Below are positions 1 to 64,000 of a stretch of 64,000 nucleotides of DNA, one piece after another. Each line of letters opens with the position of its first letter. Position 1 is the stretch's first letter. The stretch is taken from positions 1 through 64,000 of the forward strand of contig QCQN01000002.1 in NCBI GenBank assembly GCA_003212175.1, given 5' to 3'. The stretch is from Prochlorococcus sp. AG-449-P16 (GTDB lineage Bacteria; Cyanobacteriota; Cyanobacteriia; PCC-6307; Cyanobiaceae). The position numbers and the translations under genes were made by a program. The notes beneath the pieces are model-generated. The model ran no database searches. It was not told where the DNA came from and saw only the letters and a list, made by a program, of their open reading frames with translations.

Positions 1-1497
1 AGTTTTAGAGCAGCCGATTTTAGAATATTAATTGGTTTTCAAGAAGACTTTAAAAACTCTCTTAATAGTGAGGGAAAAGTATCTTTAATTAAATTAGAAA
101 ATAATTATAGATCATCTTCTAATATTCTCAATGCTGCAAACTCTTTAATTGAAAATAATACGGAGAGAATAGAAAAAGTTCTGAGGGCTACTAAAGAAAA
201 AGGAGAACTACTTAAGTTACTTAGCTGTGATGATGAAATTTCGGAAGCAGAAGCGATAACAAATAAACTGAAATCACTTAATAAATCGAATCAAAAACCA
301 ATATGGAAAAATTATGCAATATTGTATAGAACAAGAGCTCAGTCAAGAGTTCTAGAGGAATCTCTAGTGAGGTGGGGGATTCCCTATACAATATTTGGAG
401 GATTACGCTTTTATGACAGAAGAGAAGTTAAGGATGTAATAGCTTATTTAAAAGTTTTGGTAAATTCTGCAGATAACGTAAGTCTTTTACGTATTATCAA
501 TGTTCCAAGAAGAGGGATAGGAAAGACCACTATTCAAAAGCTAAATGATCTTTCAAGTAAGTTAAATATTCCTCTATGGGAAGTTCTCAATGATAAGCCA
601 ACCATTGAAGAAACAATAGGTAGGTCTTCAAAAGGGATAAATAAATTTACCGAGCTTATTAACGATTTACTTTGTTATTTAGAGAACACAGGCCCTGCAC
701 AGCTTCTACAACTAATTTTAGAAAGGAGTGGATATTTGAGTGATTTATTAGCTAGTGGAACAGAGGAATCTGAAGATAGAAGAAATAATTTGCAAGAATT
801 AATCAATGCCGCTACTCAATATGAAGAGGAGTCAGAAAATGGTGATTCAGAGGGCTTTCTTTCAACAGCAGCCTTAACAACTGATAACGATACTAAGAAA
901 AACAATCCCAATTCTGTAACACTTATGACTCTCCACAATAGTAAAGGATTGGAATTTCAAAATGTTTTTATAACTGGTCTGGAACAAGGTCTTTTCCCAA
1001 GCCATAGATCAATTGATACCCCCTCTCTTCTAGAGGAAGAAAGACGATTATGTTACGTTGGTATAACTAGAGCTAAAGAAAGAGTTTTCTTAAGTCATGC
1101 AAGAGAAAGAAGACTATGGGGAGGAATGCGCGAAGCTACAATTCCCTCAATATTTCTCTCAGAAATCCCCGAAGATTTAATAGACGGAGAATTACCACAA
1201 TCTAGCGGTGCCTCAATAAGAAGAGATTGGCATTTAGATCGTTTAACGAGAGTAGATCGAAGCAATTCAAATGAATTTATTAATAAGCCAATAAATGCCG
1301 TAAGAAAATTATATTCCGGTCCCAGTAAAGGAAAAAGTTGGATAGTAGGAGATAAAGTAATTCACTCAAAATTCGGCAAAGGTGAAATTATACATATTTT
1401 TGGGAGTGGAGAAAAGATTTCATTAGCTGTAAAATTTGGCGACAAAGGCAGCAAAATTCTAGACCCAAGATTAGCTCCAATTCGTGCCATAGATTGA
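1..1497 (+). CDS. UvrD/PcrA-family DNA helicase, 3' portion
   Basis: Superfamily 1 3'-5' DNA helicase used in excision repair and in removing blocks to replication. The frame is open from base 1, so the gene starts upstream; the track start at 322 is only the first internal start codon. About 498 residues are visible. They begin just after the Walker B region with an SFRAADFRI stretch, continue through YRTRAQSR (motif IV), TLHNSKGLEFQNVF (motif V) and YVGITRAKE (motif VI), and end in a Tudor-like tail (GDKVIHSKFGKGEI) typical of PcrA/UvrD. The Walker A half lies outside the window. The stop is 4 bases before the cca start, so the two are probably co-transcribed. Very sure of the family; UvrD versus PcrA naming is arbitrary. 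Confidence 0.95.
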   Translation, partial: SFRAADFRILIGFQEDFKNSLNSEGKVSLIKLENNYRSSSNILNAANSLIENNTERIEKVLRATKEKGELLKLLSCDDEISEAEAITNKLKSLNKSNQKPIWKNYAILYRTRAQSRVLEESLVRWGIPYTIFGGLRFYDRREVKDVIAYLKVLVNSADNVSLLRIINVPRRGIGKTTIQKLNDLSSKLNIPLWEVLNDKPTIEETIGRSSKGINKFTELINDLLCYLENTGPAQLLQLILERSGYLSDLLASGTEESEDRRNNLQELINAATQYEEESENGDSEGFLSTAALTTDNDTKKNNPNSVTLMTLHNSKGLEFQNVFITGLEQGLFPSHRSIDTPSLLEEERRLCYVGITRAKERVFLSHARERRLWGGMREATIPSIFLSEIPEDLIDGELPQSSGASIRRDWHLDRLTRVDRSNSNEFINKPINAVRKLYSGPSKGKSWIVGDKVIHSKFGKGEIIHIFGSGEKISLAVKFGDKGSKILDPRLAPIRAID

Positions 1498-1501
1498 TAT
1501 T

Positions 1502-2749
1502 ATGAATGATAATTCCGTTTATATTAAAGAGGAATTAAAGCAAATTCCTTTTAATTTATATAATCTAATTTATAAATATAGTGAATTGAATAATAATACT
1601 AAAGTGGCTTTTGTTGGTGGTTATATAAGGGATTTATTGATTACTAAATTTCATAAAAACAATTTTACCAAGTCAATAGATATTGATTTAGTTATAGAAG
1701 GTTCTGCTCTCTGTTTAGCAAAATTTATAAAGAAAAATATCTCTAATGTTGAGATATGTCTTATTAAAGAATTTAATTTATACAACACTGTGGAACTAAA
1801 TATTAATAACTTAAAAATAGATATTGCCACTGCAAGGAAAGAAATTTATCCTGCACCAGGATTAAATCCTAAGGTAACTAATACTAATATTGAGAAGGAT
1901 CTAATAAGGAGAGATTTTACTATAAATGCAATATTATTCGAGGTTTCAAGGGAAGAAATCTATGATCCATTTGGAGGAATTTCTGATATTAAAGAAAAAA
2001 AATTGAATTTACTTCATGAAAATAGTATTGAAGATGATCCAAGTAGATTAATAAGATGTGCCAAGTATGCCGCAAGGTTAGGTTTTAATATTTCCAATAA
2101 TTCTCTTAAACAATCTCAGCAAACAGTATTAAAATGGCCATGGGAAATTTTTAAGGACCAAGAACATATAATATTCCCACCTGCAATAAGTATAAGAATT
2201 AGGATGGAGTTGTCCGAGATATTTAAGTACGACAATCTTCCCAAAATAATCTCAATCCTTAATCAATGGGAAACTATTTCTATCTTAAATAAAAATATTC
2301 AAGTAGATAATAAATTTTTAAGGGGACTAAGATGGATTAAAAAATTAAATGGAAATTATATTCTTTTCTTATTAAAAGATTCAGAAGATTTTGAGAAAGA
2401 ATGTCAAAGATTTCTAATAAATAATAAAGAAAAAAAAATAATCGAGGATTATTTAACTTTAAGAAAATTATTAATAACAAAGATAAATGAATTTTTAAAA
2501 TTCTCTCCATCCAATTGGACAGAATTTTTAGAGAATAGAAATATCAACGAAGAAACAGTAAAATTACTAATTTGTGATGGGGGTTTATTTTGGCGCCAAT
2601 TGTTTAAATGGTTGTTTGTCTATAAATTTATAAAATCTAAGAAAGATGGAGAATCATTAAAGAAAGAAGGATGGAAACCAGGGAAAGAAATGGGGGAAGA
2701 AATAAAACGATTAAGATATATTGAAATTGATAATTACAGTAAAAATTGA
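1502..2749 (+). CDS. cca: CCA tRNA nucleotidyltransferase / poly(A) polymerase family
   Basis: Adds or repairs the 3'-terminal CCA of tRNAs. The N-terminal nucleotidyltransferase domain shows FVGGYIRDLL (about residues 37-46), the metal-binding DIDLVIEG motif (about 61-68), and RRDFTINAILF (about 136-146), the order seen in class II CCA enzymes. The C-terminal half is a divergent helical tRNA-binding region. Length (415 residues) fits the family. It follows the helicase gene by 4 bases and its stop abuts the stop of the convergent selD fusion. None of the three tRNA genes in this window encodes CCA, consistent with an essential role. A poly(A) polymerase activity cannot be excluded from sequence alone. 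Confidence 0.93.
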   Translation: MNDNSVYIKEELKQIPFNLYNLIYKYSELNNNTKVAFVGGYIRDLLITKFHKNNFTKSIDIDLVIEGSALCLAKFIKKNISNVEICLIKEFNLYNTVELNINNLKIDIATARKEIYPAPGLNPKVTNTNIEKDLIRRDFTINAILFEVSREEIYDPFGGISDIKEKKLNLLHENSIEDDPSRLIRCAKYAARLGFNISNNSLKQSQQTVLKWPWEIFKDQEHIIFPPAISIRIRMELSEIFKYDNLPKIISILNQWETISILNKNIQVDNKFLRGLRWIKKLNGNYILFLLKDSEDFEKECQRFLINNKEKKIIEDYLTLRKLLITKINEFLKFSPSNWTEFLENRNINEETVKLLICDGGLFWRQLFKWLFVYKFIKSKKDGESLKKEGWKPGKEMGEEIKRLRYIEIDNYSKN

Positions 2750-4921
2750 TTACATTTTTACAACTGTTCCGACCTTATACCAATTATCTTTTAGGAGACT
2801 TTCGTATTGAGGATCGCAGCTAATCAATAAAGGTCCACAAGTCTGGGGATCTAATAGCAAGGAGATTTTTTCGCTGAAAGTGTTTTTATCTATTGAATTT
2901 TCTCTTAGAAAAGTAATTATCCTTTCATCAATATTAAATTTAAAAATTTTGTCAAAAATTTCTTTGTTACTATCAAAAAGAGTACTTGAGATACCTTTTC
3001 GTATTAAATCAAATACTCCAGGGTAAGCTTTAAACTCTAATAAATCTAACAATACCTTAATGGGTTCAAGGTTATTTTTTTTCCTAAATAAATTAGATGA
3101 TTCAACCATCTCTTTAAGATGACCAATAAATCCGTAGCCAGTGACATCTGTAGCTGCGTGAACAAATAATTCTCTATATTGATCCTGAAATAAATAAATT
3201 TCATCAATTAAATATTGTTGACTCTTTGTAAGAGTTTGCATTATTTCAAAAGAACTACCTTGCAAATTTGTATTTTGCATTTGACCCGCTAAAAAAATTC
3301 CAACTCCTAGCGGTCTTGACATCATAAGTATATCTCCAATTTGCATGCCAGATTTAAGCCATGGTCTTGAGCCATTTTTAAGAATGCCCTGAACTGTCAA
3401 AGAAATATCGATTCCTAATGAATAAGGTTTAGTAACTATACTTCTTGACTCAAAAGTATGGCCTCCAATTAATTGACCTCCTTGATCTTCTACTGTCGAT
3501 TTAATCCCTTTTAAACATTGGGAAAAAAGATATTTTTGATAATCACTTTTGACCTTTGGTAAAGATAATAAAGCCTGTACAGATGAAACTCTTGCTCCAC
3601 AAGCCCATAAGTCTGAACATGCATGTAATGTAGTAATCTTTGCATTTAGCCAAGGATCACTTAATACTGCAGGAAATCCATCAACACTTTGCAAGATAAT
3701 GTCTTCACCATTTTCATATATTTCAGCAGAATCCTCTGGAGAAGAAGCAAATATGTTTAAGTTAGCATTTTTCAAAGATATATTTAAAACACCTTGTGAA
3801 ACTTTTGCAGCACATCCTCTACAATCATTCATTGAATTCTCTTTTCCCTTTTCGTACATTATTTTTTTTGATAAGCGAAACTGCTTAACAAAGTTTCTAT
3901 CAATATTATTTTTTAAAACCCAAATAAGAAAAGAGGGGCCAAAAACGAAATTATTATAAATAGCAAAAGCCAGTGGTTTTTCCCTTGAATATGAATTCAC
4001 TATTTGTAAGCCTCCCCTTTGAGGAGACCAATCTTTTAAAGAAACACCCTTAATATCTTTTTTTAAATTTCTGGCTAGTGTATTTAAAACTTTTACTGCA
4101 AATATTCCCGAAGGAGGTCTTTTCGCGGAATCAATTATTGCACAATCTCCTGTGGCAAAGATATCTGAAAAATTTTTAACCTTTAAATTTCGATTTGTGA
4201 TTATTCGGCCACTTAAATCTAATTCTAAAAACTTCTTCTGTACCCATAATGGTGATGTATTGCCTGTACATAAAAGAACTTTTCCATAATGGAAATCAAG
4301 CTTTTCAACTAATCCAATATTTGAATTACGTAAACTTCCTAAAATCCTATTATTTATCTTTTGTTGATGACAAAAAAGTTTCAAATTTCTTTTTCTCCAT
4401 CTTTGTCTTAACGCAAATGCAATTTCAATGGCGGCAAGACCACTCCCAACTATTACGAATGGGAGTGCTTCTGCTGAATCATATTTATCTTCATTTTTTA
4501 TTAATTCATAGGCTTTAAAAAAAGGTTTGATTGAAAACGCTTTTTGATTCTTTACAAGACTTTTAAATTCTTCTGGAATTTTTGTTTCACTCCCATAATT
4601 GAGAACTAATTTTGAAAAACCAATTGAGGGACGATTATTAAAAATAATTTTCTTCAAATTAAAATCAATGTCATTTATTTCCTCTTGAATAAAAGAAATT
4701 TTTGCATTTTTAGCTAAAGTTTGAATATCGATTAAACTTTCCTCAAGAGAAATTGATTTTGAAATAGCAGATGGAAACATTGCTGAATAAACTAAATGAG
4801 AATCTCTAGATATGATAGTTATCGGGATCTCTGGCATTAATTTCGGATACATCAACCATTTCCTAATTAAAAGAACGTTTGTATGTCCACCACCAACTAG
4901 CACTAAGTGATTAAAAGTCAT
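2750..4921 (-). CDS. selD: FAD/NAD(P)-dependent oxidoreductase fused to selenide, water dikinase (SelD)
   Basis: Two-domain fusion of 723 residues. The N-terminal ~350 residues are an NDH-2-like pyridine nucleotide-disulfide oxidoreductase: FAD-binding LVLVGGGHT (7-15), NAD-binding VIVGSGLAAIE (156-166) and the second FAD motif IFATGDCA (254-261). From about 364 a complete SelD follows: CRGCAAKV puts the catalytic Cys at 370 and the Lys at 373, matching Cys17/Lys20 of E. coli SelD, with GGHTFESRS, ATDVTGYGFIGHL and LLDPQTCGPLL downstream. SelD makes selenophosphate from selenide and ATP; the flavoprotein part may supply reduced selenium, which is inference. SelD fusions of this kind are known in cyanobacteria. 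No selenocysteine or selenouridine gene is seen in the window. The start codon lies only 10 bases from that of divergent mtnP. Confidence 0.93.
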   Translation of the reverse strand: MTFNHLVLVGGGHTNVLLIRKWLMYPKLMPEIPITIISRDSHLVYSAMFPSAISKSISLEESLIDIQTLAKNAKISFIQEEINDIDFNLKKIIFNNRPSIGFSKLVLNYGSETKIPEEFKSLVKNQKAFSIKPFFKAYELIKNEDKYDSAEALPFVIVGSGLAAIEIAFALRQRWRKRNLKLFCHQQKINNRILGSLRNSNIGLVEKLDFHYGKVLLCTGNTSPLWVQKKFLELDLSGRIITNRNLKVKNFSDIFATGDCAIIDSAKRPPSGIFAVKVLNTLARNLKKDIKGVSLKDWSPQRGGLQIVNSYSREKPLAFAIYNNFVFGPSFLIWVLKNNIDRNFVKQFRLSKKIMYEKGKENSMNDCRGCAAKVSQGVLNISLKNANLNIFASSPEDSAEIYENGEDIILQSVDGFPAVLSDPWLNAKITTLHACSDLWACGARVSSVQALLSLPKVKSDYQKYLFSQCLKGIKSTVEDQGGQLIGGHTFESRSIVTKPYSLGIDISLTVQGILKNGSRPWLKSGMQIGDILMMSRPLGVGIFLAGQMQNTNLQGSSFEIMQTLTKSQQYLIDEIYLFQDQYRELFVHAATDVTGYGFIGHLKEMVESSNLFRKKNNLEPIKVLLDLLEFKAYPGVFDLIRKGISSTLFDSNKEIFDKIFKFNIDERIITFLRENSIDKNTFSEKISLLLDPQTCGPLLISCDPQYESLLKDNWYKVGTVVKM

Positions 4922-4931
4922 TTACTTAAAT

Positions 4932-5828
4932 ATGAAAAAAGAGCATTTACTACCAATTGAAGATTCAAGATTAGGAATAATTGGCGGGAGCGGATTCTAC
5001 TCAATAGATACAATAAAGTGTCTGAGGGAAATTGATATCATTACTCCTTATGGTAAACCCTCCGATTCAATAAAAATTTATAAACTTGGAAATCTAGAAA
5101 TAGCTTTCATTGCCAGGCATGGTAAAACTCACAGATTCAATCCCACTGAAATTCCCTATAAAGCAAATATTTGGGCCTTGCGATCAATTGGCGTCAGATG
5201 GATTATAGCCCCATCAGCAGTGGGGTCTCTTCAAGAGCAAATAAGGCCTCTAGATATAGTTGTTCCTGATCAATTTATAGATAGAACAAAAAATAGACCC
5301 GCAACATTTTTTAATGAAGGAGCTGTAGCTCATGTAACAATGGGCGATCCTTTCTGTACGAATTTATGCAGAATATTGTCTGAGGTCGGTGAAAAAAATA
5401 TCCCTGGAGGCAGACAATTGCACAGGGGAGGTACATATTTAGCCATGGAAGGTCCGGCATTCTCAACTCGAGCAGAATCTAATTTATATAGAAGTTGGGG
5501 TTGTTCAATAATAGGAATGACCAATCACACAGAAGCAAGATTAGCTAAAGAGGCTGAAATAGCTTACTCCTCATTATCTATGGTTACTGATTACGACTGT
5601 TGGCATCAAACCCATCAAGAAGTTTCTGTTGAAATGGTTTTGGATAATCTAAGAACAAATAATGAAGTCGCAAATAAAATAATCTTTGAATTTGGACGAG
5701 TTATTGAAAAAGAAAGACCAAAGAGTAAGTCTCATTTCTCACTAAGAGATGGCTTAATAACACAAAAAGAAAATATCCCTAGCTCAACAAGAGAAAAGCT
5801 AAAGATATTTACTGATTCTTATTGGTAA
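4932..5828 (+). CDS. mtnP: S-methyl-5'-thioadenosine phosphorylase
   Basis: Cleaves methylthioadenosine to adenine and methylthioribose-1-phosphate in methionine salvage. The phosphate-binding N-terminus GIIGGSGFYSI (about 15-25), the ARHGKTHRFNPTEIPYKAN motif, and the substrate-site stretch EGPAFSTRAES followed by GMTNHTEARLAKE are family hallmarks. Length 298 is normal. The ATG at 4932 has little room for an upstream promoter because the selD fusion starts divergently 10 bases away, so its promoter must overlap selD coding sequence. It is convergent with psbJ. A purine nucleoside phosphorylase function is less likely given the MTAP-type motifs. Confidence 0.93.
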   Translation: MKKEHLLPIEDSRLGIIGGSGFYSIDTIKCLREIDIITPYGKPSDSIKIYKLGNLEIAFIARHGKTHRFNPTEIPYKANIWALRSIGVRWIIAPSAVGSLQEQIRPLDIVVPDQFIDRTKNRPATFFNEGAVAHVTMGDPFCTNLCRILSEVGEKNIPGGRQLHRGGTYLAMEGPAFSTRAESNLYRSWGCSIIGMTNHTEARLAKEAEIAYSSLSMVTDYDCWHQTHQEVSVEMVLDNLRTNNEVANKIIFEFGRVIEKERPKSKSHFSLRDGLITQKENIPSSTREKLKIFTDSYW

Positions 5829-5871
5829 TAAACAGAAATATCAATAAGGAGGGTTATAGGTTAGTCATCAA

Positions 5872-6066
5872 CTATGCCGAACCAACACCATTGTAAGATC
5901 CATAGAAAAATATTCCTAATACGAAAATTACAGCTATTCCTCCGGCTGTAGCAACCAACCATAAAGGAAGGGTGCCCTCTGTCCATCGTCTCTCCCATGC
6001 AACGGTAGGTCTACCATCGGGTAATCTATCTGGAATTCTGCCGTCAGGTCCTTTTAATTTACTCAT
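5872..6066 (-). CDS. psbJ: Photosystem II protein J
   Basis: Single-span thylakoid subunit of photosystem II, next to cytochrome b559, involved in PSII assembly and plastoquinone exchange. The 64-residue protein has a soluble N-terminus ([21 protein letters not shown]), then one membrane span ([26 protein letters not shown]), matching the marine cyanobacterial form, which has a longer N-terminus than the ~39-residue plant protein. It is last in the psbE-psbF-psbL-psbJ operon, 9 bases after psbL. Confidence 0.96.
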
Positions 6067-6075
6067 AATTAAAAT

Positions 6076-6195
6076 TTAGTTGAAAAAGTAGCTGGAAAAT
6101 AAAATTCCCAATACGAAAACTGATAATAAGCCTAAGTAAAGGCTTGTACGATTAAGTTCTACAGGAACTTTATTTGGATTGTCGTTTACTTGCAT
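6076..6195 (-). CDS. psbL: Photosystem II protein L
   Basis: Absent from the ORF track because it is only 39 codons. Reverse-strand reading from the ATG at 6195 gives [20 protein letters not shown], then a hydrophobic span ending SSYFFN and a TAA stop at 6076-6078. This is the highly conserved PsbL, a single-span subunit at the PSII dimer interface near QA. It sits between psbF (11-base gap) and psbJ (9-base gap) in the standard operon order, which confirms the call. Confidence 0.96.
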
Positions 6196-6206
6196 GATTG
6201 ATAAAG

Positions 6207-6353
6207 TTAACGTCTAATAAATTGCATAGCCGCTATTGCACCTAAGAAAAACACTGAAGGGATGGCTAATGCATGAACTGCTAGCCATCTAACAGTGAAA
6301 ATTGGATAGACGCGAACTTCAGCCGCTTGCATTGGAGCTTGGGAGTTAGTCAT
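6207..6353 (-). CDS. psbF: Cytochrome b559 beta subunit
   Basis: Absent from the ORF track. Reverse-strand reading from the ATG at 6353 gives 48 residues, beginning [20 protein letters not shown] and ending [10 protein letters not shown]. The single membrane span carries the heme-ligating His in [11 protein letters not shown], which pairs with the His of PsbE to bind the b559 heme. The gene is separated from the psbE stop by one base and precedes psbL. Confidence 0.97.
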
Positions 6354-6354
6354 T

Positions 6355-6603
6355 TTATTTTGTTCTTAAATCTAATTGAGACTTAGCATCATATCTTTGC
6401 GTTACCACAGGTGCTTTTGATTCCGATGCTTGGAAGTAACTATCGGGACGAGGAGTTCCGAAAGCATCATAAGCAAGACCTGTATAAACAAAAAGGAAAC
6501 CCGCTATAAAAATAGCTGGAAGTGTTACTGCATGAATAATCCAGTATCTAATACTGGTAATTATTTCAAAGAATGGGCGTTCACCCGTTGAACCTGCGGC
6601 CAT
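6355..6603 (-). CDS. psbE: Cytochrome b559 alpha subunit
   Basis: Core PSII subunit that forms the b559 heme site with PsbF. The sequence starts [20 protein letters not shown] and has the heme His in [20 protein letters not shown], followed by a lumenal tail ([14 protein letters not shown]). The track start at 6609 is a GTG two codons upstream; the ATG at 6603 is preferred because the conserved family N-terminus begins there and gives 82 residues. It is first in psbEFLJ, about 130 bases downstream of ycf48 on the same strand, a gap that could hold a separate promoter. Confidence 0.96.
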
Positions 6604-6732
6604 AATCACAATTAATTACCCTACGATCTTACAAGGTAAAATCATATATTTGCGAAGAAATTAACAGCTTGGTTACAGACAGTTGCTAAATTGATGCAAA
6701 ATTAATGATTTGTTTATTTTTTTGTTGATTTT

Positions 6733-7746
6733 TTATCCATTCCACTTAAGAATATATCCACGTTCACCGAGGATAAATCCTTTTTGATTATCTAAACCTT
6801 TATCAAGAAAAAGAATTTTTATATAATTTGTGGGTAAGGAAGAAGCTAATGGATCTGATAACCATGTTTTACCTTTATCATTACTTACTATCAAAGTACC
6901 GTTGCCGCCACCTGCCCAAATATCACCATTAGGATCCCAAGCCATATCAAGATAATTATATCCGTTCAAGATAGGGATTATAGGTTTTGTCCAACTTTCT
7001 ATATCATCTTTATCTTCGTTGAATCTTATTTCGGCCCCTCGTGATAACATCCACAAATTCCCTTGTGGGTTGAATCCGATACTTTGAACTCTTTTACTAC
7101 TAGCCCGTTGATGAGCCACCCATGTATCACTATTGCTGTCTAAAGTAGAGAAAAAATTACCAAGGCTACTAACACTGACATAATCTCCATCTGAAGTTCT
7201 TCTTAGATCCCTAACTCCCCCTGATCCTGATGCATCCACTACTTTTGCGTTCCATGATTCACCGCTGTCAGATGTTTCATAAATTGCTCCAGCAGTTGTT
7301 GCTAATTCTGCAATTCCATCATCAACAGTAGTTATTAGAAATGGTTGACCAGGAAGTTTGTTACCTAAGGATAATCGTGTCCAATTTTTCCCGGCATCCA
7401 AAGTATGCATAACCAATGATGGTTGACCTATTAACCATCCTTCTTGTCCTTTGAAATCTATATCTAACAATCTAAAATTTTCTTCACTCGGAATATCAAG
7501 AGTACGTTTCTCCCATGTTGCACCACCATCACTAGTTTCCATGATAAGGCGGTTAGAGCCTACAAGAAAACCATTGCTATCATTTATAAAATCAATATCT
7601 AGAGCATTTGCTTGATCTTCAAATTGAATTGTTTCCCATGGGCTACTTTCACTCATTTTTACACCAGTAGAAGAACAACTACTAAGTACAAAACAAAGTA
7701 CTATTGATAAAAGGAGATTTGAGGTGTTGGAAAAAATTTTTTTCAT
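6733..7746 (-). CDS. ycf48: Photosystem II assembly factor Ycf48 (HCF136)
   Basis: Lumenal beta-propeller assembly factor that binds newly made D1 during PSII biogenesis and repair. The N-terminus is a lipoprotein signal: a basic start, hydrophobic [13 protein letters not shown], then a lipobox Cys (SSCSS, about 24). The rest shows repeated BNR/sialidase-like blades such as [33 protein letters not shown] and [11 protein letters not shown]. Length 337 is normal. It lies 9 bases after rubA and upstream of psbEFLJ, the usual cyanobacterial arrangement of PSII assembly genes. Confidence 0.95.
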
Positions 7747-7755
7747 TTTTATATA

Positions 7756-8184
7756 TTAATGCAAAGAGTATAGAGAAAGGAAACATGCTGCTGCAAATGC
7801 CAAACCCCCAAAAATTAAAATATTCTTTTGTCCTGGAGGAAGACTATTAAAACCAAATCCATAAGTTAGATTCTCTTCAAAGCCGCTTGGTTTAGATTTT
7901 GGACCTATGTCTTTATAAAAATTCTTTCCAGCTCTACATACAGGGCATGCGAATGTATTGCCATCTAAAGCTGCAAAAGGTGTATTTTTGGGTATGTCCA
8001 ATTTTTTATTTCCCTCAGACGGATCATAAATGTATCCACAACTTCTACATTCGAATCTATTTTGTTCTAGATTAGAATTAGAGGTTCCAATTTTAATTTC
8101 TGAAGAATTGTCGGAAAGTTCATCTTTCTCGATTTTTTCAACTATCTTGTTTTCCTCAGAGGTTGGTTGAATGTTTTCACTCAC
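7756..8184 (-). CDS. rubA: Membrane-anchored rubredoxin (RubA type)
   Basis: Small iron protein needed for photosystem II assembly in cyanobacteria and chloroplasts. The rubredoxin domain has its four iron-binding cysteines in ECRSCGYIYDP (Cys46, Cys49) and CPVCRAG (Cys80, Cys83). An acidic, probably disordered N-terminal extension of about 40 residues precedes it, and a C-terminal membrane span (ILIFGGLAFAAACFLSLYS) anchors it. The start is GTG. It is first in the rubA-ycf48-psbEFLJ cluster and divergent from ndhC, with 76 bases between the starts. Confidence 0.94.
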   Translation of the reverse strand: MSENIQPTSEENKIVEKIEKDELSDNSSEIKIGTSNSNLEQNRFECRSCGYIYDPSEGNKKLDIPKNTPFAALDGNTFACPVCRAGKNFYKDIGPKSKPSGFEENLTYGFGFNSLPPGQKNILIFGGLAFAAACFLSLYSLH

Positions 8185-8260
8185 GATTTAGGATTAATCT
8201 TTAAGGACTCTAAAAGATTTTGCTTAATTAAGCGAATTTTATCCAAATTAATTTTTCGAA

Positions 8261-8623
8261 ATGTTTCTTTTACCCGGTTATGAATACTTTTTAGGTTTTC
8301 TAATCATTGCTGCTGCTGTTCCAGTCTTAGCCCTAGTTACTAATTTAATAGTTGCACCCAAAGGCAGGAACGGAGAGAGAAAACTAACTTACGAATCAGG
8401 GATGGAACCTATCGGTGGTGCATGGATTCAATTTAATATTAGGTATTACATGTTTGCATTGGTTTTCGTTATATTTGATGTTGAGACGGTTTTTCTTTAT
8501 CCTTGGGCTGTGGCATTCAATAGGTTAGGATTACTTGCCTTTATTGAAGCACTTATTTTTATTGCGATACTTGTTATCGCTCTAGCCTACGCATGGAGGA
8601 AAGGCGCTTTAGAATGGAGCTAA
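8261..8623 (+). CDS. ndhC: NAD(P)H-quinone oxidoreductase subunit 3
   Basis: Membrane subunit of the cyanobacterial NDH-1 complex, used in respiration, cyclic electron flow and CO2 uptake. At 120 residues it shows three membrane spans and the conserved [20 protein letters not shown] loop followed by [12 protein letters not shown], diagnostic of NuoA/NdhC. It begins the ndhC-ndhK-ndhJ operon, ending 4 bases before ndhK. The promoter must lie in the 76-base divergent region shared with rubA. Confidence 0.97.
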
Positions 8624-8627
8624 AAAA

Positions 8628-9359
8628 TTGACTCAGCCACTATCCCCAAAAGCAATCAGAGAAATAAGAGAGGGCACATGTAACCCACTCGGTGCCCCTC
8701 AGGTAACCACTGATCTAAGTGAAAATATTATATTGACAAGTTTAGATGATCTACACAATTGGGCCAGATTGAGTAGTCTATGGCCACTTCTTTATGGAAC
8801 AGCATGTTGTTTTATAGAATTTGCGGCTCTCATAGGTTCAAGATTTGATTTTGATAGATTCGGACTAGTTCCAAGGAGTTCTCCTAGACAAGCAGATCTT
8901 TTAATCGTTGCAGGAACGGTAACCATGAAAATGGCTCCAGCACTTGTAAGACTCTATGAACAAATGCCAGAACCAAAGTACGTGATAGCAATGGGGGCTT
9001 GTACCATCACAGGAGGAATGTTTAGCGCAGATTCAACCACTGCCGTCAGAGGTGTTGATAAACTTATTCCAGTTGATCTATATCTTCCAGGATGCCCGCC
9101 CAGACCTGAAGCGATATTTGATGCAGTCATAAAATTAAGAAAAAAGGTAGGGAATGAATCAATCCTTGAGAGATCAAAATCTGAGCAAACTCATAGATAC
9201 TTAACTATTGATCATAAAATGAATCTTGTTTTTTCAGAAAATGATGGCAAATATTTAAAAAATATTTCCGAGAATGCAATTAAACCATCTATCAAAAAAG
9301 AAATTAAAGAAATAAGTGAATCCTCACAGGTTCAAACAAATCTAAAAACAGAAGATTAA
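8628..9359 (+). CDS. ndhK: NAD(P)H-quinone oxidoreductase subunit K
   Basis: Carries iron-sulfur cluster N2 at the quinone end of NDH-1. Cluster cysteines are visible in [23 protein letters not shown] and [12 protein letters not shown]. The start is a TTG at 8628, giving [16 protein letters not shown]; no ATG is available near the conserved N-terminus. The last ~60 residues after the conserved core (KSEQTHRYL onward) are a charged, variable tail. The stop TAA overlaps the ndhJ ATG by one base, implying translational coupling. Confidence 0.97.
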
Positions 9360-9889
9360 TGGAAAAAGATAATTTAAACAAATCCCCTGAAGATTCATTA
9401 GAAAAAAAGGAATTAATAAGTGAAAAACTTCTTAAAAATGGAATCGCTAATGAAACCTTAGGTTTTGATCATATTGGAATTGAAATAATTTCAGTCAAAC
9501 CTAATAAACTGTGCGAAGCAGTTTCTACTTTAAAAGAATATGGTTTTAACTATTTGCAATGCCAAGGTGGATATGATGAAGGTCCAGGGAAAAATTTAGT
9601 AAGTTTTTATCATTTAATATCTTTAGAAGATTTCCAGAAAGTGAAAAAAATCAAAGAAGTAAGACTAAAAGTATTTTTAGAAAGGGATGCAGATTTATCC
9701 ATTCCTAGCCTTTATAAAATTTTCAAAGGAAGTGATTGGCAAGAGAGAGAAACTTATGACATGTTCGGAATAAATTTTGCAGATCATCCCAATCCCAAAA
9801 GATTATTAATGCCAGAAGACTGGCGAGGTTGGCCATTAAGAAAAGACTATATTCAACCGGACTTCTATGAACTGCAAGATGCATATTAA
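9359..9889 (+). CDS. ndhJ: NAD(P)H-quinone oxidoreductase subunit J
   Basis: Peripheral-arm subunit of NDH-1, equivalent to NuoC or the 30 kDa subunit. Conserved motifs are [41 protein letters not shown] and the C-terminal [17 protein letters not shown]. The first ~30 residues are a variable acidic/lysine-rich extension. It overlaps ndhK by one base and ends immediately before the stop of the convergent YvcK-like gene, with no room for a long terminator. Confidence 0.97.
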
Positions 9890-11275
9890 CTAATTTATTT
9901 TTTTTAGTTTTTTATACATAAACATTACTGCTCTAGCTAATCTTCTAGGATCATGTCTAAGTGTTGGTGTTATCTTTCTTGAGTAAAGAGGAGCTTGCAA
10001 AACATAATATCCATCCTCAACTAATTTTTGCTTATTACAAATAACTGGAACAGCACCTTTGCTTTGATAATAGTCAACAAGAGGTGACTTTTCAAAAGGA
10101 ACTTGCGATAATATTGCATTAAAAATTCTATTTCTGACTCCAAAATTCGATAGTTGCCTTTCTATAGATTTTATATGCTGAAGTACATCGAGTCCGTCAG
10201 TTTCACCAGGCTGAGTCATAAGATTACTAATATAGATTTTTGGAGCACTATTTTGCAGAAGAGCTCCAACAATTTCTGGAACAAGTAAATTAGGAAGCAA
10301 TGAAGTGTAAAGACTCCCAGGACCAAGTACTATTAAATCTGCTTCTTTTATAGATTCAAGCGCGCTTGGTAGAGCTGAGGGATTTTCAGGTAAATAGCCA
10401 ATCCTAGAAATCATTTGTTTAGATCTACTAATATTGCTTTCACCAAATATTTTCTCACCATCCTCTAATTCAGCCCATAACCTGACATCAGTATTTGTCG
10501 CTGGTAAAACTTGACCTTGTACTGCCAAAACTTTGCTAGAAGCCTGTACTGCTTTTTCTAAACTACCGGTGATTGTTGTAAGTGCTGATAAAAATAAATT
10601 TCCAAAGCTATGCCCCTCTAATCCAGTTCCACCCGAAAATCTATACTGAAATAATCTTGTTAAAGTAGGTTCTTCATTGGATAAGGCTGCTAAACAATTT
10701 CTAATATCTCCTGGAGGTTGGACTCCCAACTGCTCCCTCAACACTCCACTACTACCACCATCATCAGAAACATTTACTATCGCTGTAATATTGTTACTGT
10801 AACTTTTTAGACCTTTTAATAAAGTTGATAAACCTGTTCCTCCTCCAATAGCTACAATATTTGGACCTCTATTTAATTTACTATTTACTCTTAGTGCATC
10901 AACTAAAAAAGTATTCTTTTCGGGAACAAGTGCTTTTTGTATAGAATTAATACTTCTATTTTGACCAATTCCAATTAATAGAAGGCCTATTATCAGAATT
11001 AATGGGCCCAAAACTGAAACTGGTAAGATACTCGTTAAAAAAGTCATTAACCAGAAAAAAAAACCTATCAACCAGTAAAGAGGCCTTAAATTAGTCCAGA
11101 TTGCAATCCCTAACAAAGATGTCAATAATCCAATTGCTGAAGTTATCATCCATCGTTTTATAACTAAACCAGGAAGGAGCCAGCTCAAAATTCGAATAAT
11201 CTTATTTATTAAATCCAAATTAGATTTTTTAAAATGAGAAATAGTTCTTTTTATCCTTTTTTTCTTCTTATTCAT
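9890..11275 (-). CDS. YvcK/CofD-family protein (gluconeogenesis factor-like), membrane-anchored
   Basis: Member of the YvcK branch of the CofD-like family, linked in Bacillus to carbon metabolism and cell-wall homeostasis and shown there to bind UDP-sugars; the role in cyanobacteria is not established. The core shows AIGGGTGLSTLLKGLK, VNVSDDGGSSGVLREQ, PPGDIRNCLAAL, GLEGHSFGNLFL and LGPGSLYTSLLPNLL. A positively charged N-terminus and two to three hydrophobic segments (about residues 45-110) precede it, so it is probably attached to the membrane. The track begins at a GTG (11284); the ATG at 11275 is preferred here. It is divergent from the MlaF-like gene across about 130 bases. Confidence 0.88.
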   Translation of the reverse strand: MNKKKKRIKRTISHFKKSNLDLINKIIRILSWLLPGLVIKRWMITSAIGLLTSLLGIAIWTNLRPLYWLIGFFFWLMTFLTSILPVSVLGPLILIIGLLLIGIGQNRSINSIQKALVPEKNTFLVDALRVNSKLNRGPNIVAIGGGTGLSTLLKGLKSYSNNITAIVNVSDDGGSSGVLREQLGVQPPGDIRNCLAALSNEEPTLTRLFQYRFSGGTGLEGHSFGNLFLSALTTITGSLEKAVQASSKVLAVQGQVLPATNTDVRLWAELEDGEKIFGESNISRSKQMISRIGYLPENPSALPSALESIKEADLIVLGPGSLYTSLLPNLLVPEIVGALLQNSAPKIYISNLMTQPGETDGLDVLQHIKSIERQLSNFGVRNRIFNAILSQVPFEKSPLVDYYQSKGAVPVICNKQKLVEDGYYVLQAPLYSRKITPTLRHDPRRLARAVMFMYKKLKKIN

Positions 11276-11408
11276 TAATGACACGCTTAAATTATCCCTA
11301 TAAATCTAAATTATATTTAAACTGATTATAAATCAAAGTTCTTACATACTTTTTTATTTTCAAAATGTAGGCAAAATAAAATTAAAGATTAACTTCTCCA
11401 TATAAATT

Positions 11409-12194
11409 TTGAAAAATTCAAGGATTGCTATAGAAATAAATGATATTTCGATAAATTGGGGCGGAAATAATGTTTTAAATAAAATTAATTTAAAACTTTA
11501 CGAAGGAGAAAAATTGGCTATCGTTGGGCCCTCCGGTTCAGGAAAGTCGACAATTTTGAAAATATTAGCAGGTCTGATTTTACCCACTGAAGGCGAATTA
11601 AAAATATTTGGGGAAACACAAACCTATCTAAGGTTAGATCAACATAATCCGCCAGATGTAAGATTAGTGTTTCAAAATCCTGCATTATTAGGCTCTTTGA
11701 CTATTGAAGAAAATGTTGGATTCATTCTTCAAAGGAATAAAAATTTATCCAGACAATTTGTTCAAAAGATTGTTAGAGAATGTTTAGAAGAAGTTGGATT
11801 ATTTAATGTTGAAAATAAACTTCCAAATGAATTAAGCGGGGGTATGCAAAAAAGGGTAAGTTTTGCTAGAGCATTAATAACAGATAAAGATTCTGAAAAA
11901 ATAAATACGCCTCTGTTACTTTTTGATGAGCCTACAGCAGGACTTGATCCAATAGCTTCATCAAGAATTGAGGACTTGATTAACACAACTAACAAAAAAG
12001 TAAAGGGATCAACTATTGTAGTAAGCCATGTTCTTAGTACTATAGAAAGGACCTCGGACAAAGTTTTAATGCTATACGGAGGTAAATTCAGATGGGCAGG
12101 TTCTATTGATGAATTCAAAAAGAGTAATGATCCTTACGTTTTTCAGTTTAGAAACGGAAAACTGGCAGGACCAATGCAACCTAAAGACATTTAA
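11409..12194 (+). CDS. ABC transporter ATP-binding protein, MlaF-like
   Basis: ATPase of a lipid-trafficking ABC transporter related to MlaFEDB and to chloroplast TGD3. Walker A is GPSGSGKST, the Q-loop is VFQNPALLGSLT, the signature is LSGGMQKRVSFARAL, Walker B is LLLFDEPTAGLDP, and the H-loop is VVSHVL. The VFQNPALL...ENV and GGMQKR forms are typical of the Mla/TGD group. The start is TTG. The MCE-domain gene follows 5 bases downstream, so the pair forms an operon. The permease partner (MlaE/TGD1) is not in the window. It could in principle serve another substrate. Confidence 0.88.
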   Translation: MKNSRIAIEINDISINWGGNNVLNKINLKLYEGEKLAIVGPSGSGKSTILKILAGLILPTEGELKIFGETQTYLRLDQHNPPDVRLVFQNPALLGSLTIEENVGFILQRNKNLSRQFVQKIVRECLEEVGLFNVENKLPNELSGGMQKRVSFARALITDKDSEKINTPLLLFDEPTAGLDPIASSRIEDLINTTNKKVKGSTIVVSHVLSTIERTSDKVLMLYGGKFRWAGSIDEFKKSNDPYVFQFRNGKLAGPMQPKDI

Positions 12195-12199
12195 AAATT

Positions 12200-13045
12200 A
12201 TGCGTAGAAGTTTGCGAGATTCTATAGTTGGGTTTTCCTTACTGGGGGGAATACTAATTTTTACATTTTTTTCCTTTTGGTTAAGGGGAGTAAGGTTGTC
12301 TTCAAAAAATTGGCATCTTTTTGCAGAATTTAATAATGCGAGCGGTTTATCTAAAAAATCTCCTGTAACTTATAGAGGTATCTTGGTTGGTTCAATTGAA
12401 GATATCCTTTTTACTAATGAATCGATAAAAGCGAAAATTGTTATAAATAACCCTGATATTATTCTTCCTAAACCGACATTTGCGAGAGTGGTCACAAATT
12501 CCTTTTTAGGAGGCGATGTCCAAGTTGCTTTAGAAACTAGTGACAGAACAATACCCAAAAATACAAAGAATGCAATTTCGGATTCATGCAATACTAAATT
12601 AATTGTCTGCAAAGGAGACACTATCACTGGGAAGCAGCTTTCAAGCCTTTCAAATATTACCAGTAGGATAAATCAACTTTTGAAAGAATCAAATCAAGAA
12701 AATTTAGTTGAAAATATAGTCAAGTCAATGGATCAATTTGATAGAACCCAAGAAAATCTTGATGAATTAATATTTTTATCAAAGGAGGAAGTTTTAAGAG
12801 TTAAACCATTAATAAAAGAAATATCTGTAGCAGTGACTCATCTAAACAATATTTTGTCTACGTTTGACGAAGAAGAAACTTTAAATGATATTAAATTAAC
12901 CATAAACGCGGCAAAATCAATATCAGGCAAAATTGATAATATGAGTGATGATGTGGAGCTGCTTATGAAGGACAAAGAACTTACTAAATCAATAAGAGAT
13001 TTAACTATTGGACTTTCAAAATTCCTTAATGAAATTTACCCTTAA
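12200..13045 (+). CDS. MlaD family protein (MCE domain)
   Basis: Substrate-binding MCE protein of a lipid importer or retrograde lipid transporter, comparable to MlaD and chloroplast TGD2. One N-terminal membrane anchor (VGFSLLGGILIFTFFSFWL, about 11-29) is followed by the MCE domain: FNNASGLSKKSPVTYRGILVGSIEDI, then a strand-rich stretch and FLGGDVQVALET. A predicted helical C-terminus of about 110 residues probably oligomerises. It follows the MlaF-like ATPase by 5 bases, supporting a shared complex, and ends 4 bases before the convergent chlD stop. Confidence 0.88.
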   Translation: MRRSLRDSIVGFSLLGGILIFTFFSFWLRGVRLSSKNWHLFAEFNNASGLSKKSPVTYRGILVGSIEDILFTNESIKAKIVINNPDIILPKPTFARVVTNSFLGGDVQVALETSDRTIPKNTKNAISDSCNTKLIVCKGDTITGKQLSSLSNITSRINQLLKESNQENLVENIVKSMDQFDRTQENLDELIFLSKEEVLRVKPLIKEISVAVTHLNNILSTFDEEETLNDIKLTINAAKSISGKIDNMSDDVELLMKDKELTKSIRDLTIGLSKFLNEIYP

Positions 13046-13049
13046 CAAA

Positions 13050-15227
13050 TTAAAACTCATTTATTGCGTTTAAGGCCATTGCTGCAATTGTTTTATCAGT
13101 AGCTTTAGGTAATTGAACATATTTCCCTTGAGCAGCTTCTGCCAATTCTTTACCAAAACCACTTGCAATAAATTTTCTTTCAGTATCTATAACTAATAAT
13201 TTTATTCCTAACATAGGATATTTTGAAGCAATATCTAAAACTTCTTGTTTTAAATCTACATTTTCATTTTCGTTACTATTTTCTTTGTCATCATTCTGAC
13301 CTAATGACAAACTTAATGGAACATTTCCTCTGCCATCTGTAATACCAACCACAATAACCTGACCAATATCTCCAGTTGAAAGAGCATTTTTAGCTACCTT
13401 TGCAGATTGAGTTAGACCATGAGCCAAAGGAGAACCTCCCCCACAAGGCATAGTCTCTAATCTTCTTTTTGCAGCTGTAATAGATCTTGTTGGAGGTAGA
13501 AGGACTTCCGCTTGATTTCCTCTGAAAGGAATAAGTGCTACTTCATCTCTATTTTCATAAGCCTCAGTCAGAAGCCTAATTACGGCACCTTTGGCACTTT
13601 GCATTCTATTAAGTGCCATAGACCCACTCGCATCAACTAAAAAAATAACCAAAGCTCCTGCCTTTTTTTGAAGAAGCTTTGCTCTAAAGTCATTTTCCTC
13701 AATAACAATTTTCTTGTTAGGATTTCTTAATCTTCTTGATTTTTGATAAGGAGCTGCTGCTCGAAGAGTTGCATCAACGGCTATTCTTTTTAAACTTCCT
13801 CTTGGAATTATAGGTTTTACGTATCTACCCCTACTATCACTAAAAATTACTGATCTACTCCCACTATTTCCCGCTTTAGCTTTAGCAGATGAAAAAAGTA
13901 ATAAATCTGGATCAACCATGCATGCTTCAGGATCTAAGATGAATTCTTCTGGTATTTCTGGAGAAGAGTCTTCATCTCCATCAGAATTGTCTTCTTCCTG
14001 TTCTTCTTCTTGATTCTCTTGATTATCGTCAGGATCCGGTTCTGAATCATCATTATTTGATTCAGGTGGTGGTGGGCTCTGTTCCTCAGGTGGTGGTGGT
14101 TGGATATCATTATCATCTTCAGGGGGTATTTGCATTGCCCTAGGAAGAATAACTAGTCTTACAGCAACCTTTAAATCCTCAGAATTAACGTTCTCATCAC
14201 CCCTAAGTGCTGCATTCGCTTTTGCAACTTTAACAGCAAATAATTCAGATCTATGTCCCTCAACTCCTCCTCTTAAAGCTTCATTCACTAGATAAGTTAT
14301 TTGTTCTTTAGTAATTTTTACATCCTTTAACCATTGTCTAGCCAAAATTAATTGAGTTGACAAATTGTCAGTCTCTTCAGACCACTTTTCTGAAAACTTC
14401 GAATTATTTTCCGCATAAGATAAAACAGATTTTGTAATTTCAACTCTTTGAGTATTATCAATAGTCTGATCTGCCGAAAGGACAATTGCGAAACGATCTA
14501 AAACATGATCTCTTAAAGATCCCTCTTCTGGATTATAAGTCGCAATCAAAAGAGATCTGCATGGATGGGACAAACTCAAACCATCTCGCTCAATATTGTT
14601 CTGCTCTCTTCCAGCAGCTTCAAGAATTAAATTTACAATCCCATCATCAAGTAAATTAATATCATCAACATACAAAACGCCTCTATGGGCCTCTGCTAAA
14701 ATTCCCGGCTGAAATACTTGTTCTCCTGTATTTAAAGAGGCTGCTACATCTATTGAACCCACAAGTCTATCTTCAGTTATCCCTATAGGAACTTGAATAA
14801 ATGGTGCTTCTTTTACCTTTTTAGGGATATCTCCAATTTGATTAAGATAATTATTTCCAATTGTTGCCTCCAACAATTTTTTGGTATTTTCATCCCACTC
14901 ATCTGGCTTATTTGGATCTAAGTTTCTACTTATAGGTCTTAATGCATTATTACCATGATCTAACTTTTCCAGTATTGCTTCATTGTCTAGAATTTCTATT
15001 GGAGGAATTAAATTATGCAACCCTCTTGCCAAAACAGATTTACCAGTACCTCTTCCCCCAGCAATAATTACACCTCCTAAACTTGGATCTACTGCTGATA
15101 GAAGCAAAGATAATTTCAATAAGCTATGACCAGTAATTGCAGCCAAAGGAAAAGATCTAAAAGAGTCCCTTGATTTCATTAAATCTTTAATTTCTTCTTT
15201 TTCTTTTAGATCTTGTTTCAAAATCAC
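13050..15227 (-). CDS. chlD: Magnesium chelatase ATPase subunit D
   Basis: Subunit of the Mg-protoporphyrin IX chelatase that starts the chlorophyll branch. The N-terminal AAA+ domain carries Walker A-like [14 protein letters not shown] (about 57-70), [12 protein letters not shown] and [13 protein letters not shown] linker rich in proline and acidic residues ([13 protein letters not shown], then a long D/E stretch, about 375-430) separates it from a C-terminal von Willebrand/integrin-I domain with the MIDAS motif DASGSMALN. Length 725 fits ChlD. The start is GTG at 15227, 48 bases from the proposed divergent folK start. The acidic linker creates a spurious minus-strand ORF (13934-14116) in another frame. 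Confidence 0.96.
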
Positions 15228-15275
15228 TTTAAAAATGCCTGTTATAGAATTTATCCAATTACTTTATATTTTGTA

Positions 15276-15842
15276 GTGGAATTATCAAATCTTAATATCA
15301 AAAATGGACTATGTATATCCCTTGGAGCAAATATTGATAGTAAATTCGGCTCTCCTTTGGAGTCCTTAATAACTTGTAAACCTAGACTAGAGGAAACTGT
15401 AAAAATTTGGATAAATCAAAGTCAAAATGACAAAGAAGCTATTGAAAAATCTAGCTCAGACTTTCTATGGTCTTCAATATACGAGACATTACCTCATGGA
15501 GTTGAAAATTATCAGCCAAATTACCTTAATACTCTTTTACTAATAAAAAGTAATAATTTTCCAAAGACTTCTATAAAAAATGCAAAGTTACTATTGAAAG
15601 AGTTAAAAAAATTAGAAAGTTTTTTTGGACGACAAGATACGCCAAAAGGTCAGAAATGGCTATCAAGATGTCTTGATTTAGATATTCTGTGGTGGGAAGA
15701 CTTTCATTTTACTGATAGAGAACTTACGCTGCCACACCCCAGATTTATGAATCGTAATTTTGTTATTACGCCACTATCTGAAATCTTAAATAAAACACAA
15801 TATATAAAGAAATTAAATGAACTAAGGTGGTCCATCACCTAA
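15276..15842 (+). CDS. folK: 6-hydroxymethyl-7,8-dihydropterin pyrophosphokinase
   Basis: Transfers pyrophosphate from ATP to hydroxymethyl-dihydropterin in folate synthesis. The N-terminus GLCISLGANIDSKFGSPLESL and the HPPK signature FGRQDTPKGQKWLSRCLDLDIL, followed by LTLPHPRFMNRNFVITPL, are clear. The track start at 15213 would overlap chlD and add about 21 residues unlike the family; the GTG at 15276, giving MELSNLNIKNGL, is preferred and leaves 188 residues. Start choice is moderately certain, function is strong. Confidence 0.91.
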   Translation: MELSNLNIKNGLCISLGANIDSKFGSPLESLITCKPRLEETVKIWINQSQNDKEAIEKSSSDFLWSSIYETLPHGVENYQPNYLNTLLLIKSNNFPKTSIKNAKLLLKELKKLESFFGRQDTPKGQKWLSRCLDLDILWWEDFHFTDRELTLPHPRFMNRNFVITPLSEILNKTQYIKKLNELRWSIT

Positions 15843-15889
15843 TTTACAAAATCAAAAAATAACTGTTATGCTTACTACATTTAAAAACT

Positions 15890-16453
15890 ATGGGTAATAA
15901 AAATTTACTAAGAAAATCCATATTTAAAGAAAAAATATCGGAGTTAAAATCTAAAAAATTTAGTTTTGAAATTAATAGAATACAATTACCAAATGGTCAT
16001 GAAGGTGAATATGGATACATCAGGCATCCTGGAGCAGCTTTAGCTGTACCTATTACAAAAGACAACAAAGTTATAATTCTTAGGCAATATAGATTTGCAG
16101 TTTCAAGATATTTATTAGAATTTCCCGCTGGCACATTAGAAATAGGCGAAACGCCTATTAATTCTATTAAAAGAGAAATTCAAGAGGAGACTGGATTTAC
16201 TGCAGACAAATGGGATGAATTAGGAACTCTTGTACCTGCTCCTGGTTATGCAGATGAAGAAATTTATTTGTATCTTGCCCGCGATTTGAGCAAACTGAAG
16301 TCAGAGGTTAAAGGAGATTTAGATGAAGATATAAAAGTATTAATTTTAAATCCTGACGAGTTAGATAATCTTATTTCTAGTGGTGATGAAATTCTTGATG
16401 CAAAAACTGTGACTGCGTGGTTTAGAGCAAAACAATTTTTAGAGAATTCATGA
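15890..16453 (+). CDS. NUDIX hydrolase, probable ADP-ribose pyrophosphatase
   Basis: Hydrolyses a nucleoside diphosphate derivative, most likely ADP-ribose or a nucleotide sugar. The complete NUDIX box is GTLEIGETPINSIKREIQEETGF (about 84-106). Upstream, VIILRQYRFAVSRYLLEFPAG matches the ADP-ribose pyrophosphatase subgroup. Length 187 is normal. Its stop overlaps the photolyase start (ATGA), so the two genes are translationally coupled. Exact substrate cannot be read from the sequence. Confidence 0.88.
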   Translation: MGNKNLLRKSIFKEKISELKSKKFSFEINRIQLPNGHEGEYGYIRHPGAALAVPITKDNKVIILRQYRFAVSRYLLEFPAGTLEIGETPINSIKREIQEETGFTADKWDELGTLVPAPGYADEEIYLYLARDLSKLKSEVKGDLDEDIKVLILNPDELDNLISSGDEILDAKTVTAWFRAKQFLENS

Positions 16454-17886
16454 ATAATCCTAGAATACTTTTATGGCATAAAAAAGACCTTAGAACAACT
16501 GATAATCAAGCTTTAATAAAAGCATTTTCATTATCAAATGCTATTACTTCAACTTATATTTTTGATAAAAATTATTCACACGATTTTAACGCAAATTCAA
16601 GAGCTTGGTTTCTTGGGAATTCGCTTCAAGAGTTAGGAAATAATTGGAAAAAAATGGGTAGCAGGTTAGTTATAGGAGAAGGAGATCCAGTATCAATTAT
16701 TCCTCAATTAGCAAAGACAATAGATGCCAAATTTGTTTTTTGGAATAAATCAATTGAACCTTATGAGATTAATCGAGACTTACAGATAAAAAATCATTTG
16801 ATGGAAAATAACATACAAGTTGTTGAATCTTGGGATCACTTGTTAATAGAGCCTTCAAAAATATTTTCAGGGAATAATAAACCCTATTCGGTTTTTGGCC
16901 CTTTTTATAAAAACCTTAAATCAAAAATGAATTTATCAGGTTCATATGATCAAGAAAAAGTTATTTACCAATTTAAAGATATTGATAATAAACTCAAAGA
17001 AAATAAGGCCATAAATTCGTCTGATACGGTTTTAAAGAAATTTCTTAAAAATATCAAATTTTCAGGGTCCGGTATCTGTCCTTGTAGACCTGGTGAGAAG
17101 GCTGCAGAAATATTATTAAAAAACTTTATTAATGAAAAAAAAATATTTTCTTACAATTCTGCAAGAGATTTGCCTTCCTATAATGGAACATCTTTTTTGA
17201 GCGCATCTCTAAGATTCGGGACCATCAGCATCAGAAAAGTTTGGAACGCCACATTAAATTTAAATTCAGGTTTTGAAAATCATGAAAATTACTTATCAAT
17301 TGAAACTTGGCAAAAAGAACTTGTCTGGCGGGAATTTTATCAACATTGTTTATTCCATTTCCCAGAATTAGAGAGAGGCCCATACAGAAAAAAATGGAAT
17401 CAATTTCCATGGCAGAATAATAATGAATGGTTTCAGCATTGGAGCAACGGAGAAACTGGTGTTCCTATAGTTGATGCTGCAATGCGTCAGCTAAATACTA
17501 CTGGTTGGATGCATAACAGATGTCGGATGATAGTAGCTTCATTTCTTGTAAAAGATCTTATATGCAATTGGAAAATGGGTGAGAAAAAATTTATGGAGAT
17601 GTTGGTCGATGGAGACTTAGCCGCAAATAATGGAGGATGGCAATGGAGCGCAAGTAGCGGAATGGATCCTAAACCACTTAGAATTTTTAATCCATATACT
17701 CAATCAAAAAAGTTCGATCCTATTTGTGAATACATAAAATTTTGGATTCCTGAATTATCTAAAGTGTCAAATTCAGATCTACTAAATGGAGAAATATCTA
17801 ATTTAGAAAAAAATAATTACCCAAGACCTATCGTAAATCACAACATACAGCAAAAATTGTTTAAATCACTTTATGCAGAAATTTGA
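16450..17886 (+). CDS. phr: Deoxyribodipyrimidine photolyase (class I type)
   Basis: Light-driven repair of cyclobutane pyrimidine dimers. The N-terminal antenna domain begins ILLWHKKDLRTTDNQAL. The C-terminal FAD domain shows the conserved ETWQKELVWREFYQHCLFH, TGVPIVDAAMRQLNTTGWMHNR, MIVASFLVKDL and NNGGWQWSASSGMDP motifs. Length 478 fits a CPD photolyase. It overlaps the NUDIX gene by 4 bases and the convergent aminotransferase gene by 16 bases. A cryptochrome is possible but the motif set and organism favour repair. Confidence 0.93.
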   Translation: MNNPRILLWHKKDLRTTDNQALIKAFSLSNAITSTYIFDKNYSHDFNANSRAWFLGNSLQELGNNWKKMGSRLVIGEGDPVSIIPQLAKTIDAKFVFWNKSIEPYEINRDLQIKNHLMENNIQVVESWDHLLIEPSKIFSGNNKPYSVFGPFYKNLKSKMNLSGSYDQEKVIYQFKDIDNKLKENKAINSSDTVLKKFLKNIKFSGSGICPCRPGEKAAEILLKNFINEKKIFSYNSARDLPSYNGTSFLSASLRFGTISIRKVWNATLNLNSGFENHENYLSIETWQKELVWREFYQHCLFHFPELERGPYRKKWNQFPWQNNNEWFQHWSNGETGVPIVDAAMRQLNTTGWMHNRCRMIVASFLVKDLICNWKMGEKKFMEMLVDGDLAANNGGWQWSASSGMDPKPLRIFNPYTQSKKFDPICEYIKFWIPELSKVSNSDLLNGEISNLEKNNYPRPIVNHNIQQKLFKSLYAEI

Positions 17887-19076
17887 ATTTCCTCTATGCA
17901 ATTTTTTAAAACTATATTTACGTTATCAGCTACATAAACTTGTTCTTCATATGAAATTTCTGGGAACATTGGAAGACTAAGGACTTCTGTACAAATTTTT
18001 TCTGTATTTATCAGCTTTGTTCTAGAAAAACTTTTATTTTTGTAAGCTTTTTGTGCATGAATTGGAATTGGATAATAAATAATTGAGTTGATACCTTTTT
18101 CATAAAGTTGTTGCTTCACCAAATTTCTCAAGGAGTAATATTTTTTGCAATCAGTTTCAAATAGGTTTGAAAAGTCTTCATTGCAGTGATATTTTTGATT
18201 TTTTAATTTAATGACAAATTGATTCCAAGAGTGGGAAATTGCATCAGTACTAATTTTAGGAAAACTAATAAATGGATTTTTTTCTAATAAATCAAAGTAA
18301 TTATTAGCGACTTTTTGGCGATTACTAATCCACTTTGAAATATATTTAATTTTTATATTCAATACTGCAGCTTGAATTGCATCCAGTCTACTATTGTATC
18401 CAATTTGAGTATGGTGGTATCTTTTAGGGCTACCATGAACAGCTAGTTCTCTAATTCTTTTAGCAATTTCCTCATCTGATGTTGTTACTGCTCCACCATC
18501 TCCAGCAGCACCTAAATTTTTGGTAGGGAAAAAGCTAAAGCAACCAATATCACCAATACTCCCAACTTTGGAATTTTCCCACATTGTACACGTTGCCTGT
18601 GCACAATCTTCAATTACTTTTAAGTCATATTTATCAGCCAATGATTTTACTGAAGTCATATTCACTGCATTTCCAAAAAGATGGACTGGAATAATTGCCT
18701 TAGTATTAGAATTTATTTCTCGTTCTATTAGTTCAGTATCAATAAGATAAGTTCCTGGATCAATATCTACCAAAATTGGATTAGCACCAACTGCACTAAT
18801 AGCCTCTGCAGTTGCAAAAAAGCTAAAAGATGATGTAATAACTTCGTCACCCTCCCCAATATCTAATGCTCGCAAAGCCAATACTAAAGCATCAGTTCCA
18901 CTGTTACATCCAATAGTATTATCGACTCCAATAAGATTAGAAAAATTTTCCTCAAATTTGCTAATTTCTTCTCCCCCAATATATTGGCCTCCCTTTAAAA
19001 CCCTATAAACTTCACTTTCTATTTCGTGGCCAATTTCTTGGAACTGCCTATCTAAAGTAAATGGAGGTATCTGCAT
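17871..19076 (-). CDS. DegT/DnrJ/EryC1/StrS family aminotransferase
   Basis: PLP-dependent sugar aminotransferase, probably making an amino sugar nucleotide for surface polysaccharide. Features are FTLDRQFQEIG, GCNSGTDALVLALRAL, VITSSFSFFATAEAISAVGANPILVDID, the HLFGNA and EDCAQA segments, and the PLP-binding lysine in FFPTKNLGAAGDGGAV. The C-terminal YPIPIHAQKAYK motif is typical. The track start at 19100 is a TTG; the ATG at 19076 (MQIPPFTLDRQF) matches family N-termini and gives 401 residues. No other sugar-modification gene is adjacent, so the substrate is unknown. Confidence 0.9.
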   Translation of the reverse strand: MQIPPFTLDRQFQEIGHEIESEVYRVLKGGQYIGGEEISKFEENFSNLIGVDNTIGCNSGTDALVLALRALDIGEGDEVITSSFSFFATAEAISAVGANPILVDIDPGTYLIDTELIEREINSNTKAIIPVHLFGNAVNMTSVKSLADKYDLKVIEDCAQATCTMWENSKVGSIGDIGCFSFFPTKNLGAAGDGGAVTTSDEEIAKRIRELAVHGSPKRYHHTQIGYNSRLDAIQAAVLNIKIKYISKWISNRQKVANNYFDLLEKNPFISFPKISTDAISHSWNQFVIKLKNQKYHCNEDFSNLFETDCKKYYSLRNLVKQQLYEKGINSIIYYPIPIHAQKAYKNKSFSRTKLINTEKICTEVLSLPMFPEISYEEQVYVADNVNIVLKNCIEEIQISA

Positions 19077-19129
19077 ATTGAATATATTAACCCTAAACAA
19101 TATTTCTAGGGAAATAAAAACATTTTAGT

Positions 19130-19723
19130 TCATTTAAACCAACTCGGTTCTTTACCAGGAGTCCATTTAATGTTGCACCCTAAAGATGGCATCTGATTTA
19201 AAGGATAAGAATTGCCTTGATTCAAGTCTTTTACAGCAGAGCGCAAATCTTCGCCAGTTATGGGGATATTATTACCTGGTCTACTATCATCTAATTGTCC
19301 GTGATAATACAATAAAAAATTACCATCCCCTTTATTAGAAAATAAATAAAAATCTGGAGTGCAAGCTGCTTTTAATGCCTTAGCAAAATTTTGATTTTCA
19401 TCATATAGATAAGGGAAACTCCAACCTTGTAATTGTGCTTGCATTCTTAAATTTTCTGGAGAATCTGAGGGGTGAGTGACAATATCGTTACTAGAAATTG
19501 CGATTGTTTGAACTTTATTCTCAATTTCTTTAGTTAATTTGAAAATTTGATTTTCAATATACTTAACAAATGGGCAATGGGCACAAATAAACATTAAAAG
19601 TAAATGCCTATTATCTAGATTATGAGAATTAAAATATTCAGTATTTGAAGAATTAGCATTTAACATTTCGAAATTAGGTAAGTGAAAATCTAATTCCAAA
19701 ACCTGAGAATTTGTTCTAACCAT
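19130..19723 (-). CDS. Thioredoxin-fold redoxin (AhpC/TSA-like)
   Basis: A 197-residue protein of the peroxiredoxin/redoxin class found widely in cyanobacteria. The active-site-like motif is LLLMFICAHCPFVKYIENQI (CxxC at about 53-56), followed by ISSNDIVTHPSD, FPYLYDENQNFAKALKAACTPDFYLF and a YHGQLDDSRPGN stretch. No signal peptide is evident. It may act as a thiol reductase or peroxidase; the physiological partner is unknown. It is divergent from fabI across about 100 bases. Confidence 0.82.
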   Translation of the reverse strand: MVRTNSQVLELDFHLPNFEMLNANSSNTEYFNSHNLDNRHLLLMFICAHCPFVKYIENQIFKLTKEIENKVQTIAISSNDIVTHPSDSPENLRMQAQLQGWSFPYLYDENQNFAKALKAACTPDFYLFSNKGDGNFLLYYHGQLDDSRPGNNIPITGEDLRSAVKDLNQGNSYPLNQMPSLGCNIKWTPGKEPSWFK

Positions 19724-19826
19724 GTTTAAAAAAATATTTCTTATATTTGAAAATTATTGTATATTTTGCTGTAATCCGTAAAGATAGGTACTTTTATATA
19801 GGAGAATAAAAGAAATAATAAACAAA

Positions 19827-20609
19827 ATGCTTCTAAATCTTACTGGTAAAAAAATTCTTGTGACGGGAATTGCCAACAATCGTTCAATAGCATGGGGAAT
19901 TGCTCAACAACTTTCAAAAGCTGGAGCAGAACTAGGAATCACATATTTACCTGATGAAAAAGGAAGATTTGAATCTAAAGTTAGAGAACTAACTGAGCCA
20001 TTAAACCCATCGTTATTTTTGCCTCTTGATGTTCAAAATCCAGCGCAAATAGAAGAAATCTTTAAACACATAAAAGATAATTGGGGACAAATTGACGGAT
20101 TAGTTCACTGTTTGGCATTTGCAGGTCGCGACGAATTGATTGGAGATTATAGTGCTACCTCATCCGAAGGTTTTGATAGGGCTCTTAATATAAGTGCGTA
20201 TTCATTAGCACCTTTATGTAAAGCAGCAAAACCACTTTTTAGTGATGGAGCTGGAGTTATCTCCTTAACTTATTTAGGATCAGAGAGGGCGATACCTAAC
20301 TACAATGTTATGGGGGTTGCCAAAGCAGCCTTAGAGGCTTCAGTGAGATATCTTTCTGCAGAACTAGGACCCGAAAAACAAATCAGAGTCAATGCAATAA
20401 GTGCTGGACCAATAAGAACACTTGCGAGTTCTGCTATAGGTGGCATTTTAGATATGATTCATAATGTTGAAGAAAAGGCCCCATTACGCAGAACCGTCAC
20501 TCAAACAGAAGTAGGGAATACTGCTGCTTTTCTATTAAGTGATCTTTCTAGCGGGATTTCAGGCCAAACAATTTATGTTGATGCAGGTTACTGCATTAAT
20601 GGAATGTAA
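19827..20609 (+). CDS. fabI: Enoyl-[acyl-carrier-protein] reductase (NADH)
   Basis: Last step of each fatty-acid elongation cycle. It is an atypical short-chain dehydrogenase: [19 protein letters not shown] binds NADH, and the catalytic Tyr and Lys lie in the FabI spacing within [25 protein letters not shown]-like ending ([13 protein letters not shown]) is typical. Length 260 is normal. The gene is followed 19 bases later by hisB on the same strand. Confidence 0.95.
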
Positions 20610-20628
20610 ACTAAGTTTTTGCACAAAA

Positions 20629-21234
20629 ATGTCCCCTCTAAGGAAATCTGAAATAAAAAGAAAAACGAATGAAACAGATATCTCTGTATTTATAAACCTG
20701 GATGGCAGTGGTATTTCTGATATTGATACTGGAATACCATTCTTAGATCACATGCTTCACCAAATATCTAGTCATGGTTTATTTGATTTAAAAATAAAGG
20801 CAATTGGAGATACTCATATTGATGATCACCATACTAACGAAGATGTAGGCATTGCATTAGGCAAAGCATTTTCTAAATCCTTGGGAGAAAGAAAAGGGAT
20901 AAGCAGATTTGGCCATTTCTTTGCACCATTAGATGAAGCATTAGTTCAAGTTACTTTAGATTGTTCTGGCAGACCACATCTATCTTATGATCTTGAATTA
21001 AAAGCTCCTAGGATAGGAAATTATGATACTGAACTCGTAAGAGAGTTTTTTATTGCTTTCGTAAATAATAGTGGAATTACTCTCCACATTAATCAAATAC
21101 GCGGTAGTAACTCACATCACATAGTTGAAGCTTGCTTTAAAGCTTTTTCAAGAGCAATGAGAATGGCTACTGAAATAGATCTGAGAAGATTTGATTCAGT
21201 TCCAAGCAGTAAAGGAATGCTTGAAAATCAATAA
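20629..21234 (+). CDS. hisB: Imidazoleglycerol-phosphate dehydratase
   Basis: Sixth step of histidine biosynthesis. Metal-binding histidines are in [33 protein letters not shown] and [18 protein letters not shown]. The track start at 20539 lies inside fabI; the ATG at 20629 ([13 protein letters not shown]) yields the usual 201 residues and the family N-terminus, so it is preferred. The monofunctional form (no phosphatase domain) is normal for cyanobacteria. Confidence 0.95.
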
Positions 21235-21306
21235 AATAGGAATTTTTTCGAATTAGCCACAATTACCTTGATTTTTGGCGAAAATATAAATAACGATTAT
21301 TTTATT

Positions 21307-22791
21307 GTGACTAATTTACAAGACAAAAAAGTTTATGATATTGAAAGCTTTAATAAAGAAGATTGGTCTAGTGCTTATAAAAATGTAGAAAAAGAACTAA
21401 CAAAGGAACCTCTTAAAATAAGTAGAGGTAAAAGCATTAAAAATTTAAATGGAACTTTATTAAGAAATGGACCTGGAATATTAGAGAGAGGAGGGCAATG
21501 GGTTCATCATCCATTTGATGGAGATGGGATGATCACATCCATAAAATTTGAAAATGGCAAGCCATTCTTGACCAATAGATTTGTAAAAACTAAGGGGTAT
21601 TTAGAAGAAGAAAAAATAAATAAGTTTATTTATAGAGGAGTTTTTGGTACTCAAAAAAATGGAGGTATTTTAAATAACGTTCTTGACCTAAAATTCAAGA
21701 ATATCGCAAATACTCATGTAGTTAAATTAGGAGATGAAGTTCTCGCATTATGGGAAGCAGCAGGGCCACATGCATTAAATCCTGACAATCTTGACACTAT
21801 TGGGTTAACAACACTAAATGGGGTACTCAGTCCTAATGAAGCATTCAGTGCTCACCCTAAAATAGACCTAAATTCAAAAACATCTTCAGAACTCCTAGTC
21901 ACTTTTGGAGTTCAGACGGGGCCAAAAAGTACGATTAGATTAATGGAGTTTAATAATGCTGGCGAAAATTCTGGCGAGCTTCTAATTGATAGAAAAGATA
22001 CTTTTAACGGCTTTGCATTCCTTCATGATTTCGCGATTACAACAAATTGGGCAATATTTTTACAGAATGCTATCGACTTCAACCCTCTTCCATTTGTCAT
22101 GGGCCAGAAAGGTGCAGCTCAATGTCTAAAGTCGAATCCAAATAAGAAGGCAAAGTTTTTTATCATACCAAGAGAAAGTGGATTGTTTAGAGGTCAACCA
22201 CCGTTAATAATAGATGCTCCAGAGGGATTCGTTTTTCATCATGTAAATGCATATGAAAAAGATTGCAAAATAATTTTAGATAGTATTTTTTATGATGATT
22301 TCCCATCAGTCGGCCCTGATGAGAATTTTAGGAATATTGATTTTGATAAATATCCTGAAGGAAAACTAAAAAGATCAACTATTAATTTAAAGAGCAAAAC
22401 TAGTGAGCTTGAAACTATAAGCGAACAATGTTGTGAATTTGGTGTTGTTAATCCGAAAAATTTAGGATTACCCGCAACCTTTAGTTGGATGGCAAGCACA
22501 TCCCAAAAGCAAGGAAACGCTCCACTTCAAGCAATAAAAAAAATAAATTTGATTTCAAAGGAAGAGCTTTCTTGGTCAGCAGGGCCGAGTGGATTTGTAA
22601 GTGAACCCATTATGGTTCCCTCAGAAAAATCTTCTGAAGAAGATGATGGATTTTTATTTATAATTTTATGGAATGGGAAAAGAAGAGGAAGCGATTTAGT
22701 GATATTAGACGCCAAAGACTTAAAAGAATTAGCTGTTTATGAATTACCCATTTCGATTCCCCATGGCCTTCATGGATCATGGGTTAATTGA
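21307..22791 (+). CDS. Carotenoid (apocarotenoid) oxygenase
   Basis: RPE65-family non-heme iron dioxygenase, likely cleaving apocarotenoids to retinal or similar products. The four iron-ligand histidines fit IANTHVVKLGDEVLALWEAA or FSAHPKID, FAFLHDFAITTNW, FHHVNAYEKD and the C-terminal PHGLHGSWV. NGTLLRNGPGILERGGQWVHHPFDGDGMI is the family N-terminal motif. There is no ATG: the track uses TTG 21268, but the GTG at 21307 (VTNLQDKKVYD) is equally plausible and is used here, giving 494 residues. No opsin gene is in the window, so the role of any retinal is unknown. Confidence 0.87.
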   Translation: MTNLQDKKVYDIESFNKEDWSSAYKNVEKELTKEPLKISRGKSIKNLNGTLLRNGPGILERGGQWVHHPFDGDGMITSIKFENGKPFLTNRFVKTKGYLEEEKINKFIYRGVFGTQKNGGILNNVLDLKFKNIANTHVVKLGDEVLALWEAAGPHALNPDNLDTIGLTTLNGVLSPNEAFSAHPKIDLNSKTSSELLVTFGVQTGPKSTIRLMEFNNAGENSGELLIDRKDTFNGFAFLHDFAITTNWAIFLQNAIDFNPLPFVMGQKGAAQCLKSNPNKKAKFFIIPRESGLFRGQPPLIIDAPEGFVFHHVNAYEKDCKIILDSIFYDDFPSVGPDENFRNIDFDKYPEGKLKRSTINLKSKTSELETISEQCCEFGVVNPKNLGLPATFSWMASTSQKQGNAPLQAIKKINLISKEELSWSAGPSGFVSEPIMVPSEKSSEEDDGFLFIILWNGKRRGSDLVILDAKDLKELAVYELPISIPHGLHGSWVN

Positions 22792-22793
22792 AG

Positions 22794-23369
22794 TCAAGAG
22801 AAAATTTCACGCAAATCTGGAATAATCTTTTTTAGTGCTTTTCCTCTATGGCTACAGGAGTCTTTAATAACATTATTCATTTCTGCAAAAGTTAATCCGG
22901 TAGAACTCTCCTCAAAAATCGGGTCATATCCAAAACCAGACTCACCTCTTGGATTAAAAATAATATTACCAAAACATTTAGCTTCAGATTCTATTATCAC
23001 TTCACCACTTGGGGAACAAACACAAATATTGGCAATAAAGAAAGCACTTCTATTTTGAATTCCATTAAGTTCTTTTAAAACCCGTTCAATTCTTTTATGA
23101 TCATTTTCAGCATACCTTGATGAGTAAATACCAGGCTTCCCATCTAATGCTTCAATACAAATTCCAGAATCATCTGCTATTGAGAAATTATTTGTTTTTC
23201 TGGAAACTTCACTTGCTTTTTTAATTGCATTATCTCTAAATGTTAGACCATCCTCTTCAACTTCTAATGATTCTGGTTGAAGTAATAATTGACAATTAAC
23301 GGTTGATAGCAATTTCTTATACTCTTCAATTTTTCCCTTATTTTTACTTGCTAAATACAATTTCTTCAT
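22794..23369 (-). CDS. rdgB: Non-canonical purine NTP pyrophosphatase (RdgB/HAM1)
   Basis: House-cleaning enzyme that hydrolyses ITP, dITP and XTP. Motifs are LASKNKGKIEEYKKLL at the N-terminus, FSIADDSGICIEALDGKPGIYSSRYA, and GFGYDPIF with AEMNNVIKDSCSHRGKAL near the C-terminus. Length 191 is normal. It overlaps the upstream phosphohexomutase gene by 4 bases, so the two are probably co-transcribed. It is convergent with the carotenoid oxygenase gene, 2 bases apart. Confidence 0.93.
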   Translation of the reverse strand: MKKLYLASKNKGKIEEYKKLLSTVNCQLLLQPESLEVEEDGLTFRDNAIKKASEVSRKTNNFSIADDSGICIEALDGKPGIYSSRYAENDHKRIERVLKELNGIQNRSAFFIANICVCSPSGEVIIESEAKCFGNIIFNPRGESGFGYDPIFEESSTGLTFAEMNNVIKDSCSHRGKALKKIIPDLREIFS

Positions 23370-24826
23370 CTTTTTTTTATTGCCAAGTTAATAATTTTTT
23401 GACCCCACTTTAAAATCTCTTCTAAACAAATTTCCGATGGAGCTTCACAATATATTCTTAATAGAGGTTCGGTTCCCGAAAACCTAAATAGGATCCAAAA
23501 GTTACTTTCAATTCTAAATTTCACTCCATCAATTTTAGAAACATCTGAAATCTTATAACTATTTATTTTCTCAGGAATATTATTGAGAATAAATTTTTGA
23601 ATATAATCTTTATCTGTAAGATTTGAAAAATTCATATCAATTCTTTTATAAAAACTTGGCCCAAAATTTTCTTGAATTTCATCTAGAGTTTCGCTTAAGA
23701 ATTGAGACTTTTCAGCAATACCATTCAATAAAACCATCGCGGCATAAAGTGCATCTCTTTCTGGTATAAAATTACCAAAACCTACACCCCCAGATTCTTC
23801 TCCACCTATAAAAATATCACCCTTAATCATTTCTTTAGCAATATATTTAAATCCAACAGGAAGTTCAAAAACCTTTCGATTTTGTTTTTTTGATATATTT
23901 GTAATGATATCTGAGCCGCTAACAGTTTTTAAAACAGGATAAGAATTATTATTAATTCCTCCTAAATAACTTATGAAATAAGGAAGTAAATTTTGTGTAC
24001 TGCAGTATCTACCTTTTTCGTCTATTACTGCAATTCTATCACCATCGCCATCAAAGATAATTCCTAATGTCTTAATTCCATTTTTAGTATTCTTTTTAAG
24101 TATTTCGCTTAACTTACCTAAATAATCAGAAAGTGGTTCAGGGGGATTACCACCAAAAACAGGGTCTGAATTTTCCCTAATTTCCTCAACTATTTCTGAA
24201 TCATTACAATTAAAGATATCAGATATACATTTCGCACACGAACCATGCATTGAATCGACAAAAATTTTCATATTCAATTTTTTTAAACTATTACAAATAA
24301 ATTCAACATCAAATAGAGATTTTATCTTCTCTAAATGAAATTTCTTAACATCAACTATTTCATATGAACTTACTACACTTTCGATTGCATTTCCAAGCAG
24401 TAATCTTTTTTCAATTTGACTAGTAAAATATTCATCCACAGAACATCCATAAAAGCTCTTTATTTTTAAGCCCAACCAATTGTATGGATTATGACTTGCA
24501 GTGATAACTAAAGCACCCAAACACTTTTTTTCCTTCACGTAAAAACTACAAGATGGTGTTGTTACATAAGTACTAGATAAAATGGGCTCTAAACCACATC
24601 CCTTAACAAAGGGTATGATTTGCTCTGCAAATTCTCTTGCCATAAACCTGCGATCATATCCAATCAAAATTTTATTTGAATTCACTTTATCAGAATATTG
24701 ATAATGTAATTCTTGACATGAAGCCACAACCACTCTCGCAAGGTTATAAAAGTTGAAATCAAATCCAATTATGCCTCTCCACCCATCGGTGCCAAATTTT
24801 ATTTTATCTAATGTATATATTGACAA
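23366..24826 (-). CDS. Phosphoglucomutase/phosphomannomutase family protein
   Basis: Alpha-D-phosphohexomutase with all four signature loops: FGTDGWRG at the start, phosphoserine loop VITASHNPYNWLGLKI (Ser111), metal loop IFDGDGDRIAVID, sugar loop FIGGEESGGVG and phosphate loop RFSGTEPLLRIY. It probably interconverts glucose-1-P and glucose-6-P for glycogen and sugar nucleotides, or mannose phosphates. It is distinct from the glmM paralogue at 56359. The start is TTG at 24826, directly before the conserved FGTDGWRG region, so a long N-terminal extension is missing. It precedes rdgB with a 4-base overlap. Confidence 0.9.
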   Translation of the reverse strand: MSIYTLDKIKFGTDGWRGIIGFDFNFYNLARVVVASCQELHYQYSDKVNSNKILIGYDRRFMAREFAEQIIPFVKGCGLEPILSSTYVTTPSCSFYVKEKKCLGALVITASHNPYNWLGLKIKSFYGCSVDEYFTSQIEKRLLLGNAIESVVSSYEIVDVKKFHLEKIKSLFDVEFICNSLKKLNMKIFVDSMHGSCAKCISDIFNCNDSEIVEEIRENSDPVFGGNPPEPLSDYLGKLSEILKKNTKNGIKTLGIIFDGDGDRIAVIDEKGRYCSTQNLLPYFISYLGGINNNSYPVLKTVSGSDIITNISKKQNRKVFELPVGFKYIAKEMIKGDIFIGGEESGGVGFGNFIPERDALYAAMVLLNGIAEKSQFLSETLDEIQENFGPSFYKRIDMNFSNLTDKDYIQKFILNNIPEKINSYKISDVSKIDGVKFRIESNFWILFRFSGTEPLLRIYCEAPSEICLEEILKWGQKIINLAIKKR

Positions 24827-24907
24827 ATTAAAAAAGTTCCTTGATTTCCCATAATTAACTATATTAATTTATATGAGTACAAATTAAAACTCCTTTTATA
24901 GAGTAAT

Positions 24908-26344
24908 TTGAATAATATTAATTTAAAAAGTTTCATAAGATGTAAAAGGAAAGCCTGGCTAGATATTAATGGGAATAAATCTTTCAAAACTTGGTCTCCA
25001 CATACAGCGATACAAGTAACAAATCAGTACAAAATTTTCAATGGATATTGCGATGGTGATTTGTACTCGGGATTAAAAGCTTGTGAGAAGGGATCAAAAG
25101 GAGTAATTGGATTAAAGTTAAAAATTAGCTCATTTAAAAATATTAATGCTGAAATACATCCCCAAATATTAATTAGAACGATTGGCGAAAGTAAATGGGG
25201 AAAGTATAAATATTTACCAGGGGTATATAGGATTGGCCGCAAAACAACTAAAGAACATTTTATAGATTTAGCTTTTTGTTCAACTTTCCTAGAACCTTTT
25301 CAGGAATCAACAATTAAGAAAGGTTTCGTAATTTCGAATTATGCGAATACCATTAAAGTTGAAGAAATAAATTTGAACCACAAATTAAGAAAAAAAGCAT
25401 TAGACCTTTTTTACAATATGAATATGTCCTTAGAAGGATTAATTCCAAAAATTACTGAAGATAGAAAAAAGTGCACGATATGTACTTGGCAAAATTTTTG
25501 TGACAAGGAGGCTAAAGACCATGGATACTTAACAGATATTGATGGAATTGGATCCAAAACAGCTAAATTGCTTAAAAATAATGGGATTCATAATATATAC
25601 AAATTGTCTTCTCAAAATGAAATTGAATTAAGTAATAATTTATCTAAGTTTAATGTGCAAAAGTCTGAAAAAGCTTCAAAATTTATTAAGCAAGCAAAAG
25701 CCTATATTTCAGGCGAACCAATCCAAATTTCTAAAGGTGAATATTTATCTAATCTATTATCAAAAAAAGATTCGGGATTTTTTATTTTTGATATTGAGTC
25801 AAATCCAGACGAGAAACATGATTTCTTGTACGGATTTATAAAAATAGATAATTTATTCAGAAATATTGAAGATGATTTTTATAAACCAATCTTAAATATA
25901 AAAAATAATAATACAGAATCTTATAAAAAAATAATGCAAATACTTTTTTCAAAACAATATTGGCCAGTTTTACATTATGGAGAAACTGAAAAGCTAGCAA
26001 TTATATTAATAGCACAAAAATTGAATTTCAATTGCGAAGAGATTGAACTTTTAAAATCAAGGTTCATAGATTTACATTGCTTAATTAGGGAATCTTGGAT
26101 ATTACCAATCAAAAACTATAGTTTAAAAACAGTTGCTAATTTTACTGGTTTCGAATGGACGCAAAAAAATGTAAATGGCTCAAAAGCATTATATTGGTGG
26201 ATTCAATATCGAATTTCAAAGAATGAAATCTTTTTAAAAAAAATTATAAACTACAACAAAGATGACTGTTTGGCGACATTAAATATTACGAAGTGGATAA
26301 TTAAAAATCAGGCTAAAAAAATTAAAGAAAAATTGAAGCAATAG
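24908..26344 (+). CDS. TM0106-family RecB-like putative nuclease
   Basis: A 478-residue protein of the TM0106 family. The N-terminal half is RecB-like (Cas4-like), opening SFIRCKRKAWLDI and ending in an iron-sulfur cysteine cluster KCTICTWQNFCDKEA (about 187-201). A helix-hairpin-helix segment follows (IDGIGSKTAKLLKNNGI). The C-terminal half is an RNase H/DnaQ-like exonuclease domain: FIFDIESNPDEKHDFLYG, HYGETEK, IDLHCLIRESW and YNKDDCLATLN. The cellular role is unknown; DNA repair or processing is inference. The start is TTG. The 3' end overlaps the convergent ygfZ-like gene by 23 bases. Confidence 0.87.
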   Translation: MNNINLKSFIRCKRKAWLDINGNKSFKTWSPHTAIQVTNQYKIFNGYCDGDLYSGLKACEKGSKGVIGLKLKISSFKNINAEIHPQILIRTIGESKWGKYKYLPGVYRIGRKTTKEHFIDLAFCSTFLEPFQESTIKKGFVISNYANTIKVEEINLNHKLRKKALDLFYNMNMSLEGLIPKITEDRKKCTICTWQNFCDKEAKDHGYLTDIDGIGSKTAKLLKNNGIHNIYKLSSQNEIELSNNLSKFNVQKSEKASKFIKQAKAYISGEPIQISKGEYLSNLLSKKDSGFFIFDIESNPDEKHDFLYGFIKIDNLFRNIEDDFYKPILNIKNNNTESYKKIMQILFSKQYWPVLHYGETEKLAIILIAQKLNFNCEEIELLKSRFIDLHCLIRESWILPIKNYSLKTVANFTGFEWTQKNVNGSKALYWWIQYRISKNEIFLKKIINYNKDDCLATLNITKWIIKNQAKKIKEKLKQ

Positions 26345-27170
26345 ATTTAACTATTTTAATTTTTCCATAAATTTCTGAGAAAAAAGGATTTGATGTTTCC
26401 AAATATTTTCTTTTGATCATCGCTAAGCCTGTTACTTTAGAACCTAATTGATAAAAACTTGTAATTTTACCCACAGTATTTTCCTTTGTAGAGTTTAAGT
26501 ATATATTTTTGTTTGCACATTGAAAGTTAAAGTTAGAATCCAAAGTATTCCAAATTCTTATTTCCTGTTTTAATGATGCAACATTCTTAATTTTTGAAAT
26601 TGTCTCTTGACCTAAATAACAACCTTTATCAAAATTCACAAGATCTGTTAAACCAAGTTCCAATGGATTATTTTTTCCATTTATTTCATTATCAAAAGAA
26701 GGAATAGCCTGCTTAATTTTCCATAATTGCAACTCAGTTGAATCAAGTATATTTATTTTCTTTTTGTATTTCTGAAATTCTGGATCTTCATTTTTAAAAT
26801 AAATTGGTTTATGGTATCTCCACGAATTAGTATTATCAATTTCCTGAAATCTATTTATTAAGATAGGATCGGTTAAACCTACATCATCTGCAGGAAATAT
26901 AATTTTATTGAAATATTCTAGTATTTCATTTTTATTTCCTTCTAATATAACTAATTCCGACTTTTCATCTAAAAAATTAATTTCAAGCAAAGATCTTAAT
27001 GCTCCATTCGGACTGAGCCAACAGGTCTTTAAAACTTTATTTTTTGAGTAAAGAATATTTCCAGTTGTTATTCCATTTAAAAATTTTCTATTATCTTTTC
27101 CAAATACCGAAAAGGAATAAAACTTTCCTAACCAAAAATGTTTTTTCTTAATTTCTGGAATTTTTTGCAT
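26322..27170 (-). CDS. ygfZ: YgfZ/GcvT-domain folate-dependent protein
   Basis: Folate-binding protein of the COG0354 family that supports repair or assembly of certain Fe-S enzymes and tRNA modification. The diagnostic KGCYLGQE motif appears as FDKGCYLGQETISKIK (about 185-200), and the N-terminus shows FLNGITTGNIL as in GcvT-like proteins. Length 282 is a little short of E. coli YgfZ (326). It overlaps the convergent nuclease gene by 23 bases at its 3' end, and the pyrE stop immediately precedes its ATG, making a pyrE-ygfZ transcription unit. Confidence 0.87.
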   Translation of the reverse strand: MQKIPEIKKKHFWLGKFYSFSVFGKDNRKFLNGITTGNILYSKNKVLKTCWLSPNGALRSLLEINFLDEKSELVILEGNKNEILEYFNKIIFPADDVGLTDPILINRFQEIDNTNSWRYHKPIYFKNEDPEFQKYKKKINILDSTELQLWKIKQAIPSFDNEINGKNNPLELGLTDLVNFDKGCYLGQETISKIKNVASLKQEIRIWNTLDSNFNFQCANKNIYLNSTKENTVGKITSFYQLGSKVTGLAMIKRKYLETSNPFFSEIYGKIKIVKSIASIFL

Positions 27171-27731
27171 TTAAGTAAAGTCCCGCATAGAAAATAAACT
27201 TTTTAATTTAACATTTTCTGACCTAAGAGCTTCGTAACCTCCCTCCTCTCTATCAACAATAGACAAAACTTCGTTTACTAAATAATTATTTTCTCGTAAT
27301 TTTTTTATAGCCTTGATAGCTGATCCGGCAGTAGTAACAACATCTTCAAGGACGGTCACAAGTATACCTTCTTTTAAAAGAGGCCCCTCTATTCCAGACT
27401 TTGTTCCATAATTCTTAATTTCTTTCCTAATAATTAAGGCATCAAGATCTAATCCTTTATAAGCAGCTGTTACGATCAAACCACTAACCAATGGATCAGC
27501 TCCTAAAGTTAATCCTGCCACAGCCTTTGAATTTGAATCTAACAACTCTAAAAATAAATGACTTATTAGTTGCAAACCTTCACCATTGAGAGAAACTGGC
27601 TTACAGTTGAAATAATGATCGCTTTTTTTGCCTGAAGCTAAAGTAAAACTTCCCTTTTTGTAGGATTTTTGAATAAGCTTTTTCAACAATTTTTCTCTAT
27701 GTAAATAATACTTTTCCGAAAAAATACTCAT
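27171..27731 (-). CDS. pyrE: Orotate phosphoribosyltransferase
   Basis: Converts orotate and PRPP to OMP in pyrimidine synthesis. It shows [20 protein letters not shown] near the N-terminus, [17 protein letters not shown], and the PRPP-binding loop [20 protein letters not shown]. The track start at 27782 adds a hydrophobic 17-residue leader unlike the family; the ATG at 27731 ([14 protein letters not shown]) gives the usual ~186 residues. It ends directly at the start of the ygfZ-like gene. Confidence 0.93.
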
Positions 27732-27868
27732 TAAAAAAATAAACATATATTTAAAGATTAGAAGAAAAAAAAGAAATCTCACAAAAACTATCTAAGATTG
27801 TGTTTTTTGAAATATTATTTTTAATGTTGTATATTGAGTTTTGATGTATTCAATTTTTTTAAAACACT

Positions 27869-27941
27869 GGGGGTGTAGCAATCTGGTGAATGCACCAAAC
27901 TCATAATTTGGCTAAGGCGAGTTCGATCCTCGCCACCCCCA
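27869..27941 (+). tRNA. tRNA-Met (CAT), elongator type
   Basis: Cloverleaf folds cleanly: acceptor GGGGGTG with CACCCCC, anticodon stem CCAAA/TTTGG around loop CTCATAA (anticodon CAT), T arm GCGAG-TTCGATC-CTCGC, discriminator A. The anticodon stem lacks the three G:C pairs of an initiator tRNA and pair 1-72 is G:C, so it is an elongator. A lysidine-modified tRNA-Ile(CAT) is a possible alternative. No CCA is encoded after the discriminator. The gene sits 18 bases before the CNNM/CBS gene. Confidence 0.92.
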
Positions 27942-27959
27942 CTAGTAATTTGTCATCAA

Positions 27960-29231
27960 ATGAAAATAACTTTAATATTATTTCTTTTGATATTTCCCTC
28001 TTTTTTTGCTGCAAGTGAACTTTCTTTCTTATTGATAAGACCAAGTAAAGTTTTGAGGCTTATAGAAGAAAAGAAAAAGGGGGCTTTTTCAATTTTAAAA
28101 ATACAAAAAAGATTCAGATCTTCATTAATAGCAACTCAATTTGGGGTTACAATATCACTTGTAGCTATAGGTTGGATCAGTAAAGGCCTAGCTAATCAGT
28201 ACTGGAAGGAAAATATATTGCAAAATAGAATATATGACCTGATATTGTTCTTATTTGTAGTTTTAATTGTCACCCTTGTTTCTGGGCTTATTCCTAAAGC
28301 ATTAGTAATTAATAATCCAGAATCTGCCGCTTTAAGGTTAACTACAATATTCGATGCGATTCGCAAAGGAATGAAACCTATTGTTGCGATAATCGAATTT
28401 TTTGCAAGTGCCTGCCTAGGTCTATTTAATTTAAATAATAAATGGGATTCCTTAAATTCAGTTTTATCAGCAGGTGAATTAGAAACTCTTATAGAAACAG
28501 ATAATGTAACTGGTCTTAAGCCTGATGAAAAAAACATACTTGAAGGAGTATTTGCTTTAAAAGATACTCAAGTAAAAGAAGTTATGGTTCCAAGATCCGA
28601 AATGGTAACTTTGCCAAAAAATATTACTTTTTCTAAACTCATGACTCAAGTACATAAAACAAGACATGCCCGTTTTTTTGTAATAGGTGAATCTCTTGAC
28701 GAAGTGTTAGGAGTATTAGATCTACGCTACTTAGCGAAACCCATAGCCAAGGGAGAAATGGAGGCTAATACATTGTTGGAACCTTTCCTATTACCAGTTG
28801 CCAAGGTAATAGAAACTTGTTCTCTAGCTGAAATACTCCCAATAGTTAGAGACTATAATCCTTTCTTACTTGTAGTTGACGAACATGGGGGGACTGAAGG
28901 ATTAATTACAGCTGCTGATCTTAATGGTGAAATTGTTGGAGAAGAAATGCTCAATAACAGAATATATTCAGACATGAAAATGTTAGATAACCTCTCTAAA
29001 AAATGGTCAATATCAGGTAAATCCGAAATTTTAGAAATAAACAAAAAATTAGGTTGCTTAATTCCAGAGGGGAATGATTATCATACTCTTGCAGGATTTC
29101 TCCTTGAAAAATTTCAAATGGTTCCAAAGATAGGAGATGTCCTAGATTTTAATAATATTAAGTTTGAAATTATTTCAATGTCTGGTCCCAGAATAGAACG
29201 TGTAAAAATTATTCTACCAAAAAACTTATAA
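27960..29231 (+). CDS. CNNM/CBS-domain membrane protein (HlyC/CorC, TlyC-like)
   Basis: Integral membrane protein of the DUF21/CNNM family, associated elsewhere with Mg2+/Co2+ homeostasis. The N-terminal ~150 residues hold three to four spans starting ILFLLIFPSFFAASELSFLLI, with SGLIPKALVINNPE typical of DUF21. A CBS pair follows (KEVMVPRSEMVTLPKN; LLVVDEHGGTEGLITAADLNGEIVGE), then a CorC_HlyC transporter-associated domain (YHTLAGFLLEKFQMVPKIGD). Calling it a hemolysin would be misleading. It lies just downstream of tRNA-Met. Confidence 0.9.
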   Translation: MKITLILFLLIFPSFFAASELSFLLIRPSKVLRLIEEKKKGAFSILKIQKRFRSSLIATQFGVTISLVAIGWISKGLANQYWKENILQNRIYDLILFLFVVLIVTLVSGLIPKALVINNPESAALRLTTIFDAIRKGMKPIVAIIEFFASACLGLFNLNNKWDSLNSVLSAGELETLIETDNVTGLKPDEKNILEGVFALKDTQVKEVMVPRSEMVTLPKNITFSKLMTQVHKTRHARFFVIGESLDEVLGVLDLRYLAKPIAKGEMEANTLLEPFLLPVAKVIETCSLAEILPIVRDYNPFLLVVDEHGGTEGLITAADLNGEIVGEEMLNNRIYSDMKMLDNLSKKWSISGKSEILEINKKLGCLIPEGNDYHTLAGFLLEKFQMVPKIGDVLDFNNIKFEIISMSGPRIERVKIILPKNL

Positions 29232-29278
29232 TGGTACCTAATGGAGGATAATAACTTATTAAGTATGGATTTTAAGAT

Positions 29279-30283
29279 ATGAAACCAACCTCATCTCCAG
29301 TTAAGGTTGGAGTCATAGGAATAGGGAATATGGGTTGGCATCATGCTCGTGTACTTAGTTTATTGAGAGATGCAGATTTGGTAGGAGTTGCTGATCCAAA
29401 TAAAAAAAGGGGTGAATTAGCTGTTGAACAATTCCAATGTGAATGGTTTCAAGACTACAAAGAGCTTATCCCAAAAGTTGATGCAATATGTATTGCCGTT
29501 CCTACTCTTCTTCATCATCAAGTTGGCTTAGAATGCCTTCAGGGTAAAGTTCATGTTCTCATTGAAAAACCAATTGCGGCTACTGAGTTAGAAGCAAAAT
29601 CTCTAATAGATGCCTCAAAAAAAAGCAAACGCCTTTTACAAGTTGGTCACATCGAAAGATTTAATCCTGCTTTTAGAGAATTAAATAAAATAATTCATAA
29701 TGAGGAAATTGTTGTATTAGAAGCAAGAAGACATAGTCCTCATGCTGATAGAGCAAATGATGTTTCGGTTGTTATGGATTTAATGATTCACGACATTGAT
29801 CTTGTTTTAGAACTAGTAAACTCAAAAATTCAAAAATTAGCTGCAGTCGGTGGGAGAAATAGCCATGGATTAATAGATTATGTTAACGCTACTTTAGTTT
29901 TTAAAAATAATGTTATTGCTAGCTTAACTGCAAGCAAAATGAGTCATAAAAAAATAAGGAGTTTAAGTGCTCATTGTGAGAAAGGACTTGTTGAGACTGA
30001 TTTTCTAAATCATTCCCTACAAATTCACAGAAAATCGCATGAGTCATACTCTGCTGATCATGGAGAATTAGTTTATAGAAATGACGGTTACGTAGAGGAA
30101 GTCAGTACTACATCAATTGAGCCATTATATGCTGAATTGGAACATTTCCTGAAATGCGTCCAAGGAAAAGAATCTCCAGAAGTAGATGGAGAGCAAGCTT
30201 CAAGAGCTTTAAAAATTGCGGATTTTATTGAATGCGCAGTTGAAAACTCTGGTGATGCAATATCTCTTGAAAAACCCTTCTAG
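29279..30283 (+). CDS. Gfo/Idh/MocA-family oxidoreductase
   Basis: NAD(P)-dependent oxidoreductase. The Rossmann motif is VGVIGIGNMGWHHARVL (about 10-26), followed by VGVADPNKKRGE, the VLIEKPIAATE motif with the conserved EKP lysine, and the substrate-domain motif VVMDLMIHDIDLVLEL. Length 334 is typical. Family members oxidise sugars, inositols or nucleotide sugars; similarity to UDP-N-acetylglucosamine 3-dehydrogenase-type proteins is possible but not decisive. It is convergent with psbK 11 bases away. Confidence 0.88.
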   Translation: MKPTSSPVKVGVIGIGNMGWHHARVLSLLRDADLVGVADPNKKRGELAVEQFQCEWFQDYKELIPKVDAICIAVPTLLHHQVGLECLQGKVHVLIEKPIAATELEAKSLIDASKKSKRLLQVGHIERFNPAFRELNKIIHNEEIVVLEARRHSPHADRANDVSVVMDLMIHDIDLVLELVNSKIQKLAAVGGRNSHGLIDYVNATLVFKNNVIASLTASKMSHKKIRSLSAHCEKGLVETDFLNHSLQIHRKSHESYSADHGELVYRNDGYVEEVSTTSIEPLYAELEHFLKCVQGKESPEVDGEQASRALKIADFIECAVENSGDAISLEKPF

Positions 30284-30294
30284 ACAAAATAACT

Positions 30295-30435
30295 TTATTT
30301 AAATCCAACGGCAGCTTGCCAAACGAATACTAATAAAAAGAAAAATAAAGGTATCAATGGAAGAACATCGACGGTTGGGGCGAAAGCTTTGTAGGCTTCT
30401 GGTAATTCAGCGAATGTATTTAAAAGAGTTAGCAC
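30295..30435 (-). CDS. psbK: Photosystem II protein K
   Basis: Missed by the ORF track. Reading the minus strand from a GTG at 30435 gives 46 residues: a short presequence [12 protein letters not shown], then the mature protein [22 protein letters not shown] and the span ending [10 protein letters not shown], with TAA at 30295-30297. The mature N-terminus and single transmembrane helix are diagnostic of PsbK, which sits at the PSII core periphery near CP43. It lies 34 bases downstream of tgt on the same strand, so tgt-psbK co-transcription is likely. Confidence 0.95.
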
Positions 30436-30469
30436 CTTTTTAAAAAGAATAATTAATTATGTTAAGACG

Positions 30470-31594
<1,125 letters not shown>

Positions 31595-31653
31595 TTACAA
31601 AACTTTTTTGTTTTTTCATTAATCTACTCTATTATTCAATATTGAAGCTATTT

Positions 31654-32426
31654 ATGATCCCATCAACAAACATTTTTTTAGAGATCTCGCAGGCGCTTGG
31701 ATTTTCTATACTACTTTTCCAAAGATACCCTTTATAACTCCTCGCTTTAAAAATATTGCCCAGTTTGCTCCGCCTCTTGGATTTCTTATTGGAATCATTC
31801 AAAGTTTAATATTTATATTATTAAGTACAAATTCTTGGCCCACCTACTCTGCAGTACTAATTTGTCTCGCTTCTGGCTATTTAATTACTGGAGGCTTACA
31901 CCTTGATGGGTTAATGGATACTTTTGATGGTATTTTTGCGGGCAAAAAGAAACTTTTAAAAGCAATGAAAGATAGTAAGGTTGGTGCCTTTGGTGTTCAA
32001 TCTTTAGCATTTATAACCATAGTTCAAATAGCTTGTCTATTTAAAATTCAAAATCAAATATTACTTGTTTTGCCAATGTGCTTATTTTGGGGAAGATTCT
32101 CAAATTTATTTTTAATTGGCAAATTCAAAGAAATTAACTATAAAAGAAAATCTGTTAGTCACAAAAAATTTTGGAATGGATTTAAAAAAGAATCTCTAAT
32201 TTCTATTATTTTTCTAACAATTCTTACAACTTATCTGATATTTTCTATAAATTCTGAGTCGTTATTAATTAAAAATTTATTTCTTCTCGTCATAGGTGCT
32301 TTTATAAGTTATCAGATTCCAAATATCATAGGTAATAAAGTTGGGGGTTTAAATGGAGATGCTTGCGGAGCAAGTGTAGTTCTTGTGGAAACTATAATGT
32401 TATTTATCTATTCAATTCTTCTGTAG
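31654..32426 (+). CDS. cobS: Cobalamin synthase (adenosylcobinamide-GDP ribazoletransferase), start or frame problem
   Basis: Joins adenosylcobinamide-GDP with alpha-ribazole in the membrane, late in B12 synthesis. The track ORF (from 31914) is only the C-terminal two thirds. The same frame is open back to a TAA at 31620 and encodes conserved CobS sequence: FFRDLAGAWIFYTTFPKIP, FKNIAQFAPPLG, YLITGGLHLDGLMDTFDG. No ATG, GTG or TTG occurs in that frame before 31914. An ATG at 31654 is in the +1 frame and would join if the seven-T run at about 31672-31678 had one more T (MIPSTNIFFRDLAGAW). The alternative is an ATT start at 31641 or 31650. The C-terminus (KVGGLNGDACGASVVLVE) is intact. It overlaps the convergent kinase by 23 bases. 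Confidence 0.82.
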
Positions 32427-33540
32427 GAAGTTCTAAATAAAAAATATTGTTCTTTTTAAGAATTTGTATTTCATCAAAATCAATATCTAGAAAGTTTTCT
32501 ATCAAATTTAAGTCCCCTCCTATTTGTTTTGCTAATTTCCTTGCTAAGAAAAGTCCAACTCCCGTCCCCTCTTTTTCCTTAGAAGATGATCCTCTAAAAC
32601 CTTTTTGGAAAATCTTTTCCTTTTCACTATTTGTTATTTTTTCACCATTATCAAAAATACAAAGGCCTTTAGAGGTTAAAACTATACCAATTTCAGCGTC
32701 ATTATCTGCATATTTAAATGCATTTTCTAACAAATTAGCTACGATTTCAGCAATTACTCCATACTTTGATTTGATTTCTTTTAGGGTCCAATCTGGCCAA
32801 TTACAGGGTTGAATCCAATCTCTCTTTTCTAACTTTGCGTTAGCCTTACCCCTCTCTAAAATTGGAGCAAGCAGATTTTGTACCGTAATTATTTTTTCAC
32901 TTTCTAAATAAGGAGGTAACAATAACCTCTCTTCTCCCATATTCAAGGGCAGCTTAATAGGTGAATTAAATTTTTCGAAAGAATCAACATATTGATTAAT
33001 TTGATTTTGTTCTACCATCATGCTTTCAACAATCTCTATTGCATCATTATCTGATCCAAGTCTTTTCATTAATAATTTTGCATAGGTCCTTATTGCAGCG
33101 AGAGGATTTCGCAGTTGATGGATTACGATGCTCACCTGACTTTTTAAATACTTTATTTCTTCATTGCTAGTTTGAAGCTCCATTTCAGTAGAAACACACT
33201 TTGCTAAAGATATTGAGAGAGCTTTCAATCTGGCATCAAGGATCAACGGCCAATTACCATCTTTTAAGTTAGTTTCTACCCTTAGAACGCCAAGTAAAAT
33301 ATCATTTTCCTGTAGTGGATACCATCTTCTACTAGGCTCTGAAACTTTTAATATAGGGTCATCATCAATTGATGATAAAACTCTATCGACTTTTGGCCAC
33401 TGTCCTATCATTTCAAATGTTGCTTTAGATCCATCTTTAGCTGCAGCAAGATATAAGACTAATTGAGTGACACCCATAGAACAACCAAAACTTTCAAGTT
33501 GTTTTAAAATTAATTTTTCAAATTTTTGAGAAATTTTCAT
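32404..33540 (-). CDS. Sensor histidine kinase (possibly Hik2/CSK-like)
   Basis: A 378-residue soluble histidine kinase without visible membrane spans. The N-terminal ~115 residues resemble a GAF-type sensor domain. The dimerisation box is VIHQLRNPLAAIRTYAKLLMKRLG with phosphoacceptor His141. The ATPase domain shows IVANLLENAFKYADND (N box), GLCIFDNGEKI (G1), FQKGFRGSS and GTGVGLFLARKLAKQIGG (G2). The H-box wording and architecture resemble cyanobacterial Hik2 and chloroplast sensor kinase, which respond to photosynthetic redox state; that identification is tentative. No response regulator is adjacent. Confidence 0.85.
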   Translation of the reverse strand: MKISQKFEKLILKQLESFGCSMGVTQLVLYLAAAKDGSKATFEMIGQWPKVDRVLSSIDDDPILKVSEPSRRWYPLQENDILLGVLRVETNLKDGNWPLILDARLKALSISLAKCVSTEMELQTSNEEIKYLKSQVSIVIHQLRNPLAAIRTYAKLLMKRLGSDNDAIEIVESMMVEQNQINQYVDSFEKFNSPIKLPLNMGEERLLLPPYLESEKIITVQNLLAPILERGKANAKLEKRDWIQPCNWPDWTLKEIKSKYGVIAEIVANLLENAFKYADNDAEIGIVLTSKGLCIFDNGEKITNSEKEKIFQKGFRGSSSKEKEGTGVGLFLARKLAKQIGGDLNLIENFLDIDFDEIQILKKNNIFYLELPTEELNR

Positions 33541-33637
33541 GATGAATGAATATTGAATAATTTTTTTGAGAAAATTTAAAAAAAACTTGTAAAATCTGAA
33601 AAAAGTATTAAGATAAGTAAAGAGGTCTGACTTTAGC

Positions 33638-33689
33638 CAACCTTAATAATATGGTATTTGTATCATATTTTATGCTACATGAGAGGTTG
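33638..33689 (+). other. Predicted nested hairpin in the leader of the DUF3155 gene
   Basis: In the roughly 250-base gap before the DUF3155 gene, CAACCT (33638-33643) pairs with AGGTTG (33684-33689). Inside it AATATGGT (33648-33655) pairs with ATCATATT (33662-33669) around a 6-base loop. The element is followed by a G/C-richer TGATGGGTCCTCCGTG stretch that stands out against the AT-rich background. It may be a 5' UTR regulatory structure or part of an unannotated small RNA. A 19-codon ORF (33651-33710) runs through it but has no clear ribosome binding site. Confidence 0.4.
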
Positions 33690-33735
33690 ATGGGTCCTCC
33701 GTGTAATTAGATGTGGATTTTAAATCACAGACTTA

Positions 33736-33764
33736 AGATTAGTGAAAATACATAAGACTAATCT
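33736..33764 (+). other. Second predicted hairpin just upstream of the DUF3155 gene
   Basis: AGATTAGT (33736-33743) and ACTAATCT (33757-33764) form a perfect 8-bp stem with a 13-base loop, ending about 26 bases before the ATG at 33791. The following CATATTTAATTTT is T-rich but not a clean U-tract, so it is a weak terminator at best. It may belong to the same leader or small RNA as the nested hairpin upstream. Confidence 0.4.
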
Positions 33765-33790
33765 CATATTTAATTTTGGAGCACCAATCA

Positions 33791-34159
33791 ATGTCTAAAA
33801 AAAGAAAGAGAATTAGCAGAAGGAGGTTGGCCGGACAAAGAGTTATGGCCCATGTACCTATTTATCATATCGAAACCGGCAAACATAAGCCAGTGACTGC
33901 AGCAAGAAGGTTCATAGCTGAAAATGAATTATCTGCTCCCTCAGTCTTCAATGTAAGAAGAAATGAACATACAACTGATAGATTTTTTTGGGGAGAAAAG
34001 GGTTTATTTAGTGCTCAATATGCAGAAGAAAATCATTTTTTATTTCCCTCATTGAAAGTTGTAGTTGAAGGAATTGGAGAAGAAAAAATATTTGAAGGTT
34101 TAGAATTAAGTGCAGATGATTGGGAAGAAATTGAAGAATACGAATATGCTTTCGTTTAA
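33791..34159 (+). CDS. DUF3155 family protein
   Basis: Small cyanobacteria-specific protein of unknown function. The very basic start SKKRKRISRRRLAGQRVMAHV is followed by ETGKHKPVTAARRFI, VRRNEHTTDRFFWGEKGLFSAQYAEENHFLFPSL and an acidic tail (DDWEEIEEYEYAFV). A basic head with an acidic tail suggests nucleic acid or protein binding, which is inference. The ATG at 33791 is preferred over the track TTG at 33776 because the conserved SKKRKR head begins there. It has an unusually long structured leader for this compact genome and is convergent with an esterase gene (4-base overlap). Confidence 0.85.
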   Translation: MSKKRKRISRRRLAGQRVMAHVPIYHIETGKHKPVTAARRFIAENELSAPSVFNVRRNEHTTDRFFWGEKGLFSAQYAEENHFLFPSLKVVVEGIGEEKIFEGLELSADDWEEIEEYEYAFV

Positions 34160-34773
34160 AAAATATCTTTGATTCTTGAAATAATAGTTTCTATCAAATT
34201 TGAACTAATTTCGTGATAACCATTGAATTCAAATAGTTCACAAAAATTAGAGGAATAACCATTAACCTTTTCATAAATTAATCTTGAAGCTGAAATAGGA
34301 ACAACCTGATCCATTAACCCATGACTTATTATCATCGGAGGGCAATCTCTTTCGGGAGACCAGTTTGGATGTGGATATCCACTACAAGAAATAATTAAAC
34401 CTAAATCTAAGTTACAACCTGCATCAATTGCCATCGCTGCTCCCTGGGAAAAACCCAATAAAATAGTTTTTTGTAGAGAAATTTGATTAGTATGAAATTT
34501 TTTTAATGATAATAAAAGGTTATTCACTTGATGATGTGCTTCTTCCCAATCATGAGGATATAAGCTATACCATTGCCTTCCAGTACCACTGGGATGTGAT
34601 CTAGGTGCTCTCAAAGAAATAATCTCGAAATCAATATTTGTTTTTCCCTTAATCTCACTTCCTAAATATAAAAGGTCTCCTGCATCAGCTCCCCATCCGT
34701 GAATCAGGATAATTCTATGAGTAGCGGTATGAGAGCTAATCGAAACAAATTCATGATTGATATCGTATTTCAT
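34156..34773 (-). CDS. Alpha/beta-hydrolase, carboxylesterase/phospholipase type
   Basis: Serine esterase related to acyl-protein thioesterase-like carboxylesterases (about 205 residues). It begins with IILIHGWGADAGDLLYLG and an oxyanion-type HG motif; the nucleophile elbow is LLGFSQGAAMAIDAG, the acid is in SHGLMDQVVPIS, and the catalytic His in NGYHEIS. No signal peptide is seen, so it is probably cytosolic. Substrate unknown. It overlaps the DUF3155 gene stop by 4 bases and is divergent from purH. Confidence 0.86.
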   Translation of the reverse strand: MKYDINHEFVSISSHTATHRIILIHGWGADAGDLLYLGSEIKGKTNIDFEIISLRAPRSHPSGTGRQWYSLYPHDWEEAHHQVNNLLLSLKKFHTNQISLQKTILLGFSQGAAMAIDAGCNLDLGLIISCSGYPHPNWSPERDCPPMIISHGLMDQVVPISASRLIYEKVNGYSSNFCELFEFNGYHEISSNLIETIISRIKDIF

Positions 34774-34806
34774 GTTTATATTCTTAAGTAATTAAGTTTT
34801 TCTGAA

Positions 34807-36360
34807 ATGTCACCATTAGCTTTAGTAAGTGTCTCTAATAAAAAAAATCTCATTCCTTTCTGTAGGGAATTGATTAGAAAATATGATTATAAAATTCTAT
34901 CAAGTGGCGGAACAGCAAAGTATTTGATTGAAGCTGAAATTCCAGTCATTAAAATAGCAGATTTTACCAATTCGCCCGAAATTCTTGAAGGGAGGGTAAA
35001 AACATTGCATCCAAAAATTCACGGCGGGATATTAGCTAAAAGATTTGATGAAAATCATAAAAAAGATATTGAAATAAACAACATTGAACTAATTGATTTA
35101 GTTGTTGTTAATTTATATCCATTTAAGGAAAAAATTAAAGAGAAATGTTCGTGGGAAGAAGCGATTGAAAATATTGATATAGGAGGACCATCAATGATAC
35201 GTTCTGCAGCTAAAAATCATAAAGATGTCTCCGTTTTAGTAGATCCAAATCAATATGACGAATTTATTGATAAAAGTGAAAAAGATGATGTAGATGAAGA
35301 ATATAAAGCAAAATTAGCTTTTGAAGCTTTTCAGCATACAGCTGACTATGATTCAGCCATATCTAATTGGATATGCAAAGAGAGAGGGTTTTTACCGGCA
35401 AAACATATAAATTCGTATCCTTTAATAAAAACTTTAAGATACGGTGAAAATCCCCATCAAAAAGCGTTTTGGTATGGAACTAGTGATTTTGGTTGGAATT
35501 CAGCTGAGCAATTACAAGGGAAAGAATTAAGTTATAACAATTTGCTTGATCTTGAAGCCGCACTTGCAACGGTTTTAGAATTTGGATACGAAGAGAATAC
35601 TAATTCGGAGAATAAATCATATGCTTCTATAATTTTAAAACATAATAATCCATGTGGAGCCTCCATTAGTAACTCTACATCTAATGCTTTCCGAAATGCA
35701 CTTCAATGCGATTCAATTAGCGCATTTGGAGGTATTGTGGCATTTAATGCAAATGTTAATAAAGAGACTGCAACTTATCTAAAGGATATTTTTTTAGAAT
35801 GTGTTGTAGCTCCCTCTTACGATAAAGAGGCATTAGATATCCTTAAGAGCAAAAAGAATTTAAGAATTTTAAAATTACCCAAAAATTTGCTGCCACGGGA
35901 AAATCAAACTTTCTCTAGATCAATAATGGGAGGATTATTAATTCAAGACACTGATAGTTATGATCAAGAAAAAGATAACTGGCTTTCAGTAACGAAAACT
36001 AATCCTACTGAGCAGCATTACTTAGATCTAAATTTTGCATGGAAAATTTGTAAACATGTAAAATCTAATGCAATCGTAATTGCTAAAAATCAAAAAACTA
36101 TAGGAATTGGAGCGGGTCAAATGAATAGGGTAGGAGCTGCAAAAATTGCATTAGAAGCAGCTAAAGAAGATAGTTATGGAGCTGTTTTGGCAAGCGATGG
36201 GTTTTTTCCTTTTTCAGACACAGTGCAACTAGCAAATGAATTCGGAATTAAATCAATTATTCAGCCGGGAGGTAGTGTAAGAGATGAAGAAAGTATTAAT
36301 ATGTGCAATTTAAATGGAATATCTATGGTTTTTACCCATAAAAGACATTTTCTTCATTAA
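34807..36360 (+). CDS. purH: Bifunctional AICAR transformylase / IMP cyclohydrolase
   Basis: Last two steps of purine synthesis to IMP. The N-terminal MGS-like cyclohydrolase domain has LVSVSNKKNLIPFCREL, LSSGGTAKYLIEA and GRVKTLHPKIHGGILAKR. The C-terminal transformylase domain shows LRYGENPHQKAFWY, LKHNNPCGASI, AFGGIVAFN, WKICKHVKSNAIVIAKN, GIGAGQMNRV and a terminal FTHKRHFLH. Length 517 is normal. It is convergent with the DoxX gene, whose stop abuts its own. Confidence 0.97.
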   Translation: MSPLALVSVSNKKNLIPFCRELIRKYDYKILSSGGTAKYLIEAEIPVIKIADFTNSPEILEGRVKTLHPKIHGGILAKRFDENHKKDIEINNIELIDLVVVNLYPFKEKIKEKCSWEEAIENIDIGGPSMIRSAAKNHKDVSVLVDPNQYDEFIDKSEKDDVDEEYKAKLAFEAFQHTADYDSAISNWICKERGFLPAKHINSYPLIKTLRYGENPHQKAFWYGTSDFGWNSAEQLQGKELSYNNLLDLEAALATVLEFGYEENTNSENKSYASIILKHNNPCGASISNSTSNAFRNALQCDSISAFGGIVAFNANVNKETATYLKDIFLECVVAPSYDKEALDILKSKKNLRILKLPKNLLPRENQTFSRSIMGGLLIQDTDSYDQEKDNWLSVTKTNPTEQHYLDLNFAWKICKHVKSNAIVIAKNQKTIGIGAGQMNRVGAAKIALEAAKEDSYGAVLASDGFFPFSDTVQLANEFGIKSIIQPGGSVRDEESINMCNLNGISMVFTHKRHFLH

Positions 36361-36921
36361 TTAATTTGATTTAGGGTAATATGTGATCTTATTAGTTTTT
36401 CTAAACAAGGAAAGTCTACCAGGACCAGCACATAGAAAATATAAAGAAATAGCACCATAAATAAAAGATAACTCAAAGGCATAATTATGTCCTTCAACTA
36501 CTGCCAGAGGGAAACCTTCTAATCCAGTATCTAAAAGATGAAAATAAACGGCAAAAGCCATAGTTGAGAAAAGTCCTAGGGAGGAGAGTCTAGCAAATAT
36601 TCCTAATCCTAATCCTAGTGGGCAAACTAATTGGGTTATTGCAGCTCCAAAAGTCCAAATCACAGGGTCACCCGGTAAAAAAGGGAAATACTTTCCAACA
36701 ACAAATTCGGCAAATCCTTGAGGATCCTGTAGTTTCTCTAAACCATGATGAATCATTAAGACACAAAAACCAATTCTCAGAACAAAAATTGATAATTCTC
36801 CTAAGATATTGACTTCCGATCCTGCTGATGGGTTAGCAACCACCACTTCTACTTTTTGTGGTGCTTTAGATCTATTAATACTAGTTGTTTGGCTTTGATT
36901 AGATTGCGTTGTGTCTTCCAT
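36361..36921 (-). CDS. DoxX-family membrane protein
   Basis: A 186-residue integral membrane protein with four hydrophobic segments. Family features are the first span (LSIFVLRIGFCVLMIHHGLEKLQDPQGFAEFV), the FGAAITQLVCPLGLGLGIFARL span, and the C-terminal ELSFIYGAISLYFLCAGPGRLSLF. An N-terminal tail of about 40 hydrophilic residues precedes the core. DoxX relatives include quinone-linked oxidoreductase subunits, but the function here is unknown. It lies about 100 bases downstream of ispH only in the sense of map order; ispH is transcribed toward it. Confidence 0.86.
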   Translation of the reverse strand: MEDTTQSNQSQTTSINRSKAPQKVEVVVANPSAGSEVNILGELSIFVLRIGFCVLMIHHGLEKLQDPQGFAEFVVGKYFPFLPGDPVIWTFGAAITQLVCPLGLGLGIFARLSSLGLFSTMAFAVYFHLLDTGLEGFPLAVVEGHNYAFELSFIYGAISLYFLCAGPGRLSLFRKTNKITYYPKSN

Positions 36922-37022
36922 ACTTACTAATTAATTTTTTGCATTCTAATTAATAAAGTATATCTTTTGGAAGTATGTAAGTAATAAATTCAAAACTGAG
37001 GGTAAATATTAATATTTTTATT

Positions 37023-38219
37023 TTATGCAGCAATTGCTATTAATTTTTCAATGACGTCAGCAACTACTTTATCTGGAGTAGAGGCACCCGAAGTAATTCC
37101 AACTTTAATTTCCCCATCAGGAATAAAATTCTTTTTTAGAACTAATTCAGATTGAAGCGGTTTGTGCAATATAGAGTTTTCAGCTACAGATATCCTTTCT
37201 GGAGTATCAATATGAAAAGATGTGATATTTTTAGTTATGGCAATTTCTTGCAAGTGAGTGGTGTTTGAAGAATTAAAACCTCCAATTACTACAAGAATAT
37301 CAAGATCTTCATCAACTAATGAAAACATTGCATCTTGTCTTTCCTCAGTTGCGTCACAAATAGTATTAAAGGCTAAAAAGTGGCTATTTAAATTTTCTGG
37401 TCCAAATTTATTTAGCATTGTTTTTTCAAAAACTTTTCCTATCTCTTCTGTTTCGCTCTTTAGCATAGTTGTCTGATTAGCGACTCCAACCCTATCTAAA
37501 TCTTTATCTGGGTCAAACCCATTAGAACAAGCTTTAGCAAATTTATTCATAAATTTATTCCTATCGCCTTTTCCAAGAATATATTCAGAGACATAATGCG
37601 CTTCTTCAAGATCAAGTACGACGAGGTATTTACCAGCAAAAGAACTAGTTGCTAATGTCTCTTCATGTTTAAACTTTCCATGAATTATTGATGTAAATAT
37701 ATGTTTTTTATGTTTTTCTACAGTATGCCAAACTTTTGAAACCCAAGGACATGTTGTATCAATTATATGGCATCCTTTTTCATGCAATAGTTTCATTTCT
37801 TGAACAGTTGCACCAAAAGCAGGCAATATAACTACATCACCATTGGAAACTGAAGAAAAATCTTTAATACCATTTTTAGCTGAAATGAATTTGACATTCA
37901 TTTTTCTTAAATGATCATTAACAGAAGGATTATGAATTATTTCATTTGTTATCCAAATGTTCTCAGTAGGATAATGTCTTCTTGTCTCATATGCCATGGC
38001 TACGGCTCTTTCAACCCCCCAACAAAATCCAAAAGCTTGTGCCAATTTAATATTTAATCTGCCTTTTTTATAAGTAAAACCATTATCTCTAATAGAGCTT
38101 ATTAAATCACTTTGATAAGCTTCTTCTAGTGCTTTAGCTCTTTTTGTAGGAGAGTCAAAACCCCTACGGTTATATCTGTCAGAATGATGCAGTGATCTTC
38201 TAAAAGCTTGTGTATCCAT
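37023..38219 (-). CDS. ispH: 4-hydroxy-3-methylbut-2-enyl diphosphate reductase
   Basis: Last step of the MEP isoprenoid pathway, making IPP and DMAPP for carotenoids, chlorophyll tails and quinones. The three [4Fe-4S] cysteines are Cys66 ([11 protein letters not shown]), Cys157 ([11 protein letters not shown]) and Cys288 ([13 protein letters not shown]). The protein has the ~60-residue N-terminal extension and the FCWGVERA form typical of cyanobacterial and plant IspH. Length 398 is normal. It lies about 90 bases downstream of amt on the same strand but is separated from it by a strong terminator. Confidence 0.96.
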
Positions 38220-38262
38220 TTTTTGATATTACATCATTTTCAATAATTTATAAAAAAAAAAA

Positions 38263-38290
38263 AAGAAACCTGATTAATATCAGGTTTCTT
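38263..38290 (-). terminator. Rho-independent terminator of amt
   Basis: Perfect inverted repeat AAGAAACCTGAT-TAAT-ATCAGGTTTCTT (12-bp arms, 4-base loop). On the minus strand it is followed by a run of about a dozen T, giving a textbook intrinsic terminator starting 20 bases past the amt stop and ending before the ispH start at 38219. Confidence 0.93.
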
Positions 38291-38310
38291 AAATTTAAGA
38301 AAGTTTAGAT

Positions 38311-39771
38311 TTATTTAGCAGATGCAAAGTCTGGATAAGCTTCCATTCCATGCTCTCCTATATCTAAGCCTTGAGTCTCTTCCTCTTCAGATACTCGAAT
38401 TCCACCGAATAAGCCTCCAATTACAGACCAAGCAATCCAACAGGTAACTAGTGTCCAGATAGCGTAAGCTGCGGCACCAAGAGCTTGAACTAGAAGAAGG
38501 TTAATACCTCCACCATTGAACAATCCCATACCTGCTCCATCTCCTTGTACAGCAGTACCCCAAAGACCGATAACTACAGTACCCCATACACCACAAACTC
38601 CGTGAACAGAGAATGCACCTACAGGATCATCAATCTCAGCAGCATCAAGAGCTGCAACAGAAAATACAACGATAATTCCACCTACTAGTCCTGCAAACCA
38701 GGCTCCAGCAAGAGTCATATCACCACATCCAGCAGTGATACTAACCAAACCGGCAAGGATTCCGTTTATTATCATTGTAAGATCAGGCTTACCAGAAGTT
38801 AATGTTGAAACAACAGTAGCTCCTATAGCTCCAGCTGCTGCAGCCAAAGTAGTTGTTACAGCAACATATGGAACCCATTGATCCATAGCAAGTTGAGAAC
38901 CTGGATTAAATCCATACCAACCTATCCATAGAACTAATGCACCCAAAGTGGCTATAGCCATATTGTGTCCTGGCATGGCCTGTGGTTTTCCATCAGAGTA
39001 TTTGCCAATTCTTGGTCCAAGAAGCATAGCTCCTACTAAACCTGCCCATGCTCCAACTGAGTGAACAATTGAAGAACCAGCAAAGTCGACAAAACCTAGA
39101 GAATCAAGCCAACCACCATTCCATTTCCAGCTACCAGCAATTGGATATATAAATGCAGTTAATACAATCGCAAAAACAACAAATTCTCCAAATTTAACTC
39201 TTTCAGCAACAAGACCGGATACGATAGTTGCTGCAGTTCCTGCGAATGCAGACTGGAACAAGAAATCAACTGTTGGGACTAATCCAGCATCAGTAACCAT
39301 ATCGGCAGTGACTGTTGGATCAAAAAATAAGCCTCCAAAATAAAGCCATCCGTCGGCAACACTACCTCCGTACATTAATGAATAGCCTATAAACCAATAG
39401 GAGGTTACAGCTAAAGCAAATACGAATAAGTTTTTAGCAAGGATGTTAACTGCGTTCTTAGAACGACACATACCTGCCTCAACCATAGCGAAGCCAGCGT
39501 TCATGAAGATCACTAGGATAGTAGCGATCAAAAGCCATAAATTGTTAGCAAGAAAAGCTGCATTCAACTCAGGTAAATCAGCTGCATGAGCTGAAAGATT
39601 AAAAATACCTAAACCAAACAAAGCTAAAGGAACAGTTGCAAGCCACAACATAGAGCGGTTTGAACTAAATCCTCGAATACTCCTCAAAAGGAGCATAGGT
39701 CCATTGACAAGACTCGCATCTTGTAATTTGGACCTAGAGCGCCTTTGAGGCGTTTGCAAAGCAGTGGTCAT
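38311..39771 (-). CDS. amt: Ammonium transporter (Amt/Mep/Rh family)
   Basis: High-affinity ammonium uptake channel. After an N-terminal leader with a hydrophobic segment, it shows NAGFAMVEAGMCRSKNAVNILAKN, FFQSAFAGTAATIVSG-like wording, DFAGSSIVHSVGAWAGLVGAMLLGPRIG, and the pore His segments DDPVGAFSVHGVCGVWGTVVIGLWG. About 11 spans are expected. The track start at 39792 adds seven residues; the ATG at 39771 (MTTALQTPQRRSRSK) is preferred, giving 486 residues. A perfect NtcA box lies about 85 bases upstream and a terminator-like hairpin sits in the leader, so nitrogen control is likely. A strong terminator follows. Confidence 0.96.
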   Translation of the reverse strand: MTTALQTPQRRSRSKLQDASLVNGPMLLLRSIRGFSSNRSMLWLATVPLALFGLGIFNLSAHAADLPELNAAFLANNLWLLIATILVIFMNAGFAMVEAGMCRSKNAVNILAKNLFVFALAVTSYWFIGYSLMYGGSVADGWLYFGGLFFDPTVTADMVTDAGLVPTVDFLFQSAFAGTAATIVSGLVAERVKFGEFVVFAIVLTAFIYPIAGSWKWNGGWLDSLGFVDFAGSSIVHSVGAWAGLVGAMLLGPRIGKYSDGKPQAMPGHNMAIATLGALVLWIGWYGFNPGSQLAMDQWVPYVAVTTTLAAAAGAIGATVVSTLTSGKPDLTMIINGILAGLVSITAGCGDMTLAGAWFAGLVGGIIVVFSVAALDAAEIDDPVGAFSVHGVCGVWGTVVIGLWGTAVQGDGAGMGLFNGGGINLLLVQALGAAAYAIWTLVTCWIAWSVIGGLFGGIRVSEEEETQGLDIGEHGMEAYPDFASAK

Positions 39772-39794
39772 AAAAAAAAATGTGATCTGCAAAA

Positions 39795-39812
39795 AAACAG
39801 CTTTTGCTGTTT
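39795..39812 (-). promoter_or_regulatory. Terminator-like hairpin in the amt 5' leader
   Basis: AAACAGC and GCTGTTT form a perfect 7-bp stem with a 4-base AAAA loop on the minus strand, followed by TTTT and ending about 23 bases before the amt ATG. Between NtcA box and start codon it could act as an attenuator, an RNA stability element or a translation modulator. The U-run is short, so termination may be weak. Confidence 0.5.
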
Positions 39813-39854
39813 CCTTTCATATTCAATTTTGCAGAAAAAACTTATTAGTGTCTA

Positions 39855-39868
39855 GTAGTCGTTGCTAC
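39855..39868 (-). promoter_or_regulatory. NtcA binding site upstream of amt
   Basis: The minus strand reads GTAGCAACGACTAC, a perfect match to the cyanobacterial NtcA consensus GTA-N8-TAC. It lies about 84-97 bases upstream of the amt ATG, the right place for an activated promoter, and ntcA itself is in this window. A clear -10 at the canonical spacing is not obvious, so the exact promoter is unresolved. Confidence 0.75.
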
Positions 39869-39940
39869 CAATTTTATAGTTGCATTTCAAAACTTTATTT
39901 GGTAAATTAAAAAATTTTTTTTTTGGGGAATTTTAAAGAA

Positions 39941-40693
39941 TCAAGTTTTCATGTATTTCAAGGGTTTGATTCCATTCCATGTAACGTGGTCTTTGTGAAA
40001 TTCAAATGAACATGGGATGGATATCATTCCTGCATTTACAGATTCTCTAAAAAGCTTGCCATATAAGGGATCTGCATCATCTCCAGGAGCAAAGAAACTA
40101 GCGTCTTTTCTAGTAATACAAGGAATTAATATACTTTTGCATTCAGGAGTTAATTCTTTTAATTCTCTTAGATGTTTTTGGCCTCTTTTCGTTACTGTAT
40201 CAGGAAATAGAGCTACATTTCCTTTAATCCAAGTAGTATTTTTAACCTCTATATAAATGTTACGATTATCAGGATTTGAAGATTTTGGAGTTACAAAAAA
40301 GTCGATTCTGCTTTTTTTTTCATTTCCATAAGGAACTTCAGTTTTAATTGTCTCTATTTCTCCAATTATTTCCTTGAGCAAGTTTTTCTCAATAACCTTT
40401 TTGATCAACTTATTAGCAAATAGTGTATTTACGCCTACCCAAACCTCCTCATTGTTTAAATCTAAAACACATACCTGTTCCCAAGTAAATGGTAATTTTC
40501 GTTGAGGAGAAGTAGATACACTTATTCTCACTTTTGCTCTCTCATTCAAAAGTCCCTTCATTGGTCCTGTGTTAGCACAATGAGCAGTTACTACTTTTCC
40601 TGTTTCCAATTCAATATCCACGAGAAACCTTTTATACCTCTTAATTAAAATGCCTTCAATTAGTGGATCAAATTCAATTATCTTATCACTCAT
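39941..40693 (-). CDS. sfsA: SfsA family protein (sugar fermentation stimulation protein homolog)
   Basis: Conserved 250-residue protein with an N-terminal OB-like DNA-binding region ([34 protein letters not shown]) and a C-terminal nuclease-like fold containing [41 protein letters not shown]. coli SfsA binds DNA and was named for an effect on maltose metabolism; its role in cyanobacteria is unknown. It is divergent from murJ across 47 bases. Confidence 0.93.
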
Positions 40694-40740
40694 AAATTTG
40701 TCGTTAATTAAAAGTCAAATATAATTGAAACTTAATCTTC

Positions 40741-42342
40741 TTGAAAAAATTTAGACAAAGCCAAATGCATTCATTTTTAAAAAATAATGTTTTCTCAATT
40801 TCATTTGGTACAAGTCTAAGTAAATTAGCAGGGTGCGTAAGACAAATATTTATAGCGGCTGCTTTTGGTGTTGGTATAATTTACGACGCCTTCAATTATG
40901 CCTATATAATTCCGGGTTTTTTGCTCATAATTATTGGAGGAATAAATGGTCCTTTACATAATGCGATAGTTGCAGTACTTACTCCCCTAAATAAAAATGA
41001 TAGTGGAATTGTCCTTACTCAAGTCAGCATTAAAATCTCTTTATTACTATTATCTCTAGCTATATTAATATTCTTTAATGCAAATTTATTTATTGAATTA
41101 TTAGCACCTAATTTAAGTTATGAGGGCAAATCTATTGCCTCTTACCAATTAAGAATTCTTACGCCTTGTATCCCTATGTCTGGTTTCATAGGTTTAAGTT
41201 TTGGCGCCCTGAATTCCAGAAGCAAATTCTTTTTATCAAGTGTAAGCCCAGCTATAACAAGCTTAACCATCATTTTTTTTATTGTAATTAGTTGGATTTT
41301 CAATCAAGAAAATATATCTTCTAATTTTCTTACTTTTACGGGCTTACTAGCTTTTGCTACTCTAACGGGTACTTTTATCCAGTTTATTGTTCAAATATGG
41401 GAAATAAATAAAATTGGACTTTTGAGATTAGATCCAAACTTAAAATTATTTAAAGAAGAGAGAAGGATTTTTAGACTAATTATTCCTGCATCTATCTCAT
41501 CAGGTCTGAGTCAAATAAATGTCTTCATTGATATGTTTTTTGCTTCCAGTTTTAGAGGAGCCGCTTCTGGATTAGCTTATGGAAACTTTCTCATACAAGC
41601 TCCCTTGGGGATATTATCTAACTCCCTAATTTTGCCATTACTTCCAAAATTTTCTAAATTTAGAAGCAATAAAGACCATAAAGGACTTCAAAAACAATTA
41701 ATTTTTGGAATAGAGTATTGTTTCTTAACAACTATTTTATTAACTGGACTTTTTATAACATTTGATAGCCAAATCATACAATTAATTTTTCAAAGAGGTG
41801 CTTTTGATTATGCAGCGACTATCAAAGTGAAGAAGATACTAATTTCTTATGCAGTTGGAATACCTTTTTACCTTTATAGAGATTTATTGGTAAGAACTTA
41901 TTACTCTTTAGAAAAAACAAAATTTCCTTTTCAGTTGTCATTAGCGGGGATAATACTCAATATTTTTTTTGATTGGTTATTAATTGGTGCACCAATTGCT
42001 AATTTTGGTAATTTTTCACCATATAATTTTGGGGTTGTAGGAATAATTTTATCTTCAGTGATAGTAAACTTTATTGTTTGTATTCTGCTTTCCCTTAATT
42101 TAAGAAATGAAAATATTAATTTGCCAAACCTTGTTTTATTGAAAAAAATTATACTCATGTCAATATCATCATTTATAGCAAGTATGTTTTGCTTTTTTAT
42201 TGTGAATAAGGCAAATAATTTCAATTCTAATTTCGAAGAGGTTTTAATATTAATTTCTGGATCAATAGCTTTTTTTGTAATTTATTTTTTACTTACGAAA
42301 TTTTTTAAAGTAAATAAATTTAAAATATACTTAAAGAGATAA
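40741..42342 (+). CDS. murJ: Lipid II flippase MurJ (MviN)
   Basis: Moves lipid-linked peptidoglycan precursor across the inner membrane. The 533-residue protein is hydrophobic throughout, with about 13-14 spans. MviN hallmarks are FGTSLSKLAGCVRQIFIAAAFG, NVFIDMFFASSFRGAASGLAYGNFLIQAPLGILSNSLILPLLP, IIQLIFQRGAFD and YLYRDLLVRTYYSLEKTKFPF. The start is TTG at 40741, near an in-frame ATG eight codons later (MHSFLKNN). It is convergent with the DUF3181 gene, stop to stop with no gap. Confidence 0.94.
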   Translation: MKKFRQSQMHSFLKNNVFSISFGTSLSKLAGCVRQIFIAAAFGVGIIYDAFNYAYIIPGFLLIIIGGINGPLHNAIVAVLTPLNKNDSGIVLTQVSIKISLLLLSLAILIFFNANLFIELLAPNLSYEGKSIASYQLRILTPCIPMSGFIGLSFGALNSRSKFFLSSVSPAITSLTIIFFIVISWIFNQENISSNFLTFTGLLAFATLTGTFIQFIVQIWEINKIGLLRLDPNLKLFKEERRIFRLIIPASISSGLSQINVFIDMFFASSFRGAASGLAYGNFLIQAPLGILSNSLILPLLPKFSKFRSNKDHKGLQKQLIFGIEYCFLTTILLTGLFITFDSQIIQLIFQRGAFDYAATIKVKKILISYAVGIPFYLYRDLLVRTYYSLEKTKFPFQLSLAGIILNIFFDWLLIGAPIANFGNFSPYNFGVVGIILSSVIVNFIVCILLSLNLRNENINLPNLVLLKKIILMSISSFIASMFCFFIVNKANNFNSNFEEVLILISGSIAFFVIYFLLTKFFKVNKFKIYLKR

Positions 42343-42633
42343 TTAATTATCTAAAAACCTTGCCAAGATTTCTTCTAATTCAAAAATTTGTGATGATGTG
42401 ACCAAGTTTATAAGAGGAATACATTTAACCCCATCTCCCACCTTTACATTAATAGAATTCATGCTTATTTTTGCAGCCTCTAAAGGGCCCTGATCTAAAT
42501 TACTTATACACTCTATTGCTAAATTTCTAGATAGACCTGCATCTCCAAGATATAAATTCCACTTTTCAACTTTTATAAATATCTTTTCTGAAATACTATT
42601 TTCCAGATCACTTATCCGTATCTGAGATTCCAT
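42343..42633 (-). CDS. DUF3181 family protein
   Basis: Small cyanobacterial protein of unknown function, 96 residues from the ATG at 42633 (MESQIRISDLENSISEKIFI). The family pattern is IFIKVEKWNLYLGDAGLSRNLA, INVKVGDGVKCIPLINLVTSSQ and a C-terminal ELEEILARF. The track start at 42723 lies inside the neighbouring membrane-protein gene and is not supported. It follows that gene by 11 bases, suggesting an operon. No catalytic motif is visible. Confidence 0.82.
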   Translation of the reverse strand: MESQIRISDLENSISEKIFIKVEKWNLYLGDAGLSRNLAIECISNLDQGPLEAAKISMNSINVKVGDGVKCIPLINLVTSSQIFELEEILARFLDN

Positions 42634-42644
42634 AATAAAAAAAT

Positions 42645-42896
42645 TTAAGTTGACTGTTTTTCTAATTCTTTTGGTTTCTTTAAAATTACATAAAGAAGAT
42701 GGGTAGCTAAAATAATAGACCACAAAATTGCAAAATTATTAAAAAAATCTAGTTGATATTTAATTTCTTTAAAAAGCCAAGTACCACTTACAACGGCAGT
42801 GAATACCATACAATGAATTACAAAATTTACTATACGAGAAAAATGTTTATAAGTGGGATCTTCTAAATCACCATTACCGTACCACTTTATAGGCAT
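42645..42896 (-). CDS. Small two-span membrane protein, uncharacterised
   Basis: Not assigned to a named family here. The 83 residues open with hydrophilic MPIKWYGNGDLEDPTYKHFSR, then two likely membrane spans (VNFVIHCMVFTAVVSGTWLF and FAILWSIILATHLLYVIL), and end in a short lysine-rich tail. Similar 2TM proteins occur across marine cyanobacteria. It starts about 90 bases from the tRNA-Arg gene on the other strand and leads into the DUF3181 gene. Function unknown. Confidence 0.75.
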   Translation of the reverse strand: MPIKWYGNGDLEDPTYKHFSRIVNFVIHCMVFTAVVSGTWLFKEIKYQLDFFNNFAILWSIILATHLLYVILKKPKELEKQST

Positions 42897-42987
42897 AATT
42901 ATAAAAAATGAAATTTGTTAATAATAAATATTTTACCCGAAATCTAGTTGACTAAGAGACCCTGCAACAGAGATATTACATAAATAT

Positions 42988-43061
42988 GCGCCTGTAGCTC
43001 AGTGGATTAGAGCACCTGACTACGGATCAGGGTGTCGGGAGTTCGAATCTCTCCAGGCGCG
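42988..43061 (+). tRNA. tRNA-Arg (ACG)
   Basis: Clear cloverleaf: acceptor GCGCCTG with CAGGCGC, D arm with AGCTCAGTGGATTAGAGC, anticodon stem CCTGA/TCAGG around loop CTACGGA (anticodon ACG, A34 probably edited to inosine), T arm GGGAG-TTCGAAT-CTCTC, discriminator G. No CCA is encoded. It precedes glyA by about 78 bases. Confidence 0.96.
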
Positions 43062-43138
43062 TTTTAAATTATGAAACAATTTTTTTATATTTTTCTTAAT
43101 AATATCGTCTATATTATGGATATAAATCATCAAAATAA

Positions 43139-44410
43139 ATGAATATTCTCCAAAATCTTAAAGATAGTGATCTAGTAATATCAAATTTAATTAATTCCGA
43201 AAAAAATAGGCAAGAAACTCACCTTGAGTTAATTGCTAGTGAAAATTTTGCATCAATTGCTGTTATGCAAGCTCAAGGATCTGTCCTTACCAATAAATAC
43301 GCTGAAGGACTACCTCATAAAAGATATTATGGTGGATGTGAATTTGTTGATGAAATAGAAGAATTAGCAATAGAAAGAGCAAAAAAATTATTTAATGCAG
43401 ACTGGGCCAACGTTCAACCTCATAGTGGAGCACAGGCAAATGCGGCTGTTTTCTTAAGTCTACTTCAACCTGGTGACACAATCATGGGTATGGATTTATC
43501 TCATGGTGGTCATCTTACACATGGATCTCCCGTTAATATGAGTGGGAAATGGTTTAATGCAGTTCATTATGGTGTTAATAAAGTAACTAACAAGTTGGAT
43601 TTCAATGAAATAAAAGAATTAGCATTAGCAACAAAACCAAAACTAATTATCTGCGGATATTCTGCTTATCCAAGAACAATTGATTTTGAGTCATTCAAAA
43701 AAATTGCCGATGAGGTTGGAGCATTTTTAATGGCTGATATTGCACATATTGCAGGACTAGTAGCAAGCAAACTTCACCCTAACCCATTACCATATTGTGA
43801 TGTAGTAACAACAACCACTCATAAAACTTTGAGAGGACCAAGAGGCGGACTGATTTTATGTAAAGATAAAGAATTTGGAAAGAAATTTGATAAATCTGTT
43901 TTTCCCGGAACTCAGGGCGGTCCTTTGGAACATATTATTGCCGCAAAAGCTGTAGCATTTGGGGAAGCATTACATCCTGATTTCATTGATTATTCCAAGC
44001 AAATAGTAGAGAATGCAAAAATACTTGCTAAAACTTTAATTAATAGAGGAATTAATATTGTTAGCGGGGGCACTGATAATCATATTGTCCTACTTGATTT
44101 AAGAAGTATTAATATGACTGGTAAAGTTGCTGACTTACTCGTAAGTGAGGTAAACATAACAGCTAATAAAAATACGGTCCCCTTTGATCCCGAATCACCC
44201 TTTGTAACAAGCGGATTAAGATTAGGAACTGCAGCTTTAACTACCAGAGGTTTCAATGCTAATGCTTTTGCTGAGGTTGGTGAAATCATCGCAGATAGAT
44301 TATTAAATCCCGATGATTTATCTATTGAAAATAGATGTAAGGAAAGAGTACTAGCCCTTTGCAATCGTTTTCCTCTTTATGAAGGTAAACTTGAACCATC
44401 TATCAAATGA
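43139..44410 (+). CDS. glyA: Serine hydroxymethyltransferase
   Basis: Interconverts serine and glycine with tetrahydrofolate; also part of photorespiratory and one-carbon metabolism. Motifs are [64 protein letters not shown], and the PLP lysine in [18 protein letters not shown] (about 230). Length 423 is normal. Its 3' end overlaps the annotated cinA start by 32 bases, and glyA-cinA-leuC-leuD form a tight same-strand run. Confidence 0.97.
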
Positions 44411-45680
44411 ACCAACCCAAAAAGGAGTCGAGATTCTTTCCATTGGAACTGAATTACTTTTAGGCAATATTGTTAACACCAATTCTCAGTGGATTGCTGA
44501 ACAATTATCTTCTTTAGGATTAAACCATTTCAGACAATCAACTGTTGGTGATAATTCCGCAAGAATATCAGATTTAGTTAAAGAAATATCTTCAAGAAGT
44601 AATCTACTAATCACAACAGGAGGCTTAGGACCTACTCCAGACGACTTAACCACTGAAGCAATAGCTAAATCATTTAATGTACCAATTTATGAAAAACCAT
44701 ATTTATGGGATGAAATAAAACAAAAACTACGGAATACAAAATTGAATAATGATACTTCTAGCTTAAGAAAACAATGTTTTTTTCCAAAAGATGCGAAAAT
44801 AATTAATAATCCCAGAGGTACGGCACCTGGGATGATATGGGAGCCAATAAAAGGATTTACTATTCTTACCTTCCCAGGGGTTCCTAGTGAATTGAAAGCA
44901 ATGTGGAATGATTCCGCATTTGATTTTATAAAAAAAAATTTTTCAGATGGTTACGTATTCTTCTCTAATACAATTAAATTTTCGGGTATAGGGGAATCTA
45001 ATATTACCGAAAAAATTGATGACATCTTAAAACTTAAAAATCCAACTGTTGCACCATATGCAAACTTGGGAGAAGTAAAAATTAGAATAACTGCAAAGGC
45101 CAAAAATGAATCTGAGGCAAAAATACTAATTAAACCTGTAAAAGAAAAATTAAAAAATGAGTTCTCAGAATTTATTTTTGGAGAGAATGACGATAATTTG
45201 GCAAGTGTTTTAATCAAAAAACTACTTCAAAAGAAAGAGACTCTCGTTTTCGCCGAATCTTGCACAGGTGGTCTTCTATCGTCATCTATTACTTCAATAT
45301 CTGGATCATCTAAAGTTTTCAAAGGTGGGATTATTGCCTACAGTAATGAACTTAAAAAGTCTTTACTAGATATTCCAGAAAATCAACTAAAAAAATTTGG
45401 TGCTGTTTCCAAAGAAGTAGCTGAAACAATGGCAATAAATATTAAACAAAAATTAGAGGCTGATTGGGCTATTTCTATAAGCGGCATAGCTGGCCCATCC
45501 GGTGGTAATCAAGAAAAGCCTGTTGGGTTAGTTTACATATCAATTGCGGGGCCTGAAAATCACATTACCAATATCAAGAAATTTTTTAATCCAAATAGAA
45601 ATAGAAACGAAATTCAAAGACTAAGTGTAAACCTATGTTTAAACAGTCTCAGATTAATCTTATTATCTAGAGGTAAGTAA
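44379..45680 (+). CDS. cinA: CinA family protein (nicotinamide-nucleotide amidohydrolase/ADP-ribose pyrophosphatase type)
   Basis: Two-domain protein: an N-terminal MoCF-like domain ([49 protein letters not shown]) and a C-terminal CinA/PncC domain ([52 protein letters not shown]). Related proteins deamidate NMN in NAD recycling. The ATG at 44379 overlaps glyA by 32 bases; an in-frame TTG at 44391 is an alternative. Length 433 is typical. It is 12 bases upstream of leuC. Confidence 0.92.
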
Positions 45681-45692
45681 CATTTTTAGCAA

Positions 45693-47102
45693 TTGAGTAA
45701 AAATACCTTATTTGACAAAGTATGGGATTTGCATAGGGTATGCAGTCTTCCCGGTGGTTCTGATCAAATTTTTATAGGTCTTCATCTTATTCATGAGGTT
45801 ACAAGTCCTCAAGCATTTGGCGCATTAAAAGACAAAAATCTAAAAGTAAAGTTTCCTAGTAGGACCTTTGCAACAGTTGATCACATTGTTCCAACAGATA
45901 ATCAAAGCAGACCTTTCAAAGATATTCTTGCAGAACAAATGATTGGCACCCTAGAAAAGAATTGTATAGACAACAACATAAAATTTTTTAACATTGGTAG
46001 CGGGAATCAAGGGATTGTTCATGTTGTAGCACCTGAGCTTGGATTAACCCAACCAGGTATGACTATAGCTTGTGGAGATTCTCATACTTCAACTCACGGG
46101 GCCTTTGGCTCAATCGCTTTTGGAATTGGCACAAGCCAGGTCAGAGATGTTCTTGCAAGTCAAACTTTAGCGATGAATAGACTCAAAGTGAGACAAATTT
46201 GGTGTGAAAATAACTTATCAAACGGGGTTTACGCTAAAGATCTTATACTTCATATAATTAATCAACTTGGAGTAAAAGCAGGAGTAGGTTATGCATATGA
46301 ATTCGCCGGTCCTGCAATAAGCGCCTTATCAATGGAAGAAAGAATGACAATATGTAATATGTCAATAGAAGGAGGAGCAAGGTGTGGTTATATAAATCCT
46401 GATGAAAAAACCTTCAGTTATATCAAAGATAGATTATGCTCACCTGATGTTGATAATTGGCAGCAAGCCATTATTTGGTGGAAATCATTACGAAGTAATA
46501 CCAATTCTATTTATGATGATGTTATAAAAATAGATGCTTCTCAAGTAGAACCTACTGTTACTTGGGGTATTACTCCAGGACAAAGTGTAGGAGTAAATCA
46601 AAAAATTCCAAAATTAAATGAGATAGATCCAAACGATCAGTTTATTGCTGAAGAAGCTTATGAATATATGAAATTTAATCCAGGCCAAGAAATTAAGGGT
46701 ACTCCAATTGATGTTTGCTTTATAGGCAGTTGCACAAATGGAAGAATAAGTGATCTGCGGGTTGCAGCTCAAGTATTAAAACATCACAAAGTAGCGAGAA
46801 ACGTAAAAGCATTTGTGGTCCCGGGATCAGAGAAAGTAGCTGAAGAGGCTAAAAAAGAAGGCCTTGACAAGATTTTTAAAGATGCTGGTTTCCAGTGGCG
46901 AGAGCCAGGATGTTCTATGTGCTTAGCAATGAATTCAGACAAATTAATAGGAAATCAAGTAAGTGCAAGTTCTAGCAATAGAAATTTCAAAGGAAGACAA
47001 GGATCTCCCAATGGCAGAACGCTCCTGATGAGTCCTGCAATGGTTGCTGCTGCCTCAATAGCTGGGAAAGTGAGCGATGTAAGAGATATTATTAATAAAT
47101 GA
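45693..47102 (+). CDS. leuC: 3-isopropylmalate dehydratase large subunit
   Basis: Aconitase-family [4Fe-4S] enzyme of leucine synthesis. It shows [42 protein letters not shown], and cluster cysteines in [14 protein letters not shown] and [11 protein letters not shown], with a terminal [12 protein letters not shown]. Length 469 is normal. The start is TTG at 45693. It overlaps leuD by 4 bases (ATGA), so the two subunits are translationally coupled. Confidence 0.97.
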
Positions 47103-47716
47103 ATCAAAAATTCGAACTTCCAAAAGGAAAAATAACTCAAATATATGGAAAATGTATCTCACTAGTTGGCGATGATATTGATACTGATCGAATAATTCCA
47201 GCTCGTTTTTTAAAGTGTGTCAATTTTGATTCTTTGGGGAAATCTGTTTTTGAAGATGATCGTAAAGATCTTAAAGGAAAACATCCCTTCGATATAGAAG
47301 ATAATAAAGGGGCATCAATATTAGTTGTTAATAATAATTTTGGATGTGGATCAAGCAGGGAGCACGCCCCTCAAGCTTTAATGAGATGGGGAATAAAGGT
47401 AATTATAGGAGAAGGATTTGCTGATATTTTCTATAGTAATTGTATTGCGATTGGCATTCCCTGTTTTACACTCCCTCCCAAAATAATAGAAAATATTCAG
47501 GAATATATGAAAAAAAAAGAATTATTTTTTCATATAGATATTTCTAACTCAACTGCAAAATCAAAAGATTTAAATTTTAGCCTCAACATAAAAGAAACTT
47601 CAAAAAAAATGTTTTTGACTGGTGAATGGGATGCAACTTCGAAACTTCTTGAAAATGAAACTTTAATTGTGGAAAAATTTAATTATTTACCGTATATAAA
47701 ATTTAACTGTAAGTAA
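47099..47716 (+). CDS. leuD: 3-isopropylmalate dehydratase small subunit
   Basis: Swivel-domain partner of LeuC. Typical motifs are [61 protein letters not shown] and the C-terminal FNLKETSKK-like region, here [13 protein letters not shown]. Length 205 is normal. It follows leuC with a 4-base overlap and is convergent with the LptD-like gene 8 bases away. Confidence 0.96.
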
Positions 47717-47724
47717 TAAAGAGC

Positions 47725-49743
47725 TTATTCAAATCCAAAGAAAGTGAATTCAATTCCACCAGACTGATTATGCGGTTGATAAAAAATACCTAATTCATAG
47801 GATCTCTTTCTCCAATCAAATGAAACTTTGGAGCTAATAAAGTCACCATAATCATCTGAATTGCTATCAATATTGAGGGTAGCACTACTTTGAACAACAA
47901 GTGGGCCAAATAAATGTTGATCAAGTTCGATATCTAAAGTAAATTGATCAGAAATTTGATCAAATTTAAATACACTATCACCATCATGAATCTTATAGAA
48001 AGGTAAAAGACTAATCCTTGTATAGTCAAAATATTTATTTTTGAAATTACCAAAGATAAATTCTGGGCCCAGACCAAAACCCAAGTATCCCTGACTGTTT
48101 CCGCGTTCATAAAGTGAATAAATTGTTTCTATTTTAGTGTTAAGACTAATTCCCTCTTTTATTGGCTCAGGAATATATTTATAAGAGCTATCAATCGATT
48201 TATTTGAATGATTCTCAACTTTTAATGGAAATTTTTGATCTATTGAATAAAAAAAGTTAGCTTTTAAACTTGAAACAATATTTTTACTATTTAAGGCTTC
48301 TGATTTTAAATTTGCCAACCCCAATGAAAATCTCTCCGTTTTTAATATTCCATTAACCTCCCAAGAATTCTTTTTGTCTAGTTGGGTACCTAAACCTTTA
48401 TATATTTCAGCCTCGCCAATTGAACCATTCCAGACCCTATCTCTGTAGACCCCGTATAAACTTTTATACCATTTCGAATTTAAAAAATTAATTTCTCTAC
48501 TCAAAGAAGACCTTATCCTTGAAGCACCTGTAAATTTTTCCAAATCAAAAGAGTTTATTGTCTGATCAATTTCCAAATTCCAATTTTTTATTTTTCCCTT
48601 TATTTGGGAATTCAAAGCAAAATAATCTTCAAGTTTAGTATCTCTTTTAACTCTGTCACCATTTATTGAATCCTCTTTATCAGCAAAACTTTTTGAATAA
48701 CCTTTTAATGATCTCTGAATTAGAAATTGTGGCTCTAAATCAAGAACAAAGTTATCTGATAAGTTTATTTGATTTAATCTTCTACCAATAAAAAGTCCAT
48801 CTTTGTCCAAATTTTCATAACCTAGATTCCAACTACTCCTAGAATTAAAATTTTCACCAGTTTTAGATAAAGTTCTATTTCCGAACCAGAATGGAATTGG
48901 AAGTTTTTCATCTAGGATTAAATAATTTAACGAAGATTTGAATTCTAATTCTTGATCTCTTGAAGTAACCTCTAGCGAATTAATTTCTATCTTGACTTGA
49001 TTCAGCTCAAGTAAATCGTTAGTAAATATAGCTTTTTGGCTTCTCCATATATCACCGTCAATTTCTATTTTATCTGTTATGAATATCCAATTTTCTACTT
49101 TATAAGGGGTGTGTGTTACTTTATCCTTTTTGAATGAACTTAAAATATCGATATTTTTGATACCTTTACTATCAAAATTTGAATATATGTCATTTATCAG
49201 ATTGGAAGTTTTTATTGAGCCTTTGACGTTCAGTAACGAACCTTTGCTTTTGTTAAAATCATATTCAAAACTTTTCATTTTTAATAGTTGTTCCCCGAAA
49301 AATAATGAAATATTGCCATCAGCATTAATTATTTCGTTTGTCTTGTCGTAAATTATATTATCTGCTTTCAATATAAAACCTTGATAACTAACTAGGACAT
49401 TTCCCTCAGCGTACAGGACATTATTTTCTTCGGATTGTATATCAGATTTAATTTCTAATTCATTTCGATTATTACTGAAACTAGAAACAACCAGTGGGAT
49501 ATCTTTCAAAGAAAATGGTGAATTAATATTTAAAGTATCTGTATTTAAGTTTTCTTTAAATTCTTGAAAGATTAACTTTTTAAATTTATTTATATCACTA
49601 GAAATATGAGTCCAAACTAAGTTTTGATTTTTGTCACTTTTAGAATCATCATAAGATTGAAAATCAACGGCTTTAGCTGAATTAGTTAAATTGGTTAATG
49701 CAACAAAAAAAAATACAAATTTTTTCAGATTGTCTATTTTCAA
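47725..49743 (-). CDS. DUF3769 domain protein, cyanobacterial LptD-like outer-membrane protein
   Basis: Probable outer-membrane beta-barrel for lipopolysaccharide assembly, the cyanobacterial counterpart of LptD. An N-terminal signal peptide (KFVFFFVALTNLTNSAKA) is followed by an OstA/LptA-like region (LYAEGNVLVSYQGFILKADNIIYDKTN) and a long C-terminal half of alternating aromatic strands ending in FDWRKRSYELGIFYQPHNQSGGIEFTFFGFE, with the terminal aromatic expected of a barrel. Length 672. The LptD equivalence is family knowledge plus inference. psbI ends 17 bases upstream of it on the same strand. Confidence 0.83.
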   Translation of the reverse strand: MKIDNLKKFVFFFVALTNLTNSAKAVDFQSYDDSKSDKNQNLVWTHISSDINKFKKLIFQEFKENLNTDTLNINSPFSLKDIPLVVSSFSNNRNELEIKSDIQSEENNVLYAEGNVLVSYQGFILKADNIIYDKTNEIINADGNISLFFGEQLLKMKSFEYDFNKSKGSLLNVKGSIKTSNLINDIYSNFDSKGIKNIDILSSFKKDKVTHTPYKVENWIFITDKIEIDGDIWRSQKAIFTNDLLELNQVKIEINSLEVTSRDQELEFKSSLNYLILDEKLPIPFWFGNRTLSKTGENFNSRSSWNLGYENLDKDGLFIGRRLNQINLSDNFVLDLEPQFLIQRSLKGYSKSFADKEDSINGDRVKRDTKLEDYFALNSQIKGKIKNWNLEIDQTINSFDLEKFTGASRIRSSLSREINFLNSKWYKSLYGVYRDRVWNGSIGEAEIYKGLGTQLDKKNSWEVNGILKTERFSLGLANLKSEALNSKNIVSSLKANFFYSIDQKFPLKVENHSNKSIDSSYKYIPEPIKEGISLNTKIETIYSLYERGNSQGYLGFGLGPEFIFGNFKNKYFDYTRISLLPFYKIHDGDSVFKFDQISDQFTLDIELDQHLFGPLVVQSSATLNIDSNSDDYGDFISSKVSFDWRKRSYELGIFYQPHNQSGGIEFTFFGFE

Positions 49744-49760
49744 AATTAAGTAAAGTTAAA

Positions 49761-49889
49761 TTAATCTTGAGGGCTTTCTAAATCTTTTCTGTTTGGAGTT
49801 CTTGTTGGATCACTTGCCAAGAATCCAAAAAGAAAAATTCCTATAAAGAAAAAAACAATAGTGTAAACGGAAATTTTGAGAGCTAGCAT
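49761..49889 (-). CDS. psbI: Photosystem II reaction centre protein I
   Basis: Missed by the ORF track. The minus strand from the ATG at 49889 reads [20 protein letters not shown], then [22 protein letters not shown] and a TAA at 49761-49763, 42 residues. This is the highly conserved single-span PsbI, associated with D1 near CP43. It lies 17 bases upstream of the LptD-like gene on the same strand. psbN and psbH are next along the map. Confidence 0.96.
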
Positions 49890-50012
49890 GAACGTAACTT
49901 GTGCTGACAGATTTATATCTTAAATAATTTAAAGGTAATTCATGAGAAAAGGTTTACTTTTTGTATTTTTGGTAAATTTTGAAATACTTTAAACTATTTA
50001 ATTGAATTAATA

Positions 50013-50165
50013 TTAATCATCATGATCATCCCAAGGATCAGTTAGTTTTGTAGCCTTGGGCCCAAATGCGGTCCACAAACCAAAACCGGTTAAAGCGAGA
50101 AGGATAGCCAAAATAGATACTGCTATTGAAGTTGCAGGATCTGGAGCTGATGATAAAGTTTGCAT
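50013..50165 (-). CDS. psbN: PsbN protein
   Basis: Missed by the ORF track. The minus strand from the ATG at 50165 gives 50 residues: MQTLSSAPDPATSIAVSILA, the rest of a membrane span, then LWTAFGPKATKLTDPWDDHDD and TAA at 50013-50015. The FGPPS-like motif (FGPKATKLTDPWDDHDD) identifies PsbN, needed for PSII assembly rather than being a permanent subunit. It is divergent from psbH, as in most cyanobacteria and plastids, with 79 bases between the starts. Confidence 0.95.
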   Translation of the reverse strand: MQTLSSAPDPATSIAVSILAILLALTGFGLWTAFGPKATKLTDPWDDHDD

Positions 50166-50244
50166 CAATTTTGATAAGTTTGTAAACAATTTATGTATAA
50201 GTTCTTATACAATAACGAAATAATATCAGATTTAGAGTTTTATC

Positions 50245-50445
50245 ATGGGTCAAAAAACAGCATTAGGAAGCCTTTTGAAAGCAATTGGCAATTCAGGGCA
50301 AGGGAAAGTAGTTCCAGGATGGGGCGCAGTGCCTATAATGACGGTCATTGGATTACTTCTACTTGTCTTTCTAGTAATTCTTCTTCAAATTTATAATCAG
50401 TCATTACTTCTACAAGGCTTTACAGTTGATTGGAACGGAAACTAG
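50245..50445 (+). CDS. psbH: Photosystem II protein H
   Basis: Single-span PSII subunit near CP47 and the QB site. The 66 residues begin [26 protein letters not shown], followed by the span [22 protein letters not shown] and the tail [14 protein letters not shown]. This matches PsbH, including the conserved PGWG before the helix. It is divergent from psbN; the 170-base gap to pth holds no recognisable tatA or other gene. Confidence 0.97.
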
Positions 50446-50615
50446 AAATTGAAATTTTTAGTTTTTAATTTTGAAAGTATTTTTTTCTTAAAGACCACCC
50501 AAAATTTTTTAAATTAAATAGTATTTTCAATTTTTTGATTATAATCACCACTTTTAGTAATCTCGTATTTATAGTATCCATAATTGATTAAGTTAATATC
50601 AATGTTAAATGTGCT

Positions 50616-51230
50616 ATGAATGAGAACGAAAAATATATAATCGGCTTAGGAAACCCCGGGAAAGAATACGCTTTCAGCAGACATAATATTGGTTTTCTAT
50701 TTCTTGAGGAATTTTCAAAGAAGTATGATTCTAAATTTATTTTAAAAAATAAGCTTAAAAGTTTGTACACAGAATTCAAAGTTAATGATTTTACTTATAA
50801 ATTATTTAAACCAAACACTTTCATGAATAACAGTGGAGAGGCTGTAAAAGCAATATATGATTGGTACAAAATAAATTTAGATCAACTGTTGGTAGTAGTT
50901 GATGATATTGATATTCCGATTGGCAAAATAAGATTCAGGAAAAAGGGAAGTTCTGGCGGACATAATGGTCTTAAAAATATAATTAACCAACTTCAGACTG
51001 AAAACTTTAATAGGATTAGGATAGGTATTGGTTCTGCTCCAACTAATGGAAACAACAAAAATTTGAATACTGTTTCTCATGTTTTAGGAAAGATATCACC
51101 TAATGAAAATCTTATTTTAGAAAGTGTCTATACAAAATTAATTGAGTCTTTTGAACAATTAAACACTAGTAATGAAGAACTAATAATGAATGAACTAAAT
51201 TCTTTTCATTTAAGGAAAACTGATAAATGA
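50616..51230 (+). CDS. pth: Peptidyl-tRNA hydrolase
   Basis: Recycles peptidyl-tRNA dropped by ribosomes. Catalytic and conserved motifs are IIGLGNPGKEYAFSRHNIGFLFLEEF, KPNTFMNNSGEAVKAIYDWYK, VVVDDIDIPIGKIRFRKKGSSGGHNGLKNIINQL and FNRIRIGIGSAP. Length 204 is normal. It overlaps the downstream DUF3146 gene by 4 bases, so the two are coupled. Confidence 0.96.
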   Translation: MNENEKYIIGLGNPGKEYAFSRHNIGFLFLEEFSKKYDSKFILKNKLKSLYTEFKVNDFTYKLFKPNTFMNNSGEAVKAIYDWYKINLDQLLVVVDDIDIPIGKIRFRKKGSSGGHNGLKNIINQLQTENFNRIRIGIGSAPTNGNNKNLNTVSHVLGKISPNENLILESVYTKLIESFEQLNTSNEELIMNELNSFHLRKTDK

Positions 51231-51484
51231 AAGCAAAGCCTGAAACAATAGCTCATGTAAGTATAAACGAGTATTCTTTTGTAAACAAAAAGGTGAGAGG
51301 TGTTGTCGAAGCCAGTCAGTTTAAATGGAGTTTTACTTGGGCATTTGATAAAGGCATATTATATGTAAATCCGCCATTAGGAAGAGCATTAATTGAAGAT
51401 TCATTACTGAGGTTTCTTTTAAAAAAAGATTATGAGTTAGAGGCGGGAAATGAATATAAATTTACTATCTCAGCCAAGTTTTAG
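51227..51484 (+). CDS. DUF3146 family protein
   Basis: Cyanobacterial protein of unknown function, 85 residues. It reads as a compact alpha/beta protein: AHVSINEYSFVNKKVRGVVEASQFKW, FDKGILYVNPPLGRALIEDSLLRFLL and a terminal GNEYKFTISAKF. No membrane span or cysteine motif. It is coupled to pth (ATGA overlap), and its 3' end overlaps the convergent RuvC-like gene by 20 bases. A link to translation is suggested only by the coupling. Confidence 0.8.
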   Translation: MKAKPETIAHVSINEYSFVNKKVRGVVEASQFKWSFTWAFDKGILYVNPPLGRALIEDSLLRFLLKKDYELEAGNEYKFTISAKF

Positions 51485-51902
51485 TATCAATTTTATTACT
51501 AACATCAAATTTTAATTTAAAAAAATCCTCCATAATAATTAATGCTGCTAATGCATCTAAATTTTTGTTCAAGATAAATATTTCTCTTGGCAAAATACAT
51601 TTTAAACCTTTTAAAGGGAAAATCTCGAAGTATCTCTCTTTAGCTCTAAAAGTCGAATTTTTCTCCTCGGCAATAATCAAATTTGGTATACATTCACATA
51701 AATTTTCTATGAAAAATTTACTACTCGTTCCATTACCAATCAAAACCTGAATATTCTTATCATTTTTATTTATTTTTCTGACTAATTTTAAAATAAGCTC
51801 ACTTCTCACTACTAAGGCTTTATTTACCTTTTTTTCTTTTAAATCAGCTTCGATTAACCCACACTTTGATAAACCAGGATCAATAGCTAGAACTTTAGAC
51901 AT
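51465..51902 (-). CDS. RuvC/YqgF-like RNase H-fold protein
   Basis: A 145-residue protein that begins KVLAIDPGLSKCGLIEAD, the first catalytic-type Asp motif of the RuvC and YqgF resolvase fold. Later an acidic IIAEEKNSTFRA segment and a C-terminal LDALAALIIMEDFF supply the other expected acidic residues. It is shorter than RuvC and not RuvX proper, so resolvase activity is uncertain. It follows the DUF3084 gene by 1 base on the same strand, and its 3' end overlaps the DUF3146 gene by 20 bases. Confidence 0.72.
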   Translation of the reverse strand: MSKVLAIDPGLSKCGLIEADLKEKKVNKALVVRSELILKLVRKINKNDKNIQVLIGNGTSSKFFIENLCECIPNLIIAEEKNSTFRAKERYFEIFPLKGLKCILPREIFILNKNLDALAALIIMEDFFKLKFDVSNKIDTKTWLR

Positions 51903-51903
51903 C

Positions 51904-52875
51904 TTAAGAATTTGTATAATTTATATTTATTTCAACAATCACAGGCTGAGTAGTTTTACTATTCCTCAAAGAAACTGCCTCAAGTTCTAAGTTAGTTTTT
52001 TTATTTTTATTAATTACATCTTTTAATTCTTTTACTGAATCACTTCGTAGTTTGATTTCATTAGTAAGAGATCCCCTTCTTTTGATTTCGGCTAAACTCG
52101 AAGATAATAAAAGGTTAATTTTATCTGTAAAACCTTTGCTATTAAAATCCTTCTGATTATAGATAATTTTTGTAATTGTTTCCCCTTTTCTTACTATAGT
52201 CTTGTTCTTAGTTATCTCCGGGAAAGCATAAACAAAATTTTCCCCGCTTAGGACATTCCTTACAGATTTAATATTGATTACCCATTCCCCACCTTTTAAG
52301 ATGGTCTTTTGCAATTCATCAACGTGATTTTTTCTTAGTAAAAGTAAATTTTTTATCTGCTTATTATTTGGTTTAACTACATTGTGGGTATACCTATTAG
52401 CGCTAACAATAATTTTTTGGATTTGAGCATTAATATCCTCTTTATTTGTAGAGCTAATCTCAGAAATTATTAAAGACTGTCCACTTCTAATTACGAACTT
52501 TCCACTTCTAAGTGCAATTACATTCTTCTCTAGCTGTTTTAATTCTGTCTCTTTAGCCGTTATTTTATTTTCCAGTTCTTGTCTTTCTTCTTTTAAAGGT
52601 ATCAATATTTGCCTACTTTCTTGAAGTTTCTTCTGTAAATCACCCAACCTAAAAAGACCTACCCTCAACTGTCTATTAACCAATATCATCAAGGATAAAG
52701 ATGAGGCACTAATAATACTACCTGTCAAAATTGTTATTAAAACTGCTGTTTTTCTTGGTCTTAACTTTAAGACACTAAATCTTGCTTTGCCAATTTTGGA
52801 ACCTAATAAATCTCCTAATGTTGAAATTAATCCTCCAAGCAGTAATAAAAAGATAATAAGTAGCCAACCAGACAC
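51904..52875 (-). CDS. DUF3084 family membrane protein
   Basis: Cyanobacterial protein of unknown function, 323 residues. Two N-terminal spans (WLLIIFLLLLGGLISTLGDLLG and TAVLITILTGSIISASSLSLMI) flank the conserved SKIGKARFSVLKLRPRKTAVL loop. A coiled-coil follows (about residues 80-125, QKKLQESRQILIPLKEERQE), then a mixed soluble domain. The start is GTG at 52875. It lies 54 bases downstream of ntcA on the same strand and just before the RuvC-like gene. Confidence 0.85.
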   Translation of the reverse strand: MSGWLLIIFLLLLGGLISTLGDLLGSKIGKARFSVLKLRPRKTAVLITILTGSIISASSLSLMILVNRQLRVGLFRLGDLQKKLQESRQILIPLKEERQELENKITAKETELKQLEKNVIALRSGKFVIRSGQSLIISEISSTNKEDINAQIQKIIVSANRYTHNVVKPNNKQIKNLLLLRKNHVDELQKTILKGGEWVINIKSVRNVLSGENFVYAFPEITKNKTIVRKGETITKIIYNQKDFNSKGFTDKINLLLSSSLAEIKRRGSLTNEIKLRSDSVKELKDVINKNKKTNLELEAVSLRNSKTTQPVIVEININYTNS

Positions 52876-52929
52876 GATTAGTATTTTTACAATTTCTTAC
52901 TACATGATAAGTAATTAATTGTTCAAGTA

Positions 52930-53664
52930 TCAATTAAATCTTTTAGCAAGCGCAATTGGATCAAAAACTGTAATTTTTTTTCTTTCAATAGTTAGCAATC
53001 CAGAATCCTTTAAATCTCCCAATAATCTGGTAATTGTAACTCTAGTAGAACCTATAGCTTCAGCGATAGCTTGATGCGAGAGTCTCAAATCAATGGTTAT
53101 ACCCTTTTCACTAGCCACTCCAAAATCTCTACATAATACCATCAAAAAACTTACGAGGCGTGAAGACATATCTCTATGCGTAAGAGTTTCAATCATTGTT
53201 TCTGTTTGAAGAATGCGGCTTGAAAGACCTTGCAAAAGTAAAAGACCAACTGATGCGTCTCCCTCAATAGCTCTCAAGACAGAATTCGCTGGTGCAGTAA
53301 TCATTTCAACTCTTGTAAAAGCTATAGCATGATAAAAACGATCTGACCTGTGACCGGTAAGAAGGGATAATACTCCAAAAAGGCTATTCTCCCTTAAAAG
53401 GGCAACAGTAATTTCTTCACCCGATTCGTAAACTCTTGATAACCTTACGGCTCCTCTTCTTATTAGATAAACTCTTTCGGCAGGATCACCTGGGAAAAAG
53501 ATTGTTTTTGATCTCTCAACCATCTCTGTGCTTGCTCCTTCAAGACCTTTAATTACTTCCATTAAAGTCTTATTAATTGGGAAACGTTCGCCAATGCTAT
53601 TTATCTTATTTTTTCCTGCCTGTTTTGAATTTAAGCGGTTGAACCCTTTTGAAGACGGTAACAT
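52930..53664 (-). CDS. ntcA: Global nitrogen regulator NtcA
   Basis: CRP-family transcription factor that activates nitrogen-assimilation genes when 2-oxoglutarate is high. The cyclic-nucleotide-like domain shows [50 protein letters not shown]. The C-terminal helix-turn-helix is [30 protein letters not shown]. Length 244, with the first ~20 residues a variable extension. A target box is visible upstream of amt in this window. It is divergent from the CobO-like gene across about 200 bases of AT-rich promoter DNA. Confidence 0.97.
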
Positions 53665-53867
53665 AAATATCTACACTATTAAAAAAATTTAAGGAGACGG
53701 CTAGAAAAATCTTGTATCAATAATAACAATTTTAAAATGTCATATTTTTTTTAAAGCTTACTACTGAAAATATTTTTGTAAATAATAGCTTTTTTAAGTA
53801 AAATTACACTATATGCAGCGTACTTAAATTGTAATTATACTGAATCTAGAATAAGTCAACTAAAGTA
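53665..53867. promoter_or_regulatory. Shared ntcA / CobO-like divergent promoter region
   Basis: About 200 AT-rich bases between divergent genes. The stretch GTATCAATAATAAC matches five of six bases of the NtcA consensus (GTA-N8-TAC), so autoregulation of ntcA is possible but weakly supported. Further -10-like AT blocks occur near TATGCAGCG and TAATTATACTG. No hairpin or gene is evident. Confidence 0.35.
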
Positions 53868-54455
53868 GTGGTAGTAAGTTCGTCCAATAGTTATTCAACA
53901 AATAAAAATCAAGCTTTAAATTTTGCAAAAAATAATGAAAACGAATTCAAATTAAAAAGGCTTAGACAAAATGGTCAAATACAGATTTACCAATCTTCCT
54001 ATAGAGGAAGTTACTCTAACATTATTAGAGATTCTCTCAGAAATGCGGCTTTAGGAAGGAAAGTTCTTTTAGTGCAATTAATGAAAGGAGGAGTAAGACA
54101 AGGTATAAACAATGCTCAAAAACTTTGTAATAATCTCAAATGGATAAGATCAGCCAATTCATATGATCAATATGATCCTGAAGATATATTAAATGACAAA
54201 AATTTATCAAATTTGATAAATAACTCTGTTAGAGAATTATGGGATTATTGCAAGAAAGAATTGCTTACTGGAGAATATGACCAAGTCATCCTTGATGAAA
54301 TTTTTTTGGCAATTGAGATGAACATTATTAAGACTGATGATTTGATTTCAACACTTGAGAACCGATTTATTTCTGGAGATGTAATCCTAACTGGTACATC
54401 CATTCCTAAAAATTTCTTATTAATGGCTGATCAAATCACAGAACTCCGTTCATAA
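53868..54455 (+). CDS. CobO/BtuR-like protein lacking the P-loop
   Basis: Resembles corrinoid adenosyltransferases of the CobO/BtuR family: GRKVLLVQLMKGGVRQG, a central region ending EYDQVILDEIFLAIEMNIIKTDDLISTLENR, and a GDVILTGTSIP strand. However, the ATP-binding GNGKGKTT loop expected near the N-terminus is replaced by YQSSYRGSYSNII. Loss of the Walker A lysine and Thr makes normal ATP use doubtful, so it may be a non-catalytic relative. The start is GTG at 53868. It is 5 bases upstream of dcd and runs with dcd-thyX. Family membership is fairly secure, function is not. Confidence 0.72.
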   Translation: MVVSSSNSYSTNKNQALNFAKNNENEFKLKRLRQNGQIQIYQSSYRGSYSNIIRDSLRNAALGRKVLLVQLMKGGVRQGINNAQKLCNNLKWIRSANSYDQYDPEDILNDKNLSNLINNSVRELWDYCKKELLTGEYDQVILDEIFLAIEMNIIKTDDLISTLENRFISGDVILTGTSIPKNFLLMADQITELRS

Positions 54456-54460
54456 AAATT

Positions 54461-55054
54461 ATGCTGAAAAATGATCTTTGGATAAATCAGGAAGCATCAA
54501 AAGGAATGATAAATCCTTTTCAATCCGATTTAATAAGACATCTAGACCCTGCTGACAAGAAAAACGCAGTATTAAGTTATGGATGCTCCTCTTATGGTTA
54601 TGATTTACGGCTTTCCTCTAAAGAATTTTTAATATTTAAACATATACCGGGAACTGTTATGAATCCCAAAAAATTTAATCCTAATAATTTGGAAAAAACC
54701 GCACTCCATAAAGATGAAGATGGAGAATTTTTCATTTTGCCTGCTCACTCTTATGGATTAGGAGTAGCTCTCGAAAAAATGAAAGTTCCAGAAAATATAA
54801 CTGTAATTTGTATTGGAAAAAGTACTTATGCACGCTTGGGAATAATAGTTAATACAACACCTGCAGAGGCAGGATGGGAAGGTCATCTTACATTAGAATT
54901 CAGCAATAGTTCAGGTGCTGATTGCAGAATTTATGCAAATGAAGGAATATGTCAATTACTATTTTTTGAGGGAGATCCTTGTTCTACAACTTATGAAGAT
55001 AGGAAAGGAAAATATCAAAATCAACCAGAAAAAGTGACTCTAGCAAAAATTTAA
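54461..55054 (+). CDS. dcd: dCTP deaminase
   Basis: Makes dUTP for dTMP synthesis. Conserved SYGCSSYGYDLRLSSKEFLIF, the HSYGLGVALEKMKVPENITVICIGKSTYARLGIIVNTTPAEAGWEGHLTLEFSN core and the TYEDRKGKYQNQ tail identify the family; the Ser-Arg catalytic context is in KSTYAR. Length 197 is normal. It lies immediately before thyX, linking dUTP and dTMP production. Confidence 0.96.
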   Translation: MLKNDLWINQEASKGMINPFQSDLIRHLDPADKKNAVLSYGCSSYGYDLRLSSKEFLIFKHIPGTVMNPKKFNPNNLEKTALHKDEDGEFFILPAHSYGLGVALEKMKVPENITVICIGKSTYARLGIIVNTTPAEAGWEGHLTLEFSNSSGADCRIYANEGICQLLFFEGDPCSTTYEDRKGKYQNQPEKVTLAKI

Positions 55055-55055
55055 G

Positions 55056-55688
55056 ATGAGTAAAGTAGAACTAATTTCACTAACCCCTAATGCTGAAAAA
55101 ACTATGGCTTATATTGCTAGAGTCAGTAATCCAAAAAATCAGGATAATGATGATTATTCTAGATTATTAAGTTATTGCATAAAACATGAACATTGGAGTG
55201 TTTTTGAACAATCTTTTATGACTTTGCAAATTGAAACTACGAGAGGTATAGCTGCCCAAATCTTGAGGCATAGATCATTTACATTCCAAGAATTTTCTCA
55301 AAGATATGCAGACAGTTCTCAATTAGGAAACATACCATTACCAGAACTAAGAAGACAAGATTTAAAAAATAGACAAAACTCAATCTCTGATTTGCCAAAT
55401 GAAATTAAAGAAAAATTTAAGTCAAAAATTGCTGATCATTTCAAGCAAGCATCAAACCTCTATGAAGAGTTACTGAATGAAGGCATTGCTAAAGAGTGTG
55501 CAAGGTTTGTACTACCTTTAGCAACCCCAACAAGGATCTACATGTCTGGTTCATGCAGATCATGGATTCACTATATTAATCTGAGGTCCGCTCATGGTAC
55601 GCAAGAGGAACATAAAAATATAGCGTTAAGTTGCAAATCTATATTCAAAAATAGTTTTCCTACAGTATCAAAATCACTTAACTGGTAG
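55056..55688 (+). CDS. thyX: Flavin-dependent thymidylate synthase
   Basis: Makes dTMP with FAD and methylene-tetrahydrofolate. The ThyX motif RHRSFTFQEFSQRY (about 69-82) matches the RHRxxSxxxxSxRY pattern. EHWSVFEQSFMTLQIETTRGIAAQILRHRS precedes it, and GSCRSWIHYINLRS near the C-terminus holds the FAD/substrate contacts. Length 210. It follows dcd by 1 base and is convergent with txlA. Confidence 0.96.
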   Translation: MSKVELISLTPNAEKTMAYIARVSNPKNQDNDDYSRLLSYCIKHEHWSVFEQSFMTLQIETTRGIAAQILRHRSFTFQEFSQRYADSSQLGNIPLPELRRQDLKNRQNSISDLPNEIKEKFKSKIADHFKQASNLYEELLNEGIAKECARFVLPLATPTRIYMSGSCRSWIHYINLRSAHGTQEEHKNIALSCKSIFKNSFPTVSKSLNW

Positions 55689-55690
55689 TT

Positions 55691-56239
55691 TTATCCATGA
55701 CTACGAGGAGAAATTTGATAATTATTATTTTCATTTATTGTTGAAAAATTTTTACTTGATATTTTTAAATTATCGCCCAAATTATCATTAATATTTTCAA
55801 GAGTATTTCTTATGATATTTTCATCTTGTTTACCAAGAAAAGTTTTCTCTAGATTACCTTGATTATCAAAAATATTTATTTGCGGAATTCCGTTAACATC
55901 AAATTTTCTAATATATTTTTCCCATTTTTGGTTATCAACATTTAAAAAAACAAAATTAACGTCAGCTTCATATTCTTTTTTAAAATCTGATACTTTCGGG
56001 GCCATTTCCTTGCATACTTCGCACCATTCTGCATAAAATTCAAGAAAAGTTGGTTTGTTATTAGTAAAAGCTATTTCAGGATCAATGGATGATTCACCGA
56101 AGTTTTTGAGTAGCAAAGAAGATTTAAAAAAAATATTTTTAAAACAAACTACTGATATAACCATTAGTGCAATAAAAACTAACAATATTGATTGTTGAGA
56201 GAAATTTAGAAGTGTTTGTTTATTACCAGATTGCGTCAT
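55691..56239 (-). CDS. txlA: Thioredoxin-like protein TxlA (HCF164-like)
   Basis: Membrane-anchored thioredoxin-like protein, probably passing reductant across the thylakoid for cytochrome assembly, as HCF164 does. One N-terminal anchor (SILLVFIALMVISVVCFKN) precedes a thioredoxin domain with FLEFYAEWCEVCKEMAPKV (active site WCEVC) and GIPQINIFDNQGN. The track starts at 56302; the ATG at 56239 (MTQSGNKQTLL) gives a more typical N-terminus of about 182 residues and is preferred. It is divergent from glmM. Confidence 0.86.
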   Translation of the reverse strand: MTQSGNKQTLLNFSQQSILLVFIALMVISVVCFKNIFFKSSLLLKNFGESSIDPEIAFTNNKPTFLEFYAEWCEVCKEMAPKVSDFKKEYEADVNFVFLNVDNQKWEKYIRKFDVNGIPQINIFDNQGNLEKTFLGKQDENIIRNTLENINDNLGDNLKISSKNFSTINENNNYQISPRSHG

Positions 56240-56358
56240 TAGTTTATCTAATTCTATATAAATAAAAAAAGTATCGAGATTATTTAGTTTACTTTTATTC
56301 AATGATAATATAAGTTAGACCCATAACAGTAAGACACTTGTTCTTGTTGTAAAACAAT

Positions 56359-57717
56359 ATGCAATCTATATTTGGTACTGATGGAATAAGAGGAAAATTT
56401 GGGAAAGGAATAACATATTCACTGGCTTTTAAGGTTGGGTATGCTTTAGGAACTACTTTAAAAAATAATAATCCAATTATCATCGGTAGGGATACAAGAA
56501 TAAGTGGAGAAATTTTATTCGCTGCAATAGCTAATGGTATTAATGCCGCAGGAAAAAAATTCGTTAATATTGGAATTTGTCCTACTCCTGCTATTCCTTT
56601 TTTAATCAAAAAAGAAAAATTTAGTAGTGGAATTATGATATCGGCTAGTCACAATCCTCCTGAATACAATGGTATTAAAATTTTTGATGAAAAAGGTGAA
56701 AAAATCCCTAACAATTTAGAAAATAATATTCAATTAATAATTGAAAAGACTGATATTAATAAATTTAATACCAAAGTAAATATCTCTTCAGTCCCTAATA
56801 AAAATCTATTAGATAAATACATTGAAGGCATAATTCTTACTATGGGAGATGAAACTTTAGAAGGTTTAAAAATAATTTTAGACACCTGTTATGGTTCAGC
56901 AACTACTTGTGCAGAAAAGATTTTTAAAAATCTAGGTGCAGATGTTAAGGTCATAAACAAAGAAAAAGATGGGCGGAAAATTAATTTGCATTGTGGCTCA
57001 ACTTTTTTAACACCATTAATTCAAGCCATCAAAGATAACGATGCTGATATGGGGTTTGGTTTTGATGGAGATGCCGATAGAGTAATTGGAATAGATTCAA
57101 AAGGGAATATCTTGGATGGCGATCATATACTTTTTCTTTGGGGCAGAGAACTTATGAGAGAAAAAGTACTTGTAAATAGGACTATAATATCAACACAAAT
57201 GGCGAATTTAGGATTTGAGAAGAACTGGAATAATCTTGGAGGAATCTTATTTAGAACTGAAGTTGGAGACAAGTTCATTTTCGAGGCAATAAAAAATAAA
57301 AAGGCTGTATTAGGAGGTGAACAATCTGGACATATACTTTCAGAAATAAATAATTTTTGTGGTGATGGGATATTAACAGCTATTCAAATTTCAAAATTCT
57401 GCAAAAAGAAAAAAATTAGTTTAACTTCTTGGTTTAGAACAAGTTTCATTCCATACCCTCAAAAACTATCAAATATTGGCTTAAACTTTGATTATAAAAA
57501 AATTAGCAATTCAAATAAGAATTACCTTAATGAAACAATAGATAAATTATCGATTAATAAAAATAAAGATTGTAGAATTTATATCCGGCCAAGCGGTACA
57601 GAACCTGTTTTACGAATTTTAGTTGAAGCAGAAAGTTTAACAATGGTAGATCATTTATCAAGAAAAATCACAAGTGAGCTTCAAACCAAAATAAATCAAC
57701 TATCAAAACATTTTTGA
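56359..57717 (+). CDS. glmM: Phosphoglucosamine mutase
   Basis: Converts glucosamine-6-P to glucosamine-1-P for UDP-GlcNAc, and so for peptidoglycan and LPS. Motifs are [11 protein letters not shown], phosphoserine loop [17 protein letters not shown] (Ser97), metal loop [13 protein letters not shown], sugar loop [10 protein letters not shown] and phosphate loop [15 protein letters not shown]. The ISASHNPxEYNG form and length 452 point to GlmM rather than the phosphohexomutase paralogue at 23366. It is convergent with trmB, stops 1 base apart. Confidence 0.95.
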
Positions 57718-57718
57718 T

Positions 57719-58345
57719 TTAAATTTTTCTATAAATACTTTCAAAAATCATAAGTTCATTTGACTTTACATATTTTTCTCTAGGCGTTTGAGTTTTATAG
57801 GGATTAAAGCTATCAGAGTATAAAAAATCACTATAAGGCAATTTCTTAAAACTTTTATCCTCTGTGATTGTGAATTCCATATAATCATAAAGTTCTCTAA
57901 CATCAGTTTTAATAAATATCAAAGATCCTCTCTTCAAAGAATTTGAAAGGGTGTTAATTAATTTTGGTTGAATTACACGTCTCTTATAGTGTTTTTTTTT
58001 AAACCATGGATCAGGAAAATAAAAAGAAATACTATTAGTAAAGTTCAGTATATTTTTTTTAGAGTGATCAAAAATATTACTTGCATTCCCATATGCATAA
58101 AATAAATTCTTTTTTTCAAGTTTTGTTATTTTTAGATTTGCATTAACCACTAATTTCTCCCTAATCTCAATTCCTAGATAATTCCAATTTGTACTGCTTA
58201 TCGCTAAATCAAATAAAAAGTCTCCTGCAGCACAACCGATATCTAAGTGAAGCGGTAGTCTTGGATTCTCAAAAATCTCTTCCAATGCAGGTATTGGAAA
58301 AGATCTTAGGAAATTTTTACCAAGTGGATTTACATGTTGTCTCAT
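57719..58345 (-). CDS. trmB: tRNA (guanine-N7-)-methyltransferase
   Basis: Methylates G46 of tRNA with S-adenosylmethionine. The SAM motif is [17 protein letters not shown], followed by [40 protein letters not shown] and a terminal [16 protein letters not shown]. Length 208 is typical of TrmB. The FPDPWxKxxHxKRR signature is diagnostic. It is convergent with glmM. Confidence 0.95.
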
Positions 58346-58459
58346 AAAAATTGAAAGTATTTATCTGAATAAAAAGTTCTATTGTTCATAACTATGTCAA
58401 TATTAAGTCTATAAGTGGGTGATTGATGTTTAATAATTATATGTTTTAAATAAAAAGTT

Positions 58460-59080
58460 TTGAACATTCTAAATCAACTATCTATATGGCTATCTTTTCA
58501 ACTTTCATCAATTTTTATTTTAGGAATCCCATTAACAATATTTATATGGTCTATAAAAAACAAAAGTCTCGCTATTACGAAACTTCTATCAAATTATTGG
58601 AAGATATCTATACTATTTTTTATAAGTCTTTTTCTCTTAATTGGAAAACAAAATTATGCACTTTTGATTACAAATATTTCTTTGCTATTAATGACAATTT
58701 CTGTATGGTTCTGGAATGATATAAATGAAGAATTGAGAGAGTATCAATTTCCTCATGCATTAAGTACTACCACAAAAGTATGGAGATGGTCTTTAACTTT
58801 CTTATCTTTAAATTTCTTAATTCAAAGTTTTAATAATATTAGATGTATTTATTTTATTAATACAGAAGAATGTGAAATTTGGTTAAAACCTGCTACGAAT
58901 CTATATCTAATAATAAAGAGTTTATTCAGTTTTTTATTTGGAGCTAGCTTTTCTCAGCCTGTAGCAAACTTCTTAGGATTATTTGGATTAACGATATATT
59001 TTTTAGGTTTATTACAGTGGGCATTAATTAAACTACCAAAAAATGGGAGGGATTCTGGTTTTTCAAATTATGGAAAGTAA
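58460..59080 (+). CDS. DUF3177 family membrane protein
   Basis: Cyanobacterial membrane protein of unknown function, 206 residues. About five hydrophobic segments are visible, including IFILGIPLTIFIWSI, ISILFFISLFLLIG, ALLITNISLLLMTISVWFWND and ANFLGLFGLTIYFLGLLQWALI. Conserved polar pieces are ELREYQFPHALSTTTKVWRW and a GRDSGFSNYG end. The start is TTG at 58460. Its 3' end overlaps the following small gene, so they are probably co-transcribed. Confidence 0.82.
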   Translation: MNILNQLSIWLSFQLSSIFILGIPLTIFIWSIKNKSLAITKLLSNYWKISILFFISLFLLIGKQNYALLITNISLLLMTISVWFWNDINEELREYQFPHALSTTTKVWRWSLTFLSLNFLIQSFNNIRCIYFINTEECEIWLKPATNLYLIIKSLFSFLFGASFSQPVANFLGLFGLTIYFLGLLQWALIKLPKNGRDSGFSNYGK

Positions 59081-59378
59081 TAATTTAATAAGAAATTTAG
59101 AAAATATAAGTTCAAGTTTCCCTAATAGACTTTTAAAGCTTCATGGTTATCTATTAAAAAATGATTCCAAAGAATTTCTAGAAATAATTATCTATAAAGG
59201 TTTTAGTAGTTCTACTACTCATCCAATTGAGATAGATTCAGAGAAGTCGGTTATCAAATTTAACCATTACTTTACAGAATCTTTTCTATATAAAGCACCT
59301 CTTACAAATAGATCAAATGAGTTTTTAAAAGGAAGAGAAAGTCCTATTTGTTTTCTTGATGAAAAAGAATGGATTTGA
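59070..59378 (+). CDS. Conserved cyanobacterial/plastid-lineage protein, uncharacterised
   Basis: About 102 residues from the ATG at 59070 (MESNNLIRNLENISSSF); the track start at 59043 adds nine residues. A recognisable conserved core is FPNRLLKLHGYLLK...EIIIYKGFSSSTTHPIEID, followed by SFLYKAPLTNRSNEF. Similar sequences occur in other cyanobacteria and possibly plants, but I cannot assign a function. No membrane span or metal motif. It overlaps the DUF3177 gene by 11 bases and ends 8 bases from the ileS stop. Confidence 0.72.
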   Translation: MESNNLIRNLENISSSFPNRLLKLHGYLLKNDSKEFLEIIIYKGFSSSTTHPIEIDSEKSVIKFNHYFTESFLYKAPLTNRSNEFLKGRESPICFLDEKEWI

Positions 59379-59386
59379 AACTTAAT

Positions 59387-62284
59387 TTAAAAGCTAATAA
59401 TATTTGCACATCTTTTACACAATATTGTATTTTCAATCCCGTTAACAGTTTCCTCTTCATAGTGCCAACATCTTGCACATTTTTGCCCTTTAGCTTTAAG
59501 TATTTGGATGGTTCCGAATTGATTATTATCTGTAATTAGACACTCTTTAGATAAAGTTGTTACCTGATTAAACTTGGAAATTATTAACCAATCACAATAA
59601 GAGTCAACTTCATTATTTCCTAATTTATCAAGCCAAGCAAGTGATTTTCTCATTGCATCATTTGAAGGTAGGTAATTAACTTGCGTTTCTAATGCCGCTC
59701 CAATTATTTGTTTATTCCTACATACTTCAATTGCTTTATTAATTTCTACTCTCAATTTTCTTAAATTACCAATATGTTCATCCAAATCAGAGTTAATCCA
59801 TGACTCAGGGAAATTTGGCCAACCTCTTTGGAATACCGATTTTTCCTTAACTGGATATGGAATATTTTGCCAAATATCCTCAGCCATATGACTAAGCACT
59901 GGAGAAATAAAAATGGCTAAATTTTCTACAATTTGAGACATGACAAACTGACATGATCTTCTCCTAAACTGACTTTTTGCGCTCACATACAACCTATCTT
60001 TAGCAATATCCAAATAAAAGTTCGATAAATCTACAACACAAAAACTTTGCAAAATTTGAAAAAATTTGGAAAATTCATAATTCTCATATGCTTTTGTTAT
60101 TTGATCGGATACATCAAACAGCCTATTTAGCATCCATTTATCTAATATAGGCAACTTATCAATCTCAATATTGTCGCCAACTGGATTGTAATCATGAATA
60201 TTTCCTAAAAGATATCTTGCAGTATTCCTTACTTTTCTATAAACATCCGATAATTGTTTTAAAATATTAGAACCAATTGGTACGTCAACCGAATAATCTA
60301 CAGAACTTACCCAAAGCCTTAATACGTCTGCACCATAAGCAGGCTGATTTTTTTTATTAGGTCCACCATTGATAATAATATTTGGGTCCACAACGTTACC
60401 CAAAGATTTACTCATTTTTCTTCCATTTTCGTCTAATGCAAATCCATGAGTTAACACTTTTTTATAAGGAGGAATTTTATTTACGGCTACTGATGTCAGT
60501 AAAGATGACTGAAACCATCCTCGATGTTGATCAGATCCTTCCAAATATAGATCAGCGGGATATTTTAATTCCGGCCTTTGCTCACAAACTGCGGCCCAAC
60601 TTGATCCAGAATCAAACCAAACATCCATAGTATCTAATCCTTTTTCCCAACAATCAGATTTATCTTTATATTTTTCTGGTAACAATTTTGCTACTTCCCA
60701 CTCCCACCAAATATCAGCTCCAAACTCTTTGAATAAATTTTGTATATGATTGATAGTCTCATTATTTAATAATATTTCTTTCCCGTTCTTTTCATAAAAG
60801 ACTGGAATTGGGACTCCCCATGACCTCTGCCTAGAAATGCACCAATCCCCTCTCCCCACAACCATTGAATAAATTCTTTTTTTACCAGTAATTGGCATCC
60901 ATTCAACATCATCAATCGAATTTAGAGCTAAATCTCTAAATCCTTCTACAGAAGCAAACCATTGTTCTGTAGCCCTAAATATTGTGGGTTTCTTAGTTCT
61001 CCAATCATAGGGGTATCTATGCTTGTATTTTTCTTTTAAAAGAAGTGAGTTATTTTTATCCAAATACTCAATAACCATATCATTTGCATCTTTTAGAACA
61101 TTTAATCCTCTAAATTTTTCAGCTTCATCATTCAAATTACCTTTTTCATCAACAATACAAGTTATTGGAAGTTTAAATTTTTGCCCAACAATAAAATCAT
61201 CCATACCATGTCCTGGAGCAGTATGAACTAACCCAGTACCTGTTTCAGTAGTTATGTAATCACCGCCAATTACTATATTACAAATTTTATTTTTTGTCGG
61301 ATGTTGATACTTAATACCGACTAAATCTGAACCTTTAATTTCCAATAAAACTTTAAAATCTCTTTTAAATTTTTCGCTCAAATCGGAGAGTAAATTTTTA
61401 GCAAAAATATAAATATTTTTCTCTTGATCAGAAGCAAAAATATAATTTATTTCTGGATTCACTGCAACTGCTTCATTAGCTGGTAATGTCCATGGAGTTG
61501 TGGTCCATATAGAAATATATAAGTCATCTAAATTTACGAATAAAAGTTCATTCAGATTTGTCTCCTTAAATTTTAAAAGAATTTGTTCAGATAATTTCGT
61601 TACATTTAGTTTTACATAAACACTTATGGAATAGTGCTCTTCAGGGTATTCAAGTTCAGCTTCAGCTAGTGCTGTTCGAGAACTTGGACTCCAATGAACA
61701 GGTTTCAAGCCTCGATATATGTAACCATTTAAAAACATCTTGCCAAAAACTCCAATCTGAGCAGACTCGTAACTTTTTCTTAGAGTTAAATATGGGTTAT
61801 CCCAATCTCCCCAAATGCCCCATCTTTTAAAACCTATAAGTTGGTTGTTTATTTGCATTTTGGCGTAATCTGTTGCTTTTTTTCTCAGCTCTAAAGAATC
61901 CAGATTGTTCCTTTCTTGAGTTTTTAGATTTTGTAAAACCTTTAATTCTATTGGCAGTCCATGACAATCCCATCCTGGTACAAAATGGACTTTAAATCCT
62001 CTCAAGGTTTTGTACTTATTTATTATGTCTTTCAAAACTTTATTCAAAGCGTGCCCCATATGTAAGGGGCCGTTTGCATAAGGCGGACCGTCATGCAAAG
62101 TAAAATTTTTACCTTTATTATTTGATCCTAATTCCAAATCAATATTATTTTTGGACCAAATTTCCTGAATTTCAGGCTCTCTTATTGCCGAATTTGCGCG
62201 CATTGAGAAATCAGTTTTTAATAAATTTAAAGTGTCCTTATAAGAAAAAGCTGAATTTTTTTTTGAATTATTTTGAGTTTCCAT
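59387..62284 (-). CDS. ileS: Isoleucyl-tRNA synthetase
   Basis: Class I aminoacyl-tRNA synthetase, 965 residues. HIGH motif [16 protein letters not shown], editing domain with [23 protein letters not shown]-type [14 protein letters not shown], anticodon-binding region, and a C-terminal zinc finger with [10 protein letters not shown] and [10 protein letters not shown]. All four zinc cysteines are present. It lies 35 bases downstream of the Ycf66-like gene on the same strand and is convergent with the small conserved gene. Confidence 0.97.
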
Positions 62285-62319
62285 AGAAATATATAAAAAT
62301 TTTTTTAATGAAATCGGTT

Positions 62320-62847
62320 TTAATTATTTTTCTCTTCTAAAACATCATCTTTGAATTGAGCTGTCATTTCTTTTGGCATTTCTAATTTAACTAAATTATT
62401 TTCGGTAGAGTTATCTATCTTACCATTTTCAACATCCCTAACCCATTTTTTTTTAATTAAATTTTTATTAGTTTGTCCAAATCTTTTTAAATTCAAAATA
62501 TTCGAGAAATTTCTCTTTAAAAGTAAAGTAGCCTCACAAATTATGGAAATATTTTTTTTAAATTCAACTAAAGTTTTTAATTTATTTCTTTCATTATCAG
62601 TTAGTTGGTTCCATCGCATAGAACAAATTTCCAATGCAAAAAAAATAATTAAAATACTTGTTAATATTAAAATTAAGTAATCTAAAGGACTAAAGATTCT
62701 TTCTTTAAGGAGCAATATTACTCCAATAATTAAATTTAAACCTCCTTTTATTAAATCTTTTGGTCTGCCTAGTTCAAGATAAATTAGTGGAACAATTAAA
62801 AAAATAATTCCCAAAAAGATATAAAAAGAACCTAAAAAAACAGCCAC
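62320..62847 (-). CDS. Ycf66-like membrane protein
   Basis: A 175-residue protein with three N-terminal hydrophobic segments: [35 protein letters not shown] and [21 protein letters not shown]. The spacing and the SPLDYLIL...[14 protein letters not shown] stretch resemble the N-terminal domain of Ycf66, a conserved cyanobacterial/plastid protein of unknown function. A basic helical stretch and an acidic tail follow. The family call rests on pattern recall and should be treated as probable. It precedes ileS on the same strand. Confidence 0.65.
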
Positions 62848-62929
62848 AATTTCAAATCACTTTTTCTTGAGTATAGTCAAAAAGCAATTTTTATAAATAA
62901 AAAATTCTTTAGTTTAAATTTTTCAAAAC

Positions 62930-63011
62930 TGCGGTCGGGGAGACTTGAACTCCCACACCCGAAGATACGAGTACCTAAAACTCGCGCGTCTACCAATTCC
63001 GCCACGACCGC
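62930..63011 (-). tRNA. tRNA-Leu (TAG)
   Basis: Minus-strand cloverleaf with acceptor GCGGTCG/CGACCGC, a class II variable arm, anticodon stem CGAGT/ACTCG around loop TTTAGGT (anticodon TAG), T arm GGGAG-TTCAAGT-CTCCC and discriminator A. Length 82 fits tRNA-Leu. No CCA is encoded at the 3' end. It lies about 160 bases from the crtR coding frame on the other strand. Confidence 0.95.
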
Positions 63012-63169
63012 ACAACATAAATCTTAGTTTAGCAAAGGTATACTTAAAAGGATTATTACTTAAGAGAATAAATTTGACACATATGAAAGAGATTATTCTC
63101 TATAAATCCAGATAATATTTTATTTTTATGCAGCCAACCTAAATAATTGGTTATATTAATCATAGATTT

Positions 63170-64000
63170 ATTGAGACAATTTCTAATTCAACAATTAAAA
63201 ATAAGAACTTTCTAACCAATTCCTCTAAGACATTTAATTGGCAGAGGGAGATTAAAAACTATATTGATCCACCAAATTTTTGGAACCCCACATTAGTTCT
63301 CTTCTTTGGTGGTTATTTCTTAGCATTTATAAGTATTTGGCAATGGTATAGGGGAGTTTGGCCTCTCCCATTATTAGTTGCTACTGCTTTTTTAGCTCTA
63401 CATATAGAGGGGACTGTCATACATGATGCATGTCACAAAGCTGCTCACCCTGTACCTTGGATTAATCAAGCTATGGGTCATGGGTCTGCAATATTACTAG
63501 GCTTTAGTTTTCCAGTTTTTACCAGAGTTCATTTACAACACCATATCCATGTGAATGACCCTAAAAAAGATCCTGATCATATTGTTAGCACTTTTGGTCC
63601 AATTTGGCTCATTGCACCAAGATTTTTTTACCATGAAATATTTTTCTTTCAAAAAAAACTCTGGAGAAAATATGAATTACTTCAGTGGGGTATAGAGAGA
63701 TCAATATTTATAACATTGATCTTGGCTGGATTGAAATTTGACTTTATGAATCTTATTTATAATTTATGGTTTGGTCCTGCACTTATGGTAGGGGTAACGC
63801 TTGGCATTTTCTTTGATTATCTACCGCACAGACCATTTCGTTCAAGAAACAAATGGATAAATTCAAGAGTCTATCCAAGCAAATTTATGAATATTCTCAT
63901 AATGGGTCAAAATTACCATTTAATCCATCACCTTTGGCCTTCTATTCCATGGTTTGAATACAAAATTGCTTATGAGAAAACTAAACCTTTACTGGATATG
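63170..64000 (+). CDS. crtR: Beta-carotene hydroxylase, 5' part, non-canonical start
   Basis: Fatty-acid-desaturase-type diiron hydroxylase that makes zeaxanthin. The frame runs off the window end, so it is absent from the ORF track. His boxes are visible: HDACHKAAH, RVHLQHHIHVNDP and GQNYHLIHHLWP, with GHGSAILLGFSFPVFT between. The conserved N-terminus (FNWQREIKNYIDPPNFWNPT) lies in a frame open only from a TAA at 63140 and contains no ATG, GTG or TTG until an ATG at about 63473, after the first His box. An ATT near 63170 is the placed start, by guess. Function is secure; the start is not. Confidence 0.88.
   Translation, partial: METISNSTIKNKNFLTNSSKTFNWQREIKNYIDPPNFWNPTLVLFFGGYFLAFISIWQWYRGVWPLPLLVATAFLALHIEGTVIHDACHKAAHPVPWINQAMGHGSAILLGFSFPVFTRVHLQHHIHVNDPKKDPDHIVSTFGPIWLIAPRFFYHEIFFFQKKLWRKYELLQWGIERSIFITLILAGLKFDFMNLIYNLWFGPALMVGVTLGIFFDYLPHRPFRSRNKWINSRVYPSKFMNILIMGQNYHLIHHLWPSIPWFEYKIAYEKTKPLLDM

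Follow-up and report, generated by a model that had tools for sequence, protein, structure and literature searches.

A probable near-cognate start codon, conserved in the cobS gene of high-light Prochlorococcus

In Escherichia coli, the infC gene, which encodes initiation factor IF3, starts with AUU and is subject to IF3 autocontrol, and in this known case the near-cognate codon lowers expression (Butler, 1987; Brombach and Pon, 1987; both as cited in PMC9845219). Conserved GUG or UUG starts have been described for several genes (PMC5622118), among them psbC of chloroplasts and of Synechocystis (PMC9845219), and start-codon switches are rare (PMC5622118). CUG accounts for about 0.024% of bacterial initiation codons, and its efficiency as a start in E. 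coli is about 0.9% of that of AUG (PMC11497404). Very few bacterial genes have AUC/AUU or CUG as a conserved start. No earlier report of such a start was found for Prochlorococcus or its cobS in the literature searched, which leaves out most subscription journals.

The gene analysed here, cobS, lies in a 64,000-nucleotide stretch of Prochlorococcus DNA, hereafter the window (Table 1). Its reading frame is open from a TAA at 31620 to a stop codon ending at 32426 and contains no ATG, GTG or TTG before the ATG at 31914, in agreement with a preliminary description of this DNA. The Pfam CobS domain (PF02654) matched residues 25–260 of the 267-residue open frame (E 1.2e-39, 137 bits, for a cut-off of 23.2) and profile positions 1–206 of 207, and is thus nearly full-length. 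The cut-off of the NCBIfam equivalog TIGR00317 was not reached (86.4 bits vs 110), but this match was also full-length and the window protein is read as a diverged CobS.

Table 1. Positions of the features discussed (window coordinates, except for the last three lines).
Feature	Position	Strand	Basis or remark
tgt (tRNA-guanine transglycosylase), divergent neighbour of cobS	30470..31588	-	PF01702, E 5.7e-142
In-frame TAA closing the cobS frame upstream	31620..31622	+	
TATTAT, possible -10 box; leader would be about 20 nt	31630..31635	+	TATTAT-like hexamer in relatives; putative promoter function
Out-of-frame ATG, suggested earlier as ancestral start	31654..31656	+	Frame +1 relative to cobS; no counterpart in the relatives displayed
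Proposed AUC start codon of cobS	31662..31664	+	Codon conserved in high-light relatives; predicted initiation
Proposed cobS coding sequence	31662..32426	+	254 aa plus stop, ATC start; Pfam PF02654 and codon-for-codon alignment with relatives
Seven-T run, with T TTT TTA (possible slippery heptamer) at 31674-31680	31673..31679	+	
First canonical in-frame start of cobS, within the conserved HLDGLMD motif	31914..31916	+	
crtR-like hydroxylase (presumed name), running off the window end	63179-64000	+	No ATG/GTG/TTG at its start
Presumed 3-methyladenine DNA glycosylase, genome G022, contig C1	246423-247109	-	Coding upstream of any canonical start, also in the G216 counterpart
Presumed comB, genome G022, contig C1	616182-616943	+	Coding upstream of any canonical start, also in the G216 counterpart
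Presumed metallophosphoesterase, genome G022, contig C1	681546-682388	+	Coding upstream of any canonical start, also in the G216 counterpart

cobS sequences were collected from the genus and the family, which provided 126 distinct upstream regions of other high-light (HL) Prochlorococcus, cultured strains among them (127 with the window). Codons were numbered back from the tryptophan of the LAG[S/A]W motif, the proposed start being codon -12. A conserved canonical start upstream of the CobS N-terminus was absent from the HL genes, including those of the cultured strains MIT 9314, MIT 9107 and MIT 9201. A canonical codon was present upstream of the ATC in only 10 of the 127 sequences, at a position that varied in those displayed, and 36 of the 127, window included, had no ATG, GTG or TTG at all upstream of the conserved tryptophan. 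Judged by comparison of sequences, the missing canonical start of cobS is more than chance, since it recurs across the clade.

Of the 126 other HL regions, 124 carry ATC and two ATT at codon -12, where the window has ATC (31662). By comparison, ATC makes up 6% of the later isoleucine codons of HL cobS (269/4631) and 11% of the isoleucine codons of the window's genes. In all 127 HL sequences, the window included, ATC and the tryptophan are 36 nt apart, and the window sequence (CCC ATC AAC AAA CAT TTT TTT AGA GAT CTC GCA GGC GCT TGG) aligns codon for codon with that of a relative, L004 (CCC ATC AAA CAA CAT TTA ATT AGA AAC CTG GCA GGA GCT TGG). A TAATCTA-like upstream anchor was found in all three frames relative to ATC in the HL set, owing to indels, and two sequences (L061, L051) have an in-frame stop just two and three codons ahead of the ATT/ATC. 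Close relatives dominate the HL sample, which comprises five lineages at 15% divergence; all five have ATC or ATT. Four divergent sequences that were missed by the motif behind these counts (L152–L155) also have ATC at codon -12; in three of them and in L143 (L143, L152, L154, L155), a TTG that lies in frame, three codons ahead of ATC, is a possible alternative start.

Divergence from the window places the coding boundary in the same region. Upstream of ATC the sequence looks unconstrained (pN 0.55, pS 0.56), constraint is weak over codons -11 to -1 (pN 0.32, pS 0.39), and it is clear over the downstream codons 0–71 (pN 0.12, pS 0.61). In conclusion, these computations show that cobS has no conserved canonical start, that codon -12 is conserved and approximately where coding begins. 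The reading that we favour, with a probability of about 0.8, is that cobS is an intact gene that would be translated from the near-cognate AUC at 31662 (or, in a few relatives, from AUU). The preliminary description had listed a non-standard start among its options; this part is supported, the place being the ATC at 31662, which it had not listed, and not an ATT at 31641 or 31650. Counting against initiation at AUC are the weakness of near-cognate starts in E. coli and, in the window genome, the out-of-frame ATG at 31654, which lies 8 nt upstream and would compete for ribosomes.

Standard gene finders would pick either the TTG present at codon -4, in the LAG[S/A]W motif, in most HL genomes (83 of 126 sequences), or the ATG at 31914, as in the window. 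That translation truly starts at these codons, with the upstream sequence untranslated, is unlikely. Codon -4 is also TTT, TTA, CTT, CTC, TTC or CTG, and a position that varies among seven codons does not make TTG a conserved start; the 36 sequences mentioned above have no canonical codon ahead of the tryptophan. Moreover, purifying selection over 31665–31913 is as strong as over the remainder of cobS, and a start at 31914 would cost the protein 84 residues under this selection and roughly one third of its CobS domain. The start might instead be a different near-cognate codon in the vicinity: CTC at -13 directly precedes ATC in 109 of 126 HL sequences, codon -7 is ATA, ATT or ATC in 124 of 126, and the window has an ATT at 31650. 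A start at CTC -13, at ATA/ATT -7 or at this ATT is nevertheless quite improbable, as the window has CCC at -13 and TTT at -7, the region around ATT 31650 corresponds in most relatives to unrelated codons or an in-frame stop, and codon -12 alone is near-cognate in all sequences.

The preliminary description had also suggested that a T was missing from the T-run, the real start being the ATG at 31654 (MIPSTNIFFRDLAGAW). This ATG does lie in the neighbouring frame, +1 relative to cobS, and a seven-T run exists, although at 31673–31679 and not at 31672–31678. A homopolymer error is plausible in an assembly of 46 contigs that is 64% complete, and one added T would let ATG 31654 read into CobS. Loss of a T from an eight-T run by sequencing or assembly error is nonetheless extremely improbable, because the 126 other HL cobS sequences are in register with the window with no extra base needed, and an eighth T would break the constant 36-nt spacing between ATC and the tryptophan. 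The relatives displayed have no counterpart of ATG 31654, nor a conserved canonical start of their own, and comparison of cobS starts, the check proposed earlier, revealed other sequence at the place of the T-run, such as CAT TTA ATT AGA.

Slippage at the T-run, a further explanation offered earlier, would join the short frame of ATG 31654 to cobS by a programmed or leaky -1 shift on T TTT TTA (31674–31680). The heptamer has the classical slippery form, and its phase is right. However, neither ATG 31654 nor the heptamer is conserved in the start regions of the relatives, TTTTTTA is common in the AT-rich window (60 and 70 occurrences on the two strands, 130 in total), and 31620–31740 folds no better than shuffled sequences (z +1.08, pseudoknots lying outside the test), which makes such slippage very improbable.

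As a separate observation, the ATG and T TTT TTA of the window (31654–31680) open a short overlapping frame not seen in the relatives, which could lower cobS expression in this genome.

If translation of cobS starts at AUC 31662, the ordinary initiator tRNA would read this codon with a third-base mismatch, and CobS of the window would begin Met-Asn-Lys-His-Phe-Phe-Arg-Asp-Leu-Ala-Gly-Ala-Trp. A relaxed initiator tRNA was considered and rejected, since in the complete HL genome G022 the anticodon stem of the initiator-type tRNA is normal, with its three G-C pairs. A TATTAT-like hexamer is found 26–36 nt upstream of ATC in 123 of the 127 HL sequences; counted from this box, about 30 nt upstream of ATC, the leader would measure about 20 nt. 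A consensus promoter scan of the cobS upstream region found no promoter. The leader would probably be short, with no Shine-Dalgarno motif and no notable structure. Shine-Dalgarno-like 4-mers are carried by about 11% of HL genes, so that the lack of such a motif before the cobS ATC is ordinary. An Rfam search of 31300–32600 matched neither a cobalamin riboswitch nor another known RNA element. The cyanobacterial di-pyrimidine rule at -2/-1 was also considered: TC, TT or CC precedes ATC in all HL cobS genes, but this was set aside as evidence because only 28% of HL ATG genes follow the rule. The likely effect of such a start would be a low, steady synthesis of the CobS membrane enzyme, and the conservation of a weak start codon across the clade suggests selection for weak initiation.

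In other picocyanobacterial genera, the neighbouring codon -13 of cobS is CTG in 26 of 39 sequences. Where codon -13 encodes leucine in these genera it is CTG in 26 of 34 cases, vs 94 of 1285 leucine codons (7%) elsewhere in the gene (Fisher 6e-22, a nominal value as the sequences are related). AGG or GAGG, which are Shine-Dalgarno-like, often lies about 8–9 nt upstream of this CTG, as in GAGGTTGTAATT-CTG (L168) and AGGAGGAATCAGTT-CTG (L197). Candidate starts nearby in other sister-genus sequences are TTG (L194, L201), ATG (L180) and GTG (L195). In the sister genera the start would thus most often be CUG, one codon earlier than in HL strains, with TTG, ATG or GTG in some. It appears that cobS of this family tends to start weakly and that the HL clade moved to AUC, one codon on.

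To survey other HL genes, the complete HL genomes G022 and G216 were compared over 800 kb of each, about half a genome. This gave 800 reciprocal ORF pairs without overlap, with shadow and rRNA frames among them. Some five more real genes appear to have coding sequence ahead of any canonical start in both genomes; from their sequences we take them to be a crtR-like hydroxylase, a 3-methyladenine DNA glycosylase, comB, a metallophosphoesterase and nadA. The clearest is nadA: HL sequences (L362–L370) read TAA ATC CTG ACC, and this CTG aligns with the ATG of L372 (ATG ACC), so that HL nadA is likely another CTG start. The glycosylase frame of G216 has no ATG, GTG or TTG anywhere. In the crtR-like gene, an ATT at 63179 (ATC in some relatives) is conserved across HL Prochlorococcus.

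The survey hints at a handful more such genes, two of which, cobS and the crtR-like gene, are within the 64-kb window. Gene finders limited to ATG, GTG and TTG shorten cobS or begin it at a spurious TTG, and this in an organism that is among the most abundant in the ocean. It is conceivable, although rather doubtful, that near-cognate starts jointly set the expression of a group of HL Prochlorococcus genes (cobS, nadA, the crtR-like gene, comB and a few others); if so, any change in initiation stringency (through IF3 level or initiator tRNA supply) would shift cofactor and pigment synthesis in concert.

Among known systems, cobS resembles E. coli infC in that its sole usable start would be a conserved near-cognate AUN codon, mismatched at the third base. 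It differs from infC by the codon, AUC and rarely AUU, and by the lack of a Shine-Dalgarno motif; the cobS product is not a translation factor, so that autocontrol of the IF3 type does not follow. The one HL infC start that was read (L209), taken as a control, is ATG. Like genes with conserved GUG or UUG starts, cobS has kept a weaker start codon; gene finders permit GUG and UUG, which are standard in bacteria, but not AUC. The sister-genus cobS orthologues and HL nadA would fit among the rare CUG-initiated bacterial genes, but the cobS CUG stands apart: several genera share it, and AUC has taken its place in the HL clade. With good support from the comparison of sequences, cobS is best read as belonging with the near-cognate starts of the infC AUU type.
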